Source: Leptotrichia sp. oral taxon 847
Lineage (GTDB): Bacteria > Fusobacteriota > Fusobacteriia > Fusobacteriales > Leptotrichiaceae
NCBI RefSeq assembly: GCF_001553645.1
Contig: NZ_CP014231.1
Span: 1,054,001-1,118,000, forward strand
Length of the DNA: 64,000 nt
Direction of reading: 5' to 3'
Positions 1 through 64,000 of the stretch are shown one piece after another. The translations under genes were made by a program, and so were the position numbers. Within the stretch, counting starts at the first letter, position 1; each line of letters begins with the position of its first letter. The notes beneath the pieces were generated by a model. The model saw nothing but the letters and a program-made list of their open reading frames with translations, searched no databases and had not been told where the DNA came from.

Positions 1-1834
1 GCGAACCAAATCTTCTAACATTTACTTCGTTATTTTCAACTTCATTTTTACCAATTATTAATTGAACTGGTATTTTTTGTTCTCCGTTTGCTTCTCTGAT
101 TTTGTATCCAATTTTTTCAGCTCTTGTGTCAATTTCCACTCTTATTCCAGCATTTTGTAATTTTTCAAACACTTCATTTGCAAATGGCACCTGCTCATCA
201 GAAATTGTAAGAATTCTCACTTGTGTCGGTGCAAGCCAGAATGGAAAAGCCCCTGCATAATGTTCGATTAAAATTCCAAGGAATCTTTCTAAACTTCCGT
301 ACATCGCACGGTGAATCATTACTGGTTCATGTTTTTCTCCGTCCGCACCGATATAACTCATTTCAAATCTTTGAGGCAAGTTGAAGTCAAGTTGAATTGT
401 TCCACATTGCCAAATTCTTCCGATTGAATCTTTCATCTTAAAGTCAATTTTTGGACCGTAAAATGCTCCATCTCCAGGATTTAACTTGTAATCAATTCCT
501 TTGTGTTCCAAAGCTGATTTTAAATTAGCTTCTGCCATTTCCCAAATTTCATCTGAACCAATTGCTTTATCTGGTTTTGTCGATAATTCAATATGATATT
601 CAAATCCGAATAAAGTGTAGAATTTATCGTATAAATCAATAATTTCAATAATTTGTTCCTCAATTTGTTCTTTAGTACAGAAAACGTGTGCATCATCCTG
701 AGTAAATGCTCTAACTCTCATAAGTCCATGCAAAGCTCCACTAAATTCGTGTCTGTGAACAAGTCCCATTTCTCCATATTTTAATGGCAAATCTTTGTAT
801 GAATGCAAGTTATTTTTATATGCTATTATTGAACCCGGACAGTTCATTGGTTTAATTGCATAAATTTTTTCATCAATTGTCGATGTATACATATTTTCTC
901 TGTAATTAAACCAGTGTCCAGAAATTTCCCAAAGTTCTCTATCCAGCATAATTGGAGTTTTTATTTCCTGATAACCTCTTTTTTTATGCTCAACTCTCCA
1001 CATTTCTTGAAGTTTGTTAAAAATTTCCACACCTTTTGGCATAAAAAATGGAAAACCAGGTCCGTGTTCATCTACAAAAAATAAGTCAAGCTGCTTTCCT
1101 AACTTTCTATGATCTCTTTTTTCAGCTTCTTCCATCATCTTTAAATAATCATCCAGCTCTTTTTTTGTTGCAAAAGCCACTCCGTAAATTCTTTGAAGCA
1201 TCTTGTTATTTGAATCTCCACGCCAGTAGGCCCCAGCTGTTGACATAAGTTTGAACGCTTTTAAATAACCAGTCGATGGGATATGTGTTCCACGACAAAG
1301 ATCCACAAATTCTCCCTGCTTATAAATGCTGACTTTATCCACTCCTAAATCGTCTATTATTTCAACTTTGTAAGTTTCACCTTTTTCGGCAAAGAATTTT
1401 TTAGCGTCATCCGCGCTCATTTCACTTCTTTCAAACGGATAATTTTCTTTTACTATCTTTTTCATTTCATTTTCTATTTTTTCCAAATCTTCTTCAGTAA
1501 AAGGTTTTTCAGGATCAAAATCATAGAAAAATCCATTTTCTACAACAGGTCCTATTGCAACTTTTGTATTGGGAAAAAGTCTTTGCACAGCTTGAGCCAT
1601 TATATGAGCTGCACTATGTCTAATTATTTCTATTCCCTCTTCACTTGTATTTGTTATAAGCTGTATATTTCCTGACTTTTCAATTATGTATGAAGGATCT
1701 ACTTGGGTTCCATCAATCATAGCTCCTACAGTTGCCTTACCTAAGCTAGAACCTATCGTTTTTGCAAATTCCACTACTGTCATTGGTTTTTCTAGGTGTC
1801 TTTTGCTACCATCAGGTAATATCATTTCTATCAT
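1..1834 (-). CDS. thrS: Threonyl-tRNA synthetase, 3' end cut by window edge
   Basis: This enzyme charges tRNA-Thr with threonine in the cytoplasm. About 611 codons are present; the usual length is about 640, so roughly the last 25-30 residues lie outside the window. The N-terminus is a TGS domain (MIEMILPDGSKRHL), followed by the editing domain (HSAAHIMAQAV) and a class II catalytic core. The core shows the Zn-ligand Cys in MNCPGS, motif 2 (RVRAFTQDDAHVFC) and motif 3 (GSLERFLG). The anticodon-binding domain begins near APTQVRIL. The ATG at 1834 follows an AGGAG ribosome binding site. No T-box leader is visible in the 80 bases upstream. It is the last visible member of a long co-directional run. 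Confidence 0.97.
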   Translation of the reverse strand, partial: MIEMILPDGSKRHLEKPMTVVEFAKTIGSSLGKATVGAMIDGTQVDPSYIIEKSGNIQLITNTSEEGIEIIRHSAAHIMAQAVQRLFPNTKVAIGPVVENGFFYDFDPEKPFTEEDLEKIENEMKKIVKENYPFERSEMSADDAKKFFAEKGETYKVEIIDDLGVDKVSIYKQGEFVDLCRGTHIPSTGYLKAFKLMSTAGAYWRGDSNNKMLQRIYGVAFATKKELDDYLKMMEEAEKRDHRKLGKQLDLFFVDEHGPGFPFFMPKGVEIFNKLQEMWRVEHKKRGYQEIKTPIMLDRELWEISGHWFNYRENMYTSTIDEKIYAIKPMNCPGSIIAYKNNLHSYKDLPLKYGEMGLVHRHEFSGALHGLMRVRAFTQDDAHVFCTKEQIEEQIIEIIDLYDKFYTLFGFEYHIELSTKPDKAIGSDEIWEMAEANLKSALEHKGIDYKLNPGDGAFYGPKIDFKMKDSIGRIWQCGTIQLDFNLPQRFEMSYIGADGEKHEPVMIHRAMYGSLERFLGILIEHYAGAFPFWLAPTQVRILTISDEQVPFANEVFEKLQNAGIRVEIDTRAEKIGYKIREANGEQKIPVQLIIGKNEVENNEVNVRRFGS

Positions 1835-1915
1835 TATTTCATCCACTCCTTCATTCTTTATTTTTTTTGTTATTGTTCATTATAATACAATTGAAAAATT
1901 TTTTCAACTTAAAAT

Positions 1916-2377
1916 TTATCCCAAAATATATCTTTTGAATAAAAAACTCAACATTATTCCCAAAACAGTTCCCCAAAATACTTCTAGCGGAGTATGTCCC
2001 AAAAGTTCTTTAAATTTTTCGTTTATTATTTCTATTCCTTCTCTGTGTTCTATCGCTTCTATCAGTGTATTTAATGCTTTTGCATGTTTTCCTGCTTGGC
2101 GTCTAACTCCAGTCGCATCATACAAGACAATTCCTGCAAACACCATCGAAATTGCAAATTCTATGGAAGCAGCGCCTTTTATTAAAAATACTCCTGTTGC
2201 AAGTGAAACAACTGTCGAAGCGTGAGAACTTGGCATTCCACCTGTTTGAATTAACCTTCCCCATTGTGGTCTTCTTCCCTTAAATACGGGAAAAAATACT
2301 TTGTAAAACTGCGCCGAAAAACAAGATATTGCTGCAACATCCAAAAGTCTATTTCCAAATAATATTCCTACACTCAT
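1916..2377 (-). CDS. Divergent PAP2 family protein (DUF212, YuiD-like)
   Basis: This is a small integral membrane protein of 153 aa. The hallmark motifs of the DUF212/YuiD family are visible: GGMPSSHAS near residue 46 and YDATGVRRQAGKHA near residue 105. They correspond to the phosphate-binding motifs of PAP2 phosphatases in a divergent form. Hydrophobic segments surround these motifs and one lies at the C-terminus. The substrate is unknown; related proteins have been proposed to act on lipid phosphates. It sits 14 bp after yhbY and 82 bp before thrS, in the same transcription direction. The family call is firm, the function is not. Confidence 0.88.
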   Translation of the reverse strand: MSVGILFGNRLLDVAAISCFSAQFYKVFFPVFKGRRPQWGRLIQTGGMPSSHASTVVSLATGVFLIKGAASIEFAISMVFAGIVLYDATGVRRQAGKHAKALNTLIEAIEHREGIEIINEKFKELLGHTPLEVFWGTVLGIMLSFLFKRYILG

Positions 2378-2391
2378 TTACTCTTCCTTTT

Positions 2392-2730
2392 CTAATTTTT
2401 GTTTTTTTTCTTTTTAAACTCATTCAATTCAGGTGTAATCACTGCATCCTTTGTACTCTTAGGTTTAAAAAATATAAGCACATTTCCAATTTTATCCACA
2501 AAAATCGATTTTGTATTTTTTGCAATTTCATTTACTAATTCTATGTCAAATTTTACTGCTGAATTTTGTAATATTTTTACTTTTATTAATTCTCTTTTTT
2601 TTACAACTTCGGCAATGCTTTTTAGGACATTCTCATCCATTCCCTCTTTCCCTATTCTTACAACAGGAGTAAGACCATGTGCCAATTTTCTCAAAAAAGC
2701 TCTTTCTTTACTTGAAAGTTGTTGTGCCAT
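2392..2730 (-). CDS. yhbY: Ribosome assembly RNA-binding protein YhbY (CRM domain)
   Basis: This 112-aa protein consists of one CRM domain. It starts SSKERAFLRKLAHGL and carries the VVRIGKEG loop typical of YhbY, then the KKRELIKVKIL core strand. Members associate with pre-50S particles and take part in ribosome assembly in the cytoplasm. A Lys-rich tail (FKKKKNKN) follows the fold and may bind RNA. The gene lies 34 bp downstream of rnj and 14 bp upstream of the DUF212 gene. The ATG at 2730 is the only plausible start for the full domain. Confidence 0.92.
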   Translation of the reverse strand: MAQQLSSKERAFLRKLAHGLTPVVRIGKEGMDENVLKSIAEVVKKRELIKVKILQNSAVKFDIELVNEIAKNTKSIFVDKIGNVLIFFKPKSTKDAVITPELNEFKKKKNKN

Positions 2731-2764
2731 TCTTTTTAGTTACTCTACGTAACATCCTCCTTTT

Positions 2765-4651
2765 TTAGTTATCCATAATTATTGGTAAAATTATTGGATC
2801 TCTATCAGTTGCTCTAATTAAGAAATCCCCAATTTTTACTCTAATTCTCTGTTTTATCTTTCCAATTTCTTTTACCTTTTCACTTTCCAAAACACAAAGT
2901 TCTTTTTTCACTAATTCTTTTGTTTTAGAAAGTAAGCTTTCAGCGTCTTTATTGTATACAAATCCCCTTGTAACAAGTTCCACATTTTTATTAAAAGTTC
3001 CATTTTTGTATTTTAAAATAGAAATAATTACTATTCCATCGTCCGCTAAATTCTGTCTGTCTTTTAAAACGGCATTTCCTACGTCGCCTATTCCAAATCC
3101 ATCAATGAATGTTGCTCCACTTGGCACTCTTCCAACTTGTCTAAAATTACTTCTGGAAAGTTCAAATTTTGCTCCATTTTCAGCTAAAAGTACATTTTTT
3201 CCTTCAACTCCCACAGCAACTGCAAGTTCTTTATGTTTTTTAATCATTGCATATTCCCCATGGACTGGCAAGAAAAATTTTGGTTTTACAAGATTTATCA
3301 TAAGTTTCTGCTCTTCTTGGCAGCCGTGCCCCGATACGTGAATACCAATTCCTTTTTCAAATACAACACTAGCATCCCGTTTCATCAATTGATTGATATT
3401 TTTTGTTGCAGCTTTCTCATTTCCTGGAATAGGTGTCGCCGAAATCACAACTGTATCTCCTTGTCTTAACGTTATATATTTATGAGTTCCATTTGCGATT
3501 CTTGAAAGTGCCGCAAGTGGCTCTCCCTGAGTTCCAGTACATAAAATTAGCACTTTATCTGCTGGATGTGTTTCCACTTTTTCAATATCTATCATTATAT
3601 CTTTCGGAAGTTTTAAATATCCTAACTCTGAACAAATTTCAAATATTTTAATCATACTTCTTCCATCAATCGCAATCTTTCTTCCATGAGAATGAGCAAT
3701 ATTTACAATCTGTTGCAATCTATGAACGTGTGATGCAAATGCCGCAAGTATAATTCTTCCTTTTGCTTTTGAAAATTCATCTTTCAAGCTTTCCCCAACA
3801 GTTCTCTCAGATGGTGTGAATCCAGGAATTTGTGCATTTGTACTATCCGACAAAAGTAAATCTACCCCTTCTTCTCCAAGTTGCGCAAGTCTTCCGAAAT
3901 CAAATCCTTCTCCGTCGACAGGCGTCAAATCCACTTTAAAATCTCCCGAGTGCAAGATCGTCGCAGCCGGCGTTTTTATGCAAATAGCATAGCAATCAGC
4001 AATACTGTGCGTAACGCTTATAAATTCCACTGTAAAATATTTTGAAATTTTTAAAATATTTCTTCCAGTTATAACTTTTTCTTTTGGAAGTTTTGCATCT
4101 TTTTTCTCAAATTTTGCTTTTGCAAGTGCCAAAGTCAATTTTCCACCATACATCGGTATATTTTCCGTTCCCAATTTTTGATAAAAATATGGCACTGCTC
4201 CAATATGATCTTCGTGTCCGTGTGTCAAAAGTAATCCTTTAATTTTATTCTTATTTGCTTCTAAATACGCAAAATCAGGTATTATGACATCTATTCCCAA
4301 ATGTTCGTCTTCTGGGAATGTAAGTCCCGCATCTACTACGATTATTTCGTCTTTATATTGAAACGCTGTCATATTTTTCCCGACTTCTTCCAATCCCCCC
4401 AATGGAATTACATACATTTTTTCATCTCTTGTTTCATCTTTAAAATTTTTTTTGTCAACATGTCTATTTCTATTGTTTGCAAGCGGAACATATCTAGTTT
4501 CGTTTTTTTCATCTAAATGTCTTCTATTTGTGTTTTTTCTTCTGAATCTTTTTAAATTGGATTTTATTTTATTTGTATCCTCTTTTTTTGAAAAGTATCT
4601 TTTTATTGTTGAATTTGAATTTCCTGCTTCTCTTTTTTCTCTATCTGACAT
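2765..4651 (-). CDS. rnj: Ribonuclease J
   Basis: Ribonuclease J is a metallo-beta-lactamase/beta-CASP nuclease for mRNA decay and rRNA maturation, with both 5' exonuclease and endonuclease activity. The 628-aa product shows the metal-binding motif THGHEDHIG, HSIADC, GDFKVD, the beta-CASP region and the C-terminal histidine motif SGHG. An N-terminal extension of about 75 residues, rich in Lys, Arg and Asn, precedes the catalytic fold (MYVIPLGGLEEVGKN). It is longer than in typical firmicute RNase J and looks like a flexible RNA-binding tail. The ATG at 4651 has a strong AGGAGGTG site. The gene lies 43 bp downstream of mrdA. Confidence 0.95.
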   Translation of the reverse strand: MSDREKREAGNSNSTIKRYFSKKEDTNKIKSNLKRFRRKNTNRRHLDEKNETRYVPLANNRNRHVDKKNFKDETRDEKMYVIPLGGLEEVGKNMTAFQYKDEIIVVDAGLTFPEDEHLGIDVIIPDFAYLEANKNKIKGLLLTHGHEDHIGAVPYFYQKLGTENIPMYGGKLTLALAKAKFEKKDAKLPKEKVITGRNILKISKYFTVEFISVTHSIADCYAICIKTPAATILHSGDFKVDLTPVDGEGFDFGRLAQLGEEGVDLLLSDSTNAQIPGFTPSERTVGESLKDEFSKAKGRIILAAFASHVHRLQQIVNIAHSHGRKIAIDGRSMIKIFEICSELGYLKLPKDIMIDIEKVETHPADKVLILCTGTQGEPLAALSRIANGTHKYITLRQGDTVVISATPIPGNEKAATKNINQLMKRDASVVFEKGIGIHVSGHGCQEEQKLMINLVKPKFFLPVHGEYAMIKKHKELAVAVGVEGKNVLLAENGAKFELSRSNFRQVGRVPSGATFIDGFGIGDVGNAVLKDRQNLADDGIVIISILKYKNGTFNKNVELVTRGFVYNKDAESLLSKTKELVKKELCVLESEKVKEIGKIKQRIRVKIGDFLIRATDRDPIILPIIMDN

Positions 4652-4694
4652 TTAGCAAACACCTCCTTACTTTATTTTTTTATTTCAATTATCT

Positions 4695-6650
4695 TTAGCT
4701 TTTTTTGTTGTTTTTATTCCCCTGATTTTTGCCATCTTGTTTTTTATCATTTTTATTTTCAGGTTTTACTTTTAAAACATATTTTTCTCTGTATTTATTT
4801 ATAAATACTTTTGCCATTTCTCCAGATGCGACTCCACCGTATCCTCCACCTTCTACAATAGATACAAATACAATTTGTGGTTTATCTGACGGAAAATATC
4901 CTGCCATCCATGAGTGATTATCTCCAAATCCTGAATTTTGTGCTGTACCTGTTTTCGCTGAAACAGGATATCCATTTATTCTAAGCAGTTTTGCAGTTCC
5001 GCCTGAACCTATTACTGGAAGTCTTAACGCATTTTGTAACAATTTTATTGTTTTTTGACTCACATTTAATTTTCTTGAAATCTTTGGCTGATTCACTTCA
5101 ACTTTTCCATTATAAGTGACAAATCTATCCACAACAGTCGGTTTTAACTGCACTCCATTATTTGCAATTGTCTGATAAACTGAGGCAATTTGTATTGGTG
5201 TAACAAGTACATACCCTTGTCCTATTGACATATTGATCAAATCCCCTGGAAGCCATTTTTTATCCTGTTTTTTCTTAAATCTTTTCTTTTTCCATTCAGG
5301 GCTCGGTAGTGTTCCAACTAATTCCCCAGGTATATCAATTCCTGTTTTTTGACCAATTCCATATTCTTTGGCATATTTGTCAATATTTTTTATTCCAGCT
5401 TTTTGAGAGAATACATAATAATATGTATTTACTGATTCTTCAATGGATTTGGCAAAATTAGTTATACCGTGTCCACCTTTGTGCGCATCCCTAAATATTG
5501 AACGTCCAACTCTGTACTGTCCTGTTGAATTTACCGTTGCATATGGTGAAATTCCTGATTCCAATATTCCTGTACCAGTTACCGCCTTAAATGTTGATCC
5601 CGGTGGATATAATCCTGCAATTCCTTTGTTTACAAGCGGTTTTGATTTTGAATTAATCAAAGCATTCCACTGATCTCCTGGAATTCTTGAACTCATCAAA
5701 TTTAGACTTATTTCAGGATTACTCACGAAAGTGATAATTTTCCCAGTTTTTGCTTCCATTGCAATAAATACACCGCTTCTTCCATTAAATGCGGCAGTCA
5801 TAGCCTTTTGCAAGTCCAAATCAATTGACAAATAGACATTTTTTCCAGCGACACTTTCATTTGTGGAAATTTGTCTTATGATATTTCCTTTTGCATCGAC
5901 TTCGATATTCTCTTTTCCGTCTTGTCCTTTCATCTCTTTGTCATATGAACGTTCAACACCTTTTTTACCAATTAAATCACTATTTTGATAACCTTTATCC
6001 TTTAATTCATTATACTCTTTTTCACTTATTGGTTTTACATACCCTATGACGTGAGATGCTATCGTATCTTCGGGATAAAATCGCTTATTGTATTCCACGA
6101 TGTCAATTCTGTCACTATCCAATTTTTCAATGGCTTTTAGTGCAACAGTTTTATCCAGATCCTCGATAACCAATATTTTTTTATCCGTTCCAAATCTTTG
6201 CTCTTTAAAAAATTTGTCAATTATATCATCTATGCTCGTTCCTGTAACTTCATTAATTTTTTTTATATCGAGCATTGTTTCTTCCAAGTCTTTTGCTTTT
6301 TTCTTTTTCTCACTTGAAAGTCTATCATGAATTTGCTCAGGATTCATATTTTTCATTTCTTTTAATATTTTTACATCATTTGGATCAATTGATTTTGTAT
6401 CAATGTGAATCAATTGATAGCCTGTCATATTTTTGGCAAGTAAGCGTCCTTCTCTGTCATATATTTCACCACGGTTTGCTTTTATCACATTCATTCTGAT
6501 TCTATTTTGAAGCGCTCTTTCTTCATATTTGGAAGCTTCTAAAATTTGTAAAATAAATAATTTTGAAATTAATATTAAAAATCCCAATCCTACAAGGGAA
6601 ATAAAGGCTATAAACCTCGGGTTCTTTTCTTCTTTATCTAATTCTCTCAT
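4695..6650 (-). CDS. mrdA: Penicillin-binding protein 2 (elongasome transpeptidase)
   Basis: This is a class B penicillin-binding protein that cross-links peptidoglycan during cell elongation. The 651-aa protein has one N-terminal membrane segment (about residues 13-34), a PBP dimerisation region beginning RGEIYDREGRLLAKN, and the transpeptidase domain. The catalytic serine is S352 in STFK, the second motif is SVN at 406, and the third is KTG at 566. The C-terminus is a hydrophilic Lys/Asn/Gln-rich tail. It lies in a run with rsfS upstream and rnj downstream. It could be named by other conventions (pbpA); PBP2 rather than FtsI is favoured by the overall layout. Confidence 0.94.
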   Translation of the reverse strand: MRELDKEEKNPRFIAFISLVGLGFLILISKLFILQILEASKYEERALQNRIRMNVIKANRGEIYDREGRLLAKNMTGYQLIHIDTKSIDPNDVKILKEMKNMNPEQIHDRLSSEKKKKAKDLEETMLDIKKINEVTGTSIDDIIDKFFKEQRFGTDKKILVIEDLDKTVALKAIEKLDSDRIDIVEYNKRFYPEDTIASHVIGYVKPISEKEYNELKDKGYQNSDLIGKKGVERSYDKEMKGQDGKENIEVDAKGNIIRQISTNESVAGKNVYLSIDLDLQKAMTAAFNGRSGVFIAMEAKTGKIITFVSNPEISLNLMSSRIPGDQWNALINSKSKPLVNKGIAGLYPPGSTFKAVTGTGILESGISPYATVNSTGQYRVGRSIFRDAHKGGHGITNFAKSIEESVNTYYYVFSQKAGIKNIDKYAKEYGIGQKTGIDIPGELVGTLPSPEWKKKRFKKKQDKKWLPGDLINMSIGQGYVLVTPIQIASVYQTIANNGVQLKPTVVDRFVTYNGKVEVNQPKISRKLNVSQKTIKLLQNALRLPVIGSGGTAKLLRINGYPVSAKTGTAQNSGFGDNHSWMAGYFPSDKPQIVFVSIVEGGGYGGVASGEMAKVFINKYREKYVLKVKPENKNDKKQDGKNQGNKNNKKS

Positions 6651-6703
6651 AATCTTTTCCCCCTTCTCCGCTTTGTATTGCTTTATACGTTATAAAATAA
6701 ATA

Positions 6704-7057
6704 TTATTCATTATTTTGTCTATTTTCTTCCTTTACACCACTATAAAATTCATCCAGCTTGTAATAGTCTCTGGCATCTTGACTGAATATACTGACAATC
6801 ACATCTCCTGCATCAATCAAAACCCAGTTAGCTTCTTCCAAACCTTCCACACTTTTAACTGCATCCAAACTTTTTTTCACATCTGTCGTAATAGCTTCAA
6901 TATTTCGATTTGAACTTCCAGTACAAAGTATCGAATAATCGAAAAATGGTGATTTCCCACGCATATCATACACTTTTATGTCTTTTGCCTTTTTTTCCTC
7001 CATAATGCCAATTATTTTTTGAATTTCTGAATTAAATTCATTTTTTTCTTCTGCCAT
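6704..7057 (-). CDS. rsfS: Ribosome silencing factor RsfS
   Basis: RsfS binds ribosomal protein uL14 on the 50S subunit and blocks subunit joining under starvation. The 117-aa sequence has the family pattern KKAKDIKVYDMRGKSPFFDYSI, then SNRNIEAITTDV and WVLIDAGDVIVSIFSQDARDYY. The C-terminus is Asn/Glu-rich. The length fits the family. It lies between rsmE and mrdA, with short gaps and the same strand. Confidence 0.94.
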   Translation of the reverse strand: MAEEKNEFNSEIQKIIGIMEEKKAKDIKVYDMRGKSPFFDYSILCTGSSNRNIEAITTDVKKSLDAVKSVEGLEEANWVLIDAGDVIVSIFSQDARDYYKLDEFYSGVKEENRQNNE

Positions 7058-7097
7058 TTCTTTTTTCCTTTCCGATTTTTTATTATATTTAATTTTT

Positions 7098-7808
7098 TTA
7101 TTTTAATTTTAAATTTGAAATTACCCCTGCAACTACAATTGCAGCTGTTTCCGCTCGCAAAATTCTAGCTCCAAGACTTATCTCACAAGCATTTTTTCCT
7201 TTTAAAAATAACACTTCATCTTCAGTAATCCCGCCTTCTGGTCCAATTATACACAAAATATTTTTATCTGTTTCGTTTACTAAATCCAAAATTGACTTTG
7301 AATTTTTACTATTTTCATAAGCAAATATTATCTTGTCATATTTCTTGTAATCAATTTCACAAATTTTTTTTATTTCTGAAATTTCTGGAAATTTTACACC
7401 TCTACATTGTTTCAGTGCTTCCCTGACAACTATTTCCCACTTTTCTTTTTTTTCATTAATTTTTACGACAACTCTTTTTGTCTTTAACGGAATTATTTTA
7501 TTAACGCCAATTTCAGTCAATTTTTGTATTGCTAAATTCATCTTATCGTTTTTTAAAATTCCTATCGCCATATCGACATTTACACCAAGTGAATAATTAT
7601 CTTTTATTTTTTTTATTATTTCCAAAATAACTTCCCTTTTAGAAATACTCAAAATTTTTGTCAAATATTCAAATTCTCCGTCAATAGCTCTCACTTCGTC
7701 ATTTATTTGAAGCCTATAAACATTTTGAATGTGCCCACAGTCCAATTTATTGTCAATAATAATTTTATTCTCACTAATGTTTTTCTTTTCCGCTATCACT
7801 GTCAACAA
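7098..7808 (-). CDS. rsmE: 16S rRNA (uracil(1498)-N3)-methyltransferase RsmE
   Basis: RsmE methylates N3 of U1498 in the 16S rRNA of the 30S subunit using S-adenosylmethionine. The 236-aa product ends with the SPOUT knot signatures CIIGPEGGITEDEV and SLGARILRAETAAI. The N-terminal PUA-like part is less conserved. No ATG is available at the 5' end. The start is TTG at 7808 (or the next TTG at 7805), 8 nt after a GAGGTG ribosome binding site. It begins 18 bp after the ruvB stop codon. Confidence 0.93.
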   Translation of the reverse strand: MLTVIAEKKNISENKIIIDNKLDCGHIQNVYRLQINDEVRAIDGEFEYLTKILSISKREVILEIIKKIKDNYSLGVNVDMAIGILKNDKMNLAIQKLTEIGVNKIIPLKTKRVVVKINEKKEKWEIVVREALKQCRGVKFPEISEIKKICEIDYKKYDKIIFAYENSKNSKSILDLVNETDKNILCIIGPEGGITEDEVLFLKGKNACEISLGARILRAETAAIVVAGVISNLKLK

Positions 7809-7826
7809 CAGCTTTTCACCTCATTT

Positions 7827-8831
7827 TTATTTTTCTATTATTTTTTTTATTCCCAGATGTCTGTAACCAGCTTCAGTTACAACTCTTCCACGGGGTGTTC
7901 GCTTTATAAATCCTATTTTAATCAGATATGGCTCATAAACTTCTTCAATTGTCCGCTTATCCTCACCCAGTAAAAGCGACAATGTTTCTATCCCAACAGG
8001 CCCTCCGTTATAGACGTCAATTATTGAGCTTAAAATTTTTCTATCGAGTTCATCAAGTCCCGTTTCATCAACTCCCAAAAGTTTTAAAATCCCATTTACA
8101 CTTTTTTTGTCAAGTATTCCGTTTCCTTCGACAAGTGCATAGTCTCTTGCCCTTTTCAAAAGTCTATTTGCAATTCTAGGTGTACCACGGCTTCTCTTGG
8201 AAATTTCACTTATTCCGTCCTCGTCATATGAAATACTCAAAATATCGGCTCCTCTGCGAACAATTTCTTCCAATTCTTCCAATTTATAAAATTCCATTTT
8301 ATGTGTTACTCCAAATCTGTCCCGAAGTGGTGTACTTAACTGCCCGGCTTTAGTTGTCGCACCAATCAATGTAAATTTTGGTAGTTCAATTCTAATACTT
8401 CTAGCTGACGGTCCTTTTCCAATTAAAATGTCAATTTCATTGTCTTCCATCGCAGGGTACAAAATTTCTTCCACCGAAGTGTTTAATCTATGAATTTCAT
8501 CAATAAATAAAATGTCATTTTCCTCAAGAGAAGTCAAAATTGCCGCTAAATCTCCAGATTTTTCCAAAACTGGCCCAGTTGTAATTTTTAAATTCACTCC
8601 CATTTCGGTTGCAATCACTCCTGCAAGTGTTGTTTTTCCAAGTCCTGGAGGTCCGTATAACAAAATGTGATCCACGGTTTCATTTCGCATTTTTGCCGCT
8701 TTTATAAAAATATTCATTTTTTTTTTCAAATCTTCTTGACCGATATATTCTTTAAAAGTTTTTGGCCTAAGTGACTTTTGAATATTGTCCTCTCCCAGTT
8801 CATCGGATGCCAATACTCTTTCTTTTTCCAT
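7827..8831 (-). CDS. ruvB: Holliday junction branch migration ATPase RuvB
   Basis: RuvB is the hexameric AAA+ motor that drives branch migration of Holliday junctions with RuvA in recombinational repair. Walker A ([12 protein letters not shown]), Walker B ([10 protein letters not shown]), sensor 1 (GATTKAG) and the arginine finger region (PLRDRFG) are all visible. The C-terminal winged helix ends with [18 protein letters not shown] chose the ATG at 8831, giving 334 aa. The upstream TTG at 8849 would place the GAGGGAG ribosome binding site inside the coding region. ruvA is not adjacent. Confidence 0.95.
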
Positions 8832-8852
8832 TTTTTCTCCCTCTTTCAAAAC

Positions 8853-9476
8853 TTATATCGCTTTTAGCGCCAACATCAATAAAAATTGGAACACTGCGAT
8901 AATTCCCCCAAGAACTCCACCTATTATTTCAATATGCTTTAGTTCACTTTTTGAAATTTTCAAAATAATTTCTTCTATTTCCTGTAAAGAAAAATTTTCC
9001 ATTTTATCTAATATTATCTCATGAAAATTTATTTTCTCTTTTGCTATTTTTATAATTTCTTCGACAATTTCTTCTTTATTTTCCAAAATACTCTTTTTAA
9101 AATAAGATTTTATTTTTTGAATTACACTATCGTTTATAATCATTTTTAGTAACGGATTTTTATCCAAAATATTCTTTTGCAACTTTTCTCCGATAACTTT
9201 ATCTAATAATCTATCAATAACTCCATCAGAAATATCCATTTCTTCTATTTTGTCCGCAATATCGTCCACCGAAATTAACTCTTTTTCCACTACATCAGCT
9301 ATATTTAAAGATATTTCCGCTCTTCTTTTGGGAATTAGCCCCTGTATTTTAAAAAAGAGAAAATTCATCTCCTTATATGGTCTAAAAAGTAATTTTATAG
9401 CTAAATAATTAGTAAACCAACCTATAAGTGTTCCAACAAGTACCATAAGACAAAATTGCAATATCAAATTTCCCAA
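8853..9476 (-). CDS. DUF445 family membrane protein
   Basis: This protein of about 207 aa resembles the DUF445 family (YheB-like). It has an N-terminal membrane helix (FCLMVLVGTLIGWFTNYLA), the conserved AIKLLFRPY motif, a long amphipathic/coiled-coil middle rich in Ile, Lys and Glu, and a C-terminal membrane helix (IIGGVLGGIIAVFQFLLML). The reading frame can be extended to GTG at 9530. However, a near-perfect GGAGG lies 6 nt upstream of the TTG at 9476, so I take TTG as the start. The function is unknown. The ruvB ribosome binding site lies just past its stop codon. Confidence 0.8.
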   Translation of the reverse strand: MGNLILQFCLMVLVGTLIGWFTNYLAIKLLFRPYKEMNFLFFKIQGLIPKRRAEISLNIADVVEKELISVDDIADKIEEMDISDGVIDRLLDKVIGEKLQKNILDKNPLLKMIINDSVIQKIKSYFKKSILENKEEIVEEIIKIAKEKINFHEIILDKMENFSLQEIEEIILKISKSELKHIEIIGGVLGGIIAVFQFLLMLALKAI

Positions 9477-9616
9477 TTTTCGCCTCCAAAAACTTAATTC
9501 TTTGAAATATTTTATATTTAATGGTATCACATTTCTTATTTAATATCAAGAATTATTAATTCTTAGGCAAAATAAAATATGTTTGAAAAGAAAAAAATTT
9601 TTACTTATTTAATCAA

Positions 9617-9641
9617 GGGGGGAAAAAATCCCCTCTTTTTT
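9617..9641. terminator. G4/C4 hairpin with T-run
   Basis: A hairpin with GGGGA and TCCCC arms (9619-9633) is followed on the plus strand by TCTTTTTTT. It lies just after the flavodoxin stop codon, so it probably ends the minus-strand pta-ackA-flavodoxin transcript. The longer T-run faces the plus strand, where no gene precedes it. Confidence 0.5.
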
Positions 9642-9649
9642 TATTTTCA

Positions 9650-10072
9650 CTACAATACTATTTTTCTTCCATACTCTTTACATTTTTCAATTTTTTCATC
9701 ATCATCAACTGCCAAGTGATTTATAAGCCCTTCTCCTACAACTGAAAAATTTTCGTTGGTTAATTGTTCCACCCAATTTTCCATAAAAACTCCAGTTCCC
9801 CAATCGTAAGAACCAAAAAGTCCAACTGTTTTATTAAAAATTTTATCTTTATTGGATTCAATAAATTCAACTATTTCTGGCGCTATTTCTTCCGCTCCTG
9901 CAGCAGGTGAACCAAATGCTAAAAAGTCAGCGTTTAACGCACTTTCATCAGCTTCTTCCACATTTATCACTTTCACATCCGCTCCCGCATCTTTCGCACC
10001 TTGCGCAATATTTTTGGCCATTTCTTCAGTATTTCCTGTCGCCGAATAATAAATTATATTTAAACTTGCCAT
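9650..10072 (-). CDS. Flavodoxin, short
   Basis: This 140-aa FMN-binding electron carrier shows the phosphate-binding loop YYSATGNTEEMA at the N-terminus, then LAFGSPAAGAEE and LFGSYDWGTG, the two other FMN-contact loops. It is shorter than FldA-type flavodoxins (compare the 164-aa one at 52186-52680) and belongs to the short-chain clostridial type. It lies 10 bp after ackA, so it is probably co-transcribed with pta-ackA. This suggests a role in redox reactions around acetyl-CoA metabolism, for example pyruvate oxidation. The redox partner is inference. Confidence 0.92.
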   Translation of the reverse strand: MASLNIIYYSATGNTEEMAKNIAQGAKDAGADVKVINVEEADESALNADFLAFGSPAAGAEEIAPEIVEFIESNKDKIFNKTVGLFGSYDWGTGVFMENWVEQLTNENFSVVGEGLINHLAVDDDEKIEKCKEYGRKIVL

Positions 10073-10082
10073 TTTTTCCCAC

Positions 10083-11285
10083 CTAACTTTCTCTTGTAAG
10101 TCTATAAGTATCTCTCGCTATCATTATTTCTTCAGCTGTTTCAATTTTATAGACTTTTACCTTAGAATTTTTCGTTGTAATTTCCACATTTCCTGGAATC
10201 CATTCATTTATTTTTCCCTCATCTAATTCAATTCCCAGATATGTGATATCCCGGCAGATGTCTCTTCTAGCATAAAAAGCATTTTCTCCAATTCCACCTG
10301 TAAACGCTATTGCGTCAAGCCCATTCATTGCAGCAGCATAAGCTCCAATGTAAGATTTTATTTTGTAGCAAAACATATTGTATGCAAGTTCTGCTTTTTC
10401 ATTTCCTTTTTCCATCTCAGAAGCTAAATCCCTAAAATCCGAACTAGGTCCAAAAATTCCCTTTATTCCAGATTGTTTATTCATTCTCGTATTCATTTCC
10501 TTTGGTGATAAGCCTCTTTTTTCCATTATATAAACAACTGCCGATGGATCCACATCTCCAGTTCTAGTCCCCATCATAACTCCTGCAAGCGGTGTAAGTC
10601 CCATTGAAGTATCCACAACCTTTCCATTTTTTACAGCTGTTATACTAGCTCCATTTCCAAGGTGGCAAACTATTATTTTGGAATCTTTTTTTCCAAGCAT
10701 TTGAGATGCAATTTCACTCACATATCTGTGCGAAGTCCCGTGTGCCCCATATTTTCTGACTTTTAATTCTTCATAATCTTCGTACGGAAAGGCGTACATA
10801 TAAGCTTCAGGTTTCATTGTCTGATGAAATGAAGTGTCAAATACCACGACATTTTTTTTATCTGGAAGTAGTTCCATCATAACTCTCACTCCCATTGCCG
10901 CAGCTGGATTATGAAGTGGCGCGAGCTCTCCAAGTTCTTCAACTAATGAAATAACTTTTTCGTCGACCAAAGCCGAATCTTTAAAATAAGCTCCTCCTTG
11001 CACAACTCTGTGCCCTATCGCATCTATTTCATCAACACTTTTAATAACTCCCATATTGTCGTCCTGAAGAAGTTTTAATACGGCATCTATTGCCATTTTA
11101 TGATCGTCCATAGGTTCTGGCTTTTCAGTTATTTTTATATCTTTTATCAAATTTTTGTAACTGATCATGGGATTTGCAATTCCTATCCTCTCACACAACC
11201 CTTTTGCAATTGATTTTTCATCTGTCATATCAATTAATTCAAACTTTAACGACGAGCTTCCACTATTTATAACTAATATTTTCAT
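10083..11285 (-). CDS. ackA: Acetate kinase
   Basis: Acetate kinase converts acetyl phosphate and ADP to acetate and ATP, the substrate-level phosphorylation step of fermentation. The 400-aa sequence has the ASKHA features: NSGSSSLKFELID at the N-terminus, HRVVQGG, HLGNGASITAV, GLTPLAGVMMGTRTGDVDPS and FTGGIGENA. Its length is standard. pta lies 33 bp upstream on the same strand and the flavodoxin lies 10 bp downstream. Confidence 0.97.
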   Translation of the reverse strand: MKILVINSGSSSLKFELIDMTDEKSIAKGLCERIGIANPMISYKNLIKDIKITEKPEPMDDHKMAIDAVLKLLQDDNMGVIKSVDEIDAIGHRVVQGGAYFKDSALVDEKVISLVEELGELAPLHNPAAAMGVRVMMELLPDKKNVVVFDTSFHQTMKPEAYMYAFPYEDYEELKVRKYGAHGTSHRYVSEIASQMLGKKDSKIIVCHLGNGASITAVKNGKVVDTSMGLTPLAGVMMGTRTGDVDPSAVVYIMEKRGLSPKEMNTRMNKQSGIKGIFGPSSDFRDLASEMEKGNEKAELAYNMFCYKIKSYIGAYAAAMNGLDAIAFTGGIGENAFYARRDICRDITYLGIELDEGKINEWIPGNVEITTKNSKVKVYKIETAEEIMIARDTYRLTRES

Positions 11286-11318
11286 TTATTCCCTCCAAAA
11301 ATTTTCTATTTTTTATTA

Positions 11319-12341
11319 CTATTTTTCATCAGATTCAACAGCTGTGATTGCCACAACTTCAACTATATCTTCCACACTACAACCTCTCGATAAATCATGA
11401 ACAGGTCTAGCTAATCCTTGAATTAACGGTCCCAACGCTTTTGCTCCTGAAAATCTCTGAGTCAACTTGTACCCAATATTTCCTGCGTTTAAATCAGGGA
11501 AAACTAGTACATTGGCATTTCCTGCTACTTTTGAGTTTGGTGCTTTTAGTTTTGCCACTTCTGGAACGATTGCCGCATCCAGCTGCATCTCTCCGTCAAA
11601 TTCAAAATCAACATTCTTTGTCTTTAAAATTTCAATTGCTTCTCTAACTTTTCTAACCGATTCTCCATCCGCACTTCCTTTTGTCGAATAAGACAAAAAT
11701 GCCACTTTTGGCTCTTTTATTCCCGCTGTAACTCTAGCCTTTTCAACTGCTGACACAGCTATATCCGCAAGTTGCAACGCCGTTGGATTTGGAATAACTG
11801 CCGCATCAGTAAAAATAAGTGTTCCACCTGCTCCAAAATCTGAATTAGTTATCATAACAAACGAGCTTGAAATTGTTTTTAGCCCTTCTTTTGGTCCAAT
11901 TACTAAAATTGCTGCTCTTAAAACGTGAGCTGTTGGAGAAATCGAACCTGCGACCATTCCATCAACTCTTCCTTGTTTTACAAGCATTGCCGCAAAAAAT
12001 CTAGGATCAGATAACATTGTAGCTTTTGCCGCTTCAAAAGTCATCCCCTTTTTTTCTCTTCTCTTTCTCAAGATTTCTGACATTTGGTCAATGGTTGCAC
12101 AGTTATTAGGATCATAAAAAATTGCTCCATCTAATTTTACTCCCAATTTTTCAGCTGCTTTTTTTACTTTTTCTTCATTTCCCACAAGTGCAACTTTTGC
12201 AAGCCCTTCATTTATAACTTTTTCAGCTGCTTTTAAGACTCTTGGGTCCTCCACTTCTGGTAAAATAATTGTTTTTTGCAATGTTTTAGCTTTAGCTTTC
12301 AAACTTTCCACTAAACTTTTAGGCATCTTTTTCAACTCCAT
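11319..12341 (-). CDS. pta: Phosphate acetyltransferase
   Basis: Pta exchanges CoA for phosphate on acetyl-CoA, giving acetyl phosphate for AckA. The 340-aa protein is the short form, a single PTA_PTB domain without the N-terminal regulatory domains of enteric Pta. Family features are LPEVEDPRVLKAAE, DGMVAGSISPTAHVLRAA, GAGGTLIFTDAAVIPNPTA and LVFPDLNAGNIGYKL. It is followed by ackA as in many fermenters. ftsY ends 39 bp upstream; no clear terminator separates them. Confidence 0.96.
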   Translation of the reverse strand: MELKKMPKSLVESLKAKAKTLQKTIILPEVEDPRVLKAAEKVINEGLAKVALVGNEEKVKKAAEKLGVKLDGAIFYDPNNCATIDQMSEILRKRREKKGMTFEAAKATMLSDPRFFAAMLVKQGRVDGMVAGSISPTAHVLRAAILVIGPKEGLKTISSSFVMITNSDFGAGGTLIFTDAAVIPNPTALQLADIAVSAVEKARVTAGIKEPKVAFLSYSTKGSADGESVRKVREAIEILKTKNVDFEFDGEMQLDAAIVPEVAKLKAPNSKVAGNANVLVFPDLNAGNIGYKLTQRFSGAKALGPLIQGLARPVHDLSRGCSVEDIVEVVAITAVESDEK

Positions 12342-12379
12342 TTCTTTTATTTATTTTTTATTTTTATATTTTTTTAAAA

Positions 12380-13366
12380 TTAATCAGAAAAAATCGCTTC
12401 CACAAATTCCTTGGAATCAAATTTTCTAAGATCTTCTATTCCTTCCCCAACTCCGATAAACTTAATCGGTTTTTTTAACTCATTAGTTATTGGAAAAATA
12501 ATTCCACCTTTTGCAGTTCCGTCAAACTTAGTCAAAATTATACCTGTCAAGTCAACAATTTCATTGAAAATTTTTGCCTGTTCAAGCCCATTCTGTCCAG
12601 TCGTGCTGTCAATTACAAGAAGTGTTTCAAATTTATCATTTCCAGACTTCTCTTTTATAATTTTATTAATTTTTTCAAGTTCTTTCATCAAATCTCTTTT
12701 GTTGTGAAGTCTTCCCGCAGTATCTAATATCGCCACATCAAAATTTCGATTTTTAGCCATTTTTACCGTATCAAATACGACAGCCGCAGGATCACTTCCG
12801 TGAGATTGTTTTACGACTTCAACACCAGTCCTTTTTCCCCATTCCTCAATCTGTTCAATTGCAGCCGCTCTAAATGTATCCCCAGCTCCAATTATAACCT
12901 TTTTCCCTTCATCTTTCAACTTTTTCGCAATTTTTCCAATCGAAGTCGTCTTCCCAACTCCGTTTACTCCAACTACTAAAATAATATTAAGTCTCCCATT
13001 CTGAATATCAAGTTTCGTATTTTCTTCGGTGTTGTAGACCAATTTACTTTTCAGTAGTTCTTTCAATTCTTCATAGACATCCTGCGACGCTTTCAGCCTC
13101 TTTTTGGCAACTTGTTTTTCCAAATCTGCCACAATTTCCATCGTCATATCCATTCCAATATCAGACTGAATCAAAAGCTCTTCCAACTCTTCATACAGCT
13201 CGTCATCAATCGTTTTACCCAAAAACATCTCTTTTAACTTTGAAAAAAATCCTTTTTTAGGTGTGGCAAGTCTATCTTTCAGAGGTTTTAACTTCGGTTT
13301 TTTCTTAGTTTTTTCAATTTTTTCTTCTTCTTTTTCATCAGATTTTTTTTCACTTTTTATTTTTTC
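12380..13366 (-). CDS. ftsY: FtsY, NG GTPase domain (downstream frame of a split ftsY)
   Basis: FtsY is the signal recognition particle receptor that delivers ribosome-nascent chains to SecYEG. This frame holds the linker and complete NG domain: IDDELYEELEELL, P-loop GVNGVGKTTSIGKIA, DTAGRLHNKRDLM and TKFDGTAKGG. The frame is open from a TGA at 13375-13373. The first ATG is at 13228, which would lose the helix GFFSKLKE before the N domain. The missing N-terminus lies in the overlapping -1 frame (13357-13557). A -1 shift at 13366-13372 joins both into a 392-residue FtsY. Either the assembly lacks one A in an A8 tract, or the ribosome or RNA polymerase slips here. Initiation at 13228 is a third option. 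Confidence 0.85.
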   Translation of the reverse strand, partial: EKIKSEKKSDEKEEEKIEKTKKKPKLKPLKDRLATPKKGFFSKLKEMFLGKTIDDELYEELEELLIQSDIGMDMTMEIVADLEKQVAKKRLKASQDVYEELKELLKSKLVYNTEENTKLDIQNGRLNIILVVGVNGVGKTTSIGKIAKKLKDEGKKVIIGAGDTFRAAAIEQIEEWGKRTGVEVVKQSHGSDPAAVVFDTVKMAKNRNFDVAILDTAGRLHNKRDLMKELEKINKIIKEKSGNDKFETLLVIDSTTGQNGLEQAKIFNEIVDLTGIILTKFDGTAKGGIIFPITNELKKPIKFIGVGEGIEDLRKFDSKEFVEAIFSD

Positions 13367-13557
13367 TTTTTTTCAGGAATTTCATCGCTATTTTTTATTT
13401 TTTCTTCTTTTTCGTTTTTTAATTCTCTATCTTTTTTATCTTCTTTATTTTCTTCACTTTCTTTATTTTTTTCAACTTTTTCAATTTCTTTAGTTTCTTC
13501 AATCTCTTCTTCTTTTTTTTTCTTTTTTCCAAATTTAAAAAAATTTTTTAAAGCCAT
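13357..13557 (-). CDS. ftsY: FtsY N-terminal acidic/basic region (upstream frame of split ftsY)
   Basis: This frame encodes MALKNFFKFGKKKKK followed by Glu/Lys repeats, the typical membrane- and translocon-targeting A region of FtsY. It begins with an ATG that shares its A with the TAA stop of tsaB (TAATG), which implies translational coupling. It ends at TAA 13359-13357, nine bases after the A7 tract. Alone it would be a meaningless 66-aa peptide. Its position directly before the NG frame shows it is the 5' part of ftsY. Confidence 0.8.
   Translation of the reverse strand: MALKNFFKFGKKKKKEEEIEETKEIEKVEKNKESEENKEDKKDRELKNEKEEKIKNSDEIPEKKKK
13366..13372 (-). other. Candidate -1 slippery heptamer in ftsY
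   Basis: On the coding strand the zero-frame codons read GAA AAA AAG AAA AAA TAA, so the heptamer A AAA AAG is in the exact register of the classical bacterial -1 slippery site (as in E. coli dnaX). A -1 slip leads into GAA AAA ATA, the frame of the NG domain. I see no obvious stimulatory hairpin or upstream Shine-Dalgarno. A lost A in a homopolymer would look identical. Confidence 0.45.
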
Positions 13558-14342
13558 TATTTTTTATCCCTTTCCGCCTGTGATTTTTCCAAATAATTCG
13601 GTCTTAAATCAAAAATATCAGTTTTTTTATCTTCAAGTTTTCCAGAAATCATCATTTGAACAAAAGTTGCCACATCAATTTTCAAATTTTTATCTTCAAA
13701 TAAATGGACACTTTGCCCCAAGTTTTCTTTTATCTTTTCTTTATAATTAAAAATCGCATCCCCGATCATATAAATTTCATTATTTTTATTTTCTTGTCTA
13801 TCTTCTTTATCTTGTTTACTTTCTTTATTTTTATCTTCTTTTTCATTTTTTTTATTATTAATTTCCAAGATTACATCATCTAATTTAGCAACTTTATAAT
13901 CTTCTACTAATTCAAGTTTATTTTCAAAAACTTTATAAGCCGCAAAATAAACTTTTTCCTTTCTCGAATCAATCAAAGCATAAATTTTTTTATTAAAAAA
14001 ATTATCACAAGTTGCGCAAATATTAAAAAATGCCTGATAACCTAGCGCATCAAGTTCATTCACTTCATAAAATGTAACATCATCTCTTCCAAAAAAAATT
14101 CCTTTTACAACCGAAATCGCTATTCTCACACCTGTAAAAGAGCCAGGTCCAATCGACACAACCACATTTTTTATATCAGTTAATTTTTTTCCAGTCCACT
14201 TTAAAAGGCAGTCAATTTGCTCCAAAATGGTTGTAGAATGTGATTTTGCAACTTCAATATGAATTTTCCCCAAAACTTTATCATTTTCATAAAGCGCAAG
14301 ACCAGCCAATTTAGTGGTCGTAGTTATTGCAAAAGTTATCAT
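13557..14342 (-). CDS. tsaB: tRNA threonylcarbamoyladenosine biosynthesis protein TsaB
   Basis: TsaB is the inactive Kae1-like partner of TsaD in forming t6A37 on ANN-decoding tRNAs. The 261-aa product has the YeaZ signatures: a short N-terminal ASKHA strand (TFAITTTTKLAGLALY), HSTTILEQID and VSIGPGSFTGVRIAISVVKG. Around residues 172-198 there is an insertion very rich in Lys, Glu, Asn and Asp, which looks like a disordered loop. It overlaps the ftsY start by one base and follows tsaE by 82 bp, so two subunits of the t6A complex are encoded together. tsaD is not in the window. Confidence 0.92.
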   Translation of the reverse strand: MITFAITTTTKLAGLALYENDKVLGKIHIEVAKSHSTTILEQIDCLLKWTGKKLTDIKNVVVSIGPGSFTGVRIAISVVKGIFFGRDDVTFYEVNELDALGYQAFFNICATCDNFFNKKIYALIDSRKEKVYFAAYKVFENKLELVEDYKVAKLDDVILEINNKKNEKEDKNKESKQDKEDRQENKNNEIYMIGDAIFNYKEKIKENLGQSVHLFEDKNLKIDVATFVQMMISGKLEDKKTDIFDLRPNYLEKSQAERDKK

Positions 14343-14424
14343 AATTTCCCTTTCTTTATTTATTTTTTTATTTCTCTTATTTTTTTGTTTTTTCTTCTAT
14401 TTCTTTTTTCTAATCGTTCTTTTT

Positions 14425-14880
14425 TCATTCTCCCAATTTTTCTAAATAATCTATTTTTTCTCCATTTTCAAATTTATAGACCGAAATTTCTCTCGTATTT
14501 TCAGAGTGGTGATTAATTTCAATAAAAATCGTATCTTGCGGCATTTCAGATAAAATTTTATCCGCCCATTCGACAATTACGACGCTCTCTTCATCTCCGA
14601 TAAAATCTTCAAATCCAATCTCATAAATCTCTTCAGGATTGCTAATTCTATACACATCAAAATGACTAATTTTTTTCCTTCCACTCTCATATTCGATGAC
14701 ATAAGTAAATGTCGGACTTTTTACATTCTCTGTGACGCCAAAACATTCACAAATTTTTTTTGTAAAAGTCGTCTTCCCCGCTCCCAAATCTCCAATTAGT
14801 CCAACACATCCGCCATTTTCTAACTTTTTTGCTAAATTTCGTGCCAAATTATTTATTTCATCAAAATTCATTATTTTCAT
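14425..14880 (-). CDS. tsaE: tRNA threonylcarbamoyladenosine biosynthesis ATPase TsaE
   Basis: TsaE is the small ATPase that drives turnover of the TsaBD complex in t6A synthesis. The 151-aa sequence has the Walker A motif GDLGAGKTTFTK, then KSPTFTYVIEY, HFDVYRI and the VVIVEWADKI motif diagnostic of the family. It lies 10 bp after rfaE2 and 82 bp before tsaB in the same direction. Confidence 0.95.
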   Translation of the reverse strand: MKIMNFDEINNLARNLAKKLENGGCVGLIGDLGAGKTTFTKKICECFGVTENVKSPTFTYVIEYESGRKKISHFDVYRISNPEEIYEIGFEDFIGDEESVVIVEWADKILSEMPQDTIFIEINHHSENTREISVYKFENGEKIDYLEKLGE

Positions 14881-14889
14881 ATTTTAATC

Positions 14890-15384
14890 TCACTTTTTAT
14901 AAACTTCAATTATTTTATTAATTATATCCGTCGTAGAAATATTATCCACAAAAGATAAAATTTTAACTTCTCCACCATTTTTTTCCACAGTCTTTGTTTC
15001 CGGCAAATCTTCCTTTCTGTAATCTCCACCTTTCACGTGAATATCCGGCTTCAAAATACCAAGAAGTTTTTCAGGCGTCTTCTCATCAAAAATAACCGCA
15101 AAATCCACAAATTTTGTCCCCAAAAGCACAAACGCTCTATTTTTTTCGTCGTTAATCGGTCTTTTGTCGCCTTTATTGACTTTGACGGAAGAGTTGCTGT
15201 TGACACCCACAACCAAAACATCTCCTAGACTCCTAGCTTCTTCCAAATAAGTCAGATGACCTATGTGCAAAATGTCAAACACTCCGTTTGTAAAAACTAC
15301 TCTTTTCCCCTCTCTTTTCAGTTCGATTATTTTTTCTTTCATTTTTTCTACAGTTAATAAATTTTCTCTAAAATTATTCTTCAA
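14890..15384 (-). CDS. rfaE2: D-glycero-beta-D-manno-heptose 1-phosphate adenylyltransferase
   Basis: This nucleotidyltransferase makes ADP-heptose for the lipopolysaccharide inner core. The 164-aa product is the stand-alone C-terminal (HldE/RfaE2) domain. The N-terminal loop VFTNGVFDILHIGHL contains the HIGH-type ATP-binding motif, followed by VGVNSNSSVKVNKGDKRPI and HVKGGDY; the family-typical VDNISTTDIINKI closes it. The sugar-kinase half of bifunctional HldE is absent. It is the first gene of the run that continues through tsaE, tsaB, ftsY and pta-ackA. Confidence 0.93.
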   Translation of the reverse strand: MKNNFRENLLTVEKMKEKIIELKREGKRVVFTNGVFDILHIGHLTYLEEARSLGDVLVVGVNSNSSVKVNKGDKRPINDEKNRAFVLLGTKFVDFAVIFDEKTPEKLLGILKPDIHVKGGDYRKEDLPETKTVEKNGGEVKILSFVDNISTTDIINKIIEVYKK

Positions 15385-15417
15385 TTTTTTCTCCTGAACA
15401 ATACATAATTATAATAA

Positions 15418-15423
15418 ATTATA
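15418..15423 (-). promoter_or_regulatory. Extended -10 element upstream of rfaE2
   Basis: The coding strand reads TGATATAAT, an extended -10 (TGN-TATAAT). A good -35 is not evident; TTCTTT lies at 17-bp spacing. It is 34 bp upstream of the rfaE2 ATG and probably drives the rfaE2-tsaE-tsaB-ftsY run. Confidence 0.5.
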
Positions 15424-15484
15424 TCACATTTTTTACAAAAAAAGAAAATATTTAATCATTTTTTTCTCATATTTTTTATTATAC

Positions 15485-15509
15485 AAAAAAGAGGCTTTTC
15501 ACCTCTTTT
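15485..15509. terminator. Bidirectional terminator after ompA
   Basis: The arms AAAAGAGG and CCTCTTTT enclose a 7-nt loop, with a T-run on both strands. It lies 65 bp after the ompA stop codon and separates ompA from the rfaE2 promoter. Confidence 0.85.
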
Positions 15510-15573
15510 AGACTATAACTTCATGATTATAAAATTTGAGAACTATATAAAATAGTTCCCAAATTATTAATTA

Positions 15574-16701
15574 TTATTGGTTAATGAATTTAACGTTTTT
15601 GAAGTCTACGTTTTGGAAGAACAATTCAACTCTTCTGTTATTGTATCTTCCTTGTTGTGTATCGTTAGTATCCATTGGGTTAGTTTCACCTTGTCCAGTG
15701 ATTGTTCCATAAGAAATTGAATTTTTAAGTCCATATTCTCTTAACAATCTTGCTACGTTTTGTGCTCTTGCAACTGATAATTTTTGGTTGTAAGCATTTG
15801 AACCAGTTGAATCTGTATGTCCAACGAAGTCAATTGTACCACCATCAGCGAATTGATTAATTACGTCAGCAATTTTTCTCAAGTCGTTTTGTTCATTTTC
15901 GTTTGGTACTCTTCCATCAACTTTAAATCCTCTGATTACACATTTTTTATCATCAACTGAGCAGCTAAATGGTAACACAGCATTTCCTCTAGTATCAATA
16001 TTTTTATCTGGTTCTGCAGGTACTGGAGTTGGCACAGGTACTTCTACTGTTTGAGTTATGATTTTAGGTGATCTGTCATTTTTCAATTGACCAATTCTAT
16101 ATCCTAATCTTACTCCAACTGTGTCAGCATGATCTCTGTATTTATTTTCATAACCTACAGTTTTATCATTTACTTTAAAGTTAGATCTTTCATATAAAGC
16201 TTCTAATGAAACTGGTCCAAATTCAGTACCAATTCCTGCGGCTGTATATAATCCACCTTTAATATCCATTCCAACTTTTCTTGCTTCTTTTGCTTCTTTA
16301 GCAAAATTGTAACCTGCTCTACCTAATACATATAAAGCATCGTTTCCACCGTTAGTTGTAATTAAGTTAAATTTACCTAAAGCATAAACTGGTACATCTC
16401 TACCAATTTTTTTGGCATTAGCATAAGCACCATTTGTATCAGTTCTTTTTGGTTTTAATTTTCCTGAATTATTAGAGAATTTATATTCTGAACCTAATCC
16501 CCATTCAAATTCACCTTGGTTATCTACGATGTATTCAACACCTGCAGTTGCACCATTTTTCAATTTAAAATCAGAATGTTGCCAATTGTCAGCTCCTGAT
16601 TTATATTTTCTGTAGAAATCATATCCACCTTTTACTTGGAATTCAGACGCTACAGCATTTAAAGCTAATAAAGCTGTTCCTAAAATAACTAATTTTTTCA
16701 T
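15574..16701 (-). CDS. OmpA-family outer membrane protein
   Basis: This 375-aa protein has a cleavable signal peptide (MKKLVILGTALLALNAVAS). A beta-barrel domain with alternating aromatic strands covers about residues 20-205. It is followed by a Pro/Val hinge (VPVPTPVPAEP) and a C-terminal OmpA peptidoglycan-binding domain with the diagnostic pattern FVGHTDSTGSNAYNQKLS...ARAQNVARLL and NRRVELFF. A short Cys pair (CSVDDKKC) in the periplasmic linker may form a disulfide. It anchors the outer membrane to the cell wall and is probably abundant: it stands alone, has a near-consensus promoter with a long leader, and has a strong terminator. Adhesion roles known in relatives cannot be read from the sequence. 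Confidence 0.93.
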   Translation of the reverse strand: MKKLVILGTALLALNAVASEFQVKGGYDFYRKYKSGADNWQHSDFKLKNGATAGVEYIVDNQGEFEWGLGSEYKFSNNSGKLKPKRTDTNGAYANAKKIGRDVPVYALGKFNLITTNGGNDALYVLGRAGYNFAKEAKEARKVGMDIKGGLYTAAGIGTEFGPVSLEALYERSNFKVNDKTVGYENKYRDHADTVGVRLGYRIGQLKNDRSPKIITQTVEVPVPTPVPAEPDKNIDTRGNAVLPFSCSVDDKKCVIRGFKVDGRVPNENEQNDLRKIADVINQFADGGTIDFVGHTDSTGSNAYNQKLSVARAQNVARLLREYGLKNSISYGTITGQGETNPMDTNDTQQGRYNNRRVELFFQNVDFKNVKFINQ

Positions 16702-16882
16702 TTTAATTTCCTCCTGAATCTTCTATTTGTTATTACTGCTGTATTGTACTATAGCCACAAGGTTATATTACAAAACATTGTGATATTCAAATTACTTTAC
16801 TGTTTATTATAAAACTAAAACTTAATTAATTTCTAAAAACAATTTATGTAATTTGAAATTATTATTCCAACTTCCTTTGAAA

Positions 16883-16911
16883 ATTATACAACATTTGATA
16901 AAAAAAATCAA
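16883..16911 (-). promoter_or_regulatory. ompA promoter, with long 5' leader
   Basis: TTGATT and TATAAT are separated by exactly 17 bp. Transcription should start near 16876, leaving a leader of about 175 nt before the ompA ATG at 16701 and its AGGAGG site. The 395-bp gap between glyS and ompA holds this promoter and leader. I see no gene in it. Confidence 0.8.
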
Positions 16912-17096
16912 GTCTTTTTGCTTATTTTCAAAATAAAGTTGAATTCAAACTAAATCCTAATTTACGTTTAAATACTACCATTTTTTTTCAAAAAAGTCAA
17001 CACCTAAAATTTTATTTATCTATAATTTAACTGTGAAAATTATTCGATAATCCTATATTGACCAGCAATTCAACTATTAAAAATTTTTTTGAAATT

Positions 17097-19136
17097 TTAT
17101 ATATTTATCATTTTATCGATTGATTTTTCCAATTTTTTTAATGTTGAAATTCTATTATTTTTTATTTTTTCATTTTCCACATTTATCACAACATTGTCAA
17201 AATAGTTATTAATAACATTAGCACTATTTAATAAAGTACCCACATAATTTAAAAATTCTCCATTTTCCAATAATTCCAATTTATTCCCTAAATTTAACAT
17301 TTCTTTTTCTTCTTCTTTTTCAAATAAATTCTCAGAAACACTAAGTTCACCTTTACTGTCTTTAACTATATTTTTTACCCTTTTTAAAAGATTTATCAAC
17401 GTTTCAAAATTTTCTGTTTTAGATAGCTCCAAAAGTACAGAAAGTCTATCATCTAATTTAACAATGTTATTCTCAAGATTTATTTCATAAGAAATAAGTT
17501 CCTTTGAATATTTTTCACCTAGAACATTTGTGATTCTTTGTTTAAACAATTCTATTACATCTGAAACTACATTTTTTCCAAGCACTTTTTTATCACTTGA
17601 AAAAATTTCAAACGCTTTTTCAATTAATTTTTGGTAATCAAGCTCCAATTTAGAATTTAATGCCACTTGAATAATCCCTTGAACTGCACGTCTTAAAGCA
17701 TACGGGTCTTTTGAACTTGTCGGTTTTAATCCCACCGAATAACAACCTACCACAGTGTCAATTTTATCAGCAATTCCAGCCAATGCTCCTTCAATTGTCG
17801 TAGGAAGTTTGTCATTTTGGTATCTCGGTAAATAATGCTCAAAAATTCCAAGTGCCACTTCTTTATTTTCACCTTGTCTTTCAGCATAAACTGATCCCAT
17901 AAATCCTTGTAATTTTGTAAATTCTTTTTCTGCAATTACATTTGACACCAAGTCCGCCTTTGAAAGTTCCACTGTTCTTAAGATATTTTTCTTTTTCGCT
18001 CCATATCCCAATTCATCTGCCAAATATTCAGCGATTTTTTTACTTCTTTGCATTTTTTCATAAATTGTTCCCATATCTTTTTGAAATGTAACTTCTTTTA
18101 ATTTTTCCACATTATCTGCAAATTTATTTTTTAAATCTTCGTCAAAAAAGAATTTTGCATCGGCAAGTCTTGGCTCGATAACTTTTTCATTACCTTTTTT
18201 CACAACTTCTGAATATTCTGGTGCATTTCTGATTACAATAAATTTATTAGTCAATCTTCCATTTGCATCTTTCACTGGAAAATATCTTTGGTGAGTTTCC
18301 ATTGTAATCGTTATAATATCTTCTGGAAGAGCCAAATAATCGTGGTTAAACTCACCTTTTATTGCAAAAGGATATTCCACTAAATTCACAACTTCTTCCA
18401 ATAAATAATTATTGATAATCGCAACATCACCATCATTTTCGCAATTTTCTTTTATACTTTTCAAAATTTCCGCTTTTCTCTCAGCTTTTCTAGCAATTAC
18501 GCTATTTTCTCTCAATTTTGAGACATATTCGTCAGGATTTGAAATTTCCACATCTTGCGGTGCAAAATATCTCATTCCACGCGTTTTATTTCCACCTTTT
18601 AATCCTTCAAACTCAAAAGGCAATACTTCAGTCCCAAGCAAAGTTACAAACCATTTTATCGGTCTTGCAAATCTAAATGTTCTGTCTGACCATTTCATTG
18701 ATTTTTCAAACTCGATTTTTTTAATAACATTCGACAATATTTCTGGTAACACTTCTTTTGTAGGCTTTCCAGCAATAAATTTTTCAATTGAAATATATTT
18801 TCCTTTTTCATTTTCAATAATTTTTACATCACTAGGTGTGGCTTTCTGTGATTTTATAAACCCTTCTCCAGCTTTTGTCAATGCTCCATCTTTATAAGCG
18901 ATTTCCACTGACGGTCCAACACTTTTTTTGTCCAAATCTGTCTGTTTTTCAGCAATATCTTTTACAATAATCGCCACTCTTCTAGGCGTACTAAAAGACT
19001 CTATTTCTGAAAACGCAATTCTTTCTTCTTTTAACTCTTTTTCCGCAATTTTTTTCAAATTACTCTCTGCCTCGTCTACATATCTCGAAGGCAATTCTTC
19101 TAATCCTATTTCAAAAAGAAAATTCAATTTATTCAC
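17097..19136 (-). CDS. glyS: Glycyl-tRNA synthetase beta subunit
   Basis: GlyS is the large subunit of the alpha2-beta2 glycyl-tRNA synthetase; it binds tRNA and is required for aminoacylation. The 679-aa product starts [20 protein letters not shown], the typical GlyS N-terminus. It contains [22 protein letters not shown] and FVVIRN-like segments, the HD-like [14 protein letters not shown] region and [12 protein letters not shown]. It overlaps glyQ by 4 bp (ATGA), so translation is coupled. It is the last gene of the ileS cluster. Confidence 0.96.
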
Positions 19137-20014
19137 TCCTTTCCTTCTTTTTTTAACAATGGATATCCCAATTCTTTTCTTGCTGCCACAAATTGTTCAG
19201 CACATTTTTTGGCTAGGTCTCTTACTCTTAAAATGTAAGACATTCTTTCGGTTGTACTGATTGCACCTCTTGCATCAAGGTTGTTGAATGTGTGTGAACA
19301 TTTTAGTACATAGTCGTAAGCTGGTAATACCAAGTTGTGAGCTAAGCAGTTTAATGCTTCTTTTTCATACATATCAAATAACTGAAAGTGCATTGGCACA
19401 TCGGCTACTTCAAAGCTGTATTTCGACATTTCGTACTCGAATTGATATCTTCTTTCTCCATATTTTACACCCTTTGTCCACTCTAAATCTTTTACATCAT
19501 CTTTATTTTGTAAATAAAGTGCAATTCTTTCAAGTCCGTAAGTCAATTCCGATGGAACAATTTCAACTTCTAATCCTCCAACTTGTTGGAAATAAGTAAA
19601 TTGAGTTACTTCCATTCCGTCTAACCATACTTCCCATCCAAGTCCCCAAGCACCTAACGTAGGACTTTCCCAGTTATCCTCTACAAATCTTATATCATGC
19701 TCTTTTGGATTAATCCCCAGTGCAACCAGACTTTCTAAATACAATTCTTGTATATTTTCTGGTGATGGTTTCATTATTACTTGAAATTGGTGATGCTGGT
19801 AAACTCTATTTGGATTTTCTCCATATCTTCCATCTTTTGGTCTTCTTGATGGCTCAACATACGCAATATTCCAAGGTTCTGGTCCCAATGACATAAGAAA
19901 TGTATCAGGGTTAAAAGTCCCCGCTCCAGTTTCCACATCATAAGGATTCCCAATTACACAACCTTTTTCTCCCCAAAATTTTTGAAGAGTTAATATAATT
20001 TCCTGAAAAGTCAT
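19133..20014 (-). CDS. glyQ: Glycyl-tRNA synthetase alpha subunit
   Basis: GlyQ is the class II catalytic subunit of the tetrameric glycyl-tRNA synthetase and forms glycyl-adenylate. The 293-aa sequence begins [18 protein letters not shown] and contains EVGAGTF-like [36 protein letters not shown] (motif 2 region) and [10 protein letters not shown] (motif 3). The length is normal. It abuts the upstream membrane-protein gene and overlaps glyS by 4 bp. Confidence 0.96.
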
Positions 20015-20749
20015 TTACCTTTGTCCTTTCTCTTGATTTCTTTTTTTTAAAAGTTTTCTTAAATATATTATTCTTAAAATTAATATTAAAATAGCAAAAT
20101 ATTTTATTATTTCATAACCTATTATACCAATTCCCTTATCTGAAAATGGTATAAAGTAATCATCAATTATTTTGTAAAATGTAGATTTTTCCTTTTTTTC
20201 TCCATATTTTCTTATAATTTTTTCTGGATTTTTCAGATTAAGATTTTTTACTTTCAGTTTTTCTTTTGCCTGTTCTTCTGTCAAATGAAACAACTGATTT
20301 TGCGAATTTATTATAAAATAACCAGAATTTTTATTATATTCAATTTTATTCTTTTCAACTTCTTTTTCTTCTAATAAAGAAACTAATTTCTCTTTAGCCC
20401 TTAAATTTTCTAATACAGCTTCATCAAAATCATAAATATAACCAACCCAGCTATCTTTTATTTTATTTAAATTTTTTAAATATCCTTTATTTCCTAAAGA
20501 AAAACTTACTTCAGGAACAGTCGCATTATAATCAATTGTAAGTAAATAACTTCCTATTTTCAATTCTGTATTTTCTTTAATTGGAAACCAGATATAGAAA
20601 AAATTAATAGTAAAAACCAATATAAATCCGCAAATAATTAGTTCTGCTAATACCCTATTCTTAGAAAAATAAATAATAGTCAAAAATATAGCAAATATTA
20701 ATGCTACAAGAAAAATAAGAGAAAATCCATAAACAGCAGCAAAAATCAT
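20015..20749 (-). CDS. Membrane protein of unknown function
   Basis: I do not recognise this 244-aa protein. It has two hydrophobic helices at the N-terminus (about residues 5-28 and 33-53, ending FFYIWFP). A soluble region of about 145 residues rich in Lys, Glu and Asn follows. A C-terminal helix (YEIIKYFAILILILRIIYL) and a basic tail close it. The topology suggests an extracytoplasmic or cytoplasmic domain tethered at both ends. It is wedged between lspA (1 bp apart) and glyQ (0 bp), so it is surely co-expressed with them, but that context gives no function. Confidence 0.75.
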   Translation of the reverse strand: MIFAAVYGFSLIFLVALIFAIFLTIIYFSKNRVLAELIICGFILVFTINFFYIWFPIKENTELKIGSYLLTIDYNATVPEVSFSLGNKGYLKNLNKIKDSWVGYIYDFDEAVLENLRAKEKLVSLLEEKEVEKNKIEYNKNSGYFIINSQNQLFHLTEEQAKEKLKVKNLNLKNPEKIIRKYGEKKEKSTFYKIIDDYFIPFSDKGIGIIGYEIIKYFAILILILRIIYLRKLLKKRNQEKGQR

Positions 20750-20750
20750 A

Positions 20751-21218
20751 CTATTTACCTTTTTTCATTTTATATTTTCTCACTAAATAATCTATCACAA
20801 TAATATATATCCCAATATGGACATACATATCCGCAACATTAAATACAAAATTCCAAATCCCGCGAAAATCTATCATATCTATGACAAAATTTCTGGCAAC
20901 TCTGTCAATCATATTCCCCAGTGCTCCAGCTGCTATAATTGAAATTCCGACTTTTGTCCACTTTGTATAATCTTTAAAATTTTTATATTCACTAAATATT
21001 ATAAAAATAATCAAAAGCGTACTAAATATCGTAACTAGGTTTATTTTACCCTGTGCCAGTCCGAAAATCATACCGTGATTTTCAACATAAGTAATATGTA
21101 AAAAATTTTTTATAATTGGTATTGAAAACCCCACTTGACCTTTTGCAGCTTGATAAATCATATACTTTGTAACCTGATCAAACAAAGTTAAAACCAATAT
21201 TATCATTCCATAATTCAT
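20751..21218 (-). CDS. lspA: Lipoprotein signal peptidase (signal peptidase II)
   Basis: LspA cleaves the signal peptide of prolipoproteins at the lipid-modified cysteine in the inner membrane. The 155-aa product has four membrane helices. The two catalytic aspartates are in GALGNMIDR and FNVADMYVHIG. The conserved ENHGMIFG block follows the first helix. The stop codon is 3 bp from the start of the next gene and the start is 3 bp after ileS, the usual ileS-lspA pairing. A lipoprotein substrate is present in this window (30751-31296). Confidence 0.93.
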   Translation of the reverse strand: MNYGMIILVLTLFDQVTKYMIYQAAKGQVGFSIPIIKNFLHITYVENHGMIFGLAQGKINLVTIFSTLLIIFIIFSEYKNFKDYTKWTKVGISIIAAGALGNMIDRVARNFVIDMIDFRGIWNFVFNVADMYVHIGIYIIVIDYLVRKYKMKKGK

Positions 21219-21221
21219 AAA

Positions 21222-24023
21222 TTAATTTTTACCTTCCAATTCAGTAAGCACTTTCGCACATCTTGGATCCACATCTGGATATTTAGGATTAGTTCCCACT
21301 TCTTCACTATATTTCCAACATCTTTCACATTTTTTACCTAATGCTTTTGTTACACCAATAGAAATTCCTTCAATTTCAGATTTTTCCAACTCATCTTCTA
21401 CAAATTTAGTTTGCGATACAATAAATAAATCTGAAACTTCGCCTTCTGTATAATCTTTTAAAAATGAATATTCTTCGTTTTTAACATTCAGTAAAAGTCT
21501 GGCATCAAGCGAATGTCCAATAAGTCCACTTTGTCTTTGTGCTTCCAATTTTTTATTTACTTCTTTTTTCAAATGGTAGATCTTTTCCCATTTTTTTGCA
21601 AGTTCTTCGTTTCTATATTTTTTATTTGGCTCAATCCACGAAGATAAATGTACACTTTCTTCCTCTTTTAGCGCCGCAGGAATTCTTTCCCAAATTTCTT
21701 CAGCTGTAAACGACAACACTGGGGAAATAATTCTTACCAACACTTTTAAAACTTCAGTCAACACAGTTTGAGCACTTCTTCTTGCAAGTGATTTAGGTCC
21801 TTCACAGTAAAGTCTGTCTTTCACTATGTCAAGATAAAATGATGACATTTCAATCGAGCAGAAATATGTAATTTCTTGGAATAAGTTGTAAAATTCGTAT
21901 TTATCATAGTACTCTGTTGTCTTCTCTTTCAACTCTTCCAATTTGTGCATTGCCCATTTATCAATTTCAAACATGTCGTCGTAATCCACTTTTTCAGTTT
22001 TGTAGTCAAAATCATTTAAGTTACCCATCAAAAATCTTGCTGTATTTCTAATTCTTCTGTAAGCGTCCGACATTTGCTGCAAAATATTTTCTGAAATTCT
22101 CACATCTTCTCTGTAATCCACTGAAGATACCCAAAGTCTTAAAATATCCGCTCCATATTTTTCTACAATATCTTTTGGAAGAATTGTATTTCCAAGCGAT
22201 TTGGACATTTTACGTCCAAGTCCATCCATTACAAATCCGTGTGTCAAAATTCTTTTGTACGGCGCATCTTTTGTACTCGCAATCGAAGTTAAAAGTGAAG
22301 ACTGGAACCATCCTCTGTGCTGATCGCTTCCTTCTAAGTATAAATCCGCTGGTCTAGGTAAATTTCTAGGAATTAATACACCTCTATGAGATACTCCTGA
22401 ATCAAACCAAACGTCCATTATACTTCTCTCTTTTCTAATTTTTGTATCTTTTAAGTTCAATTTTTCCAATAGTTCGTCACCGATAATTTCGTTGGCATCA
22501 TATTTCCACCAAATGTCTGTTCCTTCTTTTTTCACCAGCTCGATAACTCTATCCATAATTTCCGAATCGTAAATCACTTCATTTGTTTCAGTGTTATAGA
22601 ATAATGGAATCGGTACTCCCCAAACTCTCTGTCTTGAAATTGTCCAGTCCGGTCTAGTTTCAAGCATCGCATTAATTCTATTTTTCCCCCATTCAGGTAC
22701 AAATTCTACATTTTTTAGTGCATTTAGCGCATTTTGTCTGATATCGCTTTCATCGACGCTTATAAACCACTGCTCTGTCGCTCTGAAAATAACTGGCTTT
22801 TTACTTCTCCAGTCGTGTGGATATGAGTGAACGAAAGTCGTGTGATATAATATATGTCCACTTTCAGTCAAGTCCTCCACAATCGCTTTACTTGCTTTTG
22901 CGTAAAACATTCCTTCGTATTTTCCAGCTTCCTTTGTCATATGCCCCTTATCATCTACTGGCGACAAAATTCCAATGTTATATTTTAATGAATAATTGTA
23001 GTCGTCTGCCCCGTGTCCAGGCGCTGTATGAACTGCTCCAGTACCTGCATCTATTGTTACATAATCAGCATTCATTACCAATCCTTTTCTATCTAAAAAC
23101 GGATGCTTGTAGTGAGTGTACTCCAATTCTGTCCCTTTAAATTCTTTTAATAATTCATACGACAAGTCCAATGTTTTAAACACATCTTCAGCTAATTCTT
23201 TTGCAACAATCAAATTTCCTTTTTCAGTTTTGTACAACCCGTAATCAAATTCAGGATGCAAAAATACCCCCAAGTTTGCTGGTAATGTCCAAGGTGTTGT
23301 TGTCCAAATTAAGATGTTTGCTTTGTCCACACCTAATTTATCAGCTAAATCTTTTTCTCCTTCAAATTTCACATAAATTGAGTGTGAAGTTATATCTTTA
23401 TATTCAATTTCTGCCTCTGCAAGTGCAGTTTCAGTGGTAGGCGACCAGTACACTGGTTTTAACCCTTTATAAATGTATCCATTTTCATAAATTTCTTTAA
23501 ATACTTTTAGTTGTTCTGCTTCGAATTCAGGTTTCAAAGTAACATAAGGATTGTTCCAATCCCCAAAAATTCCAAGCCTTACAAACTCTTTTTTTTGTTT
23601 TTCCACCCATTTTAGTGCATACTTTTTACATTCTTGTCTTATTTGAAGAGGGGTCATCGCTCTTGCTTTTTCTCCCATTTCTTCCATTATTTTCCATTCA
23701 ATCGGAAGACCGTGAGTATCCCATCCTGGAATATATGGAGCATTGTACCCTCTCATTCTTTTGTATTTTAAAATAATATCTTTTAACACTTTATTTAAGG
23801 CGTGCCCAATATGAATATCCCCATTTGCATATGGCGGTCCATCGTGCAGTACAAAAAATGGATGCCCTTCTTTTAATGATTTTTCGTAAATGTTTGATTT
23901 TGTCCAATCTCTTAAAGTCAATGGTTCTTTTTGTGCTAAGTTAGCTTTCATCTTAAAACTTGTTTTTGGCAGATTTAACGTTTTAGCATAATCTACTTTT
24001 TCAGTATTTTGATTTTCTGACAT
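21222..24023 (-). CDS. ileS: Isoleucyl-tRNA synthetase
   Basis: IleS is a class I aminoacyl-tRNA synthetase with editing activity, 933 aa. HIGH is in [11 protein letters not shown], the editing domain has [13 protein letters not shown], and KMSKS starts at K605. The C-terminal zinc-binding tail has C899 and C902 in CERCW and C922 in DPRC. The position where many bacterial IleRS have the third Cys (CxRC) is Asp920-Pro here, so one canonical ligand is missing. The ATG at 24023 follows an AGGAGG site. No T-box is visible in the short leader. It heads the ileS-lspA-(membrane protein)-glyQ-glyS cluster. Confidence 0.97.
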
Positions 24024-24071
24024 TACTTCCTCCTATTTTTTTCTTTTAATTTACTATTTTTTATGTCTTTT

Positions 24072-24077
24072 ATTATA
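24072..24077 (-). promoter_or_regulatory. Extended -10 of the ileS cluster
   Basis: The coding strand reads GTGATATAAT, an extended -10 element, 49 bp upstream of the ileS ATG. The -35 at 17-bp spacing (TTTAAA) is poor. Confidence 0.55.
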
Positions 24078-24135
24078 TCACAATTTTATATATTTTTAAA
24101 TAACTCTAGCCTGAATATCCTTAAATATACAAAAT

Positions 24136-24175
24136 AAGGAGATACTAAAATTTCACCAACTTTAGTATTCTCCTT
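24136..24175 (-). terminator. lctP terminator
   Basis: Long arms (AAGGAGAATACTAAA and its near-complement) with an 11-nt loop are followed by TTATTTTG on the minus strand. It lies 57 bp past the lctP stop codon and separates lctP from ileS. Confidence 0.85.
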
Positions 24176-24231
24176 TTCTTTAACTGTTGCATTTACTTTT
24201 TCTAAACTTCATAATTTTTAGTTTTAAATTT

Positions 24232-25791
24232 TTAATGAAGCATTCCTGCTCCAATGAATGTTAAAATACCTAAAACAGCTGCATAAGCTATTGAATATTT
24301 GACAGTAAATTTAAGCATATCTCCTTCTTTACCCATTAATCCAACTGTTGAAGCGGCAATTGCAATATTTTGTGGAGAAATCATCTTTCCTCCTGTCGCT
24401 CCACCTGTACCAGCGGCAATATACAACGCTTTTAACGCATCATTTCCTCCTAATTTTACTTGAACTCCTCCGAATAACAAGTTAGAAGCTAAGTCACTTC
24501 CTGTTACAAATGTACCGATTGTTCCTAGGAATGGCGAAATAAATGGGAAGAATTTACCTGTTGCAGCAAATCCTTTTGCTATACTTCCTATCATTCCACT
24601 ATGTTTCATAACTACTGACAACGCCACAATTCCCATAATTACTATAACTGAAGGTAATTTACTAAGAATCGTTTCTTTCAAAGTTTCAGCCATAACTTTT
24701 GGTTTTACTCCTTGAATAAATCCTGCAATAACTGTTGCTACAAATAGTGGCGCAGCTGGTGCTAAAATCCATTTGAATGTTACCCTCGGATCTCCGCCGT
24801 CTTTAAACCAAGCAGCTTCATGTCCAAAAGCAAAGTTAAATTGTGTTGTTGTAGGTTCTAGTGCTTTATGAACAGCTTCTACAACTGGACTTGTTCCAAT
24901 GATTAAAATTATCATCAAAATATATGGAATCCAAGCCATAAACGCATCTTTTCCAGTAACAGCCTGACCTTTGTTATTAGCTTGTGCATTTTTATCTTCT
25001 TTAATAAAGATTTTAGTTGCTACTATCATCAAAATCATTGCAAATAAACTTGATAAAATTGTCGGTAATTCTGCACCCATTGTTTTTGCAATAAATGGTT
25101 GTGTTAAGTAACCAATAATTGATGCGATAACCACAGGTAAAATTCCTCTTCCAAAAGCTGCGTTTTTTCCACCATCAATTTCTTTATTAGCCATTATTAC
25201 TAAAATAAATGGTATAATACATGTCAATACTAACAATAATAATGATGTGTAAAATGCTGTTTCCCCTGGATTCAAATTAAAGTTTGTAATCATTGTTGTT
25301 ACAGGTAATCCAACTGTCCCAAATGCTGTTGGTGTTGAGTTTGCAATAAGACAAATTAATGCTGCATTTAATGGAGTAAATCCTAATGAAACCATGATTG
25401 CTGCTGGAATTGCAACTGCTGTCCCATATCCTGCAATACCTTCTATAAATCCACCAAATCCCCAAGCTAATATCAATGCTTGAGCTCTTTTATCCGTTGA
25501 AATGCTTCCTAACATTGATTTGATTGTTTCAATTTTACCAGTTTTTACTGATAAATCGTAAGCAAATAGCGCTGCAAATACTACAAATCCGATAGGCATC
25601 CACGCTGTCGCAAATCCTTCAATAATTGAAGCGAAAACCCCTTGAATCGGCATTCTCCACCCTGGCATAACAAAATTTAAAATAATTGCCACTACTAAAC
25701 TGGCATACGCACTAAACATTGCTGATTTCTTTAAAAATGTCAGCAATATCAAAAATACAACTACTGGCACTAATCCAACTAAAAATTCCAT
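24232..25791 (-). CDS. lctP: L-lactate permease
   Basis: This 519-aa lactate permease (LctP/LldP family) has about 12 membrane helices. It imports or exports lactate with protons across the inner membrane. Family features include GWRMPIQGVFASIIEGFATAWMP-type segments near the N-terminus, AWGFGGFIEGIAGYGTAVAIP, NSTPTAFGTVGLPV, and near the C-terminus FVTGSDLASNLLFGGVQ and GATGGKMISPQNIAIA. It stands alone between two terminators. In a fermenter it may serve lactate excretion or use; no lactate dehydrogenase is nearby. Confidence 0.95.
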   Translation of the reverse strand: MEFLVGLVPVVVFLILLTFLKKSAMFSAYASLVVAIILNFVMPGWRMPIQGVFASIIEGFATAWMPIGFVVFAALFAYDLSVKTGKIETIKSMLGSISTDKRAQALILAWGFGGFIEGIAGYGTAVAIPAAIMVSLGFTPLNAALICLIANSTPTAFGTVGLPVTTMITNFNLNPGETAFYTSLLLLVLTCIIPFILVIMANKEIDGGKNAAFGRGILPVVIASIIGYLTQPFIAKTMGAELPTILSSLFAMILMIVATKIFIKEDKNAQANNKGQAVTGKDAFMAWIPYILMIILIIGTSPVVEAVHKALEPTTTQFNFAFGHEAAWFKDGGDPRVTFKWILAPAAPLFVATVIAGFIQGVKPKVMAETLKETILSKLPSVIVIMGIVALSVVMKHSGMIGSIAKGFAATGKFFPFISPFLGTIGTFVTGSDLASNLLFGGVQVKLGGNDALKALYIAAGTGGATGGKMISPQNIAIAASTVGLMGKEGDMLKFTVKYSIAYAAVLGILTFIGAGMLH

Positions 25792-25923
25792 TCCTGAACC
25801 TTCCTTCTCTTTATATTTTTTAAAAAAAGTTTAAAAAGAAAAATTCTTTTAAAAATTAAAACATTTAAAACATTTTATTTTTTAAAATCAATTTAGTTTT
25901 TTAAAAATTCTTTAATTTTTTAG

Positions 25924-25951
25924 GTTATATTTTATCAGATTTGTTTGACAA
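25924..25951 (-). promoter_or_regulatory. Possible lctP promoter
   Basis: TTGTCA and TATAAC lie 16 bp apart, about 130 bp upstream of the lctP start. The match is moderate and other AT-rich hexamers are nearby. The 385-bp gap between tex and lctP holds only this candidate and the tex terminator; I see no gene in it. Confidence 0.4.
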
Positions 25952-26102
25952 CGATTACTTTTTTAATATAATAGTCTTTTGAAAAAATGACTTAGCTATT
26001 TGATATAAATAAAATCACAAGTTTCTAAACATTTCTAATTTAAATAATATTTATGACTTTTTAATAACCCAAATTTCTCACTTATATATTATCAAATTTT
26101 TC

Positions 26103-26157
26103 AAAAAAGTACAAATATTTTTTAAAAAAATTTGTTTTTACGATATTTGCACTTTTT
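26103..26157 (-). terminator. tex terminator
   Basis: The arms AAAAAAGTGCAAATAT and ATATTTGTACTTTTTT pair with one G-T wobble around a 23-nt AT-rich loop, 20 bp past the tex stop codon. The T-run is on both strands. Confidence 0.8.
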
Positions 26158-26176
26158 TAATATTTTTTAAATTTTA

Positions 26177-28372
26177 TTATAATCCTTTTCTCGTAAGCCC
26201 CACTCTTCCACGTTCTTTATCCAGTGACAATATTTTAACTTTAATAATCTGCCCCACCGACAGCTCTTTTGTCGCATCTTTTACAAATTTATCAGAAATT
26301 TCAGAAATATGAAGCAGTGCATCCCCTTTTAGCCCAATATCCACAAAAGCCCCAAATTTCGCCACATTTCTTACGGTTCCTTCGAGAACCATTCCCTCTT
26401 GCAAATCATCCATCTTCAAAATATCCGATCTCAAAAGAGGTTTTTCAAATTCATCACGCGGATCTCTTCTATCCTTTAAAAGAGCCTCATATACATCTTT
26501 TGCCGTTTCATTCCCAAATTCATTTTCAGATATAATTTTTTTCAAATCAACATTTTTCAATTTTTGTCTAACTTCTTTCAAATTATCCTTCAAATCACTA
26601 GCTTTACATCCAGCCTCTTTTAAAATAGTTTCAGCAACGTGATACGACTCAGGGTGAATAATCGTATTATCCAGAGGATTTTCACTACTAGGCACAACGA
26701 CAAATCCAGCCATCTGCTCAAAAGCCTTTGCTCCCAAGCCTTTTACTTTCGTAAGCTCTTTTCTGTCCTTAAAATCTCCATTTTCGTGCCTATAATCCAC
26801 AAGATTTTTAGCTACATTTTTCTTAATTCCAGATACAAAACTAAGTAATGCCCACGAAGCTGTATTAATATTGACTCCAACATTATTTACAACATGCTCA
26901 ATCGTCTGTTCCAAAGTTTCATTCAGTTTTTTTTGATTCACATCGTGCTGATACATTCCGACTCCAATTGATTTTGGATCAATCTTCACAAGCTCAGCCA
27001 TCGGATCCTGAATTCTTCTAGCAATCGAAATCGCTCCTCTAGCCGTTACATCCAAATCTGGAAACTCTTCAATCGCAATTTTTGAAGCTGAATAAACTGA
27101 AGCTCCTGCTTCACTTACAATCAAATATGACACAGGTTTTGATGCTTCCTTTATAACATCTGCCACAAAACTTTCAGTTTCACGAGAAGCGGTTCCATTC
27201 CCAATTGCAATGATATCAACATCGTATTTTTTAATGTAGTCCAAGATTTTTTTCTTTGCGGTTGCAAGCTGCTTTGAATTGTGCATTTCTTCAACAAGGA
27301 AAAGCACATCATTTGTTTCATAAAATCCATCTTTGTTAATAATTACTAATTTACAACCTGTTCTGTAACCAGGATCAAGGCCCATCAATGTTTTTTTAGT
27401 TAAAGGTGGCTGCAATAGTAATTTTTCCAAATTTTCAGAAAAAATATTAATCGCTTCTTCCTCAGCTTTTTCAGTATAAATATTTCTCACTTCGTTTTTT
27501 ATCGACGGATAAGCCAATCTATCCAGCGAATCTTTTATAACTTCGCTCAAAAATTCAACTAAATTTTTATTTTCAAAAGTATTCAAAATAAAGTCCATTA
27601 TAAATTTTTCAGTTTTTTCGTCAATTTCAATGTCAACTTTCAATATTTTTTCTTTTTCACCACGATTTATCGCCAAAATTCTATTAGAAGCCGCTTTTTT
27701 AATAAGCTCCGAATATTCATAGTAATCTTGATAAACCCCTTTTTCATCATTTTCTTTGTTTTTTTCTACAACTTTTGAAGTCAAAATTCCAAATTCTGAA
27801 ATTTTGTTTCTCAAAAATTCCCTTATTTTCACATCCTCCGAAATATTTTGAGCAATGATTAAATGCACTCCATTAATCGCATCTTCAACCGATACAACTT
27901 CTTCACTCAAATATTTTTCTGCTTCTTTTTGTAACTCTTCAAAAGTAGTTGTCGAAAGCAATGCAAATTCTGTCAAAGGCTCTAGCCCTTGCTCTTTCGC
28001 AATATCTGCCTTTGTTTTTTTCTTTTTCTTGTAAGGCAAATAAAGGTCTTCCACTTCCTGAAGTTTTGTTGCACAAGTTATGCTGTTTTTAAGCTTGTCA
28101 GTCAATTTCCCCTGCTCTTCTATAAGTCTTAAAACTTCTTCTTTTCTCTTTTCCAAATTTCTGTAATAAGTAACTTTCTCAATTACATCTCTAATTTGCT
28201 CCTCGTCCAAATTTCCCGTAACTTCTTTTCTATAACGAGCAATAAACGGCACAGTCGACCCTTCGTCAAAAAGTTTTATTGTCTTTTCCACTTGTGACTC
28301 ATTAAAATTTAGTTCATTTGCCACATTTTTTAAAATATCCACAACAATCTCCTTTATATTTTTCAATTTCAT
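26177..28372 (-). CDS. tex: Tex-family RNA-binding transcriptional accessory protein
   Basis: Tex is a multidomain nucleic-acid-binding protein associated with transcription. The 731-aa product has the N-terminal Tex region (FIARYRKEVTGNLDEEQIR) and the YqgF/RuvC-like domain (GLDPGYRTGCKLVII). It continues with helix-hairpin-helix motifs (VGVNINTASWALLSFVSGI and LTKVKGLGAKAFEQMAGF) and a C-terminal S1 domain (GMVLEGTVRNVAKFGAFVDIGLKGDALLHIS). It follows smpB exon 2 by 9 bp. Read-through from smpB, and hence through the IStron, is therefore likely to feed tex. Confidence 0.94.
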   Translation of the reverse strand: MKLKNIKEIVVDILKNVANELNFNESQVEKTIKLFDEGSTVPFIARYRKEVTGNLDEEQIRDVIEKVTYYRNLEKRKEEVLRLIEEQGKLTDKLKNSITCATKLQEVEDLYLPYKKKKKTKADIAKEQGLEPLTEFALLSTTTFEELQKEAEKYLSEEVVSVEDAINGVHLIIAQNISEDVKIREFLRNKISEFGILTSKVVEKNKENDEKGVYQDYYEYSELIKKAASNRILAINRGEKEKILKVDIEIDEKTEKFIMDFILNTFENKNLVEFLSEVIKDSLDRLAYPSIKNEVRNIYTEKAEEEAINIFSENLEKLLLQPPLTKKTLMGLDPGYRTGCKLVIINKDGFYETNDVLFLVEEMHNSKQLATAKKKILDYIKKYDVDIIAIGNGTASRETESFVADVIKEASKPVSYLIVSEAGASVYSASKIAIEEFPDLDVTARGAISIARRIQDPMAELVKIDPKSIGVGMYQHDVNQKKLNETLEQTIEHVVNNVGVNINTASWALLSFVSGIKKNVAKNLVDYRHENGDFKDRKELTKVKGLGAKAFEQMAGFVVVPSSENPLDNTIIHPESYHVAETILKEAGCKASDLKDNLKEVRQKLKNVDLKKIISENEFGNETAKDVYEALLKDRRDPRDEFEKPLLRSDILKMDDLQEGMVLEGTVRNVAKFGAFVDIGLKGDALLHISEISDKFVKDATKELSVGQIIKVKILSLDKERGRVGLTRKGL

Positions 28373-28381
28373 TTTATAAAA

Positions 28382-28667
28382 TTATCTCAAAAAATCTTTT
28401 TGAATTTTTTTCAAATTTCTATCTATATCTTTTCTTTTCAAAGTTTCCCTTTTATCGTGAAGTTTTTTCCCTTTTGCAAGTGCAATTTCCACCTTTACTA
28501 ACCTTTTTTTTGTATAAACTGAAAGTGGTACAATTGTGTAACCTTGTTCTTTAATCTTGGATTCCCATTTATTGATTTCTCTTCGACTCAAAAGTAATTT
28601 TCTCACTCTTGACTCTGGCACATTGTTAATATTTCCAAATTCGTAAGGTGTTATGTGCATATTCATT
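28382..28667 (-). CDS. smpB: SmpB, 3' exon (split by an IStron)
   Basis: SmpB binds tmRNA and is essential for rescue of stalled ribosomes by trans-translation. This segment encodes the C-terminal two thirds of the family: [63 protein letters not shown] and a basic tail. The first ATG in frame (28666) would give only 94 aa without the conserved N-terminal tmRNA-binding strands. Those are found 1.9 kb upstream at 30578-30738. Joining 30578 to 28667 restores one open frame of 148 aa reading NEVFI-MNMHI across the junction. No ribosome binding site needed for separate initiation is convincing. Confidence 0.92.
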
Positions 28668-28760
28668 CTGAACCTCCCATTTCTTACGTCATGGGGTTCT
28701 AAAATCTTTAAAAATATTCAAAAATTTTCTAAGAAGTTTGATAGCTTTACACTACCCTTA
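28668..28760 (-). ncRNA. Predicted omega-RNA scaffold and right-end hairpin of the IStron
   Basis: The segment from the end of tnpB to the element boundary contains a nested hairpin: outer arms AACC/GGTT around CCAT/ATGG, at 28670-28701. By analogy with studied TnpB systems, the omega-RNA would end here and take its guide from the flanking DNA, i.e. the smpB 3' exon beginning AATGAATATGC. The 5' end of the RNA is not visible from sequence. Confidence 0.5.
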
Positions 28761-29994
28761 TTCTTTTAGGCGTGTTCAGCTCACCTCTATTGTATAGGAC
28801 GCTTAAGTCCACAACTTTACTTTTTCTTAATATGTTTAATGCTCCATTACAATCTGCATTTATGAGTTTACCTTTTTTTGTTTGATATAGTCCTCTTTTT
28901 ATCCTTTTTCCACTGAATACATATTCTTGTAGATTTTCTTTATCATATATTGGAATTTCATCTCCATCAAAGAAACTTGCTTTTGATGTATAACTTTCTT
29001 CTTGTAGTTTAAATTCTATTCCATATAGTTTACATAGATATATTAATTTATCTCTTAATTTTCTATATGGTATATTTACAAAATTTTGATTATTTATACT
29101 TCCTATATTTGAATTTCTTTGAAAGTCCTCATTATATCCTAGAACTAGTTTTCCTATATCATTATTAAGACAATAATTTATTATTATTCTTGCTGCTTTT
29201 GAAAGATAATCTTCTATGCGATTATTTCGCCTTCTAGCTATTCTCTTTTGCCTTAATGTTGTGCATTCAGTCTTTTGTTTATCTTTTATACTTTGTAATT
29301 TTGCATTTATCTTATTATAGTATTGATTAATAGATTTTAATTTTCTACCGTCTATTAGGAATGAAGCTCCAGCATTAGTTACACAAGTACAAAGATTATC
29401 TATACCTAAATCTATTCCTAGTCCATTTTCTTTATTTAATTCCCTTTGAACTTCTTCTACTTCATAAGTATATTGAATTTCAAAGTACCTAGAATGTTGT
29501 TTAGGTATTATTCTAATCTCCTTTATCTTCTTGTCTTTTAATATTGGCGGTAGTTTTATTGCGATTTCCTCATGTGTCTTTCTAAATGAATTTGAATAAG
29601 GAACTATCAGAATATCATCTTTTAATCTAACAAATCCTATAACAAGAGTTGTAAAACCATCCTTAGCAAGATATTTAGGTAATTTTATTTTTTTAATATC
29701 ATATTGACCATTTTTAGCAAGTTTTAAAAGTCCAAAAAATGATTTAAAACTTCCGTCTGCTTCTTTTAGAATTTGTTGAGCCATATTAGAATTTAACTTC
29801 TTATAGTTCTCACTATTTTTAAGCATTTTATAGTTTTCATTATAACTTAAATACTTTTTCTTATTAAAATAGTATTGTCTAACATTATATATAGCTTCAT
29901 TAGTTAAGTTCTTGGCTATATGAGATAAATATTTTAAATTTCTAAACTCCTTTTTACTAAGATGTTTTACCTGTTGTTTTAATGTTAAATACAT
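28747..29994 (-). CDS. tnpB: TnpB, RNA-guided nuclease of IS200/IS605/IStron type
   Basis: TnpB proteins use an omega-RNA from the element's right end to cut DNA next to a target-adjacent motif. This 415-aa protein has the N-terminal helical part and a RuvC-like nuclease with the three acidic residues D195 (GLGIDLGIDN), E289 (LVLGYNED) and D381 (NADCNGALN). The family motif ESYTSKASFFDGDEIP at about 333-348 sits where many TnpBs carry a CxxC zinc ribbon. The expected cysteines are absent, so this belongs to a zinc-ribbon-less branch or has lost it. The ATG at 29994 has a strong GGAGGTGA site. It lies within the 3' peripheral part of the group I intron. Confidence 0.92.
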   Translation of the reverse strand: MYLTLKQQVKHLSKKEFRNLKYLSHIAKNLTNEAIYNVRQYYFNKKKYLSYNENYKMLKNSENYKKLNSNMAQQILKEADGSFKSFFGLLKLAKNGQYDIKKIKLPKYLAKDGFTTLVIGFVRLKDDILIVPYSNSFRKTHEEIAIKLPPILKDKKIKEIRIIPKQHSRYFEIQYTYEVEEVQRELNKENGLGIDLGIDNLCTCVTNAGASFLIDGRKLKSINQYYNKINAKLQSIKDKQKTECTTLRQKRIARRRNNRIEDYLSKAARIIINYCLNNDIGKLVLGYNEDFQRNSNIGSINNQNFVNIPYRKLRDKLIYLCKLYGIEFKLQEESYTSKASFFDGDEIPIYDKENLQEYVFSGKRIKRGLYQTKKGKLINADCNGALNILRKSKVVDLSVLYNRGELNTPKRIRVV

Positions 29995-30022
29995 ATATAA
30001 TCACCTCCTTTTCATCAGAGAT

Positions 30023-30028
30023 ATTATA
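30023..30028 (-). promoter_or_regulatory. Possible tnpB -10 element
   Basis: A TATAAT hexamer lies about 29 bp upstream of the tnpB ATG. No good -35 is present at 16-18 bp, so independent transcription is uncertain. Confidence 0.3.
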
Positions 30029-30100
30029 CTATATATTCTACATTTTAACTATCAAAAAGTAATATTTTTTATTTATTTTTAAATATTTTTAAAGTTTTTA

Positions 30101-30118
30101 AAACCCCACAACAGTGGG
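30101..30118 (-). terminator. Terminator-like hairpin between intron core and tnpB
   Basis: In the RNA, CCCAC-UGUU-GUGGG is followed by GUUUUAAAA. It sits directly after the intron core and about 110 nt before the tnpB start. The stem is short but GC-rich in an AT-rich context. It could attenuate transcription into tnpB, or be a structural peripheral stem of the intron. Confidence 0.4.
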
Positions 30119-30577
30119 AAGCGTCGTTCACATAAGTGCGCTACTACTTATGCAGTTCTCTTATGAACTTCTTGTTATCTCTAACAAGCACAGACTATAT
30201 CTTATCCATATCCTATTTCAAGGACTTAGGCGAAACCACTTCCAATACCAATCGCTTGTATTGTACTCCCCTCACGAGGGATAGTCGTTGAACTTTCCTT
30301 TTCAGGCTTAGCTGCTGATTGTCTATTATCATAATACTTAGGTTTTAACCTTATACCATCTAGTATATTTTTTCTGATTTCTCCACTATCACACTTGTAC
30401 CATATTTTAACGAAGATACTATGTTGTAGTTATACTAGCTTTAAGAGTTCCCAGCAATTCAGTTTCTTTGTTGCACAGTTCTTTCTGTGTCTACATACAA
30501 GTTTCCCTATATGCTTACTAAAATTCTCAAACAATTCATCTCACGACTAAAAGTCGCGAGTGTTCTTGCATTATTTA
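30105..30577 (-). ncRNA. Group I intron catalytic core of the IStron
   Basis: The coding-strand RNA contains the four conserved group I elements in order. P (AAUUGCUGGGAAC) is at 30459-30447, Q (AAUCAGCAGCUAAGCCUG) at 30320-30303, R (GUUCAACGACUA) at 30294-30283 and S (AAGAUAUAGUC) at 30203-30193. P4 forms between UUGCUG of P and CAGCAG of Q. P7 forms between GACUA of R and UAGUC of S, which are exact complements. A GUAAG at 30518-30514 can act as internal guide, pairing with UUUAU at the 5' exon end with the required G-U at the splice site. A hairpin CUUGUUA-GAGA-UAACAAG just after S fits P9. Splicing would ligate the smpB exons; the activity itself is inference. Confidence 0.92.
30540..30560. 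repeat. Left-end palindrome of the IStron
   Basis: The arms CTCACGACT and AGTCGCGAG (one mismatch, 3-nt loop) form the subterminal hairpin expected at the left end of IS200/IS605-family elements. It lies 17 nt inside the boundary. The flanking words CAATTCATCTC and TTCTTGC recur at the miniature element near 44.5 kb. Confidence 0.75.
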
Positions 30578-30738
30578 ATAAAAACTTCATTTCTTATAAT
30601 TCTTACGAAACTCTCTTTTATACTTATCTTACCAGCTTTTACAGATTTTACTTCTGTTCCCACAAGCTCGATTCCAGCCTCCAATTTTTCCTCTATAAAA
30701 TAGTCATGATACGCTTTTTTATTTTTTGCTAAAATCAT
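30578..30738 (-). CDS. smpB: SmpB, 5' exon (split by an IStron)
   Basis: This exon encodes 53 codons plus two bases of Smp[40 protein letters not shown] and [15 protein letters not shown]. These are the conserved N-terminal strands and the tmRNA-contacting HDYFIEE-GTEVKS blocks. A GGGGGAAG ribosome binding site precedes the ATG at 30738. Without splicing, translation would run two codons into the element and stop at TAA 30573-30571, giving a 55-aa fragment. With splicing, the frame continues at 28667. The gene follows rnr and the small lipoprotein gene on the same strand; rnr-smpB linkage is common in bacteria. Confidence 0.92.
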
Positions 30739-30750
30739 ATCTTCCCCCTT

Positions 30751-31296
30751 TTATTGACTTGCTATTCCAAGTGAAAATAGTTTTATTAAATCTTTATTTT
30801 CATTTGCGTTAAGTAGCCATTTATCTCCATCTTTTACATAATTTATTTTAAAATTTTCATTCACAAAATTTACTTTATTTTCTTTAAATTTTTGTGCAAA
30901 GAAACTTTTTGTAAATTTTATTATTTCTTGTCTTGCTTGTTCATCCGTCATTTGTTTACTTTCAATAAATTTTGCTTTATCTTTTATTTGAATGTAGTAC
31001 TCTGGCATAACACTCGTAATATTAGGATAATTTACTTTAAGGTCCATTTGAGCTTTATCACCATTTACTTCAACTTTTTTTATTTTATATTTTATTCTTT
31101 TAAATCCTTCCTCAATGATTGAAAACTCCTCTTCGCTAAGATTTGAGCTCATTTTTTTTACTTTGTTGTAATCACCGGTTTTCATAATTTTCATAGTGTC
31201 ATCAAAATTTTTTTCGATTTTTTGCTCCTCTTTATTTCCACAGCTTATAAGCATAAAAAAACAAAAACTTATTAAAATTAATATTTTTCTTTTCAT
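30751..31296 (-). CDS. Small lipoprotein of unknown function
   Basis: This 181-aa secreted protein has a type II signal peptide ending in a lipobox (LISC), so the mature N-terminus is Cys-Gly-Asn anchored to a membrane. The rest is a charged alpha/beta domain (for example KIKKVEVNGDKAQMDLKVNYPN and NYVKDGDKWLLNANENKDL). It is reminiscent of small NTF2-like or DUF-type lipoprotein domains, but I do not recognise a specific family. It lies 148 bp after rnr and 13 bp before smpB, so it is probably co-transcribed with smpB. Confidence 0.82.
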   Translation of the reverse strand: MKRKILILISFCFFMLISCGNKEEQKIEKNFDDTMKIMKTGDYNKVKKMSSNLSEEEFSIIEEGFKRIKYKIKKVEVNGDKAQMDLKVNYPNITSVMPEYYIQIKDKAKFIESKQMTDEQARQEIIKFTKSFFAQKFKENKVNFVNENFKINYVKDGDKWLLNANENKDLIKLFSLGIASQ

Positions 31297-31443
31297 AAAA
31301 ACTCCTCACATAATAAATTTACATTAATTTAGGACAATGTATGATCCTTTTTAAATACTATTTTATAATTTTTTACAATTTTTAAAAAAATTAGCTTAAA
31401 ATTTAAAAATGAAGTTACTAAATAATTCTTTTTATTTTCATTT

Positions 31444-33741
31444 TCAATTTGTTTCGCTTTTTTCTTCTTCAAACGGAATAACTTCAATTTCCATCTTTTC
31501 GTAACTTGCACTCACAACGCTCACTTTTAATGTATTTCCCATCGTAAAGCTCTCATTTGTCCTTTTATTTATAATTTTAAAATTTTCTTCATCGTAAATA
31601 AAATTATCCCGTGAACTTGTAATATTATAAACAACTTCTATATGATTTTCAAGTTCCATAAATATTTTATTTTTATTCATTCCACTAAGTCTAGCTATAA
31701 ATGTTTCACCAATTTTATCTTGCATATATTCAATTAATTTAATTTTTACACTATCTTCTTCCAATTTATCGGCAATTCGTTCGGTTTTGGAAATATTACT
31801 TGCTATCGCCTCAAAATCAGATAAATATTTTGTTTTTTCCCTCTCATTTATAAATCTTTCAATCGAACGCCCAAGCATCCTGTGGACAACTAAATCTGAA
31901 TATCGTCTAATTGGCGAAGTAAAATGCAAATAATATTTAGAAGCCAGGCCAAAATGCCCAAGATTTTTATTTGCATATCTTGCCCGCTGCATAGCCCGTA
32001 AAATTAACTTGTGAATCAAATATCCTTCTGGTAGTCCCGTTGTTTTATTTATAATATTTTGAAATTTTCCAGGATGAATTTCATCCATATTTTTTAGTGA
32101 ATATCCAAATTTTATAAGCGTTTCATTTAACGCTTGAATTTTAGCCTTGTCTGGATCTTCGTGAACCCTGTAAATCGCTGGAGTTTCTTCCCAAAATAAT
32201 TTTTCTGCCACAGTTTCATTTGCAATTACCATAAAATCTTCAATTAACTTTTCAGCTTCCCCACGAGAACGAAGCTTAATATCTTTTACAAATTTATTTT
32301 CATCCAGCACAACTTTTATTTCTGGCAGTTCAAAATCAATACTTCCTCTTCTCTTTTTATTCGCACGAATTATTTTAGAAAGTTCCAACATATTTTTTAG
32401 CATTTCTGAAATTTTTTCATATGTTTCAAAAACCTTTTTATTTTCAAAAAATATTTCTTTTTTTTCTTCAGACAAATTCTCATTCTTTTCGTTTTTTTCG
32501 ATTTTTTCATCTTTTTGATAATCAAAAATTTTATTCACATCGTCGTAAGTCATTCGATATTTAGACTTTATAACTGATTTATAAAAATTATTTTTTATAA
32601 CTTTTCCTTTTGAGTCGATTTCCATCTCAACCGAAAAAGTTAGTTTATCTTCGTTTGGATTAAGCGAACAAAGATTGTTTGACAATTTTCTTGGAAGCAT
32701 TGGAATCACTCTGTCCACAAGATAAATCGAATTTCCCCGCTTTAGTGCTTCACTGTCAAGTGCAGTATTTTCGCCAACATAATGAGAAACATCGGCAATA
32801 CTTACAATAAGCTTGTATCTATCTTCTTTTTTTTCAACATACACGGCGTCATCCAAATCTTTTGCATCCACTCCATCAATCGTAATGATGTCAAGATTTC
32901 GCAAATCTTTTCTATTTGAAAGTTCATCTGTAAAATCTTCATCAATTTTATCTAGTTCTTTTAAAACTTCATTAGGAAACTTTTCTTCAATTCCTTCATT
33001 CAAAAGCAACGACGAAATTAAAACTTCTGTATCTTGCGGATTTCCCAAGACACTTACAATTTCTCCTTCTGGTTTTCGTGTATCATCTCCCCAAAAATCA
33101 ATTTTTACAGCAACCAGATCTCCAGTTTTTGCGCCTTTTATAAATTTTTTTGGAATGTAGATGTCGCTTGTAGAATTTTTTGGACGAACAAAGCCAAAGC
33201 TCAAATTGTGCTCAAAAATCCCAACTATAATCTCTCTGTTTCTCTTAATTACATTTACAACTTCGCCCTCTCTTTTTTTAGAACTGCTACTTTCTTTCAA
33301 AATTCTCACCAAAACTGTATCACCGTTCATTGCGGTATTTAAGTACGCACCTGGAATAAAAACGCTATGTTCACCCAAAATGTCCAAAAATCCAAAATTC
33401 CCATTTCCAATAGAAATTTCTCCCCGCAAAAATCCTTCTTTTTCAGGCAAAGTGTATTTTCCATTTCTCTTCAAAAAAATTTCGCCCTTTTCTTCCCAGT
33501 GATTTAATAATGTTTTATAAATTTTTCTTTTTTTAGGACTCCACTCCAAAAGCTGTAAAATTTCCTGAAAATTAAATTCATAATCCTTTAACACTTTTTT
33601 TAAATATCTTAGCTCTTTTTCTTCCTTTTCTTCAATTTTTTTTATTTTTTCTTCCTCATGTTTTTTCAAATCTTTTTTATTTTCAAAACTTTTGTTTTTT
33701 TTATTTTTTTGATTCCTCTTTTTATATTTTTTTTCTCTCAT
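31444..33741 (-). CDS. rnr: Ribonuclease R
   Basis: RNase R is a processive 3'-5' exoribonuclease that degrades structured RNA. In other bacteria it acts with SmpB-tmRNA on rescued mRNAs. The 765-aa product has a Lys/Glu-rich N-terminal extension (about residues 1-45), a winged-helix domain (FQEILQLLEWSPKKRKI), cold-shock domains, the RNB catalytic domain with TIDGVDAKDLDDAVYVE, and a C-terminal S1 domain. Conserved RNB blocks ASKYYLHFTSPIRRYSDL and GLPEGYLIHKLILRAM are present. Its position upstream of smpB fits the functional link. The ORF ends in a short acidic tail. Confidence 0.95.
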   Translation of the reverse strand: MREKKYKKRNQKNKKNKSFENKKDLKKHEEEKIKKIEEKEEKELRYLKKVLKDYEFNFQEILQLLEWSPKKRKIYKTLLNHWEEKGEIFLKRNGKYTLPEKEGFLRGEISIGNGNFGFLDILGEHSVFIPGAYLNTAMNGDTVLVRILKESSSSKKREGEVVNVIKRNREIIVGIFEHNLSFGFVRPKNSTSDIYIPKKFIKGAKTGDLVAVKIDFWGDDTRKPEGEIVSVLGNPQDTEVLISSLLLNEGIEEKFPNEVLKELDKIDEDFTDELSNRKDLRNLDIITIDGVDAKDLDDAVYVEKKEDRYKLIVSIADVSHYVGENTALDSEALKRGNSIYLVDRVIPMLPRKLSNNLCSLNPNEDKLTFSVEMEIDSKGKVIKNNFYKSVIKSKYRMTYDDVNKIFDYQKDEKIEKNEKNENLSEEKKEIFFENKKVFETYEKISEMLKNMLELSKIIRANKKRRGSIDFELPEIKVVLDENKFVKDIKLRSRGEAEKLIEDFMVIANETVAEKLFWEETPAIYRVHEDPDKAKIQALNETLIKFGYSLKNMDEIHPGKFQNIINKTTGLPEGYLIHKLILRAMQRARYANKNLGHFGLASKYYLHFTSPIRRYSDLVVHRMLGRSIERFINEREKTKYLSDFEAIASNISKTERIADKLEEDSVKIKLIEYMQDKIGETFIARLSGMNKNKIFMELENHIEVVYNITSSRDNFIYDEENFKIINKRTNESFTMGNTLKVSVVSASYEKMEIEVIPFEEEKSETN

Positions 33742-33771
33742 AATCTCTCACCTTTTTTCTTGCTAAAAAAA

Positions 33772-33821
33772 TTGTCCCAAAAAATTAATGAAACAAAAAA
33801 TCATTAATTATTTTAGGACAA
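33772..33821 (-). terminator. Terminator after the GerMN-like gene
   Basis: The arms TTGTCC...AATTAATGA and TCATTAATT...GGGACAA enclose an A/T-rich loop and are followed by TTTTTTT on the minus strand. It separates the yajC-amidase-GerMN genes from rnr. Confidence 0.75.
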
Positions 33822-33828
33822 CTATTTA

Positions 33829-34359
33829 TCACCCGATATTTGTTTCTCCATCTATTTGAATTACAACACTTTGAATATTTGAAAAATTTTTCAAAATTGT
33901 ATTCGACACCGCCTGAGAAAAACCATTAAATAATTCAGGATTTTTTTTCAAATTTAGAAACTCTCCATTTAACTTGACAACTGTTGTATTAACATTATTT
34001 ATTCTCAAATTATAAGCGCTTCTAAATTTCATATTTTCATTAATAAAATCTGAATTTTTTATAATTTCATTAATAAAATCTCCTTCGACTAAATTCAACT
34101 GTCTAGGAATTGTCACTTCCTTTTCATTTACAGTCTTACTATTTCTATCATACACAAAAATAGTAATTGTCTGATAATTTTCTGCGTTATTTTGGATTCT
34201 CTCCTCTTCCGAACCTTTATCCACAGTAACTTCTATCGTGTCTTTGTGATCTTTATCATAAAAACTCGTAGCTACAACTCCAGCTGTTACCAACACAAGT
34301 ATTATCACCCAACCATTTTTTCTAAAAAAACCTTTTTTTTTCTTAATTTCTTCTGCCAT
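33829..34359 (-). CDS. Membrane-anchored GerMN-like domain protein
   Basis: This 176-aa protein has a basic N-terminus (MAEEIKKKKGFFRKNG), one membrane helix (WVIILVLVTAGVVATSFY) and an extracytoplasmic domain. The C-terminal half (about residues 75-172) resembles the GerMN fold: INNVNTTVVKLNGEFLN, FSQAVSNTILKNFSNIQSVVIQIDG. GerMN domains occur in spore-germination and cell-envelope proteins and are often next to amidases, as here (amidase 28 bp upstream). The start is the ATG at 34359, preceded by GGAGA. The TTG at 34371 would put that site inside the gene. The family call is moderately confident; the function is unknown. Confidence 0.75.
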   Translation of the reverse strand: MAEEIKKKKGFFRKNGWVIILVLVTAGVVATSFYDKDHKDTIEVTVDKGSEEERIQNNAENYQTITIFVYDRNSKTVNEKEVTIPRQLNLVEGDFINEIIKNSDFINENMKFRSAYNLRINNVNTTVVKLNGEFLNLKKNPELFNGFSQAVSNTILKNFSNIQSVVIQIDGETNIG

Positions 34360-34387
34360 AATTTTCTCCAAATATTCGTAAACCTAA

Positions 34388-35554
34388 TTATTTAAAATAT
34401 TGTCTAATTCCATTAGCAATAGCTTGTGCTGCTCTTTCTTGACCTTCAGGTGTTAAATACTGTGATAAGTCACCGTAGTTATTCATAAATCCTAATTCCA
34501 CCAAAATTGAAGGCGAATTACTTCCCCGAAGCACTGCAAAATTTGCTCCAAAAACTCCTCTTCTTCTAAGTCCAATAGTGTTTATAAGATTATCTAACAC
34601 AGTTGTTGCAATAGCTTGACTTTTTTTCTGATTTGTTCTATAAAATATATCTTTTACGACTAAATCTGAAAATGGCGTATCTCCATAGCTTGAATCCACT
34701 CTATTTTCAATCTGTGCAACTCTTGCAGCATAACTTCCTTCATCTTTTTTACTAAAGTAAAATACTTCTGTTCCATTTGCCGATGAGCTTGAACCTGAAT
34801 TTAAGTGAATACTTATAAAGAAATCTGCATTTGCATCATTTCCAATTTTAGCTCTTGTATCTAATGGTACAAAGAAATCTGAATCTCTTGTCATTATAAC
34901 ATTATAATCCCGTCTTAAATTGTTAGCCAATCTTGTTGCTACTTGTAATGCTATATCTTTTTCATTATATCCATTTCCTCTTGCACCTGAATCATGTCCA
35001 CCATGTCCTGGATCTACAACAATAGTATATTTTTTATTTCCTGAAGTGGAATATCTTGGACCTGTCGATTGCTGTGGCTGTGTATAAGTACTTGTGTTAT
35101 TATTTGGTCGTGAGTAACCTGATTGCTGTCTTGAACTTCCTATACTTGTAACTGTATTTGGTCCACGTGTTGTCGATACCGCAGGATTTCCATCTCCATT
35201 ATTAAATGTTACTTCAACTTCTTTGTTTCTTGTAACTATTTGATATTTTGTCGATGGTTTTAAATAAAACATCAATGAAGTTGAAGAATTACTTTCATAT
35301 ACTTGAATTTTACTTATATACTGATCGTTTACAGAAGTAGTCTGTGGAATTCTTCCAGATTTTGAAGTATTCCAAAAACTTAAAACTAGAACATTGTCAT
35401 TTCCAACTTTTGTAACAACTGTTCCCGGCATCATCTTTTTATTTTCTCTGAACACACCTTTAAATGTTCCATTACCGTAATTTATACTTTCTAAATTTTC
35501 TGCAAATATGACAGAACCTACTAAAAATAATAAAAATACTAATATTTTTTTCAT
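34388..35554 (-). CDS. N-acetylmuramoyl-L-alanine amidase (Amidase_3) with N-terminal AMIN-like domain
   Basis: This periplasmic zinc amidase cleaves the bond between MurNAc and the stem peptide, typically for daughter cell separation. The 388-aa protein has a signal peptide (MKKILVFLLFLVGSVIFA). An AMIN-like beta domain (about residues 20-120) and a Ser/Thr/Gln/Pro linker follow. The catalytic domain carries VVDPGHGGHDSG, GYNEKDIAL and SIHLNS as zinc ligands, with the catalytic Glu in LVELGFMNN. It corresponds to AmiC-type enzymes. It lies 33 bp after yajC and 28 bp before the GerMN-like gene. Confidence 0.93.
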   Translation of the reverse strand: MKKILVFLLFLVGSVIFAENLESINYGNGTFKGVFRENKKMMPGTVVTKVGNDNVLVLSFWNTSKSGRIPQTTSVNDQYISKIQVYESNSSTSLMFYLKPSTKYQIVTRNKEVEVTFNNGDGNPAVSTTRGPNTVTSIGSSRQQSGYSRPNNNTSTYTQPQQSTGPRYSTSGNKKYTIVVDPGHGGHDSGARGNGYNEKDIALQVATRLANNLRRDYNVIMTRDSDFFVPLDTRAKIGNDANADFFISIHLNSGSSSSANGTEVFYFSKKDEGSYAARVAQIENRVDSSYGDTPFSDLVVKDIFYRTNQKKSQAIATTVLDNLINTIGLRRRGVFGANFAVLRGSNSPSILVELGFMNNYGDLSQYLTPEGQERAAQAIANGIRQYFK

Positions 35555-35587
35555 TTTTCCTCCTTAAAACTTATCCTTTCTAAAAAA

Positions 35588-35851
35588 TTATTTTTTTTCT
35601 ACACTTGAAATAGATGTTTTCAAAACTGTTAATTTTGCATTTTTATCAACTTTGATTTCGACAGTTTCGCTTAAGACATTCGTAATTGTTCCTAAAATTC
35701 CTCCAGAAGTAATTACTTTATCCCCAACTTTAAAATTGTCAATCATTTCTTTTTGTTGTTGTTTTCTTTTTTTATTTGCAAGATATGTTGGTAAAAATAT
35801 AAGTACCAATAAAATTATGTAAAATATTATTACAACAGTTGTGTTTTTCAT
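35588..35851 (-). CDS. yajC: Preprotein translocase subunit YajC
   Basis: YajC is a small single-span inner-membrane protein associated with SecDF-YidC. The 87-aa product has an N-terminal helix (VVIIFYIILLVLIFLPTYL), the basic KKRKQQQKEMIDN segment, and the signature VGDKVITSGGILGTITNVL. The ATG at 35851 follows a reasonable AAGGAG site. It is the first gene of the yajC-amidase-GerMN group. secD and secF are not adjacent. Confidence 0.93.
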   Translation of the reverse strand: MKNTTVVIIFYIILLVLIFLPTYLANKKRKQQQKEMIDNFKVGDKVITSGGILGTITNVLSETVEIKVDKNAKLTVLKTSISSVEKK

Positions 35852-35883
35852 TTTCGTTTTCTCCTTAATCTAAGATATTTTTA

Positions 35884-35912
35884 ATTATACCACAAATTCT
35901 TATATGTTTCAA
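35884..35912 (-). promoter_or_regulatory. yajC promoter
   Basis: TTGAAA and TATAAT lie 17 bp apart, with TG one base before the -10 (extended -10), about 33 bp upstream of the yajC ATG. Confidence 0.75.
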
Positions 35913-35954
35913 TTTTATATTTTTTTGTTATACTTGATTATATATGATATCCCT

Positions 35955-35992
35955 AAAAAAAAAGAACTATTTTTATCAAATAATTCTTTTTT
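35955..35992 (-). terminator. lptD terminator
   Basis: AAAAAAGAA-TATTT arms pair with AAATA-TTCTTTTTT with one mismatch around a short loop, just past the lptD stop codon. The stem is AT-rich but flanked by a T8 run on the minus strand. Confidence 0.65.
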
Positions 35993-35996
35993 CTTA

Positions 35997-38411
35997 TTAT
36001 AACCCTGCTCCAAATTCTACACCTTTTCCAGAATAGTTGAATTGAATATTCTTTTCTGGGAACGGTGTTATTCCAAATTTCAATGAAATAACTGGATAAT
36101 AACCTAACTTTTTGTTATTTGGTTTGTCCCATTTCATTCCTGCACCTATTTCCCATTCGACGTTTTCGAAACTGTGGCTTAATGTTGCCATTCCCAGTGT
36201 TAATTTATTTACTTTTTTGGCATACCAGGAACTTTCATATATTTCTGGATCAGACGCTTTTGATGCTCCATTTTGAACATATTGTAATTTTCCACCGATC
36301 CACCACGGTTTATCTGGATCTTTTGAAAACATGTATTTTGATTCAAATTCATGTCTTCTAAAATCGAAAGTGCTGTTACGAGAAGGATCATTTCTATAAA
36401 TTCTATCAGGTCTTTCCATTACAAATGCGTATCTGACAAAAAATTTCTCCAAATATCCCGCTTCAACTTTAAAACTTAGATCATTTATTTTGTCAAATCC
36501 TTTCATTCCACTTGGATTCGTTGCGTCAGAACCATCTATTTGCATATCCATACCTATTTGAAAGTATTTTTTTTGACTTCTCAAACTTTGTAATTTTTTA
36601 TTAAAATCATTTAAACTAAATTTATTTTGACGATAATTTTCTTCTTCGACATAGCTTTTATATGCTTCTTCTTCTTCGCTACTTAAAAATAATCTATTGT
36701 CATCCTTTACTACAATTTTATCAACTATATTTTTATTTGTATCTTCAATAGAAAAATTTTGTGTATTTGAATCTTTTACTGTATTTGAATTTTGTATTTC
36801 ATTTTCTAAATTTTTTGTATCAAGATTTCCCAAATCTATTTTTTCAGCTTCTTCTTTTTCAGCTTCTACATCCGCTAAATATCTTGGTTTTGCATCATTT
36901 TCATATCTATATAAAAAACCGATTGTCGTATAGTCATTTCCACGAATATATCTATCATCAGAAACATTTGTAGGCGTATTTTTTAAATCTCTATAAGTTT
37001 TTTTCCCAAATCCGAAATTTACTCTAAAATAATGATCCGATTCAAATTTCTTATCTTTCATTTTTTTTGTATCATACACAAATCCCAATCTGTGGTAATT
37101 CGTTTTTAATTTTAGTGCAGGAGAACCAAATGTTGCTGTATTTCCAAAAATATCATTTGCTTTTAATACTAAGTTTGAATATTCAAATCCCCATTCGTTA
37201 AAATTTATTCCAAAAGTTCTGTCTTTTAATGATTCTTTATATATTTTCTGATTCCATCCAAGACTCGTATTTAATGGAAACAACTTTTTGTTCTTTTCTG
37301 AAAATTTATATAAGAAATTATCTCCATTGTTTGACAAAAATCCATATTGAAATTCTCTGTTAAAATCTCTTTGAGATTTAAAATGTTTAAATTCGTATTC
37401 ATCGTTACTTTCTAAATCAAAACTTACAAATCTCTTTCCAGCTATATCCGCTTTAAAATAATTTCTTACATATCTATTTTTTAACCAGTTATCCCGAAAA
37501 TGTCTATCATTTCTTAAGTTTAAATTGTAGTTAAATGTAACATTTCCAATTTGATAAATAAAATTATTACCAAATCCTGTAGCATTTGTTGGAATTTCTA
37601 CAATGTCGTATCCCCCATACATTGCACTGTCAGCATCTGTTCTTTGAACTGTAAATGTTGCATCATTTGTCACCTTTACATCATATTTGTTATTTTTTTT
37701 GTACGTGTTATCAAAAAGTGTCGTAAATAATCTTGTGTCCATTGTAAAAATATTCATTGAAGGTTTTTGTCTTATCGTATTTCCACTTGCATCAGTTGCA
37801 ACTTCATATCCAGTTGTAGAATTTAGGTCTTCCACCTTTCTCCCTTTTCTAAACTTTGGAACTGCCACACTGTTGTAATCACGATTTTCAAATCCCACAT
37901 TAAATCCGACAAATGAATCTTTTAGCGGCAAGTCAATTCTGTCATTTCCAACATTAAATTTTTGACTTCTATATTTTTCATAAATAATTTTTTTAGCTCT
38001 TCTAATTGTTTCATTATCTTCATAAACTTTATAAATTCTGCTCTCATCTTTCGTTGAGCTATTTAAAAATAAACTGTTGTAATTTTCATTATCTCTTGTA
38101 TAATCATATTCGTATTCTTTTTTTTGTACGTCAACTTGTTTTACTTGTGCGCCAAAATACAAATTATTTGAAAAATTCTGATATCCAGTTCTCGGCTCAT
38201 ATCCAAAAAATTCATATTTTTTGAATGGATAATAATTTCCGAAAGTTAATCCCCATTCTTGCCTTTTGTCATAAGCTGTCTTTTGAACCCAGTGAATTGT
38301 CTTATCATCACTACGGTCTCTCATTCCAAGCAATTCTCCGTACTCATCTTTATTTGAATCCAAATAATCAAATTTTATTTTAGGTCCTCTAAAATTAAGA
38401 CCATAACTTCT
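35997..38411 (-). CDS. lptD: LptD, C-terminal barrel part (downstream frame of split lptD)
   Basis: LptD is the outer-membrane beta-barrel that inserts lipopolysaccharide into the outer leaflet. This 804-codon frame begins right after the A7 tract (38411-38417) with RSYGLNFRGPKIKFDYLDSN and continues through many alternating aromatic/polar strands. It ends NIQFNYSGKGVEFGAGL, a typical barrel C-terminus. The first ATG in this frame is at 38363, but the 16 codons before it continue the LptD pattern without a break. An Asn/Glu/Lys-rich insertion (about 36600-36870) looks like a long surface loop. It joins the upstream frame by a -1 shift to give about 1,230 residues. Confidence 0.82.
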   Translation of the reverse strand, partial: RSYGLNFRGPKIKFDYLDSNKDEYGELLGMRDRSDDKTIHWVQKTAYDKRQEWGLTFGNYYPFKKYEFFGYEPRTGYQNFSNNLYFGAQVKQVDVQKKEYEYDYTRDNENYNSLFLNSSTKDESRIYKVYEDNETIRRAKKIIYEKYRSQKFNVGNDRIDLPLKDSFVGFNVGFENRDYNSVAVPKFRKGRKVEDLNSTTGYEVATDASGNTIRQKPSMNIFTMDTRLFTTLFDNTYKKNNKYDVKVTNDATFTVQRTDADSAMYGGYDIVEIPTNATGFGNNFIYQIGNVTFNYNLNLRNDRHFRDNWLKNRYVRNYFKADIAGKRFVSFDLESNDEYEFKHFKSQRDFNREFQYGFLSNNGDNFLYKFSEKNKKLFPLNTSLGWNQKIYKESLKDRTFGINFNEWGFEYSNLVLKANDIFGNTATFGSPALKLKTNYHRLGFVYDTKKMKDKKFESDHYFRVNFGFGKKTYRDLKNTPTNVSDDRYIRGNDYTTIGFLYRYENDAKPRYLADVEAEKEEAEKIDLGNLDTKNLENEIQNSNTVKDSNTQNFSIEDTNKNIVDKIVVKDDNRLFLSSEEEEAYKSYVEEENYRQNKFSLNDFNKKLQSLRSQKKYFQIGMDMQIDGSDATNPSGMKGFDKINDLSFKVEAGYLEKFFVRYAFVMERPDRIYRNDPSRNSTFDFRRHEFESKYMFSKDPDKPWWIGGKLQYVQNGASKASDPEIYESSWYAKKVNKLTLGMATLSHSFENVEWEIGAGMKWDKPNNKKLGYYPVISLKFGITPFPEKNIQFNYSGKGVEFGAGL

Positions 38412-39688
38412 TTTTTTCTATAAGAATTCAAATCTCCGACATAACCGGGATTGATATCACGAAAATCCTCATTATCAACCGTGATTTCTACATCCTTATT
38501 CCCATTTGTGTATTTTATGCTTTTGTACAAATCAACATCGGTTCTTCTCGGATCAAGACTATCATCTTTCATAATTTTATCATTTATGTCAGTCAATGCC
38601 TTTAATGCCTTTTTATCTTGAGTCCAATAATATTTTACATTCAATTCCCCATTTTGTCCCAATTCCTGATTTATATTCGCATCCCAAAATCCAATGTGCT
38701 TATATTTATTCACAAACGCTGTATAATCATCTTTTAACTTCGACCCATCAACTGCGTACATCAAATTCGTCGTAATATTTTGATAATTAATGTTCCAGAT
38801 TCCATATCCAGCATCATAAAATTTTCTGTCTTCCTTTGCTTTTTTCGGGACATTTTTAACTTTGTGATTCACACGAAAATCCCACTCTTCTTTATGATTT
38901 CCAATGGGAACAACAAATCTATTAACCAAAATATTTCCTGAATTATTTCCCCAAAATGAATAGTCATTGGAAAATTTTAGTGCCAATTTTTGTTTTGTAC
39001 TTAACTCAAAATCGACAAATCCCTGTGCAAGCGGTCCTAAATCGTAGTCAAATCCCATTATTCCAAAAAGTCCCCTGTCGCTGTCCATCCCGACATATGG
39101 AAAAAGTGTTGCTCTTTGGCTTGCAGGTTTTAGTGAAGTTACATAATACGGTAATTTTAACCAAGTTTTTCCACCAGCAATAACTTTTATATCCCTTGCA
39201 ATCGCTTTTCTATTTGGATAAATTTCAAGTTCACTAGCTTCAATTTTATAATTTGGTTTTTCATAAGGACTTGTTGTAAACCATCCATTTTTTACTGTTA
39301 CTTTTTTATTTCCCTCACTCAAAGTTTCCTCGCCACCATATCTGAGCTTCATATTGGTATCATAACTTTCAGAGTTATAAATTTTGGCTAACTTTGTATC
39401 CATATCAAAAATGAGGTTATCAGCTTTGACTTTTTGTGAACCTTGATTAAATTCCACATCTCCCGAACCCATAATAATATTTTTATTTGGAAGTTTTTTT
39501 AAGTTGTCCGCTTTTATTTTTATATCTTTATATTTAACAGTAACGTTTCCTTGTGTATTTATTTCTTCGGTGTCTAAATTTATTTTTGAACTCTCTGTTT
39601 CTAATTCTACCATTTCTGCACGTAAATTTTCAAAAAATATAATATAAAATAGAAAAACAAACAGCACTTTATATTTTAGTCTTCTCAT
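38375..39688 (-). CDS. lptD: LptD, N-terminal part with LptA-like domain (upstream frame of split lptD)
   Basis: This frame has a signal peptide (MRRLKYKVLFVFLFYIIFFENLRA), an OstA/LptA-like beta-jellyroll (SSKINLDTEEINTQGNVTVKYKDIKIKADNL) and the start of the barrel (LKLPYYVTSLKPASQRATLFPYVGM). The LptA-like domain receives lipopolysaccharide from the periplasmic bridge. After the A7 tract the zero frame runs only 12 more codons (EVMVLILEDLK) to a stop and loses similarity. The continuation lies in the -1 frame. lptE and other lpt genes are not nearby. A marR-like gene precedes it. Confidence 0.85.
   Translation of the reverse strand: MRRLKYKVLFVFLFYIIFFENLRAEMVELETESSKINLDTEEINTQGNVTVKYKDIKIKADNLKKLPNKNIIMGSGDVEFNQGSQKVKADNLIFDMDTKLAKIYNSESYDTNMKLRYGGEETLSEGNKKVTVKNGWFTTSPYEKPNYKIEASELEIYPNRKAIARDIKVIAGGKTWLKLPYYVTSLKPASQRATLFPYVGMDSDRGLFGIMGFDYDLGPLAQGFVDFELSTKQKLALKFSNDYSFWGNNSGNILVNRFVVPIGNHKEEWDFRVNHKVKNVPKKAKEDRKFYDAGYGIWNINYQNITTNLMYAVDGSKLKDDYTAFVNKYKHIGFWDANINQELGQNGELNVKYYWTQDKKALKALTDINDKIMKDDSLDPRRTDVDLYKSIKYTNGNKDVEITVDNEDFRDINPGYVGDLNSYRKKEVMVLILEDLK
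38411..38417 (-). other. Frame break at an A7 tract in lptD
   Basis: Zero-frame codons read AGA AAA AAA GAA, so A AAA AAA is available as a -1 slippery sequence, after which AGA AGT TAT continues the barrel frame. The local sequence GAAAAAAAGAA is identical to the ftsY break. A missing A in an A8 homopolymer would look the same. Confidence 0.5.
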
Positions 39689-39747
39689 AATTTTTTCAAC
39701 CTTTTTAAAGTTTTTATTTTTAATAAATTTTCTGTATTTTTAGAATT

Positions 39748-39776
39748 ATTATATCACATTTTTTTAAATAATCCAA
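39748..39776 (-). promoter_or_regulatory. lptD promoter overlapping the marR 3' end
   Basis: TTGGAT and TATAAT lie 17 bp apart, with an extended -10 (TGATATAAT). The -35 lies within the last codons of the marR-like gene. It would allow lptD expression apart from the der-cysS-marR run. Confidence 0.65.
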
Positions 39777-40252
39777 AAGTCAAATTCTTCAGAAACTTTA
39801 TCATATTTTTTATCTTTTCCTAAAATTTCCACAAACTCTTTAAAAGATTTTTTTGTTCGCTCCAAATAAGTTTTATCTCCTATCAGCTCTTCAATTTTTT
39901 CAGTAATTCCATGCCAAGCTTCATAAATTTCATCAATTTCGCTTAACCCTTTTTCAGTTATTTTTGTAAAAGAGTTTTTCCCCATTTTTTCCCGCACGAC
40001 ATATCCTTTTGACACCAATTTATCCACAAATCTTGTAACTGTTGACGGAGCTATCGCAAGAGAAGATGAAATTTGGTTCACCGAAAGTCCATTTTTTTCT
40101 TCTTTTAATAGCATCATTAAAAAAGCGTGAGTCGGACAAATGTCTATTTTTTCAAATGCTTCTTCTGCAATCTTATTTATCATTCTAAACATTTTTGAAA
40201 TTGTAAAATATAAATACTCGCTTATTTCTTTTTCAATTTTATTACTGTTCAT
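39764..40252 (-). CDS. MarR-family transcriptional regulator
   Basis: This winged-helix DNA-binding protein has about 162 aa. The HTH is seen as GLSVNQISSSLAIAPSTVTRFVDKLVSKGYV, followed by the wing VREKMGKNSFTKITEKGLSEIDE. MarR proteins are dimeric repressors that respond to small ligands. Two starts compete. The ATG at 40270 overlaps the cysS stop (ATGA). The ATG pair at 40255/40252 lies 4-7 nt after AAGGAG, which I favour. It lies between cysS and lptD. Its target and ligand cannot be read, but autoregulation of the adjacent lptD promoter is conceivable. Confidence 0.88.
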   Translation of the reverse strand: MNSNKIEKEISEYLYFTISKMFRMINKIAEEAFEKIDICPTHAFLMMLLKEEKNGLSVNQISSSLAIAPSTVTRFVDKLVSKGYVVREKMGKNSFTKITEKGLSEIDEIYEAWHGITEKIEELIGDKTYLERTKKSFKEFVEILGKDKKYDKVSEEFDFWII

Positions 40253-40266
40253 CATATCACTCCTTT

Positions 40267-41697
40267 TCATTCTTTAAAATTATAACTTGTACTTCCATCT
40301 AGTGCATCTTTAATTTCTATTCCCAAATCTTTCAAATTATCTCTAATCTTGTCAGATAGTTTAAAATTTTTCTCAATTCTTGCGTCTTTTCTCACTTCCA
40401 AAAGTAAGTCAATCAATTTATCAGTTAATTCACTGCATTTCTCGCATTTTTTTTCGTTTTCCAATTTTATTCCGAGTACATTTTCAATTTTATTTTTTAG
40501 CGATTCATATGAACTTTTTATTTCACAAATAACATCTTTTCCGTTCTCAAATTTAGTAAGAAGTTTATTTGTATATTTAATTTGCTCAAAAATTGTAGCC
40601 AATGCTTGTGGCGTATTCATATCTTCATCCATCGCCAAAACAAATTTTTCGTCAAACTCTTTAATTTTTTCAAAAGAATTTTCATTTTCAGATAAACTTT
40701 CTTTCGTCAAATTTACTGCATCTTCAAATTTTTTCATCGCATTTACCATATTTTGCAAAGTTTTTTTTGTATCTTTTAGTGCTTCGAAAGAAAAATTAAT
40801 CGGCTTTCTGTAATGAGTGCTCACCATAAAAAGTCTCACCACATTTCCAGAAAATTTTTCCAAAATTTCACGCAGTAAAAAAAAGTTTCCTTTTGATTTG
40901 GACATTTTATCGCCATTGATCTGAACAAAGCCGTTATGCAGCCAATAATTTGCAAAATTTCCGTGATAAGCGCAACTACTTTGAGCAATTTCATTTTCGT
41001 GATGTGGAAAAATCAAATCCTGTCCCCCACCGTGAATATCAAATGTATCTCCCAAATATTTTTGCGACATTGTACTGCACTCTATATGCCAACCAGGTCT
41101 TCCTTTTCCCCAAGGTGATTCATAAAACGGCTCATTTTCCTTTTTACTTTTCCAAAGGACAAAATCCAGTGGATTTTTTTTTATTTTAGAAATATCAATT
41201 CTAGCTCCTGCTTCCAGCTCATCAATTTTCTGATTGGACAATTTCCCATACTCAGAATACTTTTTCACCTCAAAGTAGACATCTCCATCTTTTTCATAAG
41301 CAAAACCATTATCTACCAATTTTTTTATAGTTTCTATTATTTCAGCAATATTCTCCGTAACTTTTGGTCTTTTCACCTCGCTCAAAATATTTAACTTTTT
41401 CACATCTTCAAAAAATCCATTTATATATTTTTTAGTAATTTCTTCGCACGGCAGTTTTTCTTCGTTAGATCTATTTATAATTTTATCGTCAATGTCCGTA
41501 AAATTTTGTACAAACTCAACTTCATAATTTTTATATTTAAAGTATCTAGCCAATACGTCGAAAACAACAATCGGACGAGCATTCCCCAAATGTATGTAAT
41601 TATAAACAGTAGGTCCGCAGACGTACATTTTTACTTTATTTTCTTCAAGTGGTACAAATTTTTCCACTTTGTTTGACATTGTGTTGTAAAATTCCAT
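40267..41697 (-). CDS. cysS: Cysteinyl-tRNA synthetase
   Basis: CysRS is a class I synthetase with a zinc ion for cysteine recognition. The 476-aa sequence shows CGPTVYNYIHLGNARP (first Zn ligand and HIGH-type motif), HIECSTMSQKYLG, HHENEIAQS and the KMSKSKGNF signature. The C-terminal DALR-like helical part ends SYNFKE. The stop overlaps the first possible start of the marR-like gene. The AI-2E-type permease gene lies 14 bp upstream. Confidence 0.97.
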   Translation of the reverse strand: MEFYNTMSNKVEKFVPLEENKVKMYVCGPTVYNYIHLGNARPIVVFDVLARYFKYKNYEVEFVQNFTDIDDKIINRSNEEKLPCEEITKKYINGFFEDVKKLNILSEVKRPKVTENIAEIIETIKKLVDNGFAYEKDGDVYFEVKKYSEYGKLSNQKIDELEAGARIDISKIKKNPLDFVLWKSKKENEPFYESPWGKGRPGWHIECSTMSQKYLGDTFDIHGGGQDLIFPHHENEIAQSSCAYHGNFANYWLHNGFVQINGDKMSKSKGNFFLLREILEKFSGNVVRLFMVSTHYRKPINFSFEALKDTKKTLQNMVNAMKKFEDAVNLTKESLSENENSFEKIKEFDEKFVLAMDEDMNTPQALATIFEQIKYTNKLLTKFENGKDVICEIKSSYESLKNKIENVLGIKLENEKKCEKCSELTDKLIDLLLEVRKDARIEKNFKLSDKIRDNLKDLGIEIKDALDGSTSYNFKE

Positions 41698-41711
41698 CTT
41701 ACCTCCTAAAT

Positions 41712-42824
41712 CTAATTTTTCAAATCATTTTTTATTTCTTTTTTTAAATAATTTTCCCAATAGAATATCCAACTCAATTTAATAACAATATAAATTGGTA
41801 TTCCAATAAACGCCCCACCAATTCCAAAGAGCGCTCCACCAATCAAAACTACAAGAAGTGTCGTAATTGGATGCATTTTTACTGATTTTCCTGTAAGCCA
41901 AGGTTTTACAATGTTAGCTTCAATAGTTTGAACAATTGTAACTATCACAACAATGACAATTACTAAATTAAATGATTTTGTTGCAGCAAAAAATATCACG
42001 GGAATAAGTCCGATAAATGGTCCTAAAAATGGTATCACATTTCCAAAACCGATAATTATAGAAAATAAAACACTGTAATCCAGTTTCAAGCAATAAAAAA
42101 TTATAAAAGACGCTATTCCAACAATCATACTGTCAAGCACTGTAACTAAAATATATTTCCCAATAGTCTGATCTATCTTTTTCGCTAAATCAACCAATTT
42201 CCCTTCACTGTCAATCTCAGATAAAAATTTTTCTATCCAAATTTCAATATTGTCGTAACTAAAAATAAGCATAATTGTAAAAATCGGTGTCATAAAAAGT
42301 AGTGTAAATGTACTACTTACAATGGAATAACTAGAAGTTAGAAGTTGTACTGTTATATTAATGATCACATCTTTAGAATTTATAATGGCGTTTTTTAAAT
42401 CAATGTTGTTGGCTTCCATAAAACTAAACGCTTTTTTTTGAAAATTTCCCTGATTTTTCAAAAAGAATTCGATTAAACTCGAAACCTGCTTTGCAATTAA
42501 AGGAATAAATGCAAGAACAATATATATAAAAATTGCAAAAAATATTGAAAGCACAAGTAAAATTGCCAAATTTCTATTTTTTATGAGCTTTTTAGCCGCT
42601 TTTTTTTCATTTTTTTTATTGCTTATCATATCAATGATTGGCATTAGTGAATACACAATAATAAACGACAAAATAAACGGGAAAATCGTGCTTATAGCAA
42701 GATTAATTGGCTTTTTAAAATAATCGTAAACCTTAAAAAAAAGTAAAATTGATAAAAACAAAAGTGTCACTACAATTAGCACATTTTTCATTTTTAAAAT
42801 TTTTTCTTCATCATAAAATTTCAT
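41712..42824 (-). CDS. AI-2E transporter family permease (UPF0118)
   Basis: This 370-aa polytopic membrane protein has about 7-8 helices. The N-terminal pair of helices (KNVLIVVTLLFLSILLFFKVYDYF), a central soluble helical stretch, and the conserved C-terminal block (GFGNVIPFLGPFIGLIPVIFFA and VKMHPITTLLVVLIGGALFGIGGAFIGIPI) are diagnostic. Family members include autoinducer-2 exporters and ion antiporters, so the substrate is open. It lies 21 bp after der and 14 bp before cysS. Confidence 0.88.
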   Translation of the reverse strand: MKFYDEEKILKMKNVLIVVTLLFLSILLFFKVYDYFKKPINLAISTIFPFILSFIIVYSLMPIIDMISNKKNEKKAAKKLIKNRNLAILLVLSIFFAIFIYIVLAFIPLIAKQVSSLIEFFLKNQGNFQKKAFSFMEANNIDLKNAIINSKDVIINITVQLLTSSYSIVSSTFTLLFMTPIFTIMLIFSYDNIEIWIEKFLSEIDSEGKLVDLAKKIDQTIGKYILVTVLDSMIVGIASFIIFYCLKLDYSVLFSIIIGFGNVIPFLGPFIGLIPVIFFAATKSFNLVIVIVVIVTIVQTIEANIVKPWLTGKSVKMHPITTLLVVLIGGALFGIGGAFIGIPIYIVIKLSWIFYWENYLKKEIKNDLKN

Positions 42825-42845
42825 TTATCTTCCTTTCCAAATTTT

Positions 42846-44171
42846 TTATCCAAAAGTTTTATCAGCCTTTTTGTTAAACACTATTTCAATCGGACATCCT
42901 TCAAATCCAAAATATTCCCTAAGTTTATTTTCAATATATCTCTTATAAGAAAAATGAATTAACTCGGGATTATTTGTGAAAAATACAAACTTTGGAGGAG
43001 CCTGGCTAATCTGTGTTGCATAATTAATTTTAACCGCTCTTCCTTTTCGAGTCGGCACAGGATTTTGTGCAACAATTTCTGCCAAAATCTGATTTAATAT
43101 TCCAGTCGTAACTTTTTTATGATATTCTTCATTTATAAATTTAGCCTGTTCCAAAATATTAAGTGTCCTTTTTCCTGTAAGTGCTGAAATTGTAATAATT
43201 GGAGCATAATCCAAAAACGCCAAATCTGCTTTAACAAGTTCAGTAAACTCTTTTACACTATTATCATTTTTCTCAATCAAATCCCACTTATTAATTGTAA
43301 TAATAATCGGCTTTCTTTCATCATAAATCATTCCTGCAATCCTTTTGTCCTGATCCGTCAGAAGTTCTGTTGCATCCAGCATAAGTACACAAACATCTGC
43401 TCTTTTAATGGCTTTCATCGCACGAAGCACACTGTAATATTCGATGTCATCCTCCACTTTAGATTTTCTCCGAATTCCCGCAGTATCAATAAGGGTATAC
43501 ATATCTCCATTGTATTTTAAAGCCGAGTCAATTGTATCTCTAGTCGTTCCAGCAATATCGCTCACAATCGAACGCTCTTTATTTAATAGTTTATTTAAAA
43601 GTGAAGATTTTCCCGCATTTGGTCTTCCAAGAATCGCAATACTAAGTCCTTCTGAAATTTCTTTAACATTTTTATCTTCAAATTTTTCAATTACAGCATC
43701 CAACAAATCCCCCAAATTCGTTTTATGCTCCCCTGAAATCCCGATAACTTCTTCAAATCCAAGCCCATAAAATTCAAAAATATTTTCCTTCTCCTTTATA
43801 TAGTTGTCAATTTTATTGACAGCCACAATAACTTTTTTACCTTGTTTACGAAGAACAGTTGCCACATCCTCATCAAGCCCAGTAATTCCAGCTTTTCCAT
43901 CCACCAAAAATATAATTACATCCGCTTCATCAATTGCAACTTGTGCCTGCTTTTTAATTTTACTCATCATGAAATCTTCTGTTCTAGGTTCAAGACCACC
44001 TGTATCCACAAGTATAAATTTTTGTCCCAACCACTCCATCTCACGATAAAGTCTGTCACGAGTAACTCCAGGTTCATCTTTCACTATTGACAGCCTATCT
44101 CCGACCAGTTTATTAAACAATGTTGATTTCCCCACATTCGGTCTACCAACAATCGCTACAGTATGTCTCAT
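42846..44171 (-). CDS. der: Ribosome biogenesis GTPase Der (EngA)
   Basis: Der is a tandem GTPase needed for 50S subunit assembly. The 441-aa product has two G domains: G1 GRPNVGKSTLF, DTGG and NKID in the first; GRPNAGKSSLL, DTAG and NKWD in the second. A C-terminal KH-like domain ends NKKADKTFG. The ATG at 44171 is preceded by GGAGG. It heads the der-permease-cysS-marR run. Confidence 0.97.
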   Translation of the reverse strand: MRHTVAIVGRPNVGKSTLFNKLVGDRLSIVKDEPGVTRDRLYREMEWLGQKFILVDTGGLEPRTEDFMMSKIKKQAQVAIDEADVIIFLVDGKAGITGLDEDVATVLRKQGKKVIVAVNKIDNYIKEKENIFEFYGLGFEEVIGISGEHKTNLGDLLDAVIEKFEDKNVKEISEGLSIAILGRPNAGKSSLLNKLLNKERSIVSDIAGTTRDTIDSALKYNGDMYTLIDTAGIRRKSKVEDDIEYYSVLRAMKAIKRADVCVLMLDATELLTDQDKRIAGMIYDERKPIIITINKWDLIEKNDNSVKEFTELVKADLAFLDYAPIITISALTGKRTLNILEQAKFINEEYHKKVTTGILNQILAEIVAQNPVPTRKGRAVKINYATQISQAPPKFVFFTNNPELIHFSYKRYIENKLREYFGFEGCPIEIVFNKKADKTFG

Positions 44172-44312
44172 TTTACCTCCATTTTCATTTTTATAATATC
44201 ATTTCTAATCTTTTATTTGTATATTCAATTCATACTCTCTTATTCTAACATATTTTTCACTTTTTTATTAGTCTTTTTTCGCAAGAGGGTAAACTTTTTT
44301 GTAAATAAAAAA

Positions 44313-44346
44313 ACTGCTTCATAGAATTATCTTTATGAGACAGTCT
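44313..44346. terminator. Bidirectional terminator downstream of the M50 protease gene
   Basis: The arms ACTGCTTCATA and TATGAGACAGT (a near-perfect stem) are flanked by T-runs on both strands. It would stop minus-strand transcripts coming from the M50 gene and the miniature element before der. The 426-bp gap between der and the M50 gene holds this and the miniature element, with no coding gene. Confidence 0.8.
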
Positions 44347-44363
44347 TTTTTCTTCCACATCCA

Positions 44364-44560
44364 GTGAACTACTCCCACTTGTAGAATTGGGAGCTTCTTG
44401 GGAAGTATCTGCGTATGACTAGCCAAATATATTTACCAAGCTCTTCGGGTAGTTCCTACCCTGATATATTTTTAGTGTAATACATTTTGCTATAAATGTC
44501 AATCAAACATGCAATTCATCTCCCACTTATAAAAAGCCTACGACTTCTTGCTATCTTTTT
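44364..44560 (-). mobile_element. Miniature IS200/IS605-type element without ORF
   Basis: About 200 bp with no coding capacity. Its left end (near 44545-44560) has GCAAGAA followed downstream by GAGATGAATTG, the same words as the IStron left end. The right end has a hairpin (CTCCCA/TGGGAG, 44372-44393) and finishes AGTAGTTCAC, a typical right-end tail. Inside is a promoter and a second hairpin (GGGTAG/CTACCC, 44447-44461) nested in AAATATAT/ATATATTT arms. It is best read as an internally deleted element that a TnpA in trans could move. The left boundary is approximate. Confidence 0.65.
44474..44502 (-). promoter_or_regulatory. Consensus promoter inside the miniature element
   Basis: TTGACA and TACACT lie exactly 17 bp apart. 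It would transcribe about 100 nt of structured RNA toward the right end of the element and into the flank, up to the terminator at 44313-44346. Confidence 0.65.
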
Positions 44561-44597
44561 GTTAAAAATCTAAAACTTTTCTATTTCAAAAAATACA

Positions 44598-45359
44598 CTA
44601 AATATCTAAACTTAAATCAATTCCTGCCAATTTAAGAAAAAAATCAAATACTGATAAAATGCCACCAGAAAAGTATTTATTTGCCAAATACACTATTAAT
44701 ATTATTATCACAACTCCATATTTTTCAATATAACCGTAAACTCTTCTAATTTTTTCAGAAGAAAAGAAATAAACAATTCTTCCGCCGTCTAAAGGAGTTA
44801 TCGGTATCAAATTAAAAATTCCAAGTAAAAGATTAATCAAATAGAGATAAATAAAGATTTCCACAACAATATTATTTATTCCAAGTCTATGTCCAATAAT
44901 TCTAAGCACAATCAGCGAAATTGCTGCAAAAATAAAATTCACCGTAACTCCGGCAATACAAACACAAAAAATCCCCTTTTTTTGAGGAGTCAATTTTGAA
45001 AAATTCACAGGTACAGGCTTAGCCCATCCAATTAAAAACTTAAATCCACAAAGAAATATAACAGCAGGAAAAATAATACCCAGTAAATCAACATGCTTTA
45101 ATGGATTTAAAGTTATTCTCCCCATATTTTTTGCCGTATCATCGCCAAAACAATATGCAACATACCCATGTGCAATTTCATGAAAAGTCATTGAAAATAT
45201 ATAAACCACAAAAATGATTATTATATTCATCGACATTTCAAGATTTTCAAAAAATTTAAAAATAAGAAGGATAGTCACTAACAAAAATATTCCTATTCTA
45301 AATTTAAAATTTCTATTCCAAAAAGATAAAAATTTATCGAAGAATTCTCTCATATTCAT
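44598..45359 (-). CDS. Site-2 protease family (M50) membrane metalloprotease
   Basis: This 253-aa polytopic inner-membrane zinc protease is of the short YwhC/M50 type. The HExxH motif is HEIAH in TFHEIAHGYVAY within the second helix; the third zinc ligand is in TPLDGGRIVYF. Conserved GRITLNPLKHVD and FLIGWAKPVPVNF segments support the family. There is no PDZ domain, so it is not RseP-like. It lies just downstream of the first rRNA operon on the same strand. The substrate is unknown. Confidence 0.92.
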   Translation of the reverse strand: MNMREFFDKFLSFWNRNFKFRIGIFLLVTILLIFKFFENLEMSMNIIIIFVVYIFSMTFHEIAHGYVAYCFGDDTAKNMGRITLNPLKHVDLLGIIFPAVIFLCGFKFLIGWAKPVPVNFSKLTPQKKGIFCVCIAGVTVNFIFAAISLIVLRIIGHRLGINNIVVEIFIYLYLINLLLGIFNLIPITPLDGGRIVYFFSSEKIRRVYGYIEKYGVVIIILIVYLANKYFSGGILSVFDFFLKLAGIDLSLDI

Positions 45360-45387
45360 AAAAAACCGCTCCAGAAATAAAAAAAAG

Positions 45388-45464
45388 TGGCGTCCCCGGT
45401 TGGACTTGAACCAACGGCCCTCTGATTAACAGTCAGATGCTCTAACCAGCTGAGCTACGGAGAC
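45388..45464 (-). tRNA. tRNA-Asn (GTT)
   Basis: A full cloverleaf can be drawn: acceptor GTCTCCG with CGGGGAC, D arm GCTC...GAGC, anticodon stem TCTGA/TCAGA with loop CTGTTAA (anticodon GTT), T arm GTTGG-TTCAAGT-CCAAC. The 3' CCA is encoded. It is the last gene of the rRNA operon, 15 bp after 5S. Confidence 0.97.
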
Positions 45465-45479
45465 GCAGAAAAGAAAAAG

Positions 45480-45594
45480 TTTGGCGATTACCTATTTTTC
45501 CTAGTGAACACTAAGTATCGTAGGCGTAAACAGACTTAACTTCCGGGTTCGAAATGTAGACCGGGTGTATCCCTGTTGCAATAGTCACCAAACA
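45480..45594 (-). rRNA. 5S ribosomal RNA (copy 1)
   Basis: About 115 nt beginning TTTGGTGACTATTG and ending AATCGCCAAA, with the internal CCCGAACCCGGAAGTTAAG-type block seen as TTCGAACCCGGAAGTTAAG. The termini pair as expected. It follows 23S by about 65 nt. Confidence 0.95.
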
Positions 45595-45658
45595 GAATAT
45601 AAAGGGTATTGAAAAAAGGCAATGAGAAATAAATAGTAGGCTAAGTAAAAGACAAAAA

Positions 45659-48554
<2,896 letters not shown>

Positions 48555-48668
48555 TTTTATTAACAGAATAAACTATTTTGTTGTAATCTTTTACCTACTA
48601 TTCATTTCCCATTGTCCTTTAAAAGAAAAACTGTAAAGAAGAAGAAAGTGTAGAAACAAACTCCTTAG

Positions 48669-50180
<1,512 letters not shown>

Positions 50181-50284
50181 CAATATATTAAATTTCACCT
50201 TACATATTTTTTTAATCTATCACACTTAAATTCTTCTTCTTTTTTCATTGTCCTTTTGCGACACTTTTTGTATCGACGAAATAT

Positions 50285-50313
50285 ATTATATCAAAGTTTC
50301 TTTTCCTTGTCAA
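50285..50313 (-). promoter_or_regulatory. rRNA operon promoter
   Basis: A perfect TTGACA and a perfect TATAAT are separated by 17 bp, with an extended -10 (TGATATAAT). The start would be near 50278, about 100 nt before 16S. The -35 and most of the spacer lie inside the last codons of the upstream gene (50291-51811). A hairpin CGATAC/GTGTCG follows in the leader. Confidence 0.9.
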
Positions 50314-51811
50314 CTACTTTTTTCCCTATTTTTTTCTTTTTCATTTTTTCAATTTGATTTTTAATCTTTTGTAGATTATTTCTCTTCTGCAGTGCATCGT
50401 TTCTCTTTTTCTTGTTCCTTTTTATTATTCTAATAATCTCCTGTCTTTCATTTGTTAACTTCCGATATTCCTCAATTGTATTTCTTAATTCCATAACTTT
50501 TTTTATTAAATAGTATTTTCTTGCAACTGGTGTAGTAAATGTCTTTAAATTTTCTATATTTAATAAATATATTGGTATCTTTGAGAAATTTTTTATATCA
50601 TTTATCCTGCTAGAAGTTGAAATTATTATTATCTGTTCGTACCTTTTTTCTGTTTTATTTATGTTTTTTTTAAATTCACTTAAATTAAAAACTTCTACTA
50701 TTTCCAAAAACCCCGATATCTTCCAGATCTCATTAAATATTCTCATAATATTATTTTCTTCTATGTCCATCAAAACTATAGTTTTTATCCTTTTTATCTC
50801 TTCTTTTGGCACATATATTTTTTTTATTTTCCTGTCTATAAATTCTTCATCGTTATGCATTTTTCTTTTCTCTTCAATCTCATAAAGCTCTATACCTGAA
50901 TTTTCTTTCAATGAGAGTTCTTTAATTTTTTTGTTTATATCTTCTATTACTGACTTTTCTTTTTTTGACTTCGTTTTCAAGTTTTTGTAAAGATCTTTTA
51001 CTATTTTGGGATAAAATTTTATGTTTTCTTTTTTCAAAATCTTTTTTATCATCGTAAAATATTTTTCTTCCATTCCATTTTCAACAGATACTTCTTTTTC
51101 CATTTCATATCTCTGAGATTTCAAATCCATTAAAAATTTTGTTAATATTTTATATTTTTCCTTCATAGAATTTATACTGCTATTTTCTTCCAGATATAAA
51201 AATATTTTTCTTTGAATATATTTAATATTTTTTATATCCAATGTTAATTCTAGGTTTTTAATGTAAAAATTTTCTGAATAAATATCATTTTTCTCATTTT
51301 TTAGCCTTTTTAACAGAATTTCTTCTAGAAATTCTCTTCTGATTTTATTTAGCTTATATCCCTTATTTCTAAACAATTCTTTTATATTTATAGAATCTTT
51401 GTACTCTTCATAACTTATCCCATATTTAAATAACACTTTCTGAACATCGCTCTTTATCTTATTTTTTTCATCTTCCTTTAAATTTAGTTTTTTTATTATT
51501 CTATAAATACTTAATTTTTTATCACTGAAAAGTAAGAATAGTTCGATTAGTTCTCTTCTATAGGTTCTTTTTAATTTCTTTTCTTCGCTCTCTAATTTAA
51601 AAATCTTCTCATTGTAACTTCCAAAATAATAAACATAACTGTAATTACTATAAACAACTTCTGCATTGATTTCTTTTAAAACATCATTAATCTTCATAAG
51701 TATATATTTTAACTGTCTAAAATTATACCTACTTTCTATATCTCGCTTACTTACAATCTTAAAATTTATTATCTCCCTTAATAAATCCTTTTCTTCCAAG
51801 TCCAATTTCAT
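50291..51811 (-). CDS. Large Lys/Glu-rich protein, possible degenerate PRD-type regulator
   Basis: I do not recognise this 506-aa protein with certainty. The first 50 residues (LEEKDLLREIINFKIVSKRDIESRYNFRQLKYIL) look like an HTH of the kind found in BglG/Mga-like regulators. The middle is alpha-helical and charged. Residues about 355-430 (IKTIVLMDIEENNIMRIFNEIWKISGFLEIVEVF) resemble a phosphotransferase IIB-like or receiver-type Rossmann fold. The C-terminus is a basic coiled coil. No catalytic residues stand out. The ATG at 51811 follows AAGGTG. It is immediately upstream of the rRNA promoter, which overlaps its 3' end. Confidence 0.7.
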   Translation of the reverse strand: MKLDLEEKDLLREIINFKIVSKRDIESRYNFRQLKYILMKINDVLKEINAEVVYSNYSYVYYFGSYNEKIFKLESEEKKLKRTYRRELIELFLLFSDKKLSIYRIIKKLNLKEDEKNKIKSDVQKVLFKYGISYEEYKDSINIKELFRNKGYKLNKIRREFLEEILLKRLKNEKNDIYSENFYIKNLELTLDIKNIKYIQRKIFLYLEENSSINSMKEKYKILTKFLMDLKSQRYEMEKEVSVENGMEEKYFTMIKKILKKENIKFYPKIVKDLYKNLKTKSKKEKSVIEDINKKIKELSLKENSGIELYEIEEKRKMHNDEEFIDRKIKKIYVPKEEIKRIKTIVLMDIEENNIMRIFNEIWKISGFLEIVEVFNLSEFKKNINKTEKRYEQIIIISTSSRINDIKNFSKIPIYLLNIENLKTFTTPVARKYYLIKKVMELRNTIEEYRKLTNERQEIIRIIKRNKKKRNDALQKRNNLQKIKNQIEKMKKKKIGKKVVDKEKKL

Positions 51812-52054
51812 TACATAAATCACCTTAATTTATAACTATTAAAACTAATTTAATAATATCAATTATAAATATTATTTTTTAGGTGCTTTTATAATTTTAG
51901 TAATCTTGATTTTTAAACTTGTAATTAATTTATTTTGATTAATTTTTAATTAAAATTAATTGTAAAGAACTTTTTATAAAAAGGATATTTATATTTTTAT
52001 AGTTAATTTATCTATTATTATCATAATTTTTCTATTTATATAGATAAAATAAAA

Positions 52055-52075
52055 AAGGTGTTGTGGAGACACCTT
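52055..52075 (-). terminator. fldA terminator
   Basis: AAGGTGT and ACACCTT arms with a 7-nt loop, followed by TTTTTTATTTT on the minus strand, 110 bp past the fldA stop codon. A second inverted repeat, AAAATCAATT/AATTGATTTT, lies at 52086-52111. The remainder of the 374-bp gap to 51811 is AT-rich with no gene seen. Confidence 0.85.
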
Positions 52076-52185
52076 CTTTATTTTTTGGAGAGAAAATCAA
52101 TTCGTGAAAATTGATTTTATCTTAGTTATATATAAATATAGCTAAAACCATAATTATAGTTGTGAACTTTTTTCACAAAATTTCA

Positions 52186-52680
52186 TTAAAATTCTTTTTT
52201 TATTTCTTCAACCCAAGCGTCGATTCTTTCGTCTGTTAAATCAGATTGATTTACTTCGTCCAATGCAAGTCCTAAAAATTTGTCGTCTTTCACTGCTCTT
52301 GATTCATTGAACTCATATCCTTCTGTTGAAGTATTTCCAATTACAGTTGCTCCTGTTTTTGAAATTTCTTCATTTATAATAGCCATTCCGTCCATAAATG
52401 TGTCGGAAAAAGTTCCTTGATCTCCACTTCCGAAATATGCTACCTTTTTCCCAGCTAAATTTAAATTAGCTAAATCGTCTAACACTGCTTGCCAGTCATC
52501 TTGCAAATCTCCAAATCCCCAAGTTGACGTTCCTAAAATTAATACATCAAAATCTTCAAGTTTGTCTACATTTCCATCAATGTTAAAAACTTCTGCTCCA
52601 TCAATTTTTTCTGCAATTCTATTTGCTATATCTTCTGTAACTCCAGTTGTTGAACCGTAAAAAATACCTACTTTTGCCAT
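52186..52680 (-). CDS. fldA: Flavodoxin, long-chain
   Basis: This 164-aa FMN-binding electron carrier has the phosphate loop GIFYGSTTGVTEDIA at the N-terminus, LILGTSTWGFGDLQDDW (first aromatic FMN contact, Trp) and YFGSGDQGTFSDTFMDGM (second contact). The insertion that defines the long-chain class is present (GATVIGNTSTEGYEFNESRAV). It is monocistronic with two tandem promoters and its own terminator, which suggests strong and possibly regulated expression, for example under iron limitation. That regulation is inference; no Fur box was identified. Confidence 0.94.
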   Translation of the reverse strand: MAKVGIFYGSTTGVTEDIANRIAEKIDGAEVFNIDGNVDKLEDFDVLILGTSTWGFGDLQDDWQAVLDDLANLNLAGKKVAYFGSGDQGTFSDTFMDGMAIINEEISKTGATVIGNTSTEGYEFNESRAVKDDKFLGLALDEVNQSDLTDERIDAWVEEIKKEF

Positions 52681-52749
52681 TTTCTAACCTCCGTTTGATT
52701 TAATTTATATTCTATATCCAGTCTTTATTTTTAAAAAATTATATGACTA

Positions 52750-52778
52750 AATATATCACATTTTACTTTGATTGTCAA
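52750..52778 (-). promoter_or_regulatory. fldA proximal promoter
   Basis: TTGACA and TATATT lie 17 bp apart, with TGA before the -10. The start would be near 52743, giving a leader of about 63 nt with GGAGG before the ATG at 52680. Confidence 0.8.
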
Positions 52779-52810
52779 ATTTTTTTAAAATTAACAATTT
52801 TTTTTATTGT

Positions 52811-52839
52811 ATTATATCAAAATAATTTAATTTAGACAA
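52811..52839 (-). promoter_or_regulatory. fldA distal promoter
   Basis: TTGTCT and TATAAT lie 17 bp apart with an extended -10 (TGATATAAT), 61 bp upstream of the proximal promoter. The rest of the 727-bp divergent gap up to 53270 is very AT-rich; I see no gene and no DnaA boxes. Confidence 0.65.
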
Positions 52840-53270
52840 CCATTTTATTTTTTTAAATTTAAACTCTAAAATTAAAACTGAAAAAAATTTAACTGACATA
52901 TAATAATAAATATATTTAGCATTTTATTTCGTTTTTGATTCTTGCAACAATATGTATTCTAACAACAATTCCAAAAAATGGATTATGAAAAGGATTTGTA
53001 TTTCTTCTATATTTTTTATGACAAACCTCCAATATCTATAATATTTGGTTATATTTCAATTTTTAAAGAATTCTTTTCCACTTCTTGGATTTGGCTTTTG
53101 TATAATAAAAAGAGGAAAATAAAATTTTAAATTACTTGTTTTATCCAGCTCATCTTTTGATTTTGGAATTTTTAAGATTATATTTTAAAATACCATTTTT
53201 TGCTAGGTTTATGACAAAAAATTTATCTCCATTCAAATTTTTAAAAAGGCAAAAGTGCTTCAATCTTAAA

Positions 53271-53299
53271 TTGATTGCGGTATTTTTTTGTGTTATAAT
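53271..53299 (+). promoter_or_regulatory. mnmG-rsmG promoter
   Basis: TTGATT and TATAAT lie 17 bp apart with TG one base before the -10. The start near 53306 leaves a leader of about 100 nt before the mnmG ATG at 53408. Confidence 0.8.
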
Positions 53300-53407
53300 A
53301 TGCTTAAAGAATTTTTTAAAAATTTTTCTAATTGTGATTAACTGAAGCTTTTTATTAAATAAAATTAGAATTTTTTTTTACATAAAAATTGAAAGGAATT
53401 TTTTTAA

Positions 53408-55294
53408 ATGAAAACTTATGATGTAATTGTAGTAGGTGCCGGACATGCCGGTGTGGAAGCTGCTTTAGCTTCTGCCAGAATGGGTCTAAATACTGCAATT
53501 TTTACAATAACTTTAGATAATATCGGCGTTATGTCGTGCAATCCTTCTATTGGCGGACCTGCAAAAAGCCATTTGGCAAAAGAAGTTGATGCACTTGGTG
53601 GAGAAATGGGACGAAATATGGACAAGAGCTTTATTCAAATGAGAATTTTAAACACAAAAAAAGGTCCCGCTGTGAGATCTCTTCGTTCCCAAGCTGACAG
53701 AAAAATTTACGCATTAGAAATGAAAAAAACTGTGGAAAAACAAGAAAATCTTGATACAATTCAGGATATTGTGACAGAACTTGTGACAGAAAATGGCGAA
53801 ATTAAAGGAATTAAGACAAAAACAGGGATGAAATTTTGTGCAAAAGCTGTCGTACTTGCAACAGGAACTTTTCTTCGCGGACTTTTATACATCGGAGAAA
53901 AAAGAGTTAAAGGTGGGAGAATGGGTGAACTTTCAGCAGATGACCTGACTTTGTCACTAAAAAAATTAGGTTTCAAAATGGGAAGATTTAAAACAGGGAC
54001 TCCACCTAGACTGGATATAAGAACACTTAATCTGGACAAATTGGAAAAACAGCCAGGTGAAACTAAAATTCCATTAAAATTTTCAATGAGAACGTCAATC
54101 GGTGAAACTCAAAGCCGACCACAATTATCTTGCTTTTTGACTCGAACAAATTTAACTACACACAAAATTATAACAGAAAATCTCGATAGAGCGCCCATGT
54201 ATAATGGAAGCATCAGCAGTACAGGACCTCGTTACTGTCCATCAATCGAAGACAAAGTCGTAAAATTCAGCGACAAGGACAGCCACCACTTATTTTTGGA
54301 ACCAGAAGGATTTCATACGACAGAAGTTTATGTAAGTGGACTTTCCACAAGCTATCCAGCCGAATTGCAACAAAAAATTGTAAACTCAATTGAAGGTCTT
54401 GAAAATGCTCATATTATGCGTTACGGTTACGCTGTCGAATACGACATCGTAAATCCAAGTGAACTTGACTACTCGCTTGAAACAAAAAGAATAAAAGGTT
54501 TATTTTTAGCAGGTCAGTTAAACGGTACAAGCGGTTACGAAGAAGCCGCGGCTCAAGGAATTATTGCAGGAATAAATGCAGCTCTCAAAGTAAAAGGCAA
54601 AGAACCTTTAATTTTAGATAGAGAAAGCTCGTATATCGGTACAATGATAGATGACTTGATTAATAAAGAACTATTTGAACCTTACAGAATGTTTACTGCA
54701 AGATCTGAATTTAGGCTTGTTTTAAGAGAAGATAATGCGGATATCAGACTTTCTGAAAAAGGTTACAAAGTTGGACTGCTGCCTAAAAAATATTACGACA
54801 AAGTTTTAAAAAAAATAGATGATGTCAAAAATACTATTACAAAATTGGAAGAAACAAAACTTGGAACTAGCAACAAAAAACTGGTGGAAGTCCTTGAAAA
54901 ATATGGAGAATCGCTAAAAAGTGGAACAACTTTAAAAGAAATTTTACGTCGTCCAAAAGTTAGCTACGAAGATATAAAATACATTGCACAAGATATTGAA
55001 AACCCTCCAAAATTGGATTTTGACGCCGAAACTGAATATCAAATTGAAGTTCAAGTAAAATACGAAGGATATATCGCAAGAGCGCTAAATGTTATGGAAC
55101 GTGAAAAAAAACTTGACACAAAATTGATTCCAAAAGATTTTGACTACGATGCGATGAAAGGGATAACACGTGAAGCAAAACAGAGATTGAAAGAAAAAAA
55201 ACCGTACAATGTGGGACAAGCAGCAAGAGTTGCAGGTGTAACTCCAGCTGATATTTCAGTACTTATAATGTATTTGGATGGAATTTTGAAATAA
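53408..55294 (+). CDS. mnmG: tRNA uridine-5-carboxymethylaminomethyl modification enzyme MnmG (GidA)
   Basis: MnmG, with MnmE, uses FAD and folate to modify U34 of certain tRNAs. The 628-aa product starts with the FAD-binding GAGHAGVEAALASARMG motif. It has CNPSIGGPAKSHLAKEVDALGG and KGPAVRSLRSQADR, the family motif GRMGELSADDLTLSLKKLG, and LFLAGQLNGTSGYEEAAAQGIIAGINA. The C-terminal helical domain ends in TPADISVLIMYL. It is followed by rsmG 51 bp downstream, the classic gidA-gidB pair. It marks the switch to the plus strand. Confidence 0.97.
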   Translation: MKTYDVIVVGAGHAGVEAALASARMGLNTAIFTITLDNIGVMSCNPSIGGPAKSHLAKEVDALGGEMGRNMDKSFIQMRILNTKKGPAVRSLRSQADRKIYALEMKKTVEKQENLDTIQDIVTELVTENGEIKGIKTKTGMKFCAKAVVLATGTFLRGLLYIGEKRVKGGRMGELSADDLTLSLKKLGFKMGRFKTGTPPRLDIRTLNLDKLEKQPGETKIPLKFSMRTSIGETQSRPQLSCFLTRTNLTTHKIITENLDRAPMYNGSISSTGPRYCPSIEDKVVKFSDKDSHHLFLEPEGFHTTEVYVSGLSTSYPAELQQKIVNSIEGLENAHIMRYGYAVEYDIVNPSELDYSLETKRIKGLFLAGQLNGTSGYEEAAAQGIIAGINAALKVKGKEPLILDRESSYIGTMIDDLINKELFEPYRMFTARSEFRLVLREDNADIRLSEKGYKVGLLPKKYYDKVLKKIDDVKNTITKLEETKLGTSNKKLVEVLEKYGESLKSGTTLKEILRRPKVSYEDIKYIAQDIENPPKLDFDAETEYQIEVQVKYEGYIARALNVMEREKKLDTKLIPKDFDYDAMKGITREAKQRLKEKKPYNVGQAARVAGVTPADISVLIMYLDGILK

Positions 55295-55345
55295 AAAAGA
55301 CTAAGAATAAAATTATTAAAGAAGAGAAAAAGGAAAAGAAAATTT

Positions 55346-56050
55346 ATGGAAAATACAAAAAAATATTTTGAAAAATTACTTTTAAAATTGGAAATAACAT
55401 TGGAAGATGAAAAGATGGAACAAATGTTAAATTTTCTTGAGTTACTTTATGAAAAAAATAAAGTTATGAATCTTACAGCAATTCGTGAGAAAAAGGGAAT
55501 GATAGAAAAACATTTTATCGACTCGCTTTTACTTACAAAAATTATTAAAAACGAAGAAAAATCTTTTATTGATGTTGGAACAGGAGCGGGATTTCCTGGA
55601 CTTGTTCTTGCAATTTTTTATCCTGAAAAAGAGTTTTTACTAGTTGATTCCGTGAGAAAAAAAATCAATTTCATCGACGAAGTGGTTGAAAAATTAAATT
55701 TAAAAAATGTTCAAACAAGTTTTGAACGTGCTGAAGAACTAATAAAAGGAAAAAGAGAAGTTTTTGATGTTGGACTTTGTAGGGGAGTTGCAAACTTAAG
55801 GGTCATTTTGGAATATATGATACCTTTTATTCAATTAAATGGAAGATTTTTGCCGCAAAAACTCAACTTAAATGAAGTCGCTGAAAGTAAAAATGCACTT
55901 TCAAAGTTAAGCTCGAAAATCGAAAATATTCACAAATTCAATCTTCCTGACAGTTGTGACGAAAGAATCATTTTAGAAATCAAAAAAACGAAAAAAACTG
56001 ACGAAAAATATCCAAGAAAGACGGGAATTCCATCAAAAAAACCACTATAA
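55346..56050 (+). CDS. rsmG: 16S rRNA (guanine(527)-N7)-methyltransferase RsmG (GidB)
   Basis: RsmG methylates N7 of G527 in 16S rRNA; its loss gives low-level streptomycin resistance in other bacteria. The 234-aa sequence has NLTAIREKKGMIEKHFIDSLL, the SAM motif FIDVGTGAGFPGLVLAI, LVDSVRKKINFIDEVV and GLCRGVANLRVILEY. It ends with the basic RKTGIPSKKPL typical of the family. It follows mnmG and ends at a bidirectional terminator. Confidence 0.95.
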   Translation: MENTKKYFEKLLLKLEITLEDEKMEQMLNFLELLYEKNKVMNLTAIREKKGMIEKHFIDSLLLTKIIKNEEKSFIDVGTGAGFPGLVLAIFYPEKEFLLVDSVRKKINFIDEVVEKLNLKNVQTSFERAEELIKGKREVFDVGLCRGVANLRVILEYMIPFIQLNGRFLPQKLNLNEVAESKNALSKLSSKIENIHKFNLPDSCDERIILEIKKTKKTDEKYPRKTGIPSKKPL

Positions 56051-56221
56051 AATAAAAAAATTTTAATTGTCCTTATTCCTTATTTTCTGTAGAGAATGTA
56101 AACTTTTTTGTGTAAATAAACTAAAAAATCCTTATATTACTGGATTTATATATAGCTTCAAAAAAATTATAAATATTCTTCAAACATTTTTAAAATTTAA
56201 ACTAACTATATCAATTAAAAA

Positions 56222-56253
56222 ACTATCTCAAAAAAATTATGAGATAGTCTTTT
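56222..56253. terminator. Bidirectional terminator between rsmG and the Arg-rich gene
   Basis: Perfect 9-bp arms ACTATCTCA and TGAGATAGT (56222-56248) have T-runs on both sides. They end the plus-strand mnmG-rsmG transcript and the minus-strand small gene, which converge here. Confidence 0.85.
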
Positions 56254-56264
56254 TATTATTTTAA

Positions 56265-56477
56265 TTATCTTCTTCTTCTTCTTCTAGGCTCTCTTCTTAC
56301 GTACACTTTTTTTGATTTTCTAGCTCTTCTTGCTCTTCTTATTGCCAATCTACTCTTTATAGTTGAAATGATTCTATTAGGTTCCCTTTTCACATAAACT
56401 TTTCTCGCTGAAAAAGAAATTGCTGAAAAACTTAGCATTCCTAAAATTAATAACGATTTTTTTATGATATTTTTCAT
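56265..56477 (-). CDS. Small secreted Arg-rich protein
   Basis: This 70-aa product has a Sec signal peptide (KKSLLILGMLSFSAISFSA) and a mature part of about 46 residues with more than 20 Arg or Lys. An internal repeat is visible: RKVYVKREPNR near the mature N-terminus and KKVYVRREPRR near the C-terminus, which ends RRRRRR. I do not know this family. The positive charge suggests binding to lipopolysaccharide, peptidoglycan, nucleic acid or an acidic partner in the periplasm. It is a convergent neighbour of rsmG. It could be an AT-rich chance ORF, but signal peptide plus repeat plus a GGAGAT ribosome binding site argue for a real gene. Confidence 0.72.
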   Translation of the reverse strand: MKNIIKKSLLILGMLSFSAISFSARKVYVKREPNRIISTIKSRLAIRRARRARKSKKVYVRREPRRRRRR

Positions 56478-56617
56478 TTTATCATCTCCAATCTAAATTT
56501 TCCACATTATAGCACTTTTTCGGTTAAAAATCAAAACTTTTTTACTTTTTATAAATATCTTTTTCATATTTTTTTATATTAATTTAAGCTTATTTTTTGT
56601 ATTTTTAAAAAAGTTTT

Positions 56618-57196
56618 TTAATAGTTTTCAAAATAAACTTTATTTTTTTCAAATTTTTTCTGAACTTTATCTTTTTCAGAAATTGTAAGTTCACTAGGAT
56701 CTATCCCAAATTCTTCAAATTTCCAGTCAATACCAATCGTCTTGTCACTCCATAAAATTCCGCTATCATATTTTGGGGCATATAAGTCGGTACATTTATA
56801 CATAAATTCTGTATCATCTTCCAATGTCAAAAATCCGTGTGCAAACCCTTCAGGTACATAAAACATGGTTTTATTTTCTTCTGTCAACAAAACTCCATAC
56901 CATTTACCAAATGTTTTACTATTTTTTCTCAAATCCACAGCCACATCATACACTTTCCCTTTTGCCACTCTGACAAGTTTCCCTTGAGTATGTTTTGTCT
57001 GAAAATGTAATCCTCTAAGCACGCCTTTTTTGGATTTTGAATGATTGTCCTGAACGAATTCCATCGTAAGTCCCAGTTCTTCAAATGACTTTTTATTATA
57101 TGTTTCTAAAAAAAATCCCCTTTCATCTCCAAACACCTTTGGCTGAATTATTACCAAACCTTTTATCGGTGTTTCAATCACTTCGAAATTATTCAT
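56618..57196 (-). CDS. rfbC: dTDP-4-dehydrorhamnose 3,5-epimerase
   Basis: RfbC (RmlC) is the third enzyme of dTDP-L-rhamnose synthesis, a cupin epimerase. The 192-aa sequence has FGDERGFFLETYN, FVQDNHSKSKKGVLRGLHFQ with the catalytic His, VAVDLRKNSKTFGKW, and FYVPEGFAHGFLTLEDDTEFMYKCTDLY. I start at the ATG 57196, preceded by AAGGAGG. The longer reading to 57223 places that site inside the gene. It follows rfbB by 33 bp. rfbA and rfbD are not in the window. Confidence 0.95.
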   Translation of the reverse strand: MNNFEVIETPIKGLVIIQPKVFGDERGFFLETYNKKSFEELGLTMEFVQDNHSKSKKGVLRGLHFQTKHTQGKLVRVAKGKVYDVAVDLRKNSKTFGKWYGVLLTEENKTMFYVPEGFAHGFLTLEDDTEFMYKCTDLYAPKYDSGILWSDKTIGIDWKFEEFGIDPSELTISEKDKVQKKFEKNKVYFENY

Positions 57197-57229
57197 AATT
57201 TCCTCCTTCATAACTTTTTTCATAAATTC

Positions 57230-58438
57230 CTATTTATTTCCATACATTTCATCATAGTATTTCTGATAATCACCTGAAGCTACTTCATTTACCCAATCTT
57301 GATTTTCCAAATACCATTTGACAGTTTTTCTGATTCCTGTTTCAAAATCAGTTTCAGGGTACCATCCCAACTCTTTTGCTATTTTTGAAGGATTAATTGC
57401 ATATCTCATATCATGTCCTAATCTATCCTGAACATAAGTTATCAAACTATAATTTACGCTTTCTAAGTCCGTTTTCAAAACTTTTTTATACTCATCGTTA
57501 TTTGAAATTTCTTCTTTTAAAATATCAATTACTAATTTTACAATGTTAATATTCTGCTCTTCATTGAATCCACCAATATTGTAAATTTCTCCCACTTTAC
57601 CATTTCTCACAACTAAGTCAATTCCTTTACAATGATCTTTCACATAAAGCCAGTCCCTTACATTGTCTCCTTTCCCATAAACAGGCAACTTTTTGCCTTC
57701 AAGCACATTTTTTATCATCAGAGGAATTAATTTTTCTGGAAAGTGATAAGGACCATAATTATTAGAACATCTAGTAATATTTATCGGCATTTTATAAGTT
57801 TCTCCATACGCAATTACAATATGGTCAGCTCCTGTTTTTGATGCAGAATAAGGACTTCTCGGATCGACTGCTGTTTTTTCTGTAAAAAATTTATCCCCAT
57901 AAGTTTTCAAATTTGTTCGATTTTTTACAACTTTTTTTACTTTTTCGTCATCAATTATTAAATCAATCGCTGTTTCATAATCTTTTGCCAAACTTCCATA
58001 AACCTCATCAGTAGAAACTTGCAAATATTTCACACCATCTTTATAAATTGGATACCCATTCTCATCTTTAGAAACCGTCCAAGCCTTTTTAGCATTTTCC
58101 AACAAATTTTGGGTTCCCAAAATATTAGTTTCCAAGAAAATTTGTGGGTTTTCAATCGATCTATCAACATGCGATTCCGCTGCAAAATTTACCACAAAGT
58201 CAACATCGTTCTGCGCAAATATCCTTTCAATTTCTTTCCTGTCGCGTATGTCCACTTTCTCAAATTTCACTCTCTCATCTTTTATCTCCTCTTTTATTGT
58301 CCCCAAATTTCCCGCATAAGTCAACGCATCTACAACTACAACTTTTATATTCTCTCTATTCTCATACTTTTTCAAAATATATTTCAAAAAGTTCGCACCT
58401 ATAAAACCAGCTGCTCCCGTCACTAAATATGTTTTCAT
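57230..58438 (-). CDS. rfbB: dTDP-glucose 4,6-dehydratase
   Basis: RfbB (RmlB) is the second enzyme of dTDP-L-rhamnose synthesis, an extended short-chain dehydrogenase. The 402-aa product has the NAD motif TGAAGFIGANFLKY, the FAAESHVDRSI block, QVSTDEVYG, the catalytic YSASK and RCSNNYGPYHFPEKLIP. It is longer than the usual 330-360 aa because of insertions around residues 125-140 and 155-185, a form also seen in some anaerobes. It lies upstream of rfbC on the same strand. dTDP-rhamnose would supply the nearby GT2 enzyme for cell-surface polysaccharide. Confidence 0.94.
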   Translation of the reverse strand: MKTYLVTGAAGFIGANFLKYILKKYENRENIKVVVVDALTYAGNLGTIKEEIKDERVKFEKVDIRDRKEIERIFAQNDVDFVVNFAAESHVDRSIENPQIFLETNILGTQNLLENAKKAWTVSKDENGYPIYKDGVKYLQVSTDEVYGSLAKDYETAIDLIIDDEKVKKVVKNRTNLKTYGDKFFTEKTAVDPRSPYSASKTGADHIVIAYGETYKMPINITRCSNNYGPYHFPEKLIPLMIKNVLEGKKLPVYGKGDNVRDWLYVKDHCKGIDLVVRNGKVGEIYNIGGFNEEQNINIVKLVIDILKEEISNNDEYKKVLKTDLESVNYSLITYVQDRLGHDMRYAINPSKIAKELGWYPETDFETGIRKTVKWYLENQDWVNEVASGDYQKYYDEMYGNK

Positions 58439-58479
58439 TCATTTCCTCCTAACTTTTACTAATTCAGTAATACCAAAAT

Positions 58480-58523
58480 AGCATAAACATTAAATCAAGA
58501 TCTTATAATTTAATATTTATGCT
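58480..58523. repeat. 16-bp inverted repeat upstream of rfbB
   Basis: The arms AGCATAAACATTAAAT and ATTTAATATTTATGCT pair with one mismatch around a 12-nt loop. It lies 42 bp upstream of the rfbB start and 165 bp after the GT2 stop codon. It may be an operator for rfbB-rfbC or a weak terminator of the GT2 gene. Confidence 0.5.
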
Positions 58524-58688
58524 TAAATTTTTTATTTTATAAGTTCATCATAAAAAAAACTTTAATACTAGTTTCAATGTTCTAAATTAACTTCATTCAA
58601 AATTCATACGTTCAAATTTTTAAAATAATTCTATTAATCTTTTAGCCATAATCACTTTTATTTTGATTTTAAGAACGTTCTTTCAATG

Positions 58689-59534
58689 TCAAAAACTTCT
58701 TTTTTTATCATTTTTTTTTCGTATTTCGTTATTTTTAATTTTTCGTTCTTTATCAAAAAACCATCCCCACTTGTTAAAATATTTTATGGCAGATTTTATA
58801 TGAAATATCATCATTTTTTTTGACTTATACGAAGCTTTTCCATGTTCGTGAAATATTTCAGCTTCCGGGTAATAGACAACTTTGTATTTTTTCCCTATTC
58901 TTCGACATAAGTCATAATCTTCCATATACATAAAAAATCTTTCATCAAATCCGCCTATCTTCTTAAATACAGATGTTCTTACAAAAATAAAACAGCCAGA
59001 AAGAATTGGAACTTCCATTATTTTATTAAAATTAGCCCATCTCATTTCATAATCATAATCCATTTTTTTGACAACATTTTTAAATGGTAAAAATCTTCTG
59101 AAAATAAGATTTACAGGTGTCGGAAACAACCTGCATGTATAATTAAATTCCCCGTCAAAATCTTTAATTTTAGGTCCAATCTGCCCAATTTTCTTATGTT
59201 TTTTCATATACGCAACAATTTTTTCGACGGTATTTTCTTCAAAAAAAATGTCCGCATTAATAATTAAATGAAACTCAGATATTTCAGGATTACTAATCAA
59301 TTTATTAATAATCACATTATGTCCTGCTCCAAACCCTTTATTGGAATTATTGAAAATATATTCTATCCTAGTATCATCAATTTTTTTAAACAAATTTTTT
59401 AAATCATTCATTTCCGAATTATCTGAAATCCACAATTTAAAATTTAATTTAATTTTTTGAAAACATTTAATTATTTCTTCTAAATTATTAATTGGAGTAT
59501 TGTACGTTACAATACACGCTGTAAAATCATACAT
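58689..59534 (-). CDS. Glycosyltransferase family 2, rhamnosyltransferase-like
   Basis: This 281-aa cytoplasmic or peripheral GT-A enzyme resembles the WbbL/RfbF group of rhamnosyltransferases. It shows CIVTYNTPINNLEEII at the N-terminus, SNKGFGAGHNVII, the DxD-like NAD in LIINADIFFEEN, the acceptor region VPILSGCFIFVRTSVFKKIGGFDERFFMYMEDYDLCRRI and HEHGKASYKS. It is encoded near rfbB and rfbC, which fits rhamnose as donor, though specificity is inference. The C-terminus is basic (KKNDKKRSF). Confidence 0.9.
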   Translation of the reverse strand: MYDFTACIVTYNTPINNLEEIIKCFQKIKLNFKLWISDNSEMNDLKNLFKKIDDTRIEYIFNNSNKGFGAGHNVIINKLISNPEISEFHLIINADIFFEENTVEKIVAYMKKHKKIGQIGPKIKDFDGEFNYTCRLFPTPVNLIFRRFLPFKNVVKKMDYDYEMRWANFNKIMEVPILSGCFIFVRTSVFKKIGGFDERFFMYMEDYDLCRRIGKKYKVVYYPEAEIFHEHGKASYKSKKMMIFHIKSAIKYFNKWGWFFDKERKIKNNEIRKKNDKKRSF

Positions 59535-59724
59535 AATCTCACCTTTGCTAAGAAGTTAATCTAGTATTATAATACCATTTTTTCAAATAAATTTAAAGAA
59601 AAATATTTTTAAGGTATTAAAAAATGAAAACATATTTACTTAAAATATCATCACAGCTATTTTATAACCTTTATTTTACAACCTTATAGATTTTTTAATT
59701 CTATATTGAAATATTTTATAACTC

Positions 59725-59753
59725 TTGAATTTTTAGAAAAAGTTTTATATAAT
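59725..59753 (+). promoter_or_regulatory. Promoter of the HMA-domain gene
   Basis: TTGAAT and TATAAT lie 17 bp apart, ending 37 bp upstream of the chosen ATG at 59790. Confidence 0.75.
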
Positions 59754-59789
59754 AAAAATGAAAATTTAAAATGAATGGAGATGTTTTTT

Positions 59790-60014
59790 ATGATAAAAAA
59801 ATTAGTTGAAATTGATGGAATGCACTGTGAACATTGTCAAAAAAAAGTGGAAGATACATTATATTCCATTCCAGAAGTCGAAGAAGTAACAGTAAGTTTG
59901 GTGGAAAAAAATGCAAAAATAACTTTAAATGAAGAAGTCAACGACATGATAATTGCAAATTTGATAAACGCAGCTGGTTACAAAGTAAAAAATGTAACTG
60001 AAATCACTGAATAA
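59790..60014 (+). CDS. Heavy-metal-associated domain protein, CopZ-like
   Basis: This 74-aa single HMA domain has the metal-binding motif GMHCEHC at residues about 11-17 and the ferredoxin-like pattern VEDTLYSIPEVEEVTVSLVEKNAKITL. Such proteins shuttle Cu(I) to a P-type ATPase or regulator, but none is adjacent. The earlier ATG at 59775 overlaps the TGGAG ribosome binding site, so I start at 59790. It is monocistronic with its own promoter and terminator. It lies on the plus strand, converging on the second rRNA operon. Confidence 0.9.
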   Translation: MIKKLVEIDGMHCEHCQKKVEDTLYSIPEVEEVTVSLVEKNAKITLNEEVNDMIIANLINAAGYKVKNVTEITE

Positions 60015-60038
60015 AAAAAGAGATTACGAAATCCAAAG

Positions 60039-60100
60039 ATACCGACTCTAAAAATATAATTAAACTTAGAAATAAGGAATTAAGAGTTGGTATTTTTTTT
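60039..60100 (+). terminator. Terminator after the HMA gene
   Basis: ATACCGACTCT and AGAGTTGGTAT pair (one G-T) across a 33-nt AT-rich loop and are followed by T8. Confidence 0.7.
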
Positions 60101-60115
60101 ATTCAAATAAAAAAG

Positions 60116-60192
60116 TGGCGTCCCCGGTTGGACTTGAACCAACGGCCCTCTGATTAACAGTCAGATGCTCTAACCAGCTGAGCTACGGAGAC
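60116..60192 (-). tRNA. tRNA-Asn (GTT), second copy
   Basis: Identical to the tRNA at 45388-45464, including the encoded CCA, at a constant offset of 14,728 bp. It ends the second rRNA operon. Confidence 0.97.
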
Positions 60193-60207
60193 GCAGAAAA
60201 GAAAAAG

Positions 60208-60322
60208 TTTGGCGATTACCTATTTTTCCTAGTGAACACTAAGTATCGTAGGCGTAAACAGACTTAACTTCCGGGTTCGAAATGTAGACCGGGTGTATCC
60301 CTGTTGCAATAGTCACCAAACA
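60208..60322 (-). rRNA. 5S ribosomal RNA (copy 2)
   Basis: Identical to copy 1 at an offset of 14,728 bp. Confidence 0.95.
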
Positions 60323-60386
60323 GAATATAAAGGGTATTGAAAAAAGGCAATGAGAAATAAATAGTAGGCTAAGTAAAAGACAAAAA

Positions 60387-63282
<2,896 letters not shown>

Positions 63283-63396
63283 TTTTATTAACAGAATAAA
63301 CTATTTTGTTGTAATCTTTTACCTACTATTCATTTCCCATTGTCCTTTAAAAGAAAAACTGTAAAGAAGAAGAAAGTGTAGAAACAAACTCCTTAG

Positions 63397-64000
<604 letters not shown>

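What the first reader, a model, noticed from the sequence alone, without database searches (positions are those of the whole stretch)
28668..30577. An IStron (group I intron fused to a TnpB transposon) interrupts smpB
SmpB is split exactly in two; the 1,910-bp insert carries all four conserved group I core elements (P, Q, R, S) with complementary P4 and P7 strands, a tnpB gene, and IS200/IS605-type end hairpins. The only junction that satisfies 5' exon ending in U, intron ending in G, and an open SmpB frame gives NEVFI-MNMHI, which matches the family spacing. IStrons are known from Clostridium (for example CdISt1). I am not aware of one described in smpB of a fusobacterium-like host. The host gene is a core ribosome-rescue factor, so the element must splice or the cell must tolerate loss of trans-translation.
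Basis: partly seen in the sequence, partly recalled or inferred. Interest (0 to 1): 0.95.

Follow-up and report, generated by a model that had tools for sequence, protein, structure and literature searches.

The report
Self-splicing transposon inside bacterial smpB
A jumping gene that carries its own self-splicing intron sits inside the ribosome-rescue gene smpB of this bacterium, and comparison with dozens of sister copies, one of them inside the only replicative helicase gene of a related species, indicates that cells remove it from their RNA to keep such genes working.

Summary
A 1,910-bp element (28668-30577, minus strand) follows TTTAT, ends in TTCAG and splits smpB; a sister species has the exact empty site TTTAT|AATGAATATG, and the joined frame is a full 148-aa SmpB. 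The element is a group A IStron: its core matches Rfam RF00028 (53 bits; a whole-window scan missed it) and it carries an intact tnpB. The complete genome holds no second smpB, and tmRNA is intact.

Five more copies in the genome also lie in genes, in sense, with open joined frames. In the genus, 44 of 56 distinct sites lie in sense genes and 0 in antisense (strand-matched control P = 1e-3), against 3 of 17 intronless derivatives with similar ends (P = 9e-6). One sister species carries the element inside its only dnaB. So splicing in vivo is very likely, though no RNA was seen.

IStrons are known in Fusobacteria, Leptotrichia buccalis included (PMC4227781). This is a new member of a known kind in an unusual host gene.

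The parts
30578..30738 (-). smpB 5' exon (53 codons plus 2 nt), ends in TTTAT at 30578-30582
   Evidence: PF01668 in the joined protein
28668..30577 (-). IStron, 1,910 nt: group I intron plus tnpB; transposon ends and predicted splice sites coincide
   Evidence: alignment of six genomic copies; exact empty site in G006
28382..28667 (-). smpB 3' exon (1 nt of the split codon, 94 codons and stop)
30540..30560 (-). left-end hairpin (loop of P1)
   Evidence: pairs kept in 89% of cells over 53 copies
30514..30522 (-). internal guide strand UUUAGUAAG pairing with exon UUUAU and intron UAAA to give P1 with the splice-site U.G pair
   Evidence: (52-53 of 53 copies per pair)
30171..30518 (-). group I intron core (RF00028 match, model positions 1-253)
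   Evidence: (53.0 bits); pair counts
30122..30131 (-). stretch with the GAACGA motif after the last P9 hairpin, where the transposon part begins in published IStrons
   Evidence: published motif in PMC4227781 section 14
30075..30108 (-). left arm of a 34-nt inverted repeat that flanks tnpB
   Evidence: element 1853-1886 against the opposite strand, 91%
28747..29994 (-). tnpB, 415 aa; D195, E289, D381 of the RuvC site are kept in 50 of 50 copies with an ORF of 400 aa or more
   Evidence: residue roles recalled
28692..28725 (-). right arm of the 34-nt inverted repeat
   Evidence: element 470-503 against the opposite strand, 91%
28676..28695 (-). right-end hairpin before the terminal GGTTCAG

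Best explanation
A group A IStron inserted after TTTAT in the only smpB gene and is removed from the transcript by its group I ribozyme. Inferred steps: a Y1 transposase acting in trans (none is in the element; nine Y1 matches lie elsewhere in the genome) placed it without duplicating the target. In the RNA the exon end UUUAU pairs with the guide strand UUUAGUAAG, guanosine cuts after the U, and the core joins UUUAU to AAUGAAU to give a 447-nt smpB reading frame. Unspliced RNA stops translation 7 nt into the intron, so ribosomes do not run through the core. tnpB lies in a loop closed by a 34-nt inverted repeat and is expected to act as an RNA-guided nuclease whose guide is the 3' exon and whose adjacent motif is TTTAT, so that it would cut the empty smpB allele and favour retention. 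Shown here: boundaries, empty site, intron core, P1 and other helices, intact constrained tnpB, genus-wide bias. Inferred: splicing itself, transposition, guide function.
For: Exact empty site in G006. RF00028 found at six of six genomic copies, 4 over the 50-bit cut-off and 2 at 48.9 and 48.6. On 53 copies 98.6% of 4,564 pair cells are standard pairs against 36-44% for slid versions, and 54 cells carry changes on both sides against 9.9 in shuffles. Two IStron families in the genus differ in target and guide together: TTTAT with GUAAG, TTGAT with GUCAG. 47 of 59 copies in sense genes, 0 antisense, 44 of 56 distinct sites; 8 of 8 copies found of the second family are also sense; by the same rule only 3 of 17 intronless derivatives are. 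The only dnaB of G012 is split with profile positions 1-133 and 134-255 on either side (the third match there is RadA). smpB has a single copy and is constrained (dN 0.017, dS 0.211 to G006). TnpB of 400 aa or more in 50 of 59 copies, median dN/dS 0.17.
Against: No RNA evidence of any kind. Two of five pair measures do not beat shuffles (pairs with a change on both sides 43/500; pair types 272/500), and the core is so conserved that most pairs never vary. The single-sequence fold is only modestly stable (z -1.95). The sense bias is largely gene-strand bias: against all TTTAT sites P is 5e-18 (flanks) or 8e-21 (window), against strand-matched sites 5e-4, and 1e-3 once repeated sites are dropped. 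Three intronless derivatives do fall in the sense class. The smpB insertion is absent from the 12 other genomes of the genus, so it may be young, and dN/dS cannot show constraint after insertion. The genome has an RqcH-like (NFACT) gene, so loss of SmpB might be bearable.
Confidence: 0.88

Rival explanations
1. An ordinary IS200/IS605-type insertion with a dead or inefficient intron has inactivated smpB, and the cell tolerates loss of trans-translation, for example through an RqcH-like pathway.
For: No RNA evidence; the insertion is private to this genome among 13; an NFACT/RqcH-like gene is present.
Against: The intron core, P1 and the joined frame are intact; tmRNA is kept; sister copies lie in genes a cell can hardly lose, such as the only dnaB of G012; intronless derivatives are rare in genes, 3 of 17, and 0 of 17 with 20 codons or more on both sides, against 44 and 33 of 56.
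Confidence: 0.08
2. The sense bias reflects only where single-strand transposases insert (strand of replication, genes co-oriented), not selection for splicing.
For: In 8 of 8 of the 311-bp intronless derivatives the nearest upstream ORF is co-oriented, and neighbouring coding TTTAT sites on the element's strand are 434 sense to 76 antisense.
Against: With that control and distinct sites only, 0 antisense of 44 has P = 1e-3 and the sense share P = 1.6e-3; intronless elements with similar ends are much rarer in genes, 3 of 17 against 44 of 56 (Fisher P = 9e-6).
Confidence: 0.07
3. Splicing of the smpB copy works but is slow or conditional, so the element acts as a switch on ribosome rescue.
For: In the 44 distinct sense sites the unspliced frame stops 3, 7 or 41 nt into the intron, 7 in smpB, so SmpB output depends wholly on splicing; other sequence support was not sought.
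Against: The insertion is not shared with any of 12 relatives, so no conserved role is visible; regulatory features were not searched for.
Confidence: 0.1

Closest known systems
LbISt1 of Leptotrichia buccalis and the other group A IStrons (PMC4227781, Table 1)
   Same: By the paper's description of group A: IA2-type group I intron plus ORF B of IS200/IS605 type without a full ORF A, inserted after a T-rich pentamer, 3' end TCAG, GAACGA-like motif before the transposon part
   Different: 1,910 nt against 1,760 for LbISt1; six copies here (1 reported); 34-nt inverted repeat, longer than the 6-10 bp reported for group A; host gene smpB. The sequence of LbISt1 itself was not compared.
FnISt1 / the IStron of Fusobacterium nucleatum subsp. 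polymorphum (PMC1924603)
   Same: Intron followed by tlpB (tnpB), several copies per genome, same phylum if the host is a fusobacterium as I think
   Different: That one inserts after TTGAT; its authors predict one fully functional copy of five. The genus here also has a TTGAT family.
CdISt1 of Clostridioides difficile
   Same: First described IStron; a C. difficile plasmid record matches element 15-455 at 74.3% (no feature annotated there)
   Different: Some copies carry ORF A (PMC4227781); splicing was confirmed by experiment, not here. Its usual target TTGAT is recalled.
IS200/IS605 elements with TnpB
   Same: Ends, TnpB family (PF01385, PF07282), no target duplication
   Different: They lack the group I intron and do not splice (recalled).

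Membership tests
Group A IStron | Insertion after a T-rich pentamer (TTGAT, ATTAT or TTTAT) | tested here: met
   TTTAT in all six genomic copies and directly before TAAAT in 58 of 59 copies of the genus, the other having one extra T
Group A IStron | 3' end TCAG | tested here: met
   six of six genomic copies GGTTCAG; genus copies: 58 of 59 GGTTCAG, one GATTCAG
Group A IStron | No target duplication; exact empty site | tested here: met
   G006 smpB reads TTTAT-AATGAATATG
Group A IStron | Group I intron core, class IA2 (P7.1, P7.2, extended P9) | tested here: met
   RF00028 53.0 bits; P7.1 and P7.2 form standard pairs in 53 of 53 copies, and P9 and a second P9 hairpin are present. Class IA2 is my reading of those helices.
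Group A IStron | U at the 5' splice site in a U.G pair inside P1 | tested here: met
   53 of 53 copies
Group A IStron | IS200/IS605-type ORF B after a GAACGA-like motif | tested here: met
   GAACGA within 30122-30131; PF01385 and PF07282
Group A IStron | Short (6-10 bp) inverted repeat enclosing the ORF region | tested here: not met
   The repeat is 34 nt at 91% and AU-rich, closer to what PMC4227781 reports for group B. I treat this as a variant, since the paper calls it a more subtle difference and bases the groups on target site, boundaries and IS family.
Group A IStron | Self-splicing | not testable with these tools
   needs RNA
Group A IStron | Mobility | not testable with these tools
   Multiple copies at different sites imply past mobility only
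RNA-guided TnpB nuclease | RuvC D-E-D residues | tested here: met
   50 of 50 copies with an ORF of 400 aa or more; residue roles recalled
RNA-guided TnpB nuclease | Guide RNA made from the right end, cleavage of TTTAT-flanked target | not testable with these tools
   needs biochemistry

The most novel reading that the evidence does not exclude
In this genus a large set of core genes (DNA replication, repair, tRNA modification, ribosome rescue) is expressed only through self-splicing IStrons, in some genomes dozens per chromosome, so that splicing efficiency has become a general control on core gene output, with smpB splicing setting the level of ribosome rescue.
Probability: 0.12. Interest if true: 0.8.

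Novelty: new member of a known kind. Interest (0 to 1): 0.5.

Why it matters
The kind of element is known, but the setting makes open questions testable. The only smpB here and the only dnaB of a sister species depend on self-splicing, so splicing in vivo can be tested by viability, not only by RT-PCR. The genus offers a natural control: elements with similar ends but no intron, which are much rarer inside genes. Two IStron families that differ in target motif and guide strand together (TTTAT/GUAAG, TTGAT/GUCAG) show how transposon target choice and ribozyme recognition must change in step. It also warns that default scans can miss such genes: the Rfam scan of the whole window did, and this smpB reads as two broken ORFs.

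Tried and rejected
Rfam on the whole window (gathering) and on 2,051 bases (E up to 10) gave no group I hit; this looked like a refutation until 521 bases were scanned and the whole genome searched with RF00028. I take the misses for speed-filter effects on a long insert, not proven.

Orientation bias alone as proof of splicing: rejected as too strong after the strand-matched control. Frame restoration alone as proof of splicing: rejected, since exact insertion implies it. The start-codon case (guanylate kinase, L124) was rejected as proof, because a start inside the right end may serve.

A first control count, '0 of 8 intronless derivatives in genes', was withdrawn on checking. It used ORF overlap, not the joined-frame rule applied to the IStrons. 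By the same rule 2 of those 8 (L157, L158) count as sense, with the junction 0 and 14 codons from the start of the ORF (Fisher P = 0.005 against 44 of 56). Adding nine more with both ends gives 3 of 17. Six further loci with a left-end match but no right end close by (L160, L164, L166, L172, L027, L028) were left out, and L029 (a weak internal match) was not examined.

Phase of insertion: 27, 12 and 5 sites with 2, 0 and 1 nt of the split codon in the 5' exon, against 250, 279 and 115 for other sense TTTAT sites (P = 0.009); phase 1, where the stop is furthest (41 nt), was not significantly depleted (P = 0.41). Left as a weak lead.

That the genus is Leptotrichia is my guess from recall and from LbISt1, not a tool result.

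Full report
What is there. On the minus strand, smpB runs from 30738 to 30578, is interrupted by 1,910 nt (30577-28668), and resumes at 28667-28382. The joined frame gives 148 aa matching PF01668 over 2-142 of 143 positions. The window lies at 1054001-1118000 of a 2,194,935-base genome in one contig, completeness 100. No other smpB is in it: the two PF01668 matches are the two halves. A tmRNA match over the whole model, 157.9 bits, is present.

Empty site. All 12 other genomes of the genus that are held have an uninterrupted smpB. G009 also has TTTAT there; of the other 10, nine read TTTGT and one TTCGT. So the insertion is exact, has no target duplication and is private to this genome.

The element. 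Six full copies in this genome align end to end, all after TTTAT and all ending GGTTCAG. RF00028 matches six of six, 4 over the 50-bit cut-off and the others at 48.9 and 48.6 bits; the smpB copy scores 53.0. Scans of the whole window and of 2 kb had missed it. The P, Q, R and S strings are at 30447-30459, 30307-30320, 30282-30293 and 30193-30203. I wrote a structure from the smpB copy and counted it on 53 copies (59 with flanks, 6 dropped as 97.5% alike or more): 98.6% of 4,564 cells pair, 36-44% when slid; 54 cells change on both sides against a shuffled mean of 9.9 (0 of 500 shuffles reach it). Two measures do not beat shuffles: pairs with a change on both sides (43 of 500) and pair types (272 of 500). 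The compensated helices are P2.1, P8, the second P9 hairpin and, weakly, the left-end hairpin. The minimum-energy fold of the core alone is modest, z -1.95.

P1 and target. Exon UUUAU and intron UAAA pair with UUUAGUAAG (30514-30522), with the U.G at the splice site in 53 of 53 copies. A second IStron family in the genus inserts after TTGAT and has GUCAG in place of GUAAG: the middle pair changes from U-A to G-C in target and guide together. This is a natural compensatory test of P1.

TnpB. 415 aa, PF01385 (3.2e-28) and PF07282 (3.5e-8). An ORF of at least 400 aa is present in 50 of 59 copies; median dN/dS over 1,225 pairs of these is 0.17; the residues D195, E289 and D381 are kept in 50 of 50 (roles recalled). 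No transposase A is in the element; nine Y1 transposase matches are elsewhere in the genome; whether they move it was not tested. A 34-nt inverted repeat encloses tnpB, longer than the 6-10 bp that PMC4227781 gives for group A.

Where the copies sit. In this genome 6 of 6 lie in sense genes with open joined frames: by family search methylenetetrahydrofolate reductase and RecG and SmpB, and by my reading a U32-type peptidase, a radical SAM protein and a small membrane protein. In the genus, 8 of 13 genomes have a match to the intron (scored candidates were capped at 40 in G009, G011 and G012, so copy counts are lower bounds). I fetched 61 copies with flanks and analysed 59; L143 and L150 fell out of the script's rule for finding the left end. 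By one rule (joined ORF of at least 120 aa over the junction) 47 are sense, 0 antisense, 12 neither. Three repeat a site, leaving 44 sense and 12 neither among 56 distinct sites. Treated later, L150 is sense and L143 is 'neither' by the rule, though it lies in a gene already carrying two introns.

Controls. TTTAT sites in the window lie 196 sense, 329 antisense, 141 neither. That control ignores strand bias, so I used TTTAT sites on the element's own strand outside the host gene: 434 sense, 76 antisense, 238 neither, which gives P = 5e-4 for 0 antisense of 47 and 4e-4 for the sense share. With distinct sites only (424, 72, 224) these become 1.0e-3 and 1.6e-3. The second control is elements with similar ends and no intron core: 8 of about 311 bp, 7 of 45 bp and 2 of about 260 bp. 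No ORF of 80 aa or more overlaps any of the 8, but by the joined-frame rule 2 of the 8 count as sense because they lie at the very start of an ORF, and 3 of the 17 in all, against 44 of 56 IStrons (Fisher P = 9e-6). Requiring 20 codons or more on both sides gives 0 of 17 against 33 of 56 (P = 8e-6). The left end of many of these reads TTTAT|GAAATA and not TTTAT|TAAATA, so they are relatives, not simple deletions of the present element. In 8 of 8 of the 311-bp class the nearest upstream ORF is co-oriented, so orientation alone is not proof.

Genes that must work. In G012, DnaB is split with profile positions 1-133 before and 134-255 after the element. A third match there, 32.6 bits and over the family cut-off of 27, is RadA (TIGR00416, 519.5 bits), so no intact DnaB was found. 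Other joined hosts confirmed by family search are RuvB, QueA, NagB, guanylate kinase, MutL, Mfd and, in the second family, TopA and DprA. The second family is 8 of 8 sense among the copies found. Apart from smpB, only dnaB and guanylate kinase were checked for a second copy; the guanylate kinase case splits the start codon and is not decisive.

Translation. In the 44 distinct sense sites the unspliced frame stops 3, 7 or 41 nt into the intron; in smpB it is 7. Stopping before the core agrees with the explanation given in PMC4227781 (section 20, part 1).

Is smpB constrained? To G006 dN is 0.017 and dS 0.211. This covers time before the insertion too, so it does not date or prove constraint after it. 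An NFACT (RqcH-like) gene is present, so loss of SmpB might be survivable.

Known or new. In the 2014 survey, IStrons were found in Firmicutes and Fusobacteria only, 16 elements, with LbISt1 in Leptotrichia buccalis at one copy; 58% of 202 sites were intragenic and 54% of those in frame (PMC4227781; passages and sections 14, 15, 17 and part 1 of section 20 read). The F. nucleatum polymorphum genome paper describes five copies after TTGAT (PMC1924603; passages read). The intron-against-guide-RNA conflict (Science 2024, doi 10.1126/science.adm8189) is recalled; I saw only its citation, and the paper is not held. Searches for group I intron with smpB (4 papers) and for Leptotrichia with IStron (1 paper) showed no paper on an interrupted smpB, judged from titles and abstract starts and, for PMC4227781, from its main text (smpB 0 times); that covers the held library only, and its supplementary table of host genes was not seen. 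A Finegoldia magna plasmid has a related element, 85% of the query at 73.6%, with R- and S-like strings.

Verdict. A well-formed group A IStron, very probably spliced in vivo, in an unusual and telling gene. New member of a known kind; the genus-wide pattern is the more valuable result.

Noticed in passing
L173-L179 (G009, G011, G001): A second IStron family, TTGAT|TAAAAAT...GGTTCAG, 8 copies found, 8 of 8 in sense genes including topA and dprA; its guide strand is GUCAG where the first family has GUAAG.
   Followed up: partly
L143 (G012), L181 (G011), L180 (G007): A gene that I read as precorrin-6A reductase (cbiJ-like) is cut in L143 and L181 by two short group I introns without ORFs, the second after TTGAT; L180 shows the same motif pair but was not read. 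In G012 a full IStron also lies at 2001-3900 of L143, which would make three introns in one bacterial gene.
   Followed up: partly
L148 at 2001-2520 (G011) and L135 at 2001-3172 of its reverse strand (G009): Shortened IStrons of 520 and 1,172 nt that keep the intron and the right end but lack a full tnpB.
   Followed up: no
G000:875208-875519 and L153-L159; L162, L163, L165, L167, L168, L169, L171; L161, L170: Intronless relatives with both ends of the element: 8 of about 311 bp, 7 of only 45 bp (left hairpin fused to the right end) and 2 of about 260 bp; 3 of 17 touch a sense ORF by the rule used for IStrons.
   Followed up: yes
L112, L124, L130: IStrons that split a start codon: TTTAT|G restores ATG on joining; L124 is guanylate kinase.
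   Followed up: partly
L121, L131 and L139, L149; L110, L126 and L141: QueA is a host at three different positions, one of them shared by two species (L121 by family search, the others by my reading); the NagB site is shared by three species.
   Followed up: no
L191 (Finegoldia magna plasmid pFMC): A related element with intron core strings and tnpB in an annotated plasmid; only TnpB is annotated.
   Followed up: partly
window 30120-30600: Whole-window and 2-kb Rfam scans miss this group I intron although it scores over the cut-off when a short stretch is scanned.
   Followed up: yes

Follow-up and report, generated by a model that had tools for sequence, protein, structure and literature searches.

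The 64,000-nt window of the Leptotrichia sp. oral taxon 847 genome analysed here (contig NZ_CP014231.1, positions 1,054,001 to 1,118,000) contains a short minus-strand segment without a protein gene, the left end of which resembles that of an IStron at smpB within the same window. This raises the questions of what kind of element the segment is, which proteins could move it and what it carries between its ends.

A short member of the IS200/IS605 group

On the minus strand the mini-element follows TTTTTAAC without a gap; its first bases are AAAAAGATAGCAAGAAG and its last are GGGAGTAGTTCAC. Its coordinates (Table 1) are exact, since the base at 44560 comes immediately after TTTAAC and ...GTAGTTCAC finishes at 44364. 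Comparison with its own genome (2.19 Mb, one contig) returned 12 matching pieces, and the genome carries a tnpA+tnpB element with the same left and right ends, two tnpB-only elements and two further minis. The original prediction, that this is an IS200/IS605-type element and that the host carries a family of them, is borne out by these further copies and matched ends and by the presence of the tnpA-bearing autonomous relative. The genome has intact TnpB and TnpA genes.

Table 1 Coordinates of the mini-element, its parts and related elements (positions of the window unless a genome position is given)
Feature	Position	Strand	Remarks
Whole mini-element	44364..44560	minus	197 bp, no protein gene
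TTTAAC, target or transposon-adjacent motif (TAM)	44561..44566	minus	flanks the element on its 5′ side
Left end, AAAAAGATA-GCAAGAAG-(degenerate hairpin)-GGGAGATGAATTGC	44511..44560	minus	92-94% identity to left ends of tnpB-only elements
-35 hexamer TTGACA	44497..44502	minus	
-10 hexamer TACACT	44474..44479	minus	17-nt spacer; ends 10 nt before scaffold
TnpB omega-RNA (reRNA) scaffold, CAGGG to TTCAC	44364..44463	minus	100 nt; 88-92% identity to 3′ ends of tnpB elements, just after the tnpB stop; covarying structure
Right-end hairpin, also the last scaffold stem	44371..44394	minus	From fold and alignments
Presumed in-situ guide (TGGATGTGGAAGAAAAAAGA)	44344..44363	minus	Host DNA just outside the element; placed by analogy with IS605 reRNAs (PMC8612924, PMC10278001)
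Imperfect hairpin then T-run, possible transcript terminator	44306..44344	minus	Seen in sequence; not called by a scan
smpB IStron, other IS605 lineage	28668..30577	minus	415-aa TnpB at 28747-29994; target TTTAT at 30578-30582
tnpA+tnpB element, same ends as the mini-element	G000:C1:1569077-1570828		TnpA 132 aa, Y1_Tnp (PF01797); TnpB 365 aa, OrfB_IS605, Cas12f1-like_TNB and HTH domains
tnpB-only elements, own genome	1384583-1385985 and 1965381-1966788		Matched by the mini-element
Further minis, own genome	945584 and 315536		Matched by the mini-element
Mini-IStron copies	G000:C1:875208-875520 (L026/L216), L217-L220, L224, L225, L231		
Seven Y1 transposase genes	G000:C1:226569, 662620, 938861, 970848, 978312, 1282112, 2083612		

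Matches to the mini-element occur in nine of the 13 genomes of the genus. A survey of these genomes, sampled by search matches with at most ~40 candidates scored per genome and hence giving lower bounds, identified at least 137 distinct scaffold loci, comprising at least 86 tnpB-only elements, at least 17 tnpA+tnpB elements, at least 28 minis in five species, four tnpB fragments and two orphans. The minis that were measured are 179-197 bp long. TTTAAC lies directly 5′ of every mini and precedes nearly all aligned tnpB elements. For a mini located downstream of pgk in two species, the window genome retains a contiguous element-free site (89% over 244 bases) in which one base at the junction is ambiguous or different; together with TTTAAC this site indicates insertion 3′ of a short fixed motif without target duplication, that one base being ambiguous. 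No empty site was found for the window copy, its orthologous intergenic region being too diverged.

Judged by its ends, which match those of the autonomous tnpA element, the mini-element is a non-autonomous member of IS200/IS605. It is not a palindrome-associated transposable element (PATE) in the strict sense, as beyond the palindromic ends it carries a stretch of ~60 nt of guide-RNA scaffold along with a site resembling a promoter. At two other loci of the genome (L016, G000:C1:1517771; L017, G000:C1:2111525) some 45 bp following TTTAAC join the foot of a left end to a single right-end hairpin without scaffold, and these are probably remnants of recombination between two element ends.

Relationship to the smpB IStron

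Both left ends share GCAAGAA followed by GAGATGAATTG, as originally described, with GCAAGAA at 44545-44551 of the mini-element and GAGATGAATTG at 44512-44522 and, in the IStron, at 30532-30542. A hairpin zone had been placed between the two blocks; the blocks hold, but the hairpin of the window copy is weaker than was implied (z = 0.08 for the single-strand DNA fold). A clean left-end stem, CTCC...GGGAG or GTAG...CTAC, is present in other copies. Because its hairpin is weak and appears decayed, the window copy may no longer be mobile and may now be fixed in place. The pattern GCAAGAAG-N12-30-GAGATGAATTG gave 106 matches in eight of the 13 genus genomes and none when read backwards, so the shared layout is not a product of chance.

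It had further been suggested that the same or a related Y1 transposase moves both elements, and of these alternatives only the related enzyme is retained. BLASTP gave no significant match between the 415-aa TnpB of the IStron, present in six copies, and the 365-aa TnpB, although OrfB_IS605 is common to both. The targets also differ, TTTAAC for the mini-element versus TTTAT for the IStron, and a tnpA+tnpB element at 756690 combines an IStron-like left end with a TTTAT target. The candidate TnpAs of the two lineages in this genome are 39% identical to each other. A single transposase serving both was ruled out as unlikely on these differences in TnpB, TnpA and target. Judged by TnpB lineage and target motif, neither of which is shared, the mini-element does not belong to the smpB IStron lineage, and since TnpBs, targets and TnpAs all differ the most likely origin of the common left-end layout is a shared IS605 ancestry, each lineage having a transposase of its own.

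Group I intron motifs (aagatatagtc) can be recognised by eye in the smpB IStron (window 28600-30700), where an Rfam search returned no family at E <= 1 and left the intron uncalled. Apart from both IS605 lineages, the genome contains seven Y1 transposase genes, all with a 158-codon open frame and the same score for the family.

A complete guide-RNA scaffold

The main feature of the mini-element, absent from the original prediction, is that it keeps the whole TnpB guide-RNA scaffold together with a promoter ahead of it. The 100 nt at its 3′ end correspond to what lies beyond the tnpB stop codon in full elements (CAGGGTAGGAACTACCC...GTAGTTCAC). The right end of IS605 elements marks the 3′ end of the guide-RNA scaffold, the guide itself being flanking DNA (PMC8612924; PMC10278001). 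By this correspondence the last 100 nt are a complete TnpB omega-RNA scaffold, which TnpB would bind and use for cleavage. The Rfam search of the mini-element gave no credible family and the scaffold is therefore not a described Rfam RNA.

Four covarying helices support the scaffold structure, with 8 of 26 pairs changed on both sides, a level that none of 500 shuffles reached. The alignment includes Cetobacterium relatives (TnpB identity 67% and 61%), added because the scaffold is too conserved within the genus to give more than weak covariation. Across the order, the scaffold covariance model has matches in 40 of 96 genomes, representing 11 of 27 genera; the window copy, itself one of the sequences of model R1, matches that model with E=7.9e-20.

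One reading of such an element is a passive MITE or PATE formed by internal deletion, in which the ends are all that TnpA needs, while scaffold and promoter persist as functionless relics. The right end overlaps the scaffold, so that deletions tend to keep part of it. Yet the first 62 scaffold positions lie outside the right-end hairpin and are 94.1% conserved in minis versus 95.8% in tnpB elements, the hairpin itself being 93.7% conserved versus 98.6%. As selecting copies by scaffold would bias the sample, we searched with a left-end-only pattern: 3 of 100 left ends outside the own genome were without scaffold, all three of them one-ended remnants. The same pattern yielded no scaffold-less minis with both ends besides the ~45-bp single-hairpin remnants described above. 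Copies within one mini type are close relatives, and independent evidence is thus counted in types and lineages and not in copies.

A sigma-70-like promoter at the edge of the scaffold

The window copy has a sigma-70-like site, TTGACA-N17-TACACT (44502-44474). Among 20 distinct mini upstream regions 18 have a promoter score of 9-11 of 12, an N17 spacer and a -10 box ending 8-10 nt before the scaffold. In the control, the same stretch of tnpB-bearing elements, a score of at least 10 of 12 was found in none of 83 and a score of 9 in four. Two minis (L069 and L070) have lost the promoter through deletion. Since consensus promoters are easily found in AT-rich DNA (four in a scan of 500 bp against an expected 2.5), the case for this promoter rests on its position and on the tnpB control. 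A transcript from it would start at or just before CAGGG.

Between type A, to which the window copy belongs, and types B and C the spacers are 47-50% identical, which compares with 50% for shuffled sequence, the hexamers 71-83% and the scaffolds 84-87%. This placement of a promoter 8-10 nt before the scaffold in types with spacers no more alike than shuffled sequence speaks against a mere deletion product. Parental elements do carry a promoter of their own, of equal quality and near the left end (mostly 17-20 nt after GAATTG), from which types B and C could have been derived. Spacer identity to the parental promoter is 41-53% for types B and C but just 18-24% for type A, and on these values B and C may descend from it while A probably does not. 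A further point on the side of passive deletion is a mini of another family of the order (L373), in which the left end is joined to the scaffold without a promoter; against it stands the similar design found in the unrelated IStron lineage (below). We consider passive deletion an unlikely explanation.

We also identified a remnant of a type-A mini (L392, G077:C1:1247922-1249900) which has no left end and keeps the -10 box and scaffold. It lies just behind an apparent SRP RNA gene (ggtgaaccgtgtcagg...gcagcactaagtc).

Possible use of TnpA and TnpB in trans

In our assessment the mini-element is probably a guide-RNA-only IS605 element, a transcription unit of its own that uses TnpA and TnpB in trans. 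From what can be read directly in the DNA, namely the boundaries, the family membership, the kept scaffold and the position and conservation of the promoter, we infer transcription, loading of TnpB, cleavage and movement by the TnpA of the full-size relative. TnpA would recognise both ends and move the mini-element to sites 3′ of TTTAAC. The internal promoter would place the transcript start at the 5′ boundary of the 99-100-nt scaffold, and the transcript would cross the right end into host DNA, acquiring a 3′ tail that serves as a guide matching the flank. The reRNA of ISDra2 ends in ~16 nt of flank, the donor joint with the TAM being the target (PMC8612924). TnpB supplied by full-size relatives would load this RNA in trans and cut copies of the locus free of the element (TTTAAC plus flank), upon which repair would recopy the element or the empty allele would be lost. 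Retention of full elements through TnpB cleavage of the empty site has been proposed (PMC8612924) and gene drive on plasmids has been reported in a preprint (PMC11870625). TnpB processes omega-RNA, with processed species of 79-466 nt and a scaffold of 106 nt for AmaTnpB, and it normally excises its guide from the mRNA that encodes it, a portion of this mRNA being inhibitory to cleavage in vitro (PMC10278001). A promoter placed at the scaffold would bypass both the processing from tnpB mRNA and the inhibition by part of that mRNA. When the own genome was searched for second targets of the window guide, the best match was the element's own flank, other matches having three mismatches and no proper TTTAAC.

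The same promoter and scaffold-conservation data would also fit a guide-RNA decoy that binds TnpB and mainly diverts it from full-size elements, or that shields the host, in the role of a competitor and not of a homing device. Minis do occur in the same genomes as tnpB elements that depend on this protein; however, with guides derived from the flank and the scaffold intact the complex should be active, and there is no sign of inactivating changes in the scaffold, which makes a decoy quite improbable. That a host gene has recruited the element as a mobile promoter or a regulatory small RNA can hardly be sustained; der (44171-42846), downstream on the same strand, would be one such gene. The outward promoter is indeed on the der strand, and most insertion sites have no long frame running across them, placing insertions mostly between genes. 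The flanks nevertheless differ from site to site, a hairpin with T-run separates the element from der, and the same promoter-scaffold unit recurs at ~26 different sites.

Similar designs in other lineages

A mini-element of ~313 bp belongs to the IStron lineage, with eight copies at 90-95% identity in five genomes. It comprises the IStron left end, a -10 box, the final ~36 codons of tnpB and the right end, without the group I intron. The -10 box is kept in seven of the eight copies and lost by deletion in the other. Frame-breaking indels occur in the tnpB remnant of three copies, so this remnant is not kept as protein. One copy (L225, G009:C1:1938668-1939108) is situated directly behind an M50 protease gene, the intergenic region that the window mini-element occupies.

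In another family of the order (f2), to which L373 also belongs, genome G035 has two minis consisting of a left end, a longer centre and a scaffold. Scaffolds without tnpB in G035 (L362/L397 and L398) and G026 (L371) have a common upstream module (gttttgt...acaaaac...gcattgataaacaaaatg) with a promoter-like TTGATA-N17-TAT site; in L371 the module is present without a left end.

Going beyond the window copy, we tentatively propose, as a possibility that falls somewhat short of being probable, that guide-RNA-only homing parasites arose at least twice, in the lineages of the 365-aa TnpB and of the IStron, and perhaps again in a second family. These would be mobile promoter and omega-RNA genes that exploit parental TnpA and TnpB, skip tnpB-mRNA processing and its possible inhibition, and spread as protein-free RNA-guided gene drives.

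Relation to known elements

PATEs of IS200/IS605 resemble the mini-element in being short, lacking a protein gene, having IS605 ends and being thought to move in trans (PMC7290912). A PATE-like element of Halanaerobium hydrogeniformans has kept 28 nt of the left end together with the terminal 58 nt of tnpB and a right end of 160 nt (PMC7290912). The Halanaerobium PATE was described as ends-only and in one copy (PMC7290912), whereas the Leptotrichia minis have many copies in several species and a conserved full scaffold with a promoter at its start. ISDra2 (PMC8612924) and AmaTnpB (PMC10278001) share with the mini-element the right-end scaffold, the flank-derived guide and the TAM on the left (here TTTAAC), and the length of the mini scaffold is within the published range. 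In those systems, however, the RNA is excised from the element's own tnpB mRNA, while the RNA of the mini-element, which has no tnpB, would be transcribed directly. Group A IStrons (CdISt1, FnISt and LbISt1 of Leptotrichia buccalis; PMC4227781) have IS605-type ends, a group I intron and TnpB, as does the smpB element; in contrast the mini-element lacks an intron and belongs to a different TnpB lineage. ORF-less IStron variants such as BcISt1 are known (PMC4227781), from which the mini-IStrons described here differ in lacking the intron and keeping the tnpB 3′ end.

The literature thus already contains TnpB guide RNAs, PATEs consisting of ends only (PMC7290912) and IStron variants without ORFs (PMC4227781). 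What appears to be new is a repeated, promoter-bearing, guide-RNA-only TnpB mini-element, which was not found in the open-access literature searched; as the search covered open papers this novelty is provisional.

Guide RNA is also encoded apart from its nuclease in IscB-associated stand-alone omega-RNAs and ORF-less HEARO elements, the nuclease being IscB there and TnpB here. Cas12 probably descends from TnpB, a nuclease whose gene and guide RNA normally go together. If our interpretation is correct, an element made of transposon ends, promoter and scaffold would uncouple the guide from the nuclease, as CRISPR arrays likewise did, and would be among the smallest RNA-guided selfish elements. 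With the mini-element it becomes directly testable whether TnpB works in trans with foreign guides inside its native host, and whether an element without TnpB gains enough from TnpB-based retention for this to be selected.

Elsewhere in the window we noted two rRNA operons on the same strand within 15 kb (45391-50179 and 60119-64000), each followed in the same arrangement by a 5S rRNA and a tRNA.
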